IMG/VR virus record: IMGVR_UViG_3300009071_000031
Coordinates: 1 to 32,087 of that record
Length of the DNA: 32,087 nt
Origin: a virus
Strand: one strand, 5' to 3'
In this document: in pieces, positions 1 to 32,087 of the stretch
Numbering within the stretch: position 1 is the first letter of the stretch
Layout of the letters: each line of letters starts with the position of its first letter
Program-made: the position numbers and the translations under genes
The notes under the pieces: generated by a model
Database searches by the model: none
The model's input: only the letters and a program-made list of their open reading frames with translations
What the model was told of the DNA's origin: nothing

Positions 1-1590
1 AACTGCTTTACTTGCTACTGCTGTTCCTATTGCAGTGGCTCCAATATCTAAAGCATTTAATTCACCAACAACTGCTGTAATTCCATCTAAAACATTTAAT
101 TCTGTAGCTGTTGAAGTTACTGCCACATCCTCATTTATTTTTGGTGAAGTTAAAGTTTTATTTGTTAATGTGTCTGTTGATACAAGGGATACTAATGTAG
201 AACTAGAACCTGCCGGTAATGTTAATGTATTTGTTACAGCCGCCGAATGTGGTTGGGCTATTACAATTTGACCATGAGAGTTACTTTCACAATTAAATTG
301 TATTGCACCAGAATTAGTATTACCTCTAACAGTTACATGACCTGTACCATTAGGTGCTAATTCTAAATCAGCATTTGATGTAGTAACAATATCAGCTCCA
401 TTCATATCTAAGTTACCACCTAGTTGAGGAGTTGTATCTTCTACTACATTTGATATTGCACTAGATGTTGCAAGTCCAGATACTATTGCACTTCTTGCTA
501 TTCTTTTAAGTCCTCCACCAGAGGTATCTACTGCTAAAAATACATCATCATTTGCTACTGTAGATATTTCAGATAAACCTCCTACAGCTATTGAATTAAA
601 ATTTGTACCATCTGCTACTAATATATTACCTGCTGTGTTAGTACCCATAGTAATATCATCACCAGATACTGTTAAATCACCAGATATAGTTAAGTTTCTA
701 AATCCTGTTAAATCTTTATTTGAGTCTACAATAACTGCTTTTGAAGCAGATACTGTTCCTGCTGTAATACCATCTACTAAATTTAATTCTGCCGCAGTAG
801 ATGTTACACCATCCATAATATTAAGTTCAGCCGCAGTTGCAGATATTGCAGTACCATTAAAGTTTATTGCATCAGCATGAACTGTACCATCAAAATAAGC
901 ATCTTTAAATTCTAATGAGCTTGTACCTAAATCTATATCATTATCTGTAGAAGGTACTATTGAACCATTATTAAATGTAAACTGTGCATCGCCACCTGCT
1001 GTTATTGTAATAACATCAGAGCCACTAAATGTAATTGATGTGTTAGTATCCCCATCACCTGCAATGCTATCTAATTGTACAGCACCTACATTTGATAAAG
1101 CCGCATCACCAAAGTCTACTGCACCTGCTACTGTTAAAGTACCGGATACATCTACATTACCATTTATATCAATAGTTGTAGCCGCTATTTGTATTTCTGT
1201 GTCAGCAACTAAATCTAATTGTCCATCAGCAGATGAATTAATATATATTGCTGTATCTCTAAATTGTAATTTTTCTGTACTAGCTACAAGAAGGTCATCT
1301 GAAAACTCAAAGTAATCTTCATCTTCCATCCATTTAAATACACCATCATTTGATTCACCATCAAATGTAACTGTTATATCTGTACCTGCTGTAGCCGCAC
1401 CAAATGTTAATGTGTTACCAAGTAACTTAGTTATTGGCCCACCTTCTGCCGCAGTTCCATCATGGCTATGACCAGAACTTACAGCAAACGCCGCTAGTAG
1501 TTGGTCAAATTCATTGTTAAGGTCAGTAGCCTCAATAACGCCACCATCAACTATTCCCGATGAACTTTGTCTTGTATATGTAGCTCCCAT
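1..1590 (-). CDS. Tail fibre / long repetitive structural protein (partial, C-terminus off the left edge)
   Basis: The frame is open from an ATG at 1590 to the left edge, 530 codons without a stop. The N-terminus (MGATYTRQSSSG, then a GHSHDGT motif near residue 40) resembles the particle-attachment end of many marine phage tail fibres. The rest is a low-complexity beta-type repeat: variants of TAAELNILDG occur several times, with VSASKAVIVDSNKDLTGFRN-like and ISGDLTVSG-like units. Such repeats are common in fibres of marine and cyanobacterial phages. It starts directly after the nozzle-like gene and is the last gene of the late module in this window. The receptor-binding tip would lie outside the window. 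The fibre role is inferred from position and repeat type. Confidence 0.75.
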   Translation of the reverse strand, partial: MGATYTRQSSSGIVDGGVIEATDLNNEFDQLLAAFAVSSGHSHDGTAAEGGPITKLLGNTLTFGAATAGTDITVTFDGESNDGVFKWMEDEDYFEFSDDLLVASTEKLQFRDTAIYINSSADGQLDLVADTEIQIAATTIDINGNVDVSGTLTVAGAVDFGDAALSNVGAVQLDSIAGDGDTNTSITFSGSDVITITAGGDAQFTFNNGSIVPSTDNDIDLGTSSLEFKDAYFDGTVHADAINFNGTAISATAAELNIMDGVTSTAAELNLVDGITAGTVSASKAVIVDSNKDLTGFRNLTISGDLTVSGDDITMGTNTAGNILVADGTNFNSIAVGGLSEISTVANDDVFLAVDTSGGGLKRIARSAIVSGLATSSAISNVVEDTTPQLGGNLDMNGADIVTTSNADLELAPNGTGHVTVRGNTNSGAIQFNCESNSHGQIVIAQPHSAAVTNTLTLPAGSSSTLVSLVSTDTLTNKTLTSPKINEDVAVTSTATELNVLDGITAVVGELNALDIGATAIGTAVASKAV

Positions 1591-3129
1591 TTATCTTCTT
1601 CCTCCCGGAGTAAATTCTAATTCAAATCCTTTTAACGCAAAAGGTATTTTATTACTTGTATCTGTTAATTTTATTGCTACAGCAAAACCAGAGCCTTCTA
1701 CTGATTGTCTTGTTATAGGTAAATCACCTTGCCCATACGCCGCAGTTCCAAATTTAGCAATTCCAAATATTGCACCACTACCATCTGTTGTTAATGATAT
1801 TACTTCTGGTTGTGGGGTATTAACATCATCATAATTATATTTAACAAATAAACTTGCTTCAACTTCACCTTCCGGTTTCCAGTTTAAATTTACTCGTTGC
1901 ATATTTTTTCTAACACCGGGGTCTCCCATTGTTATGTCTGGTGAACGAAAAGTAGCATCCATATTTTCTGTTGAAGACGCTCTTGTAAATACATTACCGT
2001 CATCTTGTTTATAAACGTACCCATCGTATCCACCATGAACAGTAGTCTCAACATTACTAATTAAATTAGAATCACAAGATGAAACTTTTAAACCTTTTAT
2101 ATCTGCGTATTCAAAACCCATTTGTTGTGTATTAGGATTTTGTTTTATTACTGCAATTAAACCTCTTTGTATTCTTTCTAAACCATCATCAATTGGATAA
2201 AATAATCTGTATTGAGATTTATTTCCTATAACTAATGATGTTACGTTGTCATACCCAATTTCATTTATTCTTTCTTGTACTTGTTTTGATATTGTACCTA
2301 ATTCTACATCACCAATTCTAGCTGTACCCGCAATTGTACGAAGTCCATCTGCGGCTAAAAATATAATGTCACCACCTATTTCTTGTATAGAATGATGTGA
2401 TAGTGTACCAATATCTTTTGCTACCTCGGCTTTTGCAAATGTGCTAGAGCTTGTTCCTGTTATTTTAAATATACTTGTTTCACAAAATACAAATAATTCA
2501 TTACGAAATACTTTTAATCCAGTAATGACATCACCCATAACAATAGAGCCTGCCCCAGTATCAAAATCATCTTCAGTATAAGGGCCAGAAAATGTTAGGG
2601 TTGATGTTGCATCAGACATACCGCCATAAAACATATGGTTTGCAAATGATTTTACAAACTTAGGATTAGTTGGTGCAGTACCGCCGCCTGTTGCGTTTAT
2701 AATATCTTCTGAATAACTTGTGTTTAACGTAAATGCCGCCGCTTCTCCTGTAGCAATAATTATTTTATCGTTGCCATCATAATTGTATTTATCAAAATCA
2801 TAAGTATTTGTAGTACCTTTACTTGTCGCTCTAGAAGTCCAACTTCCAGAAGTAGAGCCGGTGTAAACTGTACCCCCTCTAGCCGCTATAACTAAATTAT
2901 TAAAAATAGCTGATAACTGTACTCTTTCTGTAGAAGCTGAAACTTGTGGTACAATATTAGAATTAAATTTTGTTGTTCCATTTAATCTTCTGTAACCACC
3001 TTCAATACTTGGCTCAAAATTTTGTAGTTGTAAAGCTTCTCCGGGGTGCATAGCAAAAACATCTTTGTTTAGTACTAAGCCACCAGAGCAACTTACTACC
3101 ATAGGTTTTTGCATACCTGTGTATGGCAT
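1591..3129 (-). CDS. Tail nozzle / tail tubular protein B-like (P22 gp10-type) structural protein
   Basis: A 512-residue protein rich in beta-strand-forming stretches with many GG, GT and DG turns and no membrane segment. The N-terminal part has the phrase EGGYRRLNG around residue 45, which I recall from podovirus nozzle and stabilization proteins that seal the DNA channel below the portal. Position supports this: it lies between the neck-type protein (start and stop share one base at 3129) and the tail fibre gene. A beta-propeller fold is likely from the repeated strand pattern but not proven. The exact family (T7 gp12-like or P22 gp10-like) cannot be settled by eye. Confidence 0.65.
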   Translation of the reverse strand: MPYTGMQKPMVVSCSGGLVLNKDVFAMHPGEALQLQNFEPSIEGGYRRLNGTTKFNSNIVPQVSASTERVQLSAIFNNLVIAARGGTVYTGSTSGSWTSRATSKGTTNTYDFDKYNYDGNDKIIIATGEAAAFTLNTSYSEDIINATGGGTAPTNPKFVKSFANHMFYGGMSDATSTLTFSGPYTEDDFDTGAGSIVMGDVITGLKVFRNELFVFCETSIFKITGTSSSTFAKAEVAKDIGTLSHHSIQEIGGDIIFLAADGLRTIAGTARIGDVELGTISKQVQERINEIGYDNVTSLVIGNKSQYRLFYPIDDGLERIQRGLIAVIKQNPNTQQMGFEYADIKGLKVSSCDSNLISNVETTVHGGYDGYVYKQDDGNVFTRASSTENMDATFRSPDITMGDPGVRKNMQRVNLNWKPEGEVEASLFVKYNYDDVNTPQPEVISLTTDGSGAIFGIAKFGTAAYGQGDLPITRQSVEGSGFAVAIKLTDTSNKIPFALKGFELEFTPGGRR

Positions 3130-4259
3130 TAAAATACTCCAGAACCAACACGACCACCATGATTAACTCTATGGTCTGTCATGTATGATGCGTTATTAAT
3201 GTATTCTACTCTCATAGCTTTTAGTGCTTCTTTAACTTCTCTATCAGCTAGTTGTGCCGATTGTAAATCAGACCTTAAAATATGAGCATAGTATTTTGCT
3301 CTATTAACTATAATACCACTAAATCTATCATCTAAATCCATTGTATCACCATGTGCTGATAAATCAGTATGTACTTTCCAGTATTCATACTCTATAGTAT
3401 AATTACTTGCGTCTGGAACTGGTGATAAACCAAATTTTTTATCTTGAGTTGGGTAAACTATATCTGGAGTTCCATAAGAAGATGAGTTATTATTTAAATC
3501 TCTTTCTAAAAACATACGATTGTAATTATCGTAAGTTATATACCGTAATTTTTTTACAGGTATGTTTTCAGATATTCTAACATAATCAACATCCATATTT
3601 GTTGCAGTTGATGTATTATTTAATGTAATAAAAGTTGTTTGTGCTGTTGCAGTAAATGATGTATCTAATACTGCCCCTGCACCAAAATCAGAAACTGTTA
3701 AAGTTGTACTTAAATTTTGTGTTCCTTCTGCGGCTGTACCTACTTGTACTTTTAAAGCTTGCCCAGTACTATTAGAATCAAAAACTCTTATTTGTACTCT
3801 ATAATCTTTGTTTACTACAGTTGATAAAGATTGATGAATAGCATAATCATTTAATCTTGCTCTACCATTGCCACCGCTATTATACGCCGCACTTCCTGCT
3901 CCCGCTATAGTAGTCCAACTAGTTATGTTACTAGTAAACTCTCCATTAGTAACTAGCTCTTTAGGAACCAACCTAAAAGTTTGCCAATCCATTTTTCTGT
4001 AAGGTAAATCTGTGCTTTGAGGAGATGCAGAACTAGGAAGAGCATATTCTCTTTGACCTGCATTAGTATCTTGTGTAGTTGATATATATAAATCTGGTAT
4101 TTCGGATACACTATTGTATATCTCATGCATAGCTTTTACAACAAACTTTTTTATAGACGATTGTATACCACGACTACTTGAAAAAGTAGTAGATGTTAAC
4201 TCTGATTCGTTTAGTTCGTTTAATACATTATTTACTAATGTTAAATATGTTGTACTCAT
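3129..4259 (-). CDS. Neck / tail tubular protein A-like adaptor with an inserted carbohydrate-binding-like domain
   Basis: 376 residues. Residues 1-100 and 230-376 look like the helical adaptor (gp11/gp4 type) that binds the portal ring: helices around residues 30-55 and a C-terminal helical block containing DRFSGIIVNRAKYYAHIL. Between them, roughly residues 103-228, lies a different, beta-rich segment beginning NGEFTSNITSWT and rich in Gly, Ser, Thr and Asn. That opening matches the usual first strand of CBM4/9-like jelly-roll modules. The insertion makes the protein longer than a plain adaptor. A consensus promoter sits just upstream and the ATG follows a GGGAG ribosome site. Adaptor role is inferred from order and shape. 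Confidence 0.6.
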   Translation of the reverse strand: MSTTYLTLVNNVLNELNESELTSTTFSSSRGIQSSIKKFVVKAMHEIYNSVSEIPDLYISTTQDTNAGQREYALPSSASPQSTDLPYRKMDWQTFRLVPKELVTNGEFTSNITSWTTIAGAGSAAYNSGGNGRARLNDYAIHQSLSTVVNKDYRVQIRVFDSNSTGQALKVQVGTAAEGTQNLSTTLTVSDFGAGAVLDTSFTATAQTTFITLNNTSTATNMDVDYVRISENIPVKKLRYITYDNYNRMFLERDLNNNSSSYGTPDIVYPTQDKKFGLSPVPDASNYTIEYEYWKVHTDLSAHGDTMDLDDRFSGIIVNRAKYYAHILRSDLQSAQLADREVKEALKAMRVEYINNASYMTDHRVNHGGRVGSGVF

Positions 4260-4273
4260 GTCTCCCTTTATAT

Positions 4274-4301
4274 ATTATACACTAAATCCTTGTTTTGTCA
4301 A
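4274..4301 (-). promoter_or_regulatory. Sigma-70 promoter for the neck/nozzle/fibre genes
   Basis: On the minus strand a perfect -35 TTGACA (4301-4296) and a perfect -10 TATAAT (4279-4274) are separated by 16 bases, with GTG just before the -10. The expected start near 4267 leaves only about 8 bases before the ATG at 4259, so the GGGAG ribosome site would sit at the extreme 5' end of the RNA. The -35 box lies inside the last codons of the neighbouring upstream gene. The same layout recurs at 16578-16605 and 16636-16663. Confidence 0.8.
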
Positions 4302-4570
4302 GATTTTTTATGGGTTTGGCAGAATTTAGATGCCGCACCAACTGAGCCAAAACCCCAAGCTTTAAGTGCTAATGCCTTACGAGTTGGTCTTCCCTTAGAA
4401 TCTTTCATAGGGCCTTTCATTCCTGCAAATCTACAGGCAAATGAAACACGCCTTGGGCTAGTTCCAGATTTTAATGGTGCTTTTAAATTACCACCATCTT
4501 TACTTTCAAAATGCTTTCTTCCTTTTTCGTTTAATCCGCCTTTAGGATTTTGATATTTTTTAGCAACCAT
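4298..4570 (-). CDS. Small basic phage protein, DUF6321-like
   Basis: 90 residues, strongly basic. The pattern GGLNEKGRKHF, then GGNLKAP, then RRVSFACR, then GPMKDSKGRPTRKALAL-W is one I recall from the DUF6321 family, small proteins frequent in marine phages and with no known function. All blocks are present in order and the length is usual, so the gene appears intact. Its ATG overlaps the stop of the preceding 55-residue gene in a TAATG junction, indicating coupled translation. It lies among other tiny Lys-rich genes of the late module, so a role in or around the particle is possible, but that is only inference from position. Confidence 0.8.
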   Translation of the reverse strand: MVAKKYQNPKGGLNEKGRKHFESKDGGNLKAPLKSGTSPRRVSFACRFAGMKGPMKDSKGRPTRKALALKAWGFGSVGAASKFCQTHKKS

Positions 4571-4737
4571 TAAGCTTTAGCTATTTTTTTAGCCTTTGCA
4601 GATAGGTCTTTAAAGTGAAATAGTTTTTTACTATTTTTTGTCATAGTAGCACCAGTCATTAAAGTTCCATTTTTATGCTTATGTGTTTTACCTTTCCACT
4701 CCTTACCGTCTTTTGTGTAATGTTTTACGCCTTTCAT
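4570..4737 (-). CDS. Small basic protein of 55 residues, marine phage type
   Basis: Reading leftward from an ATG at 4737 gives a 55-residue Lys-rich protein starting MKGVKHYTKDGKEWKG and ending KKIAKA. Both ends are TAATG junctions sharing one base, with the gene at 4737-5159 before it and the DUF6321-like gene after it, which is strong evidence that the frame is used. I recall short proteins with this KGVKHYTK...GKTHK opening beside DUF6321-like genes in other phages. No catalytic motif is visible. It may bind DNA or the capsid interior because of its charge, but that is speculation. Confidence 0.75.
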   Translation of the reverse strand: MKGVKHYTKDGKEWKGKTHKHKNGTLMTGATMTKNSKKLFHFKDLSAKAKKIAKA

Positions 4738-5159
4738 TACTTGCCTTTCTTTTTATTCATATGCATTTTACCGCCATACATTTTCTTAGTAGGTTTTTTC
4801 ATAGAACCGCCATACATTTTCTTAGTAGGTTTTTTCATTTTACCACCGTACATTGCTGTTGCAGTTGCTTTTTTATTTTTATTACCAAGCTCTTTAAAAT
4901 CAGCCGCAGTTAATTTTCCTTTAGGTTTTGCTACATCTAATTTAGCTTGACCACCTACCATCATTTTCTTTTTCTTTTTCATTGTGCCACCATACATTGC
5001 TGTTGCAGTTTTTTTCTTAGCTTTATTTTTTTTAGAGTTAGGAAAACCTGCTTGCATATTAGCATAAGCTTCTGGTGATATAGTTGATTTTGATTTAGGG
5101 TTACTCGTTCCCGCTTTTTTTTTCGCATTAATATTAGCGTATAGTCCACGTTTAGCCAT
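4737..5159 (-). CDS. Lys-rich protein with tandem MYGG repeats
   Basis: 140 residues, very rich in Lys, Gly and Met, predicted largely disordered. The C-terminal half repeats MYGGxMKK: MYGGTMKKKKK, MYGGKMKKPTKK, MYGGSMKKPTKK and MYGGKMHMNKKK. Another GG element (MMVGGQAKLD) lies in the middle. The start is chosen because GAGGAT precedes it by seven bases and it overlaps the upstream stop by eight. Similar GG-x-[VMI] elements occur in four other virion-module proteins here (at 8082, 15429 and 16116, and more loosely at 4298). I recall such Gly-Lys repeat proteins from marine viromes, without known function. An internal-head, DNA-condensing role is a guess from charge. Confidence 0.75.
   Translation of the reverse strand: MAKRGLYANINAKKKAGTSNPKSKSTISPEAYANMQAGFPNSKKNKAKKKTATAMYGGTMKKKKKMMVGGQAKLDVAKPKGKLTAADFKELGNKNKKATATAMYGGKMKKPTKKMYGGSMKKPTKKMYGGKMHMNKKKGK
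4771..4838. repeat. Tandem 36-base repeat inside the MYGG gene
   Basis: Two 32-base identical copies at 4771-4802 and 4807-4838, period 36 bases, encode the 12-residue unit MYGGSMKKPTKK. A third, diverged copy (ACCACCGTACATTG on the plus strand) follows. Being identical at the DNA level as well as in protein suggests recent duplication. Confidence 0.9.
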
Positions 5160-5349
5160 TTTTTTTATCCTCGGTTGGTTTAGTAAATATTGTCCAAAAA
5201 GCCGCCGCTAATCCGTAAGGGTCATTTTCTGGGTAACCTATACAATTTAGTTTAACTTTTGGTTTAGTTTTTAACTTAGTTTTATATTTTGTATTTTTTA
5301 TTTTTTTAAGCTCCACAGGAATCACACTCCTCGGGGCAAACACAATCAC
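5152..5349 (-). CDS. Small basic hypothetical protein
   Basis: Up to 65 residues. The N-terminal third overlaps the Cys-rich gene (5306-5428) in another frame. The core is Lys-rich (KKIKNTKYKTKLKTKPKVK) followed by NCIGYPENDPYGLAAAFWTIF and a charged tail. The ATG at 5349 lacks a good ribosome site. A GTG at 5316 lies about ten bases after GAGGAG and would give a 54-residue form (VELKKIKN start), which I consider at least as likely. The stop overlaps the next gene's ATG by eight bases. I do not recognise a family. It belongs to the cluster of tiny late genes between capsid and neck. Confidence 0.55.
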   Translation of the reverse strand: MIVFAPRSVIPVELKKIKNTKYKTKLKTKPKVKLNCIGYPENDPYGLAAAFWTIFTKPTEDKKNG

Positions 5350-5428
5350 TAATTCTTAATGCACCGCATGTAATACACGGCGTACATGTACATTCTATTC
5401 CTTCTCCACAATCACACGGTTTAATCAA
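5306..5428 (-). CDS. 40-residue Cys-rich peptide, probable metal binder (TTG start)
   Basis: The frame has ten Cys in 40 residues, arranged CxC, CxCxxCxxC, CxC, CxxxCxxC, for example CTCTPCITCG. This density points to a zinc-finger or metallothionein-like metal site. No ATG is available. A TTG at 5428 stands seven bases after GGAG, a good ribosome site, and the start overlaps the end of the preceding 59-residue gene by eight bases, the same coupling used elsewhere in this module. The 3' end overlaps the next small gene. I do not recognise a family. Its place between capsid and neck genes suggests a late or virion function, but nothing in the sequence proves it. Confidence 0.55.
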   Translation of the reverse strand: MIKPCDCGEGIECTCTPCITCGALRISDCVCPEECDSCGA

Positions 5429-5600
5429 TTTTTTTCTCCAGTATATTTAAAATTTTATCAACTTTATTTTCTAACTCATTAACTTTACTTTTTAGTTTAT
5501 CATTCTCATTATCATTATACATAGGGGTAATTGTCTGTCCAGTTGAAATTATTTTTCCATTAGAATCTAAATTTTTTTTTGTCATATCCCATTTAGTCAT
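5421..5600 (-). CDS. 59-residue coiled-coil hypothetical protein
   Basis: The ATG at 5600 follows AAAGGA by seven bases, a good ribosome site. The protein starts MTKWDMTKKNLDSNGK, and residues 30-58 form heptads (KLKSKVNELENKVDKILNIL) expected to make a short coiled coil. No catalytic motif or membrane segment is visible. It is the first of a chain of overlapping small genes that continues to 4298. I recall short MTKWD-type proteins beside capsid genes in marine phages, without known function. Confidence 0.7.
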   Translation of the reverse strand: MTKWDMTKKNLDSNGKIISTGQTITPMYNDNENDKLKSKVNELENKVDKILNILEKKID

Positions 5601-5640
5601 TAATAAATCCTTTTTATTATCTCCCTATATTTTGTGTACT

Positions 5641-5664
5641 AAAGGGGCAAATTAATGCCCCTTT
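5641..5664. terminator. Perfect 9-bp hairpin after the capsid genes, attenuator or weak terminator
   Basis: AAAGGGGCA (5641-5649) and TGCCCCTTT (5656-5664) pair perfectly around a six-base loop, directly downstream of the capsid-associated gene. In the direction of transcription (minus) the stem is followed by only a short T run, so it may be a weak terminator or a stabilising 3' hairpin that keeps capsid mRNA abundant relative to downstream genes. Confidence 0.6.
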
Positions 5665-5677
5665 AATTTAATTTAAT

Positions 5678-6133
5678 TTATGCTGTGTTTGAAGCTGATT
5701 CATCTGAACCGCTAATATCACATAACAATGCCCATACTCTGACTTTACCTGCTGTGTCTGTTGCACCTGCAGTTAAAATATCAATAGTGTCTGCTGTTTT
5801 AACAATTAACATTGCCGCCGCATCAGTTGCATCCATTGGAGCATGACCCGTACCAGTAGCATCAAAAGCATCTACAAAAGCATCTGGGTCATGGTGACCT
5901 GCTGTAGAGCCTGTAATACCTAAATCAAAAGTCACAGATGTAGAAGAAGCTGTTAAAACTTCTAATCCTGCCGCTATAACTAATGTTTCTGCCGGAACGT
6001 TTAGACATTGAATAATGTCTGCCGCCGCCGGGTCAAATAATGAGTTGTCAACTGTATTTTCAACCCAGTATGGTTGCCTTCTAGTAGAAGGATGTCCTGC
6101 TGTTCCACCAGTAACTTTACTATGTGTTGCCAT
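5678..6133 (-). CDS. Capsid-associated (decoration-like) protein
   Basis: 151 residues, acidic, rich in Ala, Thr, Gly and Asp, with alternating beta-strand pattern (ETLVIAAGLEVLTASSTSVTF, then AAMLIVKTADTIDILTAG) and ending near CDISG. It follows the major capsid gene by 15 bases and shares its strong expression context, with AGGAGG upstream of the ATG. In marine phages a small beta-rich protein in this slot is often a head decoration or head-fibre protein, and I recall similar sequences annotated only as structural. The decoration role is therefore inferred from position and composition. Confidence 0.55.
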   Translation of the reverse strand: MATHSKVTGGTAGHPSTRRQPYWVENTVDNSLFDPAAADIIQCLNVPAETLVIAAGLEVLTASSTSVTFDLGITGSTAGHHDPDAFVDAFDATGTGHAPMDATDAAAMLIVKTADTIDILTAGATDTAGKVRVWALLCDISGSDESASNTA

Positions 6134-6148
6134 TTGTATATCCTCCTA

Positions 6149-7054
6149 TTATGTTAAGACAACTGCTGTTCTAGTGATAGCTTCTGGTCTTAAGACCTTA
6201 CCACCATAAACATGCAATCCTCTAATTACGTCAGAAAAAGAATCGGGGTCTCTTACTACTTCAGTTTTCGCAATGTGCGAAGCTGTTGCACAAGCAGACA
6301 TATGTCCACCCATACAAAAGAAAGCATTAGAAGTACCAGATATTGTTGCAATATCAGTTCCAGACCTATTTAACGCTGTTGTTTTATACAATTTCATACC
6401 AGAAATCGTAATGTCAGATACTAATCCATTAGTTAATGGAGATTGACCGCTTCCAATTACAGACATGTCCATAACTTTTGAAGCCGCCGCACCTAATCCT
6501 TCGTAAAAGATTGGAGGTGCTACAAACCATCTATTTTCTTCTGGTACAGATTGGTCGTCTAAAAGACGAGCTGATTCTGCAATAACACTGTGACACTTGT
6601 CACCAGTATCAGCAGTTATAGCTGTTCCTGCATTAATTCCAGACGTAGTAGAAATAGTTTCTAAAATATCTCTATCATACTTTCTTTTAAGAGCATAAGC
6701 TCCAGAAGAAGTAGCTAGAGCTTCCCAATTAACATGAGATTGTCTTTCTTCGATGTCATCTACTTTAAATGCAAAATAGTTAGCTGTGTCCACGACTAGA
6801 GTGTCTTGGTCGTCAGCAAGATTTTGTAAGTTAGTAGTTTGACCTTTTGTGTAAGAAGCAACAGAAATTGTTGGTTCTTTAATAATCTTTACGGTGTCGC
6901 CATAATTCTCAATTTCACCCGCATAATCAGTGTTAGTGATACCCTCAACAACAGAGCTTCTACGGAAATATTTGAGAACTTTTTGCGAATATATCGCCGG
7001 TAGCCAATTACCCGAAGGTAAGTTGTCATAACCTGCTGATGCACTTATCGCCAT
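6149..7054 (-). CDS. Major capsid protein
   Basis: 301 residues, soluble, mixed alpha/beta, without low-complexity tracts. It sits directly after the scaffold gene and before the decoration-like gene, the expected place. Features typical of phage coat proteins are an N-terminal LPAIYSQKVLKYFRRSSVV segment, a GDTVKII strand near residue 53, an extended loop with TTNLQNLADDQDTLVVD, a long spine-like helix (EALATSSGAYALKRKYDRDIL), and a C-terminal GGKVLRPEAITRTAV strand. A ribosome site AAGGAGA precedes the ATG. It would form the HK97-fold shell; the fold is inferred. Codon use is less AT-biased than in the early genes, as expected for a highly made protein. Confidence 0.85.
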   Translation of the reverse strand: MAISASAGYDNLPSGNWLPAIYSQKVLKYFRRSSVVEGITNTDYAGEIENYGDTVKIIKEPTISVASYTKGQTTNLQNLADDQDTLVVDTANYFAFKVDDIEERQSHVNWEALATSSGAYALKRKYDRDILETISTTSGINAGTAITADTGDKCHSVIAESARLLDDQSVPEENRWFVAPPIFYEGLGAAASKVMDMSVIGSGQSPLTNGLVSDITISGMKLYKTTALNRSGTDIATISGTSNAFFCMGGHMSACATASHIAKTEVVRDPDSFSDVIRGLHVYGGKVLRPEAITRTAVVLT

Positions 7055-7078
7055 AATTATTCTCCTTAAAGGTTAAGT

Positions 7079-7960
7079 TTAAGCTCGAGTATCAACACGC
7101 CCTTCTTTAAAAGCAATATCAATCTCATTCTCGAACTTTTCATAAGTCCTTGAACTCATTTTTTGAATCTCGGACTGTTTCCAAATTTTCTTGTTAGTAT
7201 CGCCAGAAACATTTACAGACTTGGCCTTTGTCCTTGTCACACTCTGAGCCGCACTAGTAATCGAATTTGGTTTGCTCTTACTTAATCCATTGTCCGCTTT
7301 GTACAAATCAACAACACGAATTGCCCATTTAGAATCTTTACTATTTTTAGTTACACCATCTGATATAGATGCAGGTTGAGTATTCAACCAATCTATAAAT
7401 TCTTGTGAATCTTTTAATTCAGTAAAGTCTGGGTGAGCATTAACTAATTCTCTATAAGCACTTTGTACAACTAAATCTTCTTCACGCTTACGAAGTGTTT
7501 TAACTTCTTCTTGTAAAGATTCTACTTGTCTTGATGCTTGCTTTTGAGATATAGTTTCTACCACATCATACACATCTGGATATTTCTTTTTAAATTGTTC
7601 AAGGTCTTCATCAGACTTTGGCGGAGTATAACTCGCCATTGCTTTACTTTTTTCAGCAAGTCTAGCTTTAGCCTCTAGCTCTTCTAACTTCTGCTTATTT
7701 TCATTTTGCTTTCTGTCGTAGTGCGATTTAAGGTCGTCATATCTTTTTTTGTAATCATGGTTTGGTTGAGTTCCATTGTTGCCAATAAAACCTGTTTCTT
7801 GAGGAGTGGCCTCTGGGGTGTCCTCTACAGCTTGTCTAGGGTCTTCAACTTCTTTATCTAAATCCTTACGATAAGAATTTTGATACATTGTTGAGTGACC
7901 ATCGTCAACCACGTTTTGTTTATCTTGTATTTCTGCTTCTTTAGCTTTTGCTTGAGCCAT
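7079..7960 (-). CDS. Scaffolding protein
   Basis: 293 residues, highly charged, Gln/Lys/Glu-rich. Residues about 70-115 (DDLKSHYDRKQNENKQ and on) and 150-175 (SLQEEVKTLRKREEDL) are coiled-coil heptads. The ends are disordered and the C-terminus is basic (FKEGRVDTRA). This, together with its place immediately before the capsid gene, is the normal profile of a podovirus scaffold that guides shell assembly and then leaves. A strong AGGAGG ribosome site precedes the ATG. No protease motif is visible, so removal without cleavage (P22/T7 style) is more likely. Confidence 0.8.
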   Translation of the reverse strand: MAQAKAKEAEIQDKQNVVDDGHSTMYQNSYRKDLDKEVEDPRQAVEDTPEATPQETGFIGNNGTQPNHDYKKRYDDLKSHYDRKQNENKQKLEELEAKARLAEKSKAMASYTPPKSDEDLEQFKKKYPDVYDVVETISQKQASRQVESLQEEVKTLRKREEDLVVQSAYRELVNAHPDFTELKDSQEFIDWLNTQPASISDGVTKNSKDSKWAIRVVDLYKADNGLSKSKPNSITSAAQSVTRTKAKSVNVSGDTNKKIWKQSEIQKMSSRTYEKFENEIDIAFKEGRVDTRA

Positions 7961-8081
7961 TATTTCCTCCTATGGGGTCACACATTGTGAGTAGCCATTT
8001 TTGGTTGTTGAGTACGTTAGGGGTTATACCGATTGTATAAGTAGCCTTGTACTAATCCTAAGTCTTACGTTAGGAAACTTT
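7961..8081 (-). promoter_or_regulatory. Untranslated leader of the scaffold-capsid genes with short repeats
   Basis: The 121-base gap has no gene. On the minus strand it carries TTATAC/GTATAA (6-bp stem, loop of five), two copies of CCTAACGTA and two copies of GGCTACT, ending in AGGAGG before the scaffold ATG. I see no clear -35/-10 pair. It could hold an RNA-processing site, a weak terminator for the upstream gene or a translation enhancer. Confidence 0.4.
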
Positions 8082-10721
8082 TTAATTGTTTGCCATCATT
8101 CCTCTTGACCGCATATTTTCTATTACGTCATTTCGGAGCTTTTGTTGGTTAGCTAGAGATGGTGAAAATGTTACACCAGAATTTTTTGTGCTTTTATTAT
8201 TTAATAAAAATGACTTAGAATCAACATTAAATAATTCTTTATATAATTCTTGTGCTCTTTTTACTCTTTTGTCAATGTTTGGTTTTCCGGGCCTTAAAAA
8301 TAACTCAGAAAATTTATTTGTTATTTCTTCTGTAGAGCCATTAGTTAAAACACCTATTAGTTCTGTTCTATCGCCTGCTCCAATATCAACTCCAACACCA
8401 TTAAATATATTATCTAAAACATAACTTACTTGAGCATCTGCCGAAGGAGATATTCCTTTATCTTTTTTATATTGGTTATAGGCATCCATATGGTCTTTTT
8501 CAAATTGAAAAAGTCCTTGAGCAGAGCCTCCTATTTGTTGTGTTTTATAATCAAATGTATCGCCAGTTTCTACCGCTATATTTCCCATAATACCTGCTAT
8601 AGCTTCTGGTCTAAGCTTGTAAGGTTCAGTTCCATCTTGTATAATATTTTGATTATTTAACGCTCTAAAAACAAATTCTTGATTACTTAGAATAGGCTTT
8701 TTTTTTAGTTCTATTTTTTTACCTTCTTTTAATCTAACAGGTTTCATAAAACCTTCAAAACTTTGTGACCTGTTAGCTAATTCTGTTTCATCATCCTGTG
8801 CTTCTGGAGACATAGGAGATAGTAATTTACTACCTACTGAACTTTGTCCTGCAAAACTTTCTTGAGGTACAGCTATAGGTTGATTTTTATTTTCATCTAA
8901 ACTTACTTGACCCCCGACTGCCATCATACCTTGAGGATTTGGTTGAGTTGGGTTTTGTTGTATTTGTTCTCTTTCTTTTGCAATTTCTTCAACTCTTTCT
9001 TTGCCTCTATTATTTATTTTTGTTAATCTATCGTATCCTATTTGTTCAGCTATTATTTTAGGAATAATCATTTCTTTATTACTAACTAAAGCTTGTACAG
9101 TAGAATCAACATCTTCTGCCGCTTGACCAAAATCAAGTTTAACACCTTTACGTTGTAATTCTATTACTGCTCTAGTAACCATTTTTTCTATGTCACCTCT
9201 GCCCGCCATATCCATAGCCGGTGCATTAATTACAAAATCACCATCATCTAATTGTCTAGGTACATCATCTGCAACACCACTCATATCTTTATTAGGTTCA
9301 TTAACCATTTCTAAATTTCCTGCGTCTGCTACTTGTTGGTTTTGCATTTGTGCCATCATAGCTTCTTCGGGTAATCCACCTTCTTGTAAACGAACTGTTC
9401 CACCTTGTTGTCTGTTTATAAATGGATTTCCAGAAAAGCCGGGTGTATTGCCACTAGAACCAGAGTAGCTAGAACCACTTCCAGAGCTACTACTAGAGCT
9501 ATATCCTCCACTAGGTTCTCCACCTCCATAGCTTCCACCACTATCTTGACTACTATCTCTTTCAGAAAAATCTTGTTGGTTATAATTATTTTGATTGTTG
9601 TTATTATTGTTAGAGCTAGTGTCTGTTGTTGTTGATGGTTGACTAACTACTGGTTCAGGAGTATTTACATAACCATACTTTTTCTTAACAACATTACTTA
9701 AATCTTTTCCACCCCAAATTTTTCCATCTAAGTATTGAACACCATCTGGAGATATAGCTACACGACCTTTTACTTGCCACCCTTTTCCTTCTAAAGCTTT
9801 TTGAGCGGCTGTTGTAGTCATATAAGCATTACTACCGCCTTGTGTGTTATATCTATTAGCAGACATATTTAAAATATTGTCTACTGGAAAAATATTATTG
9901 TCTATACCATCATTCATAAACTTTGCTAAAGCGTCTATATGATTTCCATTAAATCCTTTTTTACCGCCATAAGCATTATACTTTAATGCGTATCCCGGAT
10001 TATTACTATTATACAAAATATGTTCTAAAAATTGTTTTCCGGTTTTATTATTTTTTCCTGCGTAACCAAAACTTGTATTTAATAATTCGTCACTAAATCC
10101 TTGTTCACCAAATGCTTTTAAAAAATTATTTTTATCTTTTTCTTGTTTTAATCCTAAACCTATAAATTGTGCCGCTCCACCTAAAATAGCCATAGGGCCA
10201 CCACCTATTGCAACACTAAATAAAGGAGCCATCCCTGTTTCAGCTAATTGTTCTTTAAATGTAGACGCACCAGAACCCATATTAGAAAACACATTACTTG
10301 CAGAGCTACCAATATTTTTAGCTGTAGTATAAAAAGAATTTATATTATCTTCATTTACATTATCAAATTGTGAACCAAAATTTTGTTTACTTTTTAAATT
10401 TGCTCCCGTACTAAAATAAGTGTTGTCAGAAGTTCCTACAGCATTTAATCCAGAATCTTGAAAAGGTGTTAAAGTGTAAGCATTGTCTGAAGTTAAATTA
10501 CGCATTTGTTCAGCGTAAGGGTCAGACATATCTGTTACTGCTGAAGAAGATACTGTACTTGCTAACGTAGCTTTATTACTATCATCTGCTTTACTTGTAG
10601 ATTGTTCAGATAATTCTTCTACATTTGGTGTCATATTATAAATAGAATCTGTTAATACATTTGGTGTACTAGCAGATACTACGTTTACATTAGCTATATC
10701 TTTTTCGTTTGGCAGTGCCAT
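8082..10721 (-). CDS. Large virion protein with C-terminal tail-lysozyme domain
   Basis: 879 residues. About residues 165-190 form a hydrophobic Gly-rich stretch (VAIGGGPMAILGGAAQFIGL). Residues about 365-435 are a Ser/Asn/Gly/Gln low-complexity tract with a run of six Asn and many SSG units. A middle section has GGTVRLQEGG, LDDGDFVINAPAMD and a folded helical block (LVSNKEMIIPKIIAEQIGYDRL). The C-terminal part, about 680-840, reads as a phage tail lysozyme: AIAGIMGNIAVETG with the likely catalytic Glu, then GGSAQGLFQFEKDH. It lies between portal and scaffold. I infer a peptidoglycan-cutting ejection or internal protein that opens the wall during DNA entry. It could also be used for release, as no other endolysin is seen. 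Confidence 0.7.
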   Translation of the reverse strand: MALPNEKDIANVNVVSASTPNVLTDSIYNMTPNVEELSEQSTSKADDSNKATLASTVSSSAVTDMSDPYAEQMRNLTSDNAYTLTPFQDSGLNAVGTSDNTYFSTGANLKSKQNFGSQFDNVNEDNINSFYTTAKNIGSSASNVFSNMGSGASTFKEQLAETGMAPLFSVAIGGGPMAILGGAAQFIGLGLKQEKDKNNFLKAFGEQGFSDELLNTSFGYAGKNNKTGKQFLEHILYNSNNPGYALKYNAYGGKKGFNGNHIDALAKFMNDGIDNNIFPVDNILNMSANRYNTQGGSNAYMTTTAAQKALEGKGWQVKGRVAISPDGVQYLDGKIWGGKDLSNVVKKKYGYVNTPEPVVSQPSTTTDTSSNNNNNNQNNYNQQDFSERDSSQDSGGSYGGGEPSGGYSSSSSSGSGSSYSGSSGNTPGFSGNPFINRQQGGTVRLQEGGLPEEAMMAQMQNQQVADAGNLEMVNEPNKDMSGVADDVPRQLDDGDFVINAPAMDMAGRGDIEKMVTRAVIELQRKGVKLDFGQAAEDVDSTVQALVSNKEMIIPKIIAEQIGYDRLTKINNRGKERVEEIAKEREQIQQNPTQPNPQGMMAVGGQVSLDENKNQPIAVPQESFAGQSSVGSKLLSPMSPEAQDDETELANRSQSFEGFMKPVRLKEGKKIELKKKPILSNQEFVFRALNNQNIIQDGTEPYKLRPEAIAGIMGNIAVETGDTFDYKTQQIGGSAQGLFQFEKDHMDAYNQYKKDKGISPSADAQVSYVLDNIFNGVGVDIGAGDRTELIGVLTNGSTEEITNKFSELFLRPGKPNIDKRVKRAQELYKELFNVDSKSFLLNNKSTKNSGVTFSPSLANQQKLRNDVIENMRSRGMMANN

Positions 10722-10730
10722 TAAATCTCC

Positions 10731-10955
10731 CTATTTGTTTTTTTCTGATTCTTGGACATTATCCTTGAGGCTCAGAAGCTGTTCCAGTAAAATTGCTTTC
10801 CCCTGATTGCGGAATATTTCCTGTTCCGATGTTGCCACCACCAACGCCCGATGGGTCATTTGGGTTTGCTCCAACAGGTGCTCCTGTAGGGCTTCCCATG
10901 CCACTTGATTGTTCGTTAGGGCTTTGAGCTTGCTCATCATTTTTTTGTTCAACAT
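10731..10955 (-). CDS. 74-residue helical protein overprinted on the portal 3' end
   Basis: The ATG at 10955 follows AAAGG with a five-base gap. The frame runs 197 bases inside the portal gene in another frame, then ends 9 bases before the lysozyme-type gene. The protein looks real: mixed composition, amphipathic helices (KLKALTNNQVAWEALQEHL, then ILLEQLLSLKDNVQ) and a central THRALVVATSEQEIFRNQGK. I recall short proteins with the pattern LxxLxNNxxxWxAxxExL...HxxLExxxxxxxxxRxQG next to portal genes in marine phages. The portal's overlapping C-terminal 60 residues are Gly/Pro/Asn/Ser-rich and probably disordered, as expected where a second frame constrains the sequence. Function is unknown. 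Confidence 0.7.
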   Translation of the reverse strand: MLNKKMMSKLKALTNNQVAWEALQEHLLEQTQMTHRALVVATSEQEIFRNQGKAILLEQLLSLKDNVQESEKNK

Positions 10956-12855
10956 TTAGACCTTTCAACATTTCTGCAAATATTTGTGCATCTTGAATAT
11001 TGTTTACCAGACTGTCTGGGTCAATATCCTGTGCTATTGCTAGCTCCCTCATTAAATTTGGTATCTTAATAAATGGTGCTAGCATTGGATTAGATACAGT
11101 TTGTAATAAAGTTGTTAAGCGTTGTGACCTAACTTCTTTTTGCATTACACTTGAAACACCATTTGGTTTTATTTCTAAATCACCTACAATATCGGGATTA
11201 TCTTCATCAAATTGCATATTCCATTGAAAAAATGCTTCACCTAATGGTTTAAGTAAAAAATCATCTATGTTTTTCATCACTGTTTTTATAGATAGGTTAG
11301 CCCCACTCAATAACATTGAAAGACCAGATGATGTTCTTCCTGTTCCCGACACACCTGTTTGTCCATGCATAACAGAAGGTATACCTGTTTCTTCATCTGC
11401 AAGTTGTCTTGCTTGCATATACATCTGTAGATTTTCTGGTGCAGTATTTGGAAACTTTAATCCATTGATTGCAGTTCCTGTAACACCCGATTGTCTTCTA
11501 AAAATTTTGCCCGGAAATATATCCATATTTTGACCCGGAACTAATGATGCTTCATCAACATCAAAAACTAAGTTACCTGCTAAAGCTAAGTTATCAATAG
11601 CCATTCTAACATGACCATTCATAAGTAACTGTGCGTCTTCCATATTTTCTGGTACACCTATACCAAATAACTGATAAGGGTTTATTTCGTAAGGCAATAC
11701 ATGATATGGTATACGCTCTGGAGTAAATGGATTTAATACTGCTCTTAATAATTTTCCATTACATATCCAAGCATTTATCTGTACTTGGTCTAATGGAGAA
11801 CTATTATCTGGCATTTCTAAACCAATTTCTTGTGCTAGATGTGTATCTAGTGTTCCCCAGTATTCTAATACTTCGTATCTATCAACTTCAAAGTTTCCAG
11901 ATGCATTATCGTACGATTGAATAATATCTTCGTAATATTCATTCATATAGTTTGAACCCATACTTAAACACTCGCCGATAGCTTCTTCGTCAAAGTAAGG
12001 TAAGTTAATTAAATTTCTTAATTGGTTTCTACTAAACTTATGTCTTTCAATAGTAAAGTTACAATCAGCAATAGATGTAGCATCTGGGTCTGGAAAAAAA
12101 TCCCAACAACTTACACCTTCTATACGAGGTACTTCTTTGTTATAAGGAACATATTGTTTTCCTGCTTCCCATTTATGTACTTTCTTTAAAAAATTAAATG
12201 GCCCTTTTACAATACCAGTCCCTAATAATACTGATTCAAATATTGAATGACGTAAAACATTTATTGCATTTGAATCTAATAACTGGTCATGGATTAACTT
12301 TTCCATCCTAAGAGCAGTTTCTTTTGCAGGGTAAATTTCTGGTTGATTTGGAATACGAGCCTTGCCTTCTATTAAATTAGCTCCTTCGTATTCAGATTGT
12401 AAACCTCCTAATTTACTTTCCATAGGTGTTGCTTCGGTTGCACCCGGTAATAGTTCTTTACCATCACCCGGAAAACCTACAGAAGATTGTAGCTGTTCTT
12501 CACCCGGTACACCTAAATGCATTGTATCAGCAATGCCTTCTGGTACAGGAGTTGAATTAACTGTTATAGGAAATTTTTTATTAGCAAATAAAACATCAAC
12601 AATTTGCCCATAAGCGGCTAAAGTTTTTGTCTTTGTTATTTTAATAAAGACTTTACTTTTTTCTGTATCTCTAAATTGTGTTGTGCTATCATATACACCT
12701 CTATAATTTTTGAACGCACGCAACCATCTACCCTCGTGGGTTAGTCTAGCTGATTTTGATTCTTGAAATTTAGATGTTATGTAACCAACAATACCCGGAG
12801 CATCCTCCGCAGGCATTGTAGATGTTTGGTCTGCACCTTGCGGTTCATCAACCAT
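10759..12855 (-). CDS. Portal protein
   Basis: 698 residues, the dodecameric ring through which DNA is packaged and leaves. Position (after terminase, before scaffold and capsid) and length fit podovirus portals. Visible features: an N-terminal FQESKSARLTHEGRWLRAFKNYRG helix near residue 33, VSCWDFFPDPDATSIADCNF near 255, a PYHVLPYEINPYQLFGIGVPENMEDAQ segment near 390, and a long helical crown region after 480 (QADEETGIPS-type stem then a GTGRTSSGLSML loop). The last 60 residues are Gly/Pro/Asn-rich and overlap another gene. No frameshift is visible. The family call is by pattern memory and context. Confidence 0.85.
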   Translation of the reverse strand: MVDEPQGADQTSTMPAEDAPGIVGYITSKFQESKSARLTHEGRWLRAFKNYRGVYDSTTQFRDTEKSKVFIKITKTKTLAAYGQIVDVLFANKKFPITVNSTPVPEGIADTMHLGVPGEEQLQSSVGFPGDGKELLPGATEATPMESKLGGLQSEYEGANLIEGKARIPNQPEIYPAKETALRMEKLIHDQLLDSNAINVLRHSIFESVLLGTGIVKGPFNFLKKVHKWEAGKQYVPYNKEVPRIEGVSCWDFFPDPDATSIADCNFTIERHKFSRNQLRNLINLPYFDEEAIGECLSMGSNYMNEYYEDIIQSYDNASGNFEVDRYEVLEYWGTLDTHLAQEIGLEMPDNSSPLDQVQINAWICNGKLLRAVLNPFTPERIPYHVLPYEINPYQLFGIGVPENMEDAQLLMNGHVRMAIDNLALAGNLVFDVDEASLVPGQNMDIFPGKIFRRQSGVTGTAINGLKFPNTAPENLQMYMQARQLADEETGIPSVMHGQTGVSGTGRTSSGLSMLLSGANLSIKTVMKNIDDFLLKPLGEAFFQWNMQFDEDNPDIVGDLEIKPNGVSSVMQKEVRSQRLTTLLQTVSNPMLAPFIKIPNLMRELAIAQDIDPDSLVNNIQDAQIFAEMLKGLNVEQKNDEQAQSPNEQSSGMGSPTGAPVGANPNDPSGVGGGNIGTGNIPQSGESNFTGTASEPQG

Positions 12856-12869
12856 GAATTATCCTTACT

Positions 12870-13082
12870 CTAGTATGCTTTTTGTTTGTCTGCGTTTAAA
12901 ACTGATTTGTCTAATGGTGCAGATTTAGCAGGAGATGAAGCTTCAATTAATTTGCTGTCTTCTTTTATCTCTGGTGTAAAATCTGGTTTCATTCTAGTTA
13001 ATGGAGCATCTGGTCTATCTGCTTTTATTTTATCAGAACTCATTATATAGTTTGAATCATAGTTATAGTTATTATCTGGCAT
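12870..13082 (-). CDS. Small hydrophilic hypothetical protein
   Basis: 70 residues, highly charged, with a Tyr/Asn-rich start (MPDNNYNYDSNY) and Pro/Lys-rich remainder. It looks disordered and has no motif I can name. The ATG follows GGAGGC, a strong ribosome site, and the gene sits between terminase and portal, 14 bases from the portal start, so it is almost certainly translated. A packaging accessory or portal-associated peptide is possible from position only. Confidence 0.6.
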   Translation of the reverse strand: MPDNNYNYDSNYIMSSDKIKADRPDAPLTRMKPDFTPEIKEDSKLIEASSPAKSAPLDKSVLNADKQKAY

Positions 13083-13120
13083 GTTGCCTCCTTATCATAT
13101 TAATTTTTTTGAGCACCACT

Positions 13121-14782
13121 CTAATACCCAAAAACTGTGTCACTAGGTGTATAAGCAACTCTATCCTTTATCCTATTTAATGTAGTATTTAGGGTAGGTT
13201 GATTAGATTGTCTAGTCATAATCATATATCGTAATGCATCATATGCATGGTCGTCTGCTTTTGTATCTACATCTTCTGGATTTGTTTTTGATGTAGGTAT
13301 ACTTGACAGTGTTCTTATTAAATTTGTACAAGTACTAAATATTTTTAATTTAGGTTCTGCTGTTCTAGGGTCTATCTGTAATCTTCGATGAACTTCTACT
13401 TTACCAGAAATTCTATCTCTATCAGCAGGTAACCAACGAACACCATTGCGTATCATTGTTTCTGCTATACTAGGGCCTAAACCAACTTTATTCCAACAAC
13501 TTGTATCTAAGATAGATAAAGACATTGGAGGGTCGTTTCTTTCCATTTCTAATATCATTCTAGCTAAATCTTCACCTGTATATCCCGCCGAGTACAATTC
13601 ACGATAGATATAAATATTACCATCAAAATCTACTGTACCCCATAGTACACAAGATGGAGAAGCATAACCATAGTCAGCCGCTCTAAATCTTTGCCATCCC
13701 ACAGGAACTTCTACTGGTTCCATAACATGTAAATGTCTAGAGAACTCTGGAAAAGCCGCACCTTCTGCAACTTCCCAATCACCATCTAACAATCGTTTTC
13801 TTTCTACATCTGGTAATGAACGAAGCATAGCTTCATACTGACCATCAGACATTAAGTAAGGATTGTCTGTTAATCTAGCAGGAATAAACTTTCTTTGAAA
13901 AAGAGGTTGTCCTGCTTTCTCATGTTGTTCTGGCCATCTATATATTTCACCAGATTCTATATCACCTGCCGGAAATGATTCATGTGGTGGTGATGGGTCT
14001 ATGTACATTTTCTTTACCCACCATCCTCCTAAACCACCGGGATTGGCTGTACACCTCATATAAGGTTTTATTTCTTGATTTGTAGTTCTTAATCGAGAAC
14101 GTAAGTACTCCCAAACATAAGGGGTGGGGTAATGCGTTACTTCATCAATACCTATCCAATTAAAAGCTTGACCTTGATATCGGGTTACATCTTTATCTCT
14201 ATCGAGATACGAAAACCATGCAGTAGCTCCACTAGGAAATATCCACATTGACTTGGATTCCTTGAATACTGCTCCGGGAAATGCTTTCGGATACAATTGC
14301 TTGCTTTTATCAATTAGTTCTGTTAGTTCGTCTAAGGTTCTTCTAATTAGCAAGGCACGATGGTCTGACAGATGAGCATATCTCAGCAAATCTGCTAGTA
14401 ACGCGTATGATTTACCGCCACCGGCGGCTCCCCCATACAAAACATCTCTTTCTGGAGATGCTAAAAAGTCTGTTTGTGGCCCTTCATTAGGTTTAAATAC
14501 CACATTTTCGTGTTCTATCTGTTTTTTTACTGCTTTTGGTGCTACTTTTAGGTCATCTTCTGTTAAAACAGCAGGATTCTTACCTGTAAGTGTACCTTCT
14601 ATCTTTTTTAAGCCAGATTCTATGTATCTAACCTTATCTCTTTGTGCTTTTACTTGTTTTATCTTGTTTTCAGCAGTTTTTTTAGCTTGTCGTAGCTTTT
14701 TTTGTGCCGCTTTTCTAGCTTTTGTCGCTACACTATAGTTGTATTGACGTTTTGGCTTTGGCGGTGGTACATCATTTTGCAT
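13121..14782 (-). CDS. terL: Terminase large subunit
   Basis: 553 residues, the packaging motor. After a Lys-rich coiled-coil N-terminus (to about residue 60) comes the ATPase: Walker A GGAAGGGKS at 117-125, Walker B with catalytic Glu FNWIGIDE at 207-214, and the coupling motif TANPGG near 246. The nuclease domain follows: FRAADYGY with Asp370, SILDT with Asp426, and KADDHAYDALRYM with Asp510, Asp511 and Asp515, the acidic cluster that binds the metal and cuts concatemers. All key residues are present. The ATG shares one base with the stop of the preceding gene. The plan fits the P22/HK97-like Terminase_6 class better than T7 gp19, but I could not test this. Confidence 0.95.
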   Translation of the reverse strand: MQNDVPPPKPKRQYNYSVATKARKAAQKKLRQAKKTAENKIKQVKAQRDKVRYIESGLKKIEGTLTGKNPAVLTEDDLKVAPKAVKKQIEHENVVFKPNEGPQTDFLASPERDVLYGGAAGGGKSYALLADLLRYAHLSDHRALLIRRTLDELTELIDKSKQLYPKAFPGAVFKESKSMWIFPSGATAWFSYLDRDKDVTRYQGQAFNWIGIDEVTHYPTPYVWEYLRSRLRTTNQEIKPYMRCTANPGGLGGWWVKKMYIDPSPPHESFPAGDIESGEIYRWPEQHEKAGQPLFQRKFIPARLTDNPYLMSDGQYEAMLRSLPDVERKRLLDGDWEVAEGAAFPEFSRHLHVMEPVEVPVGWQRFRAADYGYASPSCVLWGTVDFDGNIYIYRELYSAGYTGEDLARMILEMERNDPPMSLSILDTSCWNKVGLGPSIAETMIRNGVRWLPADRDRISGKVEVHRRLQIDPRTAEPKLKIFSTCTNLIRTLSSIPTSKTNPEDVDTKADDHAYDALRYMIMTRQSNQPTLNTTLNRIKDRVAYTPSDTVFGY

Positions 14783-15069
14783 TATCTTCCTTTATATACA
14801 GAAGAACTTTGAACTATTTTTTTATCCATTTGTTTTATTTTAGGGTCTTTATCTTTAAAAGAATAATATCGGGAACCTTTTTTATATAACTTGTATCCTT
14901 TTTTTAAATCTGCTTGCACTGATTTATGAAAAGTTGGATGTGTTACTTTTTTTAAATATAATCCTCTATTTTCTCCACTTGAAATTCGACTAGGCATATG
15001 ACCAGTTTTATCTGGCTGTATATTTGCATCTTTAGCATCTTTTATATAGTATTTTATTTCTTTAGTCAC
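14782..15069 (-). CDS. Small basic hypothetical protein upstream of terL
   Basis: 95 residues, basic and polar. Central phrases are GHMPSRISSGENRGLYLKK, HPTFHKSV and KKGYKLYKKGSRYYSF. The ENRGLYLKKVTHPTFHKSV block resembles conserved stretches of small proteins I recall beside terminases, but I cannot name a family. Its start overlaps the upstream gene by eight bases and its stop shares one base with terL, so translation is likely coupled to the motor. No membrane segment or catalytic motif is visible. Confidence 0.65.
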   Translation of the reverse strand: MTKEIKYYIKDAKDANIQPDKTGHMPSRISSGENRGLYLKKVTHPTFHKSVQADLKKGYKLYKKGSRYYSFKDKDPKIKQMDKKIVQSSSVYKGR

Positions 15070-15307
15070 TCTTTTCCCCTAATACTTTTTTTCTAAGTCC
15101 TTGTGGGGATATTTTTCTACCGGTTGTGGCAGTGAGCCAACTAGCAACTTCCCTATAAGAGCAAGACTGAAGATAAGTTTTTGCTTTTGTATAAGCCTCA
15201 AGCTCTTCTGTGATAGGTAATAGCGTTTTTGTGTCTTCATCTAATTTATATCCGAAAGGTATGGTTGATGTTTTTCTTGTATTTTGGGTGGTTGTGCTTG
15301 TTTCCAT
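15062..15307 (-). CDS. Small helix-turn-helix protein, recombinase-tail-like
   Basis: 81 residues. From residue 18 it reads FGYKLDEDTKTLLPITEELEAY, then a helix and SYREVASWLTATTGRKISPQGLRKKV. The latter is a helix-turn-helix of the type seen at the end of serine recombinases and in small phage DNA-binding proteins, with the REVASWL first helix and ISPQGLRKKV recognition helix. Near terL it may help DNA recognition during packaging, or regulate late genes; I cannot choose. The start at 15307 lacks a good ribosome site and lies inside the previous gene (67-base overlap), so a later start is possible, although coupling to the upstream gene could explain it. Confidence 0.6.
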   Translation of the reverse strand: METSTTTQNTRKTSTIPFGYKLDEDTKTLLPITEELEAYTKAKTYLQSCSYREVASWLTATTGRKISPQGLRKKVLGEKSD

Positions 15308-15429
15308 GCTAAGTAAATTATAAATTTGTTGTGTAAATCTATTGGTTTTAATAAGTTAGGGTCTTTTTTGTATTTATCTTGTACCCAGTGTCTAAATTCG
15401 TTGCTTCTTGTTGTTAGTGGTCGTTTCAC
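15241..15429 (-). CDS. Small hypothetical protein (GTG start)
   Basis: 62 residues: RSNEFRHWVQDKYKKD, then LLKPIDLHNKFIIYLAWKQ, then a polar tail. The GTG at 15429 overlaps the upstream stop in a TAGTG junction, supporting coupled translation. Its 3' end overlaps the HTH gene by 67 bases in another frame. The mix of aromatic and charged residues looks like a folded helical protein. No family recognised. Which of the two overlapping frames is the main one in 15241-15307 cannot be settled by eye; both have good context. Confidence 0.5.
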   Translation of the reverse strand: MKRPLTTRSNEFRHWVQDKYKKDPNLLKPIDLHNKFIIYLAWKQAQPPKIQEKHQPYLSDIN

Positions 15430-15707
15430 TAATAACCGGCTGTCATCTTCGGCTTTCGTACTCCGCCACCTTTTGCGTAGGTTTTAACGGAACCACCTTT
15501 TTTCTTTTCTAACTTTTTTCTAGCACCACTTCCTTCTATAGCGGCTATGGTTGCTATTCCTGCTCCTGCCATTGCTAAACCTTGCAAGTCTTCTTTATCA
15601 ACTTTTTTTAAATCATTTTTAACAGCATTGTAGGCTTTTTTACCATACTTAGCTATTATTTTAGATTTTGATACTCCTGCTAGTATTAATCTTGCTATTA
15701 CTCCCAT
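15429..15707 (-). CDS. Small protein with hydrophobic stretch and YAKGGGVRK tail
   Basis: 92 residues. The N-terminus is amphipathic (MGVIARLILAGVSKSKIIAKYG), residues about 45-62 are hydrophobic and Ala/Gly-rich (LAMAGAGIATIAAIEG), and the C-terminus is KKGGSVKTYAKGGGVRKPK. The last block is nearly the same as the end of the protein at 16116-16466 (GGTIKVYAKGGGVRKPSY), although the two proteins differ otherwise, so the tail acts like a shared tag. The start shares one base with the TerS stop. Unknown function. Confidence 0.65.
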   Translation of the reverse strand: MGVIARLILAGVSKSKIIAKYGKKAYNAVKNDLKKVDKEDLQGLAMAGAGIATIAAIEGSGARKKLEKKKGGSVKTYAKGGGVRKPKMTAGY

Positions 15708-16114
15708 TATCCCTCTATAATTTTTTCTTCTTGTTTACTAGGTAATAAGACCACACCATGAATTGCTGTCACATTGTGGTCTACTGTTTCTCTAGAACCT
15801 ATACCTATACGGTTCAAAAGACTTTCTGCGGCTTTTAATCTAAGCTCGCCCTTGGGGGTTGTTCCGTCTTCATCTAAAGCGTTAATTAAGTTGTTAGCCG
15901 CTTTCATACCATGAGACGCTAGGTAGTTCTGTGTTCGTTCTACTATCTCGTTAGAAACTGAGTTAACTAACCAAGAGCGTGATGTAGGCTCATATCCTGC
16001 GGTTTTCATTGCTTGGGGTACACTTCCGCCGTTATCCATGAGGGCATCTACAAATGCTTCTTGTTTTTCTGTTAGTTCTTTTTTTTGTTTAGGTTTTTGA
16101 GGTAGTAGGTTCAT
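15707..16114 (-). CDS. terS: Terminase small subunit (probable)
   Basis: 135 residues. The N-terminal block LTEKQEAFVDALMDNGGSVPQAMKTAGY near residue 14 is the helix-turn-helix typical of terminase small subunits of the Terminase_2 type. Helices follow (VERTQNYLASHGMKAANNLINAL, then LRLKAAESLLNRIG) that would form the oligomer. It would bind the phage packaging site and pass DNA to TerL, about 0.9 kb away in the same transcript with four small genes between. The length is right and no break is seen. The assignment rests on the opening motif and context. Confidence 0.75.
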   Translation of the reverse strand: MNLLPQKPKQKKELTEKQEAFVDALMDNGGSVPQAMKTAGYEPTSRSWLVNSVSNEIVERTQNYLASHGMKAANNLINALDEDGTTPKGELRLKAAESLLNRIGIGSRETVDHNVTAIHGVVLLPSKQEEKIIEG

Positions 16115-16115
16115 T

Positions 16116-16466
16116 TTAGTAACTAGGTTTTCTAACTCCGCCGCCTTTAGCGTATACTTTTATTGTTCCGCCTTTAGCTTTAGCCATGTCTTTATCACTT
16201 ATTTTTCTTCCTTTTTTCTTAGCAAGATAGTTTTCTAAATCTTTATACCGTCTCTCTAAGTCTTTTGGTAAAGTTTCCGGGTTTATTCTTTTAAACCAAC
16301 TAGGTGGTCTATAAGGTTCCATTCCCTTAAATTCGTATTGACCTTTAGGTTTTTCTAGAAACTTTTTAAGTCTATCTATAAAATCTTTATTCTTCTTATT
16401 TTTCTTATTCTTCTCACGCTGTTCTTCGTCAGCCAATGATTCTTGTCTACTTCTTTGTTGTACCAT
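16116..16466 (-). CDS. Lys-rich protein with YAKGGGVRK tail, first gene of the late operon
   Basis: 116 residues, very basic. Residues 1-40 are Arg/Lys/Glu/Gln-rich and probably coiled; the middle has YRPPSWFKRINPETLPKDLERRYKDLENYL; the end is GGTIKVYAKGGGVRKPSY, shared with the protein at 15429-15707. The ATG follows GGGGGA by eight bases. It is the first gene behind the divergent promoter pair, 112 bases from the -10 box. A six-codon frame (16491-16511) with GGGAG upstream lies in its leader and could be a regulatory leader peptide. Function unknown. Confidence 0.65.
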   Translation of the reverse strand: MVQQRSRQESLADEEQREKNKKNKKNKDFIDRLKKFLEKPKGQYEFKGMEPYRPPSWFKRINPETLPKDLERRYKDLENYLAKKKGRKISDKDMAKAKGGTIKVYAKGGGVRKPSY

Positions 16467-16577
16467 GTTTGTTATCCCCCAAGGTGTTACTTATAGTACA
16501 CTATGCACCATATCTCCCTTTTGTTTTTACTAATTAAAGTGGTGGAGTATGTGCTTGTTTTGTACTTACCTTATTAT

Positions 16578-16605
16578 ATTATACACGATATCTCCTAGTT
16601 GTCAA
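16578..16605 (-). promoter_or_regulatory. Sigma-70 promoter for the packaging/virion operon
   Basis: Perfect TTGACA (16605-16600) and perfect TATAAT (16583-16578), 16-base spacer, with GTG preceding the -10 and AT following it. It points left into the late genes with an untranslated leader of about 105 bases. A host sigma-70 promoter of this strength in front of late genes suggests either early firing or control by a repressor or a phage factor. Confidence 0.85.
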
Positions 16606-16635
16606 GTTAATTCTAATAAAAAAATTATTTTTTAC

Positions 16636-16663
16636 TTGACAAAATGGCACACAGGTGTATAAT
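16636..16663 (+). promoter_or_regulatory. Divergent sigma-70 promoter pointing into the non-coding region
   Basis: Perfect TTGACA (16636-16641) and perfect TATAAT (16658-16663), 16-base spacer, again GTG before the -10. It is back to back with the late promoter, 30 bases between the two -35 boxes. No rightward gene follows; all genes up to 24085 are on the other strand. A perfect promoter without a gene suggests a non-coding RNA or a replication primer. Confidence 0.8.
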
Positions 16664-17228
16664 AGAACTACCCCCTTACCCGGGGGCTTACACCCTGTAT
16701 ACAGATAGACCTATAAGGGTTCCCGCAGGGTCAAGCGTTTACTAGTTTACAGGGTAAATTCTATAAAATTGTAGCAACTTTGTATACAGCCTACCACCCC
16801 ACCCCCCATGCCCCTAGCGACCCTATTAAAATAAATATATATATATCAATAACTTAGCTATCTATATAACTTACGATAATTATCATATAAAAAGACACCT
16901 AAAAAACCCCCAAAAACCCCCGATTATAACTTACGATAATTACAGATGTCGTAAGATATATTTTATTTCCCCTAAATTTATTCTAGATACAAAAAAGGGT
17001 TAAAGCGGGTTTTATTAGGGGTGGTACCCTAAATTAATTCTAAGGTACTCTAAATTAAACCCTCAACTGGTTCCTAGTTTATTTAGGGCTTATTCCCTAG
17101 CCCCATTGCGAACAATAAGCACCCTAAAAACCCTTCAATTTACACGCATAAACCACTAATTAAACTTAGATGTAAACTAGGGTTAGAACCTCAATAAAAC
17201 TGGGTGTATCCGCAAGAATACCCGAAAT
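16664..17228 (+). ncRNA. Candidate non-coding transcript / origin-like region
   Basis: No gene of useful length on either strand. Behind the consensus promoter the sequence carries CCCCC/GGGGG (loop of six) at about 16671-16686, ACCCTGTA (16692-16699) pairing with TACAGGGT (16748-16755), the palindrome CTGTATACAG and a second TGTATACAG near 16782, then an AT tract (16828-16850), two 18-base direct repeats, and many short CCCTAAA/AACCC elements up to 17180. The leftward terminator at 17229 shields it from leftward transcripts. It could be a regulatory RNA, a replication origin with transcript priming, or both. The 3' end of any RNA is not obvious. Confidence 0.4.
16865..16942. repeat. Two 18-base direct repeats, 60 bases apart, iteron-like
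   Basis: TATAACTTACGATAATTA occurs at 16865-16882 and 16925-16942, exactly 60 bases apart. The second copy is followed by TCGTAAG (16949-16955), an inverted match to its CTTACGA core. An AT tract lies just to the left. Repeats plus AT tract resemble a protein-binding origin, but no initiator gene was recognised. Confidence 0.6.
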
Positions 17229-17251
17229 AAAAAACCCCCTAAAAAGGGGGC
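17229..17251 (-). terminator. Intrinsic terminator of the leftward early transcript
   Basis: Minus strand: CCCCC (17250-17246), loop, GGGGG (17239-17235), then six Ts and ATTT. It follows the stop of the gene at 17277-17504 by about 25 bases and marks the left border of the accessory module. Confidence 0.85.
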
Positions 17252-17270
17252 TTGTAACTGGTTATTAGTT
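17251..17270. repeat. 20-base direct repeat in front of a terminator, copy 1
   Basis: The plus-strand 20-mer beginning CTTGTAACTGG and ending TTATTAGTT is repeated exactly at 17742-17761. In both places it abuts the 5' side of the terminator stem (minus strand). The core AACTGGTT also recurs near 17066, 18114 and 18188. Confidence 0.85.
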
Positions 17271-17276
17271 AGGGGT

Positions 17277-17504
17277 TTATTTATTATTATTACTAATATT
17301 AATTTTAAGATTAAAAGCCCCTCTTTTTGTCATTTCATCAGTTATAAAAGTTAATACTTCTTTATGATTAACTAAAGTTTTATTATTAATGAAATCAAAA
17401 ACATTAGATAAAGCATCTAAAGAACCAACTATATATTTATAATCGCTATGGCTAATATCATTAGATAAATTTGATAATTGATATTCAATTTTATTTTTAT
17501 TCAT
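17277..17504 (-). CDS. Small hypothetical protein, paralogue of 17976-18221
   Basis: 75 residues from the ATG at 17504. An upstream TTG (17576) keeps the frame open but lies in a structured leader. The ATG is preferred because it aligns with the start of its paralogue (MN...YQL versus MN...LQL). The central block GSLDALSNVFDFINN matches GSIDALTNIFNWAIN of the protein at 17976-18221, so the two are diverged copies. No ribosome site is obvious. It ends just before a terminator and is thus the last gene of its own short transcript. I know no family with this block; it looks like a short amphipathic helical protein. Confidence 0.65.
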   Translation of the reverse strand: MNKNKIEYQLSNLSNDISHSDYKYIVGSLDALSNVFDFINNKTLVNHKEVLTFITDEMTKRGAFNLKINISNNNK

Positions 17505-17714
17505 AATTATTCTAGATAAACTAATTTTATTAATTGTATATATTAATCTTAACCATGCAAAAAAGACATAAGCCAAATTTTACTTTTTTTAAAAGCTAAA
17601 AAATAAATGGGGGTTTTATGCGGGTTACAAAAGATTTAAGCCCCTGGCATAAGCTGTCATTAAAAATTTGGCTGCTAAAACAAAGTTTATGCAAAATAAA
17701 CATACTAAGAGAAT
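17505..17714 (-). promoter_or_regulatory. Leader region with an 11-bp inverted repeat
   Basis: About 210 bases without a convincing gene between a terminator and the small gene at 17277-17504. AGCCAAATTTT (17571-17581) and AAAATTTGGCT (17663-17673) are perfect inverted repeats, and AGCTTATGCC-like words recur beside them. On the minus strand this would be a long hairpin in the gene's 5' leader. No consensus promoter was found. A 36-codon frame here has no ribosome site and was not accepted. Confidence 0.4.
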
Positions 17715-17742
17715 AAAAAAACCCCGCTTTTTAGGGCGGGGC
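17714..17742 (-). terminator. Intrinsic terminator after the membrane-peptide operon
   Basis: Minus strand: CCCCGC (17741-17736), loop of eight, GCGGGG (17727-17722), then seven Ts and ATT. It follows the 29-residue peptide gene. Stem and loop are identical to the terminator at 18545-18574. Confidence 0.9.
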
Positions 17743-17761
17743 TTGTAACTGGTTATTAGTT
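17742..17761. repeat. 20-base direct repeat in front of a terminator, copy 2
   Basis: Exact second copy of the 20-mer at 17251-17270, again just upstream (minus strand) of a terminator. The pair suggests that a terminator cassette with its upstream flank was duplicated, in step with the duplication of the neighbouring paralogous genes. Confidence 0.85.
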
Positions 17762-17768
17762 CGGGTTA

Positions 17769-17858
17769 TTAAATATTTATATCAAGTATTATAAAAGCAA
17801 AAAAAACCCAAACAAGATTGATAGAAATACTCCATAATATTAATTCAAATATATTCAT
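17769..17858 (-). CDS. 29-residue membrane peptide
   Basis: ATG at 17858, two bases after the stop of the previous peptide gene. The product, starting MNIFELILWSISINLVW and ending IILDINI, is almost wholly hydrophobic, with two Trp and one predicted membrane helix. It is the last frame before the terminator. No ribosome site is clear, so it may depend on coupling to the upstream peptide. Peptides this short are missed by standard gene finders. Possible roles: small holin-like, membrane-enzyme modulator or superinfection exclusion; none can be chosen. Confidence 0.5.
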   Translation of the reverse strand: MNIFELILWSISINLVWVFFAFIILDINI

Positions 17859-17860
17859 GA

Positions 17861-17935
17861 TTACTTATAAAAGAAGGCAAGAATAAAAACGCCTACACAA
17901 ATTAAAAGCATGAATAATATAAAATCACTAAGCAT
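17861..17935 (-). CDS. 24-residue membrane peptide
   Basis: The ATG at 17935 directly follows the stop of the 15-residue peptide (TAA then ATG). The product begins MLSDFILFMLLICVG and ends AFFYK: a single membrane helix with a basic end, an acidic residue near the N-terminus and one Cys. This resembles other small single-pass phage peptides in plan. Translation would be by reinitiation. Function unknown. Confidence 0.55.
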   Translation of the reverse strand: MLSDFILFMLLICVGVFILAFFYK

Positions 17936-17983
17936 TTAAATTAATACCCAAATAGCAAAAACTATTAATACACATTCAATCAT
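17936..17983 (-). CDS. 15-residue hydrophobic peptide
   Basis: The ATG at 17983 overlaps the end of the gene at 17976-18221 by eight bases and follows GGGGG by nine bases, a possible ribosome site. The product MIECVLIVFAIWVLI is entirely hydrophobic apart from one Glu. It could be a membrane peptide or a translational bridge between the upstream gene and the next peptide. The exact stop-start chaining on both sides is the main evidence. Confidence 0.4.
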   Translation of the reverse strand: MIECVLIVFAIWVLI

Positions 17984-18221
17984 TTAAAGAACCCCCAAAA
18001 GCTTTGTTAAAATTTCTGGTTAAGCTTTCACTGGATACGCTAAGATAAGAACAGTTTAAAAGTCTTAATTCTTTTTCTAGCTTATCTCTTAAACTATCAA
18101 TATTAACTTTGTTAACTGGTTCATTAATAGCCCAGTTAAATATATTAGTTAAAGCATCAATAGAACCATGATGAGAACCCCGAATATTAACTGGTTTTGT
18201 TAATTGCAATTTATAATTCAT
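17976..18221 (-). CDS. Small hypothetical protein, paralogue of 17277-17504
   Basis: 81 residues. The block GSIDALTNIFNWAIN near residue 19 matches GSLDALSNVFDFINN of the gene at 17277-17504. A second half (IDSLRDKLEKELRLLN) is helical and charged. The ATG follows GGAGG in the 3' end of the previous gene (11-base overlap). It is followed without a gap by three tiny membrane peptides. No known family; possibly the soluble partner of those peptides, though that is only suggested by gene order. Confidence 0.7.
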   Translation of the reverse strand: MNYKLQLTKPVNIRGSHHGSIDALTNIFNWAINEPVNKVNIDSLRDKLEKELRLLNCSYLSVSSESLTRNFNKAFGGSLND

Positions 18222-18456
18222 TTTGTAACCCTCCTATTTTTTTTCTTTTCATACCCTCTACAATAGATTTATAATTTCTATCTATTCTAGCGGTAAAAAA
18301 ATCAATGTTAAAAGCATCATTAGACGCTTGACAGTATTTAATCATGCGGTCTAATTTTTCATGATAAGCAATAGAACTTTCATAAAAAAACTTATCTTGG
18401 GCTAATTCATCCGCCAACACTTCAAAATGTTTTTGGGTCATATATGGTGTAGTCAT
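18211..18456 (-). CDS. Small hypothetical protein, KHF-type
   Basis: 81 residues, starting MTTPYMTQKHFEVLADELAQ, with a charged helical middle (AYHEKLDRMIKYCQ) and FNIDFFTARIDRNY near residue 50. The TQKHFxxxAxxL...FxxxRF pattern loosely resembles a widespread small marine-phage protein of unknown function that I recall. The ATG follows AAAGGGAG by seven bases. First gene of a short operon that ends at the terminator at 17714. No catalytic motif. Confidence 0.7.
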   Translation of the reverse strand: MTTPYMTQKHFEVLADELAQDKFFYESSIAYHEKLDRMIKYCQASNDAFNIDFFTARIDRNYKSIVEGMKRKKIGGLQNEL

Positions 18457-18492
18457 TTTTTAACTCCCTTTGTTAAATTATTAATAGTTTAT

Positions 18493-18522
18493 TCTATACA
18501 CCTAAAAAGGCGTAATTGTGAA
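18493..18522 (-). promoter_or_regulatory. Possible sigma-70 promoter for the small-peptide operon
   Basis: TTCACA (18522-18517) and TATAGA (18498-18493), 18-base spacer, with GTG before the -10 as in the three strong promoters. It lies between a terminator and the gene starting at 18456, where a promoter is required. Weaker match than the others. Confidence 0.4.
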
Positions 18523-18544
18523 ATACTTTTTTAGAGTAGATACC

Positions 18545-18574
18545 AATAAAAAACCCCGCTTTTTAGGGCGGGGC
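18545..18574 (-). terminator. Intrinsic terminator after the DUF932 operon
   Basis: Minus strand: CCCCGC (18573-18568), loop of eight, GCGGGG (18559-18554), then six Ts and ATT. Same stem and loop as the terminator at 17714-17742. Confidence 0.9.
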
Positions 18575-18599
18575 AATTTACTTTATTTTAGGGTAATTT

Positions 18600-18680
18600 T
18601 TAAAGGATTAAAAACAATAAGCCAACTATTACCGCTAGCCAAAAAACCTTGTTTAAACCCGCTATTATTTCCTCAATCAT
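18600..18680 (-). CDS. 26-residue membrane peptide after DUF932
   Basis: The ATG at 18680 stands six bases after AGAAGGG, a strong ribosome site, so this start is preferred over the longer open frame that overlaps the DUF932 gene. The product begins MIEEIIAGLNKVFW and continues with a Leu/Val/Ile/Gly helix to the end (GLLFLIL). It has a charged head and one membrane span. It lies 65 bases downstream of the DUF932 gene and just before a terminator. Function unknown; similar in plan to the peptides at 17769-17983. Confidence 0.6.
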   Translation of the reverse strand: MIEEIIAGLNKVFWLAVIVGLLFLIL

Positions 18681-18745
18681 TTTAAACCCTTCTTTTATGT
18701 TATTTACGTTATTTTTTATATTTTTTGTTAACATAATTTTGAAAG

Positions 18746-19759
18746 TTAAAATTGTAGGTTTACCCCTTTTGGTATTACGAATACGCCCGATAACATATTT
18801 TGCCAATCTTCAGTATTCATAAACTCTCTAACTTTATCTTCTCGTTTAACTTGGGCGGTATGAGTTTTTGAACCCGCCCTGGTCATTGAGACTTCTGTAA
18901 TTTCTCCTGTTTTCTCGTTTTCACGCTCAAAAGTATCGTCAATATGTGTACTCCAATGCGTAAGAGCATTAAACAAATTCCAAACAGTAGAGCCAAGATT
19001 GTTTTTTTCTCTATCGAATTGATATAAAAAGTAATCTAATAATTTTTTATTAACTTCTACTTTTTGCTGTATTCCAAAACGACTTAAACCGCTTTTTTTC
19101 TTGGCTATGTTTTGAGCTAGAATATATGCGACTTGGTCAAGTGTTACCTCTTGTTTAATCATTTTGTCCATGAGGTCTTTATTCTCATTAAACATTTGGA
19201 TTGTTTTAGTTACTTGATTAAGTGTTGCATTAACATTTAAACCCGTAGTATGCTTTTGTTTTACATGATACATACGTTGACCGCCAAACACTAAAGAATT
19301 ACGGCATAAATCACGATAAGCACCCGCAAAAGCTTGATACATCCACGACATATCAACAGAATTAAAAATATCACTTCTCATATTAACCTTGCTATTATCG
19401 GGCATAACATGGGTTAAATCTGGATAAGACATAGTACGCTTTTGTTTTCTGCCCCCTTCATAAATAGTATCAGTAACAACAACATTTTTAGGAAGGTTTT
19501 TATCTTGCATAACCTTTTCTGCATGTTTTTGAAATAAAATAGCGGGTTCAATAATTTTATACTTGTTACTTCTTGACCGCCCTAAAATCTCCATTGTATC
19601 GGGTCTATAAACAATTACTTGGTCATCCATTGTAGTTTCGGTTTTAATTCCATTTTCATTATCTAAAATAATTTTTGGGTTAACCGCTTTTTTAATTGGC
19701 ATTTCAAATAACGAAACATCCATTAAATTATCGTGGGTTCTTGTTATAGTATCTTGCAT
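18746..19759 (-). CDS. DUF932 family protein
   Basis: 337 residues with the pattern of DUF932 (phage/plasmid-like) proteins: an N-terminal region with YKIIEPAILFQ near residue 84, the central GAYRDLCRNSLVFGG block around 142-156, a long helical section (NENKDLMDKMIKQEVTLDQ), then NLGSTVWNLFNALTHWSTH and a C-terminal R-G-S-T/K motif. The family is common on phages and plasmids and has no settled function. Full length and apparently intact. The ATG follows GGGAG by seven bases. First gene of a two-gene unit with the 26-residue membrane peptide. The role is likely in early takeover or DNA metabolism, but that is inference. Confidence 0.85.
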   Translation of the reverse strand: MQDTITRTHDNLMDVSLFEMPIKKAVNPKIILDNENGIKTETTMDDQVIVYRPDTMEILGRSRSNKYKIIEPAILFQKHAEKVMQDKNLPKNVVVTDTIYEGGRKQKRTMSYPDLTHVMPDNSKVNMRSDIFNSVDMSWMYQAFAGAYRDLCRNSLVFGGQRMYHVKQKHTTGLNVNATLNQVTKTIQMFNENKDLMDKMIKQEVTLDQVAYILAQNIAKKKSGLSRFGIQQKVEVNKKLLDYFLYQFDREKNNLGSTVWNLFNALTHWSTHIDDTFERENEKTGEITEVSMTRAGSKTHTAQVKREDKVREFMNTEDWQNMLSGVFVIPKGVNLQF

Positions 19760-19783
19760 AATAAAACTCCCTTTTTTATGCGT

Positions 19784-19972
19784 TTATTTTTTATTGCTTA
19801 TTTGCAATATATTTTCTTTATATGTTTTTTTGTTAGATACAAAGTTTTTTTTATTCTTTTTTTTGTGTCCTGTAATTCCAGAACCATCCTTATAAACATC
19901 TTGGGTAAAATAATAATCTTGGCTTTTAGTGTCTTTACCAAAAGGATAATTTGAAATTCTTTTTTTAGGCAT
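19784..19972 (-). CDS. Small basic hypothetical protein
   Basis: 62 residues, Lys/Asn/Tyr-rich, starting MPKKRISNYPFGKDTKSQDY. It overlaps the end of the Gp88-like gene by eight bases, which suggests coupled translation, and its stop lies 24 bases before the DUF932 start. The composition is of low complexity towards the end (HKKKNKKNFVSNKK). No family recognised. An open frame on the opposite strand here is hydrophobic by chance of complementarity and was not accepted. Confidence 0.55.
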   Translation of the reverse strand: MPKKRISNYPFGKDTKSQDYYFTQDVYKDGSGITGHKKKNKKNFVSNKKTYKENILQISNKK

Positions 19973-20669
19973 CTAAAACAAATCCCGAAAAATCATTTTT
20001 TGCTTTACCCTTGGCAACTAACCCCGCAATACTATTGTAAGGGTCTAAAAATCTTAAATCATTGGTGTCAGCGTTGACAACTTTATATCCATTAAATTTT
20101 TTAGGTAAACTTTTACGAAACACCACAGAAATATTACCACCTTTTTTTAAGATATCAAAAGCTTGTTTTTTATTATCTTCATTTAAACTATAGGTAATAT
20201 GATAATTTTTAGGTAATGTACCATTGACAAATTTTAACGCCCTCTTGTAAACCTTGGTATAATCATACCATTGAATACTTTTAAATTCATCTATTAAACC
20301 TGTATTCTCCCATGATATATCCGAAGTACCATTTAATCTAATACAAGGAACTAGCCCTTTAGATTTAGCCTTTTTAATAAAAGCGTTTATTTCTTTTCTA
20401 AGTTTATCTAAAAAAGTTTTTCTTTCTTGTATGTACCATAAAGTTTTATTTATACGCCCTTGTTTAACACTATCGTACGCACCATGACCCGCAGTATATA
20501 AACAAGCCCTTTTACAACCTTTTGAAGCTTGCGGGCATACATTAAAACCCGATTGATTAGAAGGGGCAAGATACAAAATTGCGGTCATAAACCCGTATTT
20601 TTGCCCCTTAACTGTCTTAGCATTATTATCTATATTAAGTAGTTTTTTTGATTTAGTAAATGCAATCAT
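19965..20669 (-). CDS. Gp88-like phage protein with CX6CX3C motif
   Basis: 234 residues. The N-terminal part reads GFMTAILYLAPSNQSGFNVCP, then ASKGCKRACLYTAGHG with Cys45, Cys52 and Cys56, followed by RINKTLWYIQER. Later there is RLNGTSDISWE near residue 113 and KVVNADTNDLRFLDP near 197. This matches the family I know as mycobacteriophage 'gene product 88' type proteins, found in many phages and of unknown function. The clustered Cys suggest a metal or Fe-S site. The ATG overlaps the previous stop by four bases. No membrane segment; an enzyme acting in the cytoplasm seems likely. Confidence 0.7.
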   Translation of the reverse strand: MIAFTKSKKLLNIDNNAKTVKGQKYGFMTAILYLAPSNQSGFNVCPQASKGCKRACLYTAGHGAYDSVKQGRINKTLWYIQERKTFLDKLRKEINAFIKKAKSKGLVPCIRLNGTSDISWENTGLIDEFKSIQWYDYTKVYKRALKFVNGTLPKNYHITYSLNEDNKKQAFDILKKGGNISVVFRKSLPKKFNGYKVVNADTNDLRFLDPYNSIAGLVAKGKAKNDFSGFVLDA

Positions 20670-21073
20670 TTTTTTTGCTCTTGTTCTATCAAACCAAATC
20701 TATAATGTTTAGTATCTATAACAGCAACATTAAAAGTTTGTTTATTTACTGTAATTCTCTCTATCGTATTATAATAAATATTTCTATAACCTTTTTTGCT
20801 CATATCAAAAGCAATTAAAAATTCGTTAGGGTCTGTATTTCTTTTACCGCCTTTAAGATTTTTTACTACACCTAACCTAAAATTGCCAGTTCTTAAAATA
20901 GCGTATTTATCATAATCTGGATTTACTACAGGATGTCCAAATTCATTGTCGATAAATTGTCGTCTATCTTTTTTCTTCCAACGAATATGGAATATACCAT
21001 TAGTACCGCAAATTTCTTGTATCTTTTGAGGAACGCTTTTTTCAACTTTTTTATAGTCGTCTACATATAACAT
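20666..21073 (-). CDS. Hypothetical protein, beta-rich
   Basis: 135 residues, basic, starting MLYVDDYKKVEKSVPQKI. Strands alternate with turns: GIFHIRWKKKDRRQFIDNEFG, YAILRTGNFRLGVVKNLKGG and FNVAVIDTKHYRFGLIEQ. No motif I can name. The ATG follows AAGGGAG by seven bases and the stop overlaps the Gp88-like start (ATGA), so the two are probably made together and may act together. The preceding 50 bases are very AT-rich with a TTGACT word but no clear -10. Confidence 0.65.
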   Translation of the reverse strand: MLYVDDYKKVEKSVPQKIQEICGTNGIFHIRWKKKDRRQFIDNEFGHPVVNPDYDKYAILRTGNFRLGVVKNLKGGKRNTDPNEFLIAFDMSKKGYRNIYYNTIERITVNKQTFNVAVIDTKHYRFGLIEQEQKK

Positions 21074-21125
21074 TTTAACTCCCTTGTTTAATGTTTAGTT
21101 TACTCTGCATATAAAAAAAAACTAG

Positions 21126-21482
21126 TCAAACATTTTTATAATTTATTTTTGCTTTTATTTTTAGTGTATCTAATATATTTTTTTCTTGTTTTGTTTTTTG
21201 TGTAAATAACCTAAAATTTTTTAATAGGTTCTTAAATGTTTTAGGGTACTTACGCAAAAGATTTGTTTCATAAGCTGTATTAAAATAGAGGCTAGGTAAC
21301 GCTGACATTTTTATGCTGACATTTTTTCGTAAGGCTATGTCATATACGCTGACATTTTTTCTAGCACCTTTTATAAAATATAGTCTACCACCCGATTTAA
21401 ATTTTGTGTGATGATATCTACCAAAATCTGCATCGACAAGTATCCAATCGGTTGACATTTTATTTTCTGTTGACATTGACAT
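21126..21482 (-). CDS. Hypothetical protein directly downstream of the structured RNA region
   Basis: 118 residues, basic, starting MSMSTENKMSTDWILVDADFG. Central RYHHTKFKSGGRLYFIKGARKNVSVYD looks like a small beta domain; the C-terminus is Lys-rich and helical. No family recognised. The ATG follows AAAGGGAG by five bases. The gene's DNA repeats the words ATGTCAA (three times at the start) and AAAAATGTCAGC (three times at 21301-21360). It is the first gene after the long non-coding region at 21483-22297, which could act as its leader. Confidence 0.6.
   Translation of the reverse strand: MSMSTENKMSTDWILVDADFGRYHHTKFKSGGRLYFIKGARKNVSVYDIALRKNVSIKMSALPSLYFNTAYETNLLRKYPKTFKNLLKNFRLFTQKTKQEKNILDTLKIKAKINYKNV
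21301..21360. repeat. Clustered GCTGACATTTTT repeats
   Basis: GCTGACATTTTT (plus strand) occurs at 21301, 21315 and 21348, and TTGACAT at 21452, 21470 and 21476, all inside the 118-residue gene. TGACATTTTTT recurs at 22761 and 22795 in the metallopeptidase gene. The copies straddle the structured region. They may be binding sites or chance in AT-rich coding DNA. Confidence 0.5.
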
Positions 21483-22297
21483 TTTACTCCCTTTCTTTCT
21501 AAACTTATGTGAAGGCTACATATGGCTATTTACATCTGCTTTTAGTCTGCCTTTTTAACTCGCTAATATCACAAGCCGCCAACTTAATGAAGTTATCAAT
21601 AGACGAACAATTACCTTGTATACTTTCGTATACCACTAATAGTGACTATAACCCTCACATAAATTTACGTTAGTACCAAAGGGTTTCTCGAATCTACCTA
21701 GGACACTTTACAAAAGCCAACCACCTACAAGTCAATCGCCGACAGGTTTGATACTAACGTAAACTTATTGTAGGTACAGTAAAGCTATGTTAAATCATCT
21801 AGAATTACAAGTCATTACTGTACCTACCAAGACAGCACACGCTTTAACACGGCTTATCTTGTTGGTAGACTTAACAAGAATAAAGGCTTACCAAATCGTC
21901 TACCAAACTTGGTACATCTTTTTTATTCTTGTGTTAGGAAAAGGACTTACAGATATATCTACCATGCCCACTCCTAAACATGTTGTGAAGTAATTTTGCG
22001 ACTCGTGGACACTGCATACTTCTTGTGGCATCCGCCATTGGCGTGGAACTTCCACAATTAAATGTTACCTACATTTAAACAAGGGCAAGTAGGGAACTAG
22101 GACTTGCACTAGAGGTACACTTTGGACTATGCTTATTGCACATTCTAGGTCATACCCGAGCCTATCTCATTTTTTGTGTTGTTGAGAACAACCACCCAAG
22201 CGTCTAATTAGTATCTAGTAAGCCTTCCTTTTTTAGAGTCTTGATTTCAACAATGACCAGTTACTAGAAAACCTGTTTTTATATTTATGCCTACTAA
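21483..22297 (-). ncRNA. Candidate large structured non-coding RNA (~0.8 kb)
   Basis: No convincing gene on either strand over 815 bases, in a genome that otherwise packs genes tightly. The base composition is visibly less AT-rich than its neighbours. Perfect inverted repeats fill it from end to end: 22215-22221/22261-22267, 22178-22183/22187-22192, 22085-22090/22102-22107, 22058-22065/22071-22078, 22023-22028/22052-22057 enclosing 22033-22036/22040-22043, 21770-21782/21815-21827 (13 bp), 21664-21675/21752-21763 (12 bp), 21618-21623/21628-21633 and 21581-21585/21590-21594. Two helices interleave (21862-21870/21898-21906 with 21874-21884/21922-21932), a pseudoknot. Minus strand is favoured because both flanking genes read that way and the 21618 hairpin then has a GAAA (GNRA) loop. 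Size and phage setting recall GOLLD or ROOL RNAs, but I cannot match it to either. Confidence 0.65.
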
Positions 22298-22471
22298 CTA
22301 AACACTATCTCTTTTATCTGCTTTGTTTTTTGCCGTCAATAAAATTTTAGCAAAGTTATCCACAGGATGAAACTTTTTTATGTAACATAGAGTACAATAC
22401 CAAATAGTATCTGTTGCTCTTATTGTAGGTACACTAACTTTACAGCTCATGCACTTTTTGTTATCTGCCAT
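22298..22471 (-). CDS. Small zinc-ribbon protein
   Basis: 57 residues from the ATG at 22471, chosen because AAAGGAG stands eight bases upstream; a GTG at 22480 would add three residues. Two CxxC pairs (KKCMSCK near residue 6 and WYCTLCY near 25) make a compact zinc ribbon, followed by a basic helical tail. It overlaps the metallopeptidase gene by 25 bases. Such proteins often bind nucleic acid or host RNA polymerase, but the partner is unknown. Its stop lies at the edge of the structured non-coding region. Confidence 0.65.
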   Translation of the reverse strand: MADNKKCMSCKVSVPTIRATDTIWYCTLCYIKKFHPVDNFAKILLTAKNKADKRDSV

Positions 22472-22800
22472 ACTAACCACTCCTTTAGTTCACTTCTCAT
22501 AAATAATTCTGTTGTAAAATTTGCATAAGAATTGACAATAGTTTCTTCTTCTTTATCTTTTAATAAGTACTGGTAGAAGCCAAGATGAAAAAATTCATGT
22601 ATTAAAACATTAACAGCATCCATACCACCATCAGAAATAATTTCTTCATCTAAAAATATTTTATATGGTGGCTTACCTAAAAAAACTCCTTGAGCATCAG
22701 AAATTTCGTAGGCAACTTCATGCGGTATTAAAACTATTTCTACTTTAAATGCACCTAGGGTGACATTTTTTGGTAGCTTAACTATTTTATTTGCTGACAT
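22447..22800 (-). CDS. Zinc metallopeptidase-like protein (HExxH)
   Basis: 117 residues. VNVLIHEFFHLGFY contains HExxH (His68, Glu69, His72), the zinc-binding and catalytic motif of gluzincin/minigluzincin-type peptidases; a third ligand may be a Glu in KEEETIVNSYANF downstream. The upstream PYKIFLDEEI is the usual substrate-edge strand. Small phage proteins of this kind are common, and their substrates are unknown; they resemble the peptidase part of SprT- or ImmA-like proteins without the extra domains. Overlaps both neighbours. Likely acts in the cytoplasm on a host protein. Confidence 0.75.
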   Translation of the reverse strand: MSANKIVKLPKNVTLGAFKVEIVLIPHEVAYEISDAQGVFLGKPPYKIFLDEEIISDGGMDAVNVLIHEFFHLGFYQYLLKDKEEETIVNSYANFTTELFMRSELKEWLVWQITKSA

Positions 22801-22981
22801 TTTTTATAAAACTCCAACCACCTAACATACTTTCTGATGTATCAGTTCTAACAAGTTTTCCTTCTTCTTCTAAAACCCCACTTCTTTCTTTATCAAGTAA
22901 ATCTCTTTCATCTTTTGCTTCTACATGATAAATTTTACTTTTTGATATTTGTACTTCTACCTCATATAGTCTTTTACTCAT
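22787..22981 (-). CDS. Small acidic/basic hypothetical protein
   Basis: 64 residues from the ATG at 22981, chosen because GGAG lies eight bases upstream; an ATG two codons earlier is too close to it. YEVEVQISKSKIYHVEAKDERDLLDKER looks like a beta-strand pair and a helix. This resembles short phage proteins with a VEAxxxxEA pattern, but no family can be named. Overlaps both neighbours, so part of the same transcript as the metallopeptidase. Confidence 0.6.
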   Translation of the reverse strand: MSKRLYEVEVQISKSKIYHVEAKDERDLLDKERSGVLEEEGKLVRTDTSESMLGGWSFIKNVSK

Positions 22982-23205
22982 CCGCATTTCTCCTCATCTT
23001 TTACCTTGCTACAATAAAACTCTCTAGATTTATCTTTCATGGTTTGTTGTTTTTTTATTATCTTTTTTTTCTTTTCTGGATTAGGTTCTTTTGTTAGTAC
23101 CTCATCTAACACTTTAACAGTTTCTTTAGCAACAAAAAAAGTACACCCACTACAAGTAGCAAGAAGAATTAAAAGTAGTAAGGTTATGACAATTATTCTA
23201 TACAC
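22978..23205 (-). CDS. Small membrane or lipoprotein-like protein (GTG start)
   Basis: 75 residues. The first 20 are a signal-like hydrophobic helix (RIIVITLLLLILLATC) ending in SGC, a possible but non-canonical lipobox, followed by a charged, Lys-rich, probably helical periplasmic part (TKEPNPEKKKKIIKKQQ) and a Cys pair at the end. An outer-membrane spanin or a small lipoprotein is conceivable, but a partner i-spanin was not found. The GTG overlaps the preceding 23-residue frame by eight bases and has no clear ribosome site, so coupling is likely. Confidence 0.6.
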   Translation of the reverse strand: MYRIIVITLLLLILLATCSGCTFFVAKETVKVLDEVLTKEPNPEKKKKIIKKQQTMKDKSREFYCSKVKDEEKCG

Positions 23206-23269
23206 TATAAATTAACTTAATAACTAAGTCTCCATTGTTTATTGCTGTTTGTATAACTAACTCTGACAT
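23198..23269 (-). CDS. 23-residue peptide
   Basis: The ATG at 23269 shares one base with the stop of the preceding gene (TAATG), and the stop overlaps the GTG of the next gene by eight bases. The product begins MSELVIQTAINNGDLV and ends IYSV. Perfect chaining on both sides supports translation. It may serve mainly to carry ribosomes to the lipoprotein-like gene, or be a small amphipathic peptide in its own right. Confidence 0.45.
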   Translation of the reverse strand: MSELVIQTAINNGDLVIKLIYSV

Positions 23270-23595
23270 TATTTTAAAATATAATTATTAACTAATGTTT
23301 TTATATCTTTATACCAATACCATTTTGATTTACCGACAACTCTCCATTTATTTCTTATAAGAGAAACTATATACTCTGCATTAACAGAAACTAATCCTTG
23401 AGTAAAATCTTTTACTTTTACATCCTCATTTATTAATTGAATTAATTTTTTTAATCTTATTGTTTGCCTTACATAATAAGTATTTGGGTAATCTTTCATA
23501 TAATTTTTTTCAGCATTTTTTTTAGCATTAATATTGGCTACCTGTAATTCTTTTTCTAATAATGGAATATCTAATTTTGTATAAGATTTATACAT
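23269..23595 (-). CDS. Hypothetical protein
   Basis: 108 residues, basic. The N-terminal half is helical (LLEKELQVANINAKKNAEKNY) followed by YVRQTIRLKKLIQLI; the C-terminal half has YIVSLIRNKWRVVGKSKWYWY, aromatic and basic. Could bind nucleic acid. No family recognised. It follows the GcrA-like gene with no gap (stop at 23596, start at 23595), so they are likely co-expressed. Confidence 0.6.
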   Translation of the reverse strand: MYKSYTKLDIPLLEKELQVANINAKKNAEKNYMKDYPNTYYVRQTIRLKKLIQLINEDVKVKDFTQGLVSVNAEYIVSLIRNKWRVVGKSKWYWYKDIKTLVNNYILK

Positions 23596-23910
23596 CTAAC
23601 TCCCCACATACATATCAGTTTTTTTGCAAGGTGTACAAAACCTATCAAACTTACTCTGTATATCAAATTGTTTTTGGCAAAGGTAACAAGTTCCTCTACC
23701 TATAGTTTTAAAGTAATAGTTATGACTTGCCCCCCTTGTTTGTTTTTTTACTTTGTATCCATTTTTCTTTTTTTGTCTATGTAACTTACCTAATACAGCA
23801 TTTTTAGTAGTTCCTAATTCTCTACCTATCTCTGTCATAGTCATATTAGTTTTAGATAACCTAACAGCTTTTTTAAAGTTATCATCTGTCCATTTAAAAG
23901 GTTGGCTCAT
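23596..23910 (-). CDS. GcrA-like transcription regulator with zinc-ribbon tail
   Basis: 104 residues. Residues 6-46 (FKWTDDNFKKAVRLSK, TMTEIGRELGTTKNAVLGKLHR) follow the GcrA pattern: Trp-Thr-Asp start, then a helix-turn-helix with a NAVxGKxHR recognition helix. In Alphaproteobacteria GcrA binds sigma-70 RNA polymerase and GANTC-methylated promoters to run the cell cycle. After a basic linker there are two CxxC pairs (Cys75/Cys78 and Cys92/Cys95), a zinc ribbon in place of GcrA's usual C-terminal sigma-binding domain. I infer that it redirects or mimics host GcrA control. It also points to an alphaproteobacterial host. Confidence 0.75.
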   Translation of the reverse strand: MSQPFKWTDDNFKKAVRLSKTNMTMTEIGRELGTTKNAVLGKLHRQKKKNGYKVKKQTRGASHNYYFKTIGRGTCYLCQKQFDIQSKFDRFCTPCKKTDMYVGS

Positions 23911-24085
23911 ATTCTATACCTCTATCATGTAATGACTTGTAATGTAAATAAATATTTTTATAATGTAAGTGTAAAGCTTTGTGTTCATGTGAATTATGCA
24001 TTTCCCCTTCAAATTCTGCGTCATACATTTTATCCGCCCATTTTTTCATTTCGGTAGGTACATGTTTTAATAATTTATTATGCAT
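23894..24085 (-). CDS. Small His-rich hypothetical protein
   Basis: 63 residues, starting MHNKLLKHVPTEMKKWADKMY. The second half is rich in His and Tyr (MHNSHEHKALHLHYKNIYLHYKSLH), giving ten or so His that could bind metal. Probably helical. No family recognised. First gene of the leftward transcript from the divergent promoter region and overlapping the GcrA-like gene by 17 bases, so it is likely made early. Confidence 0.6.
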   Translation of the reverse strand: MHNKLLKHVPTEMKKWADKMYDAEFEGEMHNSHEHKALHLHYKNIYLHYKSLHDRGIEYEPTF

Positions 24086-24133
24086 AAGTATCCCTTAAAG
24101 TAATACGGTATACCACGGGTAGGGGGGTTTCCC

Positions 24134-24161
24134 TTTTTACTGATAAAAACAAATCTGTCAA
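24134..24161 (-). promoter_or_regulatory. Probable promoter for the leftward early genes
   Basis: TTGACA (24161-24156) and TAAAAA (24139-24134) with a 16-base spacer. The -35 is perfect, the -10 matches four of six. It faces the rightward promoter; TGTCAAC and GTTGACA form a 7-bp inverted repeat across the divide (24156-24189). Confidence 0.5.
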
Positions 24162-24183
24162 CAACAAATAAATAAAAAATTAG

Positions 24184-24211
24184 TTGACATTAATTTTTGG
24201 TAGTTTACAAA
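24184..24211 (+). promoter_or_regulatory. Probable promoter for the replication module
   Basis: TTGACA (24184-24189) and TACAAA (24206-24211), 16-base spacer. The expected start, about seven bases on, coincides with 24218, the first base of the leader's outer helix, which supports the assignment. Confidence 0.5.
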
Positions 24212-24217
24212 GGATTA

Positions 24218-24308
24218 TTAGATACTGTGAAAGTGGATAAAACCGCCACCGACTAGTGTTGCGATAGGCACTTTAAAGCCGAGGTCAGTATCTAAACTAA
24301 AGGGGAGT
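24218..24308 (+). promoter_or_regulatory. Structured 5' leader of the primase gene, cis-regulatory RNA candidate
   Basis: TTAGATACTG (24218-24227) pairs perfectly with CAGTATCTAA (24286-24295). Inside, AAAGTG (24230-24235) pairs with CACTTT (24269-24274), and CGC (24244-24246) with GCG (24261-24263). An 11-base unpaired strip (24275-24285) remains on the 3' side. The ribosome site AGGGGAG follows the outer helix immediately, so folding could control access to it. It does not match a riboswitch consensus that I can recall. It could be bound by a phage or host protein, or sense a metabolite. Confidence 0.55.
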
Positions 24309-25091
24309 ATGTTACAAAGTTTTTTAAAGAATTTAAATTTAAATGTTAATGAGGCAATAAGAATAGATTGTCCTATATGCTTTCATAAAAAAACCTTCTC
24401 TGCACTAAATAGTGGTGACCAAATAGTTTATAATTGTTTTCATGCTGATTGCAATCTTAAAGGCAGAACAAGAAGTGATTTATCTAAAAGATTATTTCAA
24501 CAAGTAGAAAAAGAAAAAGAACCAGAAATATTTTACTATAGAAATCATTGGGAAGAAAAATTAGAAAATAAAGATTACAGAGAATATGTTACACACTATG
24601 ATTTACAAGATTACTATGACATTATTCGTTATGATAGACACACTCATAGAGCAGTATTTTTAGTTAAGAAAGATGATAAATTAGTTGATGCAGTTGGTAG
24701 GGCATTATACAAAAACAAAAAACCAAAGTGGTATAGATATGGTAATTCTGGTTATCCATTTATACATGGAAATAGTGATACAGCAATTATCGTAGAAGAT
24801 GTGGTATCTGCACTAACTCTATCTAAATTTTGCACTGGTATAGCATTACTAGGAACTAACTTATTGCAATCCCATATTGATGTGCTAAAGAAATATAAAA
24901 AGGTTGGAATAGCACTTGACAAAGATGCAAGTAAAAAAGCTGTTAAGATATTAGATGATTTAGCTTTAAATATGAACGCTAAGTTTTTATTGTTAGAAGA
25001 AGATATAAAAGAAATGTTAGATGAAGATATTAAAAAGTTAGTAGATAAAGTAAACAATAAAGCTTGGGGTTGGATGAATGATACATACTGA
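24309..25091 (+). CDS. DNA primase (zinc-binding plus TOPRIM)
   Basis: 260 residues. An N-terminal zinc ribbon, Cys21, Cys24, Cys43 and Cys48 (CPICF...CFHADC), recognises the primer start site. The TOPRIM domain has the conserved Glu163 in AIIVEDVVSALT and the Asp204-x-Asp206 pair in IALDKDASKKA, which bind the metal for primer synthesis. Together they equal the N-terminal half of T7 gp4; the helicase half is a separate gene that overlaps by 14 bases. First gene of the rightward replication module, with a strong AGGGGAG ribosome site behind a structured leader. Confidence 0.9.
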   Translation: MLQSFLKNLNLNVNEAIRIDCPICFHKKTFSALNSGDQIVYNCFHADCNLKGRTRSDLSKRLFQQVEKEKEPEIFYYRNHWEEKLENKDYREYVTHYDLQDYYDIIRYDRHTHRAVFLVKKDDKLVDAVGRALYKNKKPKWYRYGNSGYPFIHGNSDTAIIVEDVVSALTLSKFCTGIALLGTNLLQSHIDVLKKYKKVGIALDKDASKKAVKILDDLALNMNAKFLLLEEDIKEMLDEDIKKLVDKVNNKAWGWMNDTY

Positions 25092-26304
25092 AATCCTATC
25101 TATTTGTTTAAATCATGAACACTACAACAAAGTTCGTAGGTTTATTGATGTTGACATGTTTAATCACGAATATGGCATGGTATACACTCTAATAGAGAAA
25201 ATACATGACAAATATCCTGAAAAGATACTAAATCTGCGAGAATTAAAGGTCATGTATGCTGACCTATATCCCGCAGTACCAAAGGCTACTAGGCAGAATA
25301 TAGTGGATAAGATAGAAGAACTAGACGAAAATAGTTCCATATCGGAACTAAATTTTGATGCTATAAAAAACTTTTGGGCTAGGCAACAAGCAAAAGAAAT
25401 AGGCGAAAAAGCCGTTGACATTTACACTGGTGCTGACAAAGACATAAGTAGTCTACGAAGATTAGTAGAAATGTTAGACGAACAAAACATGGTAGGTAGT
25501 GATACTTACAAACTTGTTGAAGAAGATATTGAAGAATTATTTACATTAAATAGTAATAGTGGAGAGTTTAAGCACAGGCTGTTAACGATAGCTGACAATG
25601 TTCCCGCTTTAGAAAGAGGTCACTTTGTTATTTTATTTGCTAGACCAGAGATAGGTAAGACGACATTTTCTAGTTTTAATGCATCTGGTTACATACAACA
25701 AGGAAAGAAAGTGACATACTGGGCTAACGAAGAACCCGCAGTAAGAATTAAACTTAGAATAGTACAATCATATTTTAATCAAACAAAAGAACATATTGCT
25801 GACAACTTAGAAAACTTTAAAGAAGAATACCTAACAAAAATAAAACCTTACTTAACAGTTTTTGATAGTGTAGGTACACACATTGATGAGATAAACGAGT
25901 ATGCAAGAATTTATAAACCCGATGTAATGTTTATAGACCAACTTGACAAAGTTCACATAACTGGTAATTACAATAGAACAGATGAAAAATTAAAAGATGT
26001 TTATGTGAGAGCAAGAGAAATAGCAAAACGACATGATTGTTTAATGTGGGCTGTGTCACAAGCAAGTTATGAGGCAGAAGGTAAATCAATAATAGATTAT
26101 TCTATGTTAGATAATTCGAGAACAGGTAAGGCGGGAGAAGCAGATTTAATTTTAGGTATAGGTAGAGGTGCTGACAACAATGATTTATCAGACCCTTATC
26201 GTTGCATAACAGTAAGTAAAAATAAATTAAATGGTTGGCATGGCTCAAGACATGCAAGAATAAGTATACAGAGGGGAGTTTTTGAAAGTGATAACGACAG
26301 TTGA
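25078..26304 (+). CDS. Replicative DNA helicase (DnaB/T7 gp4-like)
   Basis: 408 residues. The N-terminal 130 residues are helical, as in DnaB-type primase-interaction domains. The RecA-like core has Walker A FARPEIGKTT at 187-196, with Ala in place of the usual first Gly, Glu residues in YWANEEP at 214-220, and Walker B DVMFIDQLD at 282-290. Later come VSQASYE (the sensor Gln) and DNSRTGKAGEADLILGIGR. It unwinds DNA ahead of the polymerase as a hexamer and pairs with the separate primase. All motifs are present; the start lies in the primase 3' end. Confidence 0.9.
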   Translation: MIHTEILSICLNHEHYNKVRRFIDVDMFNHEYGMVYTLIEKIHDKYPEKILNLRELKVMYADLYPAVPKATRQNIVDKIEELDENSSISELNFDAIKNFWARQQAKEIGEKAVDIYTGADKDISSLRRLVEMLDEQNMVGSDTYKLVEEDIEELFTLNSNSGEFKHRLLTIADNVPALERGHFVILFARPEIGKTTFSSFNASGYIQQGKKVTYWANEEPAVRIKLRIVQSYFNQTKEHIADNLENFKEEYLTKIKPYLTVFDSVGTHIDEINEYARIYKPDVMFIDQLDKVHITGNYNRTDEKLKDVYVRAREIAKRHDCLMWAVSQASYEAEGKSIIDYSMLDNSRTGKAGEADLILGIGRGADNNDLSDPYRCITVSKNKLNGWHGSRHARISIQRGVFESDNDS

Positions 26305-26833
26305 TGTAGAGACGACATTTGATGTTGATGACGAAAATAAAATAACATCTAGTCCATTTAATGGAAACAATTTAGTTTCTGTTGGCTATAAGATTGATGA
26401 CAATCCAGTTGAGTATTTATGTTTTTATCATAGAGACGAACCACCAACACCTAATGCACAAAAGATTTTACAAAATGTTTTAAATAAAACTGATGTTCTT
26501 ATAGGACATAACATAAAATTTGATTTTAGTTGGTTAGTACAATGTGGTTTTACTTACAACAAAAAATTACATGACACTATGGTTATGGAATATATTATGG
26601 CAAGAGGTATTAAGTGGGGATTTTCATTAGAAGATTGTTGTAAAAGAAAAGGTGTTGCACTTAAAAAAAGTGAACTAATTCAACCATTTATGAAGAATAG
26701 AGTATCATACGAAAGGATACCTTGGACAATAGTAGATGAGTATGGTAGACAAGATGTTGAAAGTACTTATCAATTAGCAATAGCACAGTTAAGTAAATTT
26801 AAAATGACTTGGGGAGATTTATATGACAACTAG
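26288..26833 (+). CDS. 3'-5' proofreading exonuclease (split from DNA polymerase)
   Basis: 181 residues from the GTG at 26288, preferred because GGGGAG lies nine bases upstream; a TTG at 26282 is only three bases away from it. The DEDD motifs are visible: TVDVETTF (Asp and Glu of motif I), LIGHNIKFDFSWL (motif II) and YGRQDVESTY (motif III Tyr and Asp). This is the exonuclease domain that in most family A polymerases, and as I recall in HMO-2011, is joined to the polymerase. Here it ends at TAG 11 bases inside the polymerase gene, which has its own ribosome site, so two proteins are made and must associate. Confidence 0.85.
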   Translation: MITTVDVETTFDVDDENKITSSPFNGNNLVSVGYKIDDNPVEYLCFYHRDEPPTPNAQKILQNVLNKTDVLIGHNIKFDFSWLVQCGFTYNKKLHDTMVMEYIMARGIKWGFSLEDCCKRKGVALKKSELIQPFMKNRVSYERIPWTIVDEYGRQDVESTYQLAIAQLSKFKMTWGDLYDN

Positions 26834-28376
26834 CATTGTACCAACAATACAAATGTCAATGGAACTGACAAAAGTTTTATCTGATATTGAAATGAATGGT
26901 TTACATATTAACACTGAAATTTTAAATAACATAAAAGTTAAGTTTGAAAAAGAGTTAGTAGACTTACAAAAATATTTAAATGAAAAAGTAAAAATATTTA
27001 TGGGTGATACTCCTATAAATTTGGATTCACCAGAAGATAGGTCTATACTTTTTTATTCGATGAAAGTTACTGACAAAAAAATGTGGGCTAGAAGATTTAA
27101 TATTGGTTATGAAGAAAGAGGCAATACAAGAAAACCTAAAAGAAGAACTAACTTTGCTAGCATAAATGATTTTTATGTAGAAATAAATTCTTTAGCAAGA
27201 CCACAATTTAAAACACATGGAACTGTATGCCATAATTGTGAGGGAACTGGTAAATACACTTACATGAAAAAAGATGGTACACCTAGTAATGTAAAAAGAC
27301 ATTGTAAAACTTGTGATACAAAAGGTTTAATATTTAGAAATACAGATGAAAGAGCGGGGCTTAAATTAAGACCTAGAAATGTTATTGATTGCTCTGCTAT
27401 GGGATTTAAAACTGACAAAATAGTTTTAGAAAGTTATTTATCAACAACAAAAGGTGTACAGCACGAATTTTTAAAAAGGTATGTACGCTATTCTGCTATA
27501 AGAACTTACCTAAGAACTTTTGTTGATGGTATGCAAAAAGCTATTAGTAAAGACGGGATGGTACATCCCCAATTTATGCAATGTGTTACGAGTACTGGCA
27601 GACTATCTTCTCGTAATCCTAACTTCCAAAACATGCCTAGAGGCAATACTTTTCCTGTTAGAGAATGTGTTACATCTAGGTGGGAAGGTGGGAAGATACT
27701 AGAAGGTGATTATTCACAGCTTGAATTTAGAGTTGCAGGATTTTTAGCTAAAGATGAACAAGTTTTAAAAGATATAAAAAACAAAGTTGATGTTCATAAC
27801 TACACCGCAAAGATACTTGGAGTGTCACGACAAAAAGCTAAGTCAGATACTTTTAAACCGCTATATGGGGGTATCTTAGGTACTCCAAAACAGATGCAAT
27901 ACTATCGTGCTTTTAAGAATAAGTATGCGGGAATAACTAGGTGGCATGGTGAATTACAAAACGAAGCACTTATGTCAAATAAGATAAGATTACCTAGTGG
28001 TAGACAATATTTTTTCCCTCATGTTGAAAGATTACGCAGTGGAAGTGTAACAAATTCTACTGCTATTAAGAACTATCCTGTACAGGGGTTTGCTACAGCA
28101 GACCTACTACCACTTGCATTAATTAATTTAAATAAGCTATTGACAAAAAACGAATTGAAGTCTATTATATGCAATACAGTACATGATAGTATCGTTTTGG
28201 ATGTGTATCCAAACGAAGATAAACAAGCTATCGAAACTTTAAAGGAGGCTATGCTGTCTATTTCAGACGAATGTGAAAAGCGGTATGGTTTTAAATATAC
28301 AATGCCAGTAGGAATTGAATTAAAAATCGGTGATGATTGGCTTAACATGAAGGAGATATATAATTCCGATGATTGA
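26823..28376 (+). CDS. Family A DNA polymerase with DnaJ-type zinc finger
   Basis: 517 residues. Palm and finger motifs are complete: motif A EGDYSQLEFRV with Asp296, motif B with Arg336, Lys340, Phe344 and Tyr348 (RQKAKSDTFKPLYGG), spaced as Arg754, Lys758, Phe762 and Tyr766 of E. coli Pol I, and motif C TVHDSIVLD with His454 and Asp455. Phe at the 762 position is associated in viral surveys with virulent phages. Residues 136-164 hold CHNCEGTG and CKTCDTKG, a CxxC-x21-CxxC zinc finger like one unit pair of the DnaJ central domain, a feature first noted in SAR116 phage HMO-2011. The ATG follows GGGGAG by six bases. It copies the phage genome. Confidence 0.95.
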   Translation: MTTSIVPTIQMSMELTKVLSDIEMNGLHINTEILNNIKVKFEKELVDLQKYLNEKVKIFMGDTPINLDSPEDRSILFYSMKVTDKKMWARRFNIGYEERGNTRKPKRRTNFASINDFYVEINSLARPQFKTHGTVCHNCEGTGKYTYMKKDGTPSNVKRHCKTCDTKGLIFRNTDERAGLKLRPRNVIDCSAMGFKTDKIVLESYLSTTKGVQHEFLKRYVRYSAIRTYLRTFVDGMQKAISKDGMVHPQFMQCVTSTGRLSSRNPNFQNMPRGNTFPVRECVTSRWEGGKILEGDYSQLEFRVAGFLAKDEQVLKDIKNKVDVHNYTAKILGVSRQKAKSDTFKPLYGGILGTPKQMQYYRAFKNKYAGITRWHGELQNEALMSNKIRLPSGRQYFFPHVERLRSGSVTNSTAIKNYPVQGFATADLLPLALINLNKLLTKNELKSIICNTVHDSIVLDVYPNEDKQAIETLKEAMLSISDECEKRYGFKYTMPVGIELKIGDDWLNMKEIYNSDD

Positions 28377-29208
28377 AAATAATACACAAATAAACGCAGT
28401 TACTATACCTACTGATGTAAGTAGTTTAAGTGATTCAGAATTAATGAAACTAACAGGACAGTTAGATAATACTAGCCAAGAGGGTTCAGTTCTATCTAGA
28501 CTATCCATTAATTATCAAACAGAAGATGAAAATGATAATCCTCTACCAAGAGGACAATTCACTTTAAAAGTTGATGGTGATAGTGTATACGCTAAAACCG
28601 CAACATTTAGACCTTTTATGAGAATGTTTGCTTATAGTTACTGGGATAACAATGAAGAGGTGTTTACATCAAGTGTGCAAAGACCATCTTTAGGAGACCA
28701 GTTTCCAGATTCTCATGGGGGCTATAAGTGTGGGAAATTATCTAGAGAACAACTTGAGGCATTAGCTGAAAGTGACCCTCAAAGAGTAATCCAAAGTTCT
28801 ATAAAATGTAATCAAGTTATGTACGGGGTTGCTGATATGGAAGGTAAAAAATCTGATGGAAAAGATGTTAGTTTAAAACAAATTCCTTGTGTTCTTTATG
28901 CTAAAGGTGTTAACTACATACCGATGAGTACAACATTAAAATCTTTAGCTACTCAAAAGAAACCAATGATACGAAACAATCTTTTATTATCTACTAAAAA
29001 GCAAAAATCTGGTGGTAACACTTTCTTTGCTATGGATATTAAGATTGGAGAATCAGTAGCAATGTCTGAACAAGACACTGTTTTACTAAAAGAATTTGCG
29101 GCTGTAACAAAGTCCGTAAATGAAGGCGTTATGGAGAAACATAGAACTGCTGTTAAACAACAAACTAAAGATGGCGACCACTCCCTAGCTATTGAGTTAG
29201 ACGAATAA
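28369..29208 (+). CDS. Possible single-stranded DNA-binding protein
   Basis: 279 residues. After a polar start (to about 45) comes a beta-rich middle (RGQFTLKVDGDSVYAKTATFRPFMRMFAYSYW near residue 60), a Cys-containing stretch (YKCGKLSREQ, SSIKCNQVMYG) and a further beta block. The tail is acidic, ending LAIELDE, as in ssDNA-binding proteins that recruit partners through the C-terminus. It sits between polymerase and exonuclease, where T7-like phages have such genes. I do not recognise the family directly, so the role is inferred from tail, size and place. Overlaps the polymerase by eight bases. Confidence 0.45.
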   Translation: MIENNTQINAVTIPTDVSSLSDSELMKLTGQLDNTSQEGSVLSRLSINYQTEDENDNPLPRGQFTLKVDGDSVYAKTATFRPFMRMFAYSYWDNNEEVFTSSVQRPSLGDQFPDSHGGYKCGKLSREQLEALAESDPQRVIQSSIKCNQVMYGVADMEGKKSDGKDVSLKQIPCVLYAKGVNYIPMSTTLKSLATQKKPMIRNNLLLSTKKQKSGGNTFFAMDIKIGESVAMSEQDTVLLKEFAAVTKSVNEGVMEKHRTAVKQQTKDGDHSLAIELDE

Positions 29209-29212
29209 CAGT

Positions 29213-30109
29213 ATGTTATCTACTCTAATAGAGAATTTTCTCTATGACGCAGTTGGGGGGAAGTCTAAACCACTTTCCCCCGCTATCATTAAAGAGTTTC
29301 AAGAATCTTGCGGTAAAGCATTAGAAAAACAATTTAACGAACAAATGGATTGGCGTATTCGTATGTCTGGTCTAGGAAAACCTTTATGTCAACAGCAGTT
29401 AGATAAAAAAGGTATTAAAAAAGAATTTCAATACAACACAATAATAAAGTTTTTGATGGGTGATTTGCTAGAAGCGGTTGCTATAGCAGTTATGAGAGGT
29501 GCAGGAATAAACATAGAAAAGTTACAAGAACCTGTATCATTGAAAATAGGAGACATTGAATTAAAGGGTACGTACGATGTTAAAATAGATGGAAAAGTTT
29601 GGGATATAAAATCAGCAAGTCCTGCAAGTTTTCTTAGTAAGTTTGGTGAATATGGTAGTTACAATAAGATAAAAGAAAATGATTCTTTTGGTTATATTAT
29701 GCAAGGGCATATGTATAGTGAGGCTGATAACTCACCTTTTGGTGGTTGGATAGCTGTAAATAAAGTTACAGGAGAATTTGCGGTATGTGAAGCTCCAGAA
29801 GACCAACAAGAAGATAGAAAAGATATGTTAGAACAAGCTAACGAAACAATTAAAACGCTTAATTCTAAAGCTAAATTTGAGAAGTTATTTACAGAAATAG
29901 AAGAAACTTATGTACCTAAATCTGGTAAACAAAAAGGAATAAGAATACCTACAGGAAATACAACATTAGAAAGTACTTGTGGTTATTGTGAATTTAGAAA
30001 ACATTGTTGGCCTAAAGCTGTATTACATGAAAAAGTTACATCTAAAGCTAAATCTAAACCTTTTGTTTGGTATAACAAATTAAAAAATACAGAGGTAAAA
30101 AATATATGA
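29213..30109 (+). CDS. RecB/Cas4-like exonuclease with probable Fe-S cluster
   Basis: 298 residues. PD-(D/E)XK nuclease core: GDLLEAVA (Glu87), GTYDVKIDGKVWDIKSA with Asp122, Asp131 and Lys133, and YIMQGHMY with Gln164. Four Cys fit the Fe-S arrangement of AddB/Cas4 nucleases: one early (Cys59 in MSGLGKPLCQ) and three late (Cys256, Cys259 and Cys265 in CGYCEFRKHCWP). It would degrade DNA ends for recombination, host DNA breakdown or primer removal, the part played by T7 gp6. Follows the putative SSB by four bases; stop overlaps the next start. Confidence 0.8.
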   Translation: MLSTLIENFLYDAVGGKSKPLSPAIIKEFQESCGKALEKQFNEQMDWRIRMSGLGKPLCQQQLDKKGIKKEFQYNTIIKFLMGDLLEAVAIAVMRGAGINIEKLQEPVSLKIGDIELKGTYDVKIDGKVWDIKSASPASFLSKFGEYGSYNKIKENDSFGYIMQGHMYSEADNSPFGGWIAVNKVTGEFAVCEAPEDQQEDRKDMLEQANETIKTLNSKAKFEKLFTEIEETYVPKSGKQKGIRIPTGNTTLESTCGYCEFRKHCWPKAVLHEKVTSKAKSKPFVWYNKLKNTEVKNI

Positions 30110-30504
30110 ACGTACTATGGTTATCAAGCCCTTTTCGTAAAGATGATATACTAACTAATAAAGATGCAGTTTGGGTATACACCGAAAATGAGTTAAGAGA
30201 AGGTGGTGGGGAAATGCGAGAATTTATGAGAAGTGCAGAAAACTGTCATCCTCTTATAACAAGAGAAACAGTAGGTAAAGACGGGTATTACAGAGAAGAT
30301 AATGTACCTAGAAAAACTAGAACAATACATAATCATTTTAATTCATTACACATAAGAATTAAACAAGGTAAGTTAGCTATTCTACCTACTATAGAAATTA
30401 ACGAAGCAATAATAGAATTAGAAAAACACGCACCTATGTTAGCTAGTGTATTTGTAAATAACATTGATTTAACAAATAAATTTAGAATGAAAACGCTTAT
30501 ATGA
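30106..30504 (+). CDS. Hypothetical protein of the replication module
   Basis: 132 residues, starting MNVLWLSSPFRKDDILTNKDAVWVY. Middle part REGGGEMREFMRSAENCHPLITRET and a helical end (ALLPT-type turn, then AIIELEKHAPMLASVFVNN). No family recognised. It overlaps the exonuclease and the endonuclease I gene by four bases on each side, so it is likely co-translated with these nucleases and may assist them. It could be a nuclease accessory or recombination mediator, but no motif supports this. Confidence 0.6.
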   Translation: MNVLWLSSPFRKDDILTNKDAVWVYTENELREGGGEMREFMRSAENCHPLITRETVGKDGYYREDNVPRKTRTIHNHFNSLHIRIKQGKLAILPTIEINEAIIELEKHAPMLASVFVNNIDLTNKFRMKTLI

Positions 30505-30866
30505 CACTAAGAAAAGGCTTTAGGTCTGAATTTGAACGGGGTTTTGCTCATTGGTTGATAAAAAACAATGTTAAATATGACTACGAAAAGTTTTACTTAG
30601 AATACCAACCCAAGATTAAACGCTACACTCCCGATTTTTACCTCACTAAACAAGATATATACATAGAAACAAAAGGATTTTTTGATTCAGCAGATAGAAA
30701 AAAACATTTACTTGTTAGAGAACAGAATCCAGATATTGATATTAGATTTTTATTTGTAAATGCTAATAATAAACTTAACAAATCCAGTAAAACAACTTAT
30801 GGTGCATGGTGTGACAAAAATAAAATACTCTGGGCAGAAAAAAGGATACCTCAAGAATGGTTATAG
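30501..30866 (+). CDS. Endonuclease I / Holliday junction resolvase (T7 gp3-like)
   Basis: 121 residues, matching T7 endonuclease I in length and order: RSEFERGFAHWL with the first Glu (Glu10), RYTPDFYL with Asp45, YIETKGFF with Glu56 and Lys58, then DRKKHLLVREQNPDIDIRFLF and the C-terminal KSSKTTYGAWCDKNKILWAEKRIPQEWL pattern. These are the metal ligands and substrate-binding segments of the PD-(D/E)XK resolvase. It cuts branched DNA before packaging and helps break host DNA. Acts as a dimer in the family. Overlaps both neighbours. Confidence 0.9.
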   Translation: MTLRKGFRSEFERGFAHWLIKNNVKYDYEKFYLEYQPKIKRYTPDFYLTKQDIYIETKGFFDSADRKKHLLVREQNPDIDIRFLFVNANNKLNKSSKTTYGAWCDKNKILWAEKRIPQEWL

Positions 30867-31183
30867 ATAATATAGAATTAGAAACAGAAAAAATGTCTTT
30901 ACTACCTAATAAGTTTTATCTTATAATGACACCATCAGCAGATGGACAAGCATTTGATGTAACTGCATATGATACTACTGACCCGAAAAAACCTATACCA
31001 TCAGCTTTTTTTGTTTTAAAAGGTCTTATGGATATTATTGATACGGATTTAGATGGTGTAGTACAGAAAGGTCAAATGTCTGTAATGGATAAAATGGTTC
31101 AGTTAGAATCTAGAGAAGGGGAAATTACTTCTGAAATGCTATCTGATAATATAGAAAAAGTTAAAATAGGAAAATTAAATTGA
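30857..31183 (+). CDS. Hypothetical acidic protein
   Basis: 108 residues, acidic. The pattern LLPNKFYLIMTPSADGQAFDVTAYDTTD, then AFFVLKGLMDIIDTDLDGVVQKGQ is reminiscent of other small replication-module proteins in marine phages with unknown function. Predicted mostly beta then helix. The start overlaps the endonuclease by ten bases and the stop overlaps the next gene's TTG by four. No catalytic motif. Confidence 0.6.
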   Translation: MVIDNIELETEKMSLLPNKFYLIMTPSADGQAFDVTAYDTTDPKKPIPSAFFVLKGLMDIIDTDLDGVVQKGQMSVMDKMVQLESREGEITSEMLSDNIEKVKIGKLN

Positions 31184-31587
31184 GTATTGTATCAGAAAAT
31201 AAATCTAGTAGCATAAAGAAATTAAGAGAAAGTGATTTTTCTGTAACTAAATTTAATAAAGATTTGTCATATGGTAAAAAACATGAAAAGCTTGTAATGA
31301 AATCTATGGAAAACTTTGAATTAAAAACAGATAGAATGGCACATAAAACAGGTAATGTGTATGTAGAATTTCAATCTAGAGGTAAAGATAGCGGTATTCG
31401 TACTAGTAAATCTGATACATGGATATTTAAAATAGTCAGTAAAGGTGATAGGCATTTGTTTTCTATACATATTCCTTTATCAAGATTAAAAAAATTAGTT
31501 AGTAAAGACTATAGAATTTTACCGGGCGGTGATAATTTAACATCAAAAGGTTATCTTATACCTCTTGTAGATTTAATAGGAGTATAA
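31180..31587 (+). CDS. PD-(D/E)XK-like nuclease (probable; TTG start)
   Basis: 135 residues. DLSYGKKHEKLV near residue 28 supplies a helix. DRMAHKTGNVYVEFQSRGKDSGIRTSK near residue 51 follows the TGNxxIExxxRGKxSGI pattern I recall from phage proteins of the PD-(D/E)XK fold, with Asp, Glu and a Gln or Lys as likely catalytic residues, then DTWIFKI. The TTG start is chosen because AGGA stands eight bases upstream and the ATG alternative would lose the conserved start region. Substrate unknown; perhaps host DNA degradation. Confidence 0.55.
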   Translation: MSIVSENKSSSIKKLRESDFSVTKFNKDLSYGKKHEKLVMKSMENFELKTDRMAHKTGNVYVEFQSRGKDSGIRTSKSDTWIFKIVSKGDRHLFSIHIPLSRLKKLVSKDYRILPGGDNLTSKGYLIPLVDLIGV

Positions 31588-31589
31588 TA

Positions 31590-32087
31590 ATGGAAGATAA
31601 AATACAAACAAAAGTACACGCACCATTTGGGCCAATGCTCATGGAATTTACTATACCACAACCTTATGTAGATATGTTTAATAAGTATGCAGATAACATA
31701 ACTAAAAGTGTAGAGAAATCAAAACAGTTAGACCATTCTAATAATCTTGTAGGTAATGTAAAACAAGAACATAAAATTGAAGAACATTTATGGCAAGAAA
31801 AACCTAAAGGTGTAGAACAAAGCTTTTTTACTTGGGTTGCTAGTTGTTCAAATGTTTATGTTAAAACACATTTGCAACGTCAAGGTGATGAAGAAGATAA
31901 TCAAAAAATGAAAAATAAAAATATTAAAAGTCTTAACTTACATAACAGTTGGATTGTTAATCAAGTAGCGGGGGATTTTAATCCTCCACATATGCATAGT
32001 GGTTTATTATCTGCGGCGGGTTGGTTAAAAGTTCCCGAATCTATTGAAAAAGGAGAAGAAAGAGAAGAGGCAGGTTGGATAGAGTGG
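31590..32087 (+). CDS. 2OG-Fe(II) oxygenase-like protein (partial, runs off the right edge)
   Basis: 166 codons are present, open to the right edge. ATG at 31590 follows AGGAG by seven bases. Around residues 128-145 the sequence is SWIVNQVAGDFNPPHMHSG, where HMH supplies two metal ligands of the usual H-x-D/H...H triad; the substrate-edge phrase LLSAAGWLKVPE follows. The final His and the Arg that binds 2-oxoglutarate would lie beyond the window. Such oxygenases are common in marine phages and may hydroxylate proteins or modify nucleotides. No signal peptide; cytoplasmic. Confidence 0.7.
   Translation, partial: MEDKIQTKVHAPFGPMLMEFTIPQPYVDMFNKYADNITKSVEKSKQLDHSNNLVGNVKQEHKIEEHLWQEKPKGVEQSFFTWVASCSNVYVKTHLQRQGDEEDNQKMKNKNIKSLNLHNSWIVNQVAGDFNPPHMHSGLLSAAGWLKVPESIEKGEEREEAGWIEW

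Follow-up and report, generated by a model that had tools for sequence, protein, structure and literature searches.

A probable modular array of exchangeable structured RNA cassettes in the genomes of marine phages

Background

Several described systems resemble, in one respect or another, the locus reported here. REP and MITE-like sequences are small mobile palindromic elements, and the put antiterminator RNA of phage HK022 helps RNA polymerase to pass terminators. GOLLD and ROOL (Rfam families RF02032 and RF03087) are giant phage-borne RNAs, known to form homo-oligomeric cages. The 5' half of GOLLD is variable, and proximity to tRNA genes is common, though not strict, for both (PMC12286853). 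Phage mimics such as pseudo-ToxI require no cognate toxin gene. The pseudo-ToxI RNA of phage PhiTE changes by expansion and recombination (PMC3475682).

The whole stretch of DNA analysed in this work, hereafter the window, is a 32-kb record of IMG/VR. A block of 815 bases within it had been taken, in a reading of the sequence alone, for a candidate giant structured RNA, either a new member of the GOLLD or ROOL kind or a new class. According to the analysis described below, the block is very probably a modular non-coding RNA array, made of exchangeable structured cassettes that are read on the minus strand. Searches confined to open, journal-published literature returned nothing comparable.

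Results

The terminase encoded in the window finds its best matches, at ~48-57% identity, in HMO-2011-like podoviruses of SAR11, Roseobacter and Puniceispirillum. The nearest relatives of the GP88-family protein neighbouring the block reside mostly in SAR11 phages; any host assigned to the window phage is a putative one. Two minus-strand ORFs border the block exactly, ORF 22298-22480 with its stop and ORF 21126-21482 with its start. Six-frame translation revealed no long open frame in it, the longest listed ORF (plus strand) measuring 68 aa, and the gene-free character noted in the sequence-only reading was thus confirmed. A conserved protein frame, which according to that reading would speak against an RNA, was looked for in the block and not found. 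The block is also, as noted, less AT-rich than its surroundings, GC being 37.5% vs 33.0% in the whole window. The longest perfect stems measure 13, 12, 11 and 9 bp. Dinucleotide shuffles contained on average 0.045 stems of at least 11 bp, and none of 200 reached three; the abundance of long helices is real, and far exceeds chance. Folding energies calculated with local pairing gave z = -3.5 for the minus and -2.7 for the plus strand (60 shuffles each). The GNRA loop predicted on the minus strand is found as GUAUAC-GAAA-GUAUAC. The adjacent helices of 13 and 12 bp, described as long-range, are real stems (21770-21782/21815-21827 and 21659-21680/21747-21768), but they close local hairpins, enclosing 32 and 66 nt, respectively. 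Most helices of the block are parts of distinct local modules. The tight packing supposed for the genome does not hold throughout, since the 16467-17975 interval is likewise gene-poor. This second stretch, of ~1.5 kb, hosts on the minus strand a pair of terminator-like hairpins, near 17750 and near 17260, with a common leader (CTAATAACCAGTTACAAGCCC), and also a repeated ATTATCGTAAGTTATA sequence. A start-like string, AAAAATGTCAG (TGACATTTTT on the plus strand), occurs in many copies in and around ORF 21126-21482 (21290-21486), and is present also at the start of ORF 22447-22800 (22760-22800).

About ten self-contained hairpin and pseudoknot modules are arranged end to end in the block, several of them linked by the sequence TAARTTTA. 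The modules are listed in Table 1.

Table 1. Position of the RNA modules and associated features in the window
Feature	Position	Strand	Remarks
Whole modular RNA array, 815 nt	21483-22297	-	gene-free, between two minus-strand ORFs; homologues in 17 contigs
Stem P1 (22298-22305 paired with 22200-22207) around hairpin module H1 (22201-22297)	22200-22305	-	covariation
Module A, H-type pseudoknot (GUUGU-UCUCA-ACAAC with UGAGA)	22165-22199	-	covariation of the loop helix
Module PK2, second H-type pseudoknot, invariant AAUGUGCAAUAAGCAUAGU	22111-22164	-	covariation in relatives; also matched by two array sites and by further loci
Linking segment and small hairpin UUAAAUGU/ACAUUUAA	22058-22110	-	common to L052 and L065
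Module E, hairpin (UUGUGGAAGUUCCACGCCAAUGGCGGAUGCCACAA)	22023-22057	-	found too in L045 and L052, and in L148 nested within module J
Hairpin GAAGUA...UACUUC	21987-22022	-	minimum-energy fold; common to L052 and L059
Module B (GUUUAGGAGUGGGCAUGGUAG)	21932-21986	-	best-conserved part of the locus; exact in 17 contigs
Exchangeable hairpin, 11-bp stem ACAAGAAUAAA/UUUAUUCUUGU	21864-21932	-	replaced by other hairpins in L044, L053 and L057
Module C, hairpin (CAAGAUAAGCCGUGUUAAAGCGUGUGCUGUCUUG), optional	21828-21863	-	exact pattern in 11 contigs; missing from L049 and L050
Module D, 13-bp stem GUAGGUACAGUAA/UUACUGUACCUAC, interchangeable interior	21770-21827	-	in relatives, a similar stem around one of several interiors
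Module F, 20-bp stem, structured interior	21660-21766	-	covariation; present in L070, L071, L078 and L157
Module G, long stem UUUAUGUGAGG/CCUUCACAUAA, inner GAAA-tetraloop hairpin at 21618-21633	21499-21667	-	common to L048, 95-98%
Purine-rich ribosome-binding site of ORF 21126-21482	21483-21498	-	AGAAAGAAAGGGAGUAAA then AUG
Module M1 alone, 5'UTR of primase ORF 24309-25091	24216-24297	+	TTGACA box upstream at 24185

Homologues were searched by the use of flanking proteins first, and of core motifs next; a search seeded with ORF 22447-22800 pulled in also unrelated phages devoid of the array RNA. Module B homologues were identified in 17 IMG/VR contigs, and in 16 of the 17 they reside at the same locus. 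On the minus strand, P1 at the 5' end is succeeded by a set of modules, and these by the ribosome-binding site that serves the downstream ORF. P1 includes, in its 5' strand, the stop codon of ORF 22298-22480; H1 is common to the window and L144 (87%). The length of the array among relatives varies from ~340 to 815 nt, with whole hairpins added, dropped or exchanged. In three relatives (L048, L049 and L057) both flanks are 68-71% identical to the window, and the array segments shared, which cover just 87-370 of the 815 nt, are 94-98% identical. In other relatives, among which L044 and L046, the shared segments are no more similar than the flanks. P1, A and B recur at the locus in fixed order, and A, C, D, F and G are each absent from some members.

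The size of the array, its pseudoknots, the phage setting and the fixed order of P1, A and B would all fit a giant, ornate RNA like GOLLD or ROOL, a single large assembly with an unusually variable periphery, the more so as GOLLD is likewise variable in its 5' half (PMC12286853). This hypothesis is weakened by the lack of Rfam matches, by the dispensability of A, C, D, F and G, each in some members, and by the occurrence of single modules alone elsewhere, and we consider it quite improbable. The array is better read as a combinatorial set of small RNA modules. Of the giant structured RNA initially proposed, a large structured minus-strand phage RNA remains; one cooperative fold looks improbable, as whole hairpins are gained, lost and swapped across relatives.

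In stems of at least 10 Watson-Crick pairs, G.U outnumber A.C combinations 60:14, while base composition predicts a ratio of ~1.3:1. Matches between arrays are in the sense orientation in 1222 instances, and antisense in only 10, mostly palindromic stems. The RNA strand is settled by these counts and by the orientation of the matches. Covariation, sought among homologues, was detected in five helix sets, corresponding to the module A pseudoknot, the 20-bp stem of module F, two helices of module J, the PK2 pseudoknot and P1. As each small alignment comprises 7-10 distinct rows, and the choice of helices was made by eye, the counts are supportive, and fall short of a full R-scape test. Both sides changed in 4 of the 8 pairs of P1, with 100% of cells paired, and in two pairs of the module F stem, with 99% of cells paired. 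The loop helix of module A occurs as UCUCA/UGAGA, UCUCG/CGAGA and UCUAG/CUAGA. The window PK2 is a diverged copy positioned by eye. Its pseudoknot (GGGUA/UACCU) and that of L052 (GGAUA/UAUCC) were fitted in the same way, and excluded from pair counts because shifted by the aligner. Covariation and strand-consistent wobble pairs, taken together as the hallmark of a structured non-coding RNA, are both found. The G.U excess and the sense orientation are hard to reconcile with a DNA element, for example a replication origin folding into hairpins on single-stranded DNA, which could be envisaged because primase and helicase genes are close by and recombination is high. As small genes flank lone modules in cultured phages, and the array precedes a different gene in three contigs (L147, L148 and L150), such an element is very improbable.

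The arrays are mosaic in structure. Homology breakpoints were enclosed on average by 8.47 base pairs vs 11.45 expected (sd 0.38), a value matched in none of 2000 rotations, 14% of them were found near an ARTTTA linker vs 5.6% expected, and 39 TAARTTTA sequences were observed vs 3.7 expected, with no comparable enrichment of the reverse complement; the breakpoint and linker figures are not strict probabilities, because related sequences are non-independent. Breakpoint depth has the same value when calculated on the opposite-strand fold, and this test is therefore uninformative on strand. Modules are also nested, since J holds in L046, L078, L148 and L150 extra sequence in one arm, corresponding in places to a known module. 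The stem of module D (GUAGGUAC) carries several interiors, and the interior AAUGUAAAACUGGUUUGAAACGUUUUU is found on differing stems (L048/L019, L066 and L071). Copies of a module repeat only occasionally within arrays (L045 and L076). Exact patterns of A, B, C and E were found in viral contigs only inside such arrays. As far as sequence comparisons can tell, both the modular structure of the array and the exchange of whole modules are well supported.

Modules that are present or absent at a given site, that are inserted into one another, and that remain nearly identical in phages diverged elsewhere would also fit selfish palindromic elements, spreading as DNA among phage intergenic sites with no benefit to the phage. 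Yet, the orientation of modules is fixed to transcription, the G.U bias is strand-specific, arrays may have their own promoter and terminator, and the exact A, B, C and E patterns have no copies outside arrays. Mobile palindromic elements are expected in either orientation and beyond one kind of locus, which is at odds with a 1222 to 10 partition of sense and antisense matches. A selfish origin of the modules seems accordingly improbable.

Judging from their positions, modules sit between genes, in the primase 5'UTR, or in a unit with apparent promoter and terminator upstream of primase. In L052, 405 nt of the window array are found at 97% identity directly upstream of the primase gene. The L052 array has a TTGACA-17-TATAGT promoter, contains no gene, and terminates with a run of eight T preceded by a long, GC-rich hairpin; this end overlaps the apparent primase promoter. 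This terminator was missed by a simple scan because its loop exceeds the length allowed. One arm of the array terminator (CCTTGACTTTTTTTT) is also the -35 box of the apparent primase promoter (L052:3640-3700, L072, L070 and L068). Other module combinations are located upstream of ~19 further primase genes. In L076, L077 and L078 the region upstream of primase features paired small hairpins with a near-constant interior (AGGGUGUUAAUCCAAA) and differing stems. The modules of L147, L148 and L150 lie instead upstream of a different gene, which may encode a ssDNA-binding protein; a structured element of ~200 nt (AAGGUUUCGGAC...AAAUCCGAA) is found before the modules. The primase 5'UTR site hosts M1, PK2, J or nothing in close relatives. 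M1 folds with a 10-bp closing stem, and exhibits a mean column identity of 95% with L052, L065 and L072. A strong promoter site (at least 10/12) was detected by a strict scan just upstream of 6 of the 11 primase-linked or stand-alone arrays, vs 4% of random windows, the remaining arrays being promoter-like by eye only.

HTVC115P, a SAR11 phage in culture, has a single copy of module J (2745-2860), flanked by two small genes; this copy was recognized at E ~1e-17 by a covariance model whose training set included the HTVC115P sequence. Another cultured phage, HTVC105P, matches a short piece of another module, again between genes. Strongly conserved joining sequences (AUGAAAAG and GUAUAAAA) surround the covarying helices of J (L070:9-128, L158:2745-2860 and relatives), and J could be an aptamer or a riboswitch-like element in its own right. 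All in all, marine phages, including at least one phage of SAR11, appear to have traded entire modules.

Modules may function as cis-acting mRNA elements, involved in protection from RNases, in processing, or in the passage of RNA polymerase through terminators. Any strong structure would suffice for such tasks, and modules would therefore be interchangeable. This notion agrees with the primase 5'UTR, where modules immediately precede ribosome-binding sites, with the window and the cultured phages HTVC115P and HTVC105P, where they are intergenic, and with the start of P1 within a stop codon. Lone modules in 5'UTRs and intergenic sites are explained in this way at least as well as by an action in trans. 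However, the long array of L052 is a separate, gene-less unit with an apparent terminator, the primase module is wholly missing in close relatives, and the conservation of interior sequences far exceeds the need of a mere barrier. A role in cis, the principal rival of an action in trans, is deemed less likely than not.

The Rfam search called for in the sequence-only reading was carried out. No match was found in the window at the gathering threshold, nor did the GOLLD and ROOL models match the 21200-22600 interval even with E up to 10 allowed. Nothing credible was retrieved from the window and its relatives, whether the thresholds were gathering or permissive ones. Since the window lacks also a tRNA gene, kinship to GOLLD and ROOL finds no support. 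Weak matches to eukaryotic miRNAs and snoRNAs, and a sub-threshold match to STnc370, which falls outside the module, were ascribed to chance. The same holds for the only match, 35 nt long, obtained with T4-like coliphages by comparing the whole block to phage records by blastn; a match to the faecal phage MT835500 (E 4e-3) may be fortuitous. Neighbouring ORFs gave no match to toxins (Pfam, PADLOC), no defence gene was recognized beside the locus (PADLOC), and no Rfam antitoxin was matched. For B and for J, a single exact pattern was searched in 84,980 prokaryote genomes with no hit, and no mimicked host RNA was therefore identified. Such arrays can evade family-based searches, because they offer no fixed consensus over their full length from which a model could be built.

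Discussion

We favor the view that the modular array is transcribed early in infection, and may act in trans on host factors. Taken as a whole, we give this statement a probability of roughly 0.4. According to this scenario, each module would be a conserved internal motif shown on an interchangeable stem, and would bind or block one host RNA or protein, such as a defence nuclease, a toxin or a regulatory RNA. Modules would be reassorted by phages as host factors change, in a manner comparable to the antitoxin-mimic RNA repeats of PhiTE. An action in trans is suggested by the existence of a gene-less stand-alone unit, the many unlike modules per RNA, the conservation of interiors, and the changes of modules among close relatives. 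That modules act specifically as trans-acting decoys is a tentative proposal. Equally tentative is the idea of a combinatorial RNA effector locus, in which a shared and traded library of modules, each directed against a different host factor, is assembled in one non-coding transcript. Phages of some of the most abundant ocean bacteria would then possess, in RNA form, an equivalent of anti-defence gene islands. If modules do act in trans, phages would carry a library of RNA inhibitors legible straight from sequence. The presence of a module in HTVC115P, which grows on Ca. Pelagibacter HTCC7211, makes the idea testable in a cultured phage.

The array is best appreciated against the systems mentioned at the outset. 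It shares with REP and MITE-like elements the presence or absence of short, sometimes nested, hairpin units at a site, but its modules are oriented to transcription, G.U-biased by strand, equipped with their own promoter and terminator, and confined to arrays. As put in HK022, it is a structured RNA plausibly near the start of phage early transcripts; in contrast, many unlike modules are joined in the arrays, and stand-alone units end in a terminator. Like ToxI, a type III antitoxin RNA, and the pseudo-ToxI RNA of PhiTE, it is a phage non-coding RNA including pseudoknot units, which changes by expansion and recombination. ToxI repeats are, however, tandem near-identical pseudoknots, whereas the window modules, A and PK2 included, are unlike one another, and the array departs from this type. 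GOLLD and ROOL are similarly phage-borne, ~0.8 kb in size and rich in helices and pseudoknots, and GOLLD has a variable half; yet each has one conserved fold, while independent modules are reassorted in the window array. We know of no RNA class in which dissimilar hairpins and pseudoknots of a single transcript are reassorted as whole modules in the course of evolution. What can be called new is not the function, but the architecture of the array.
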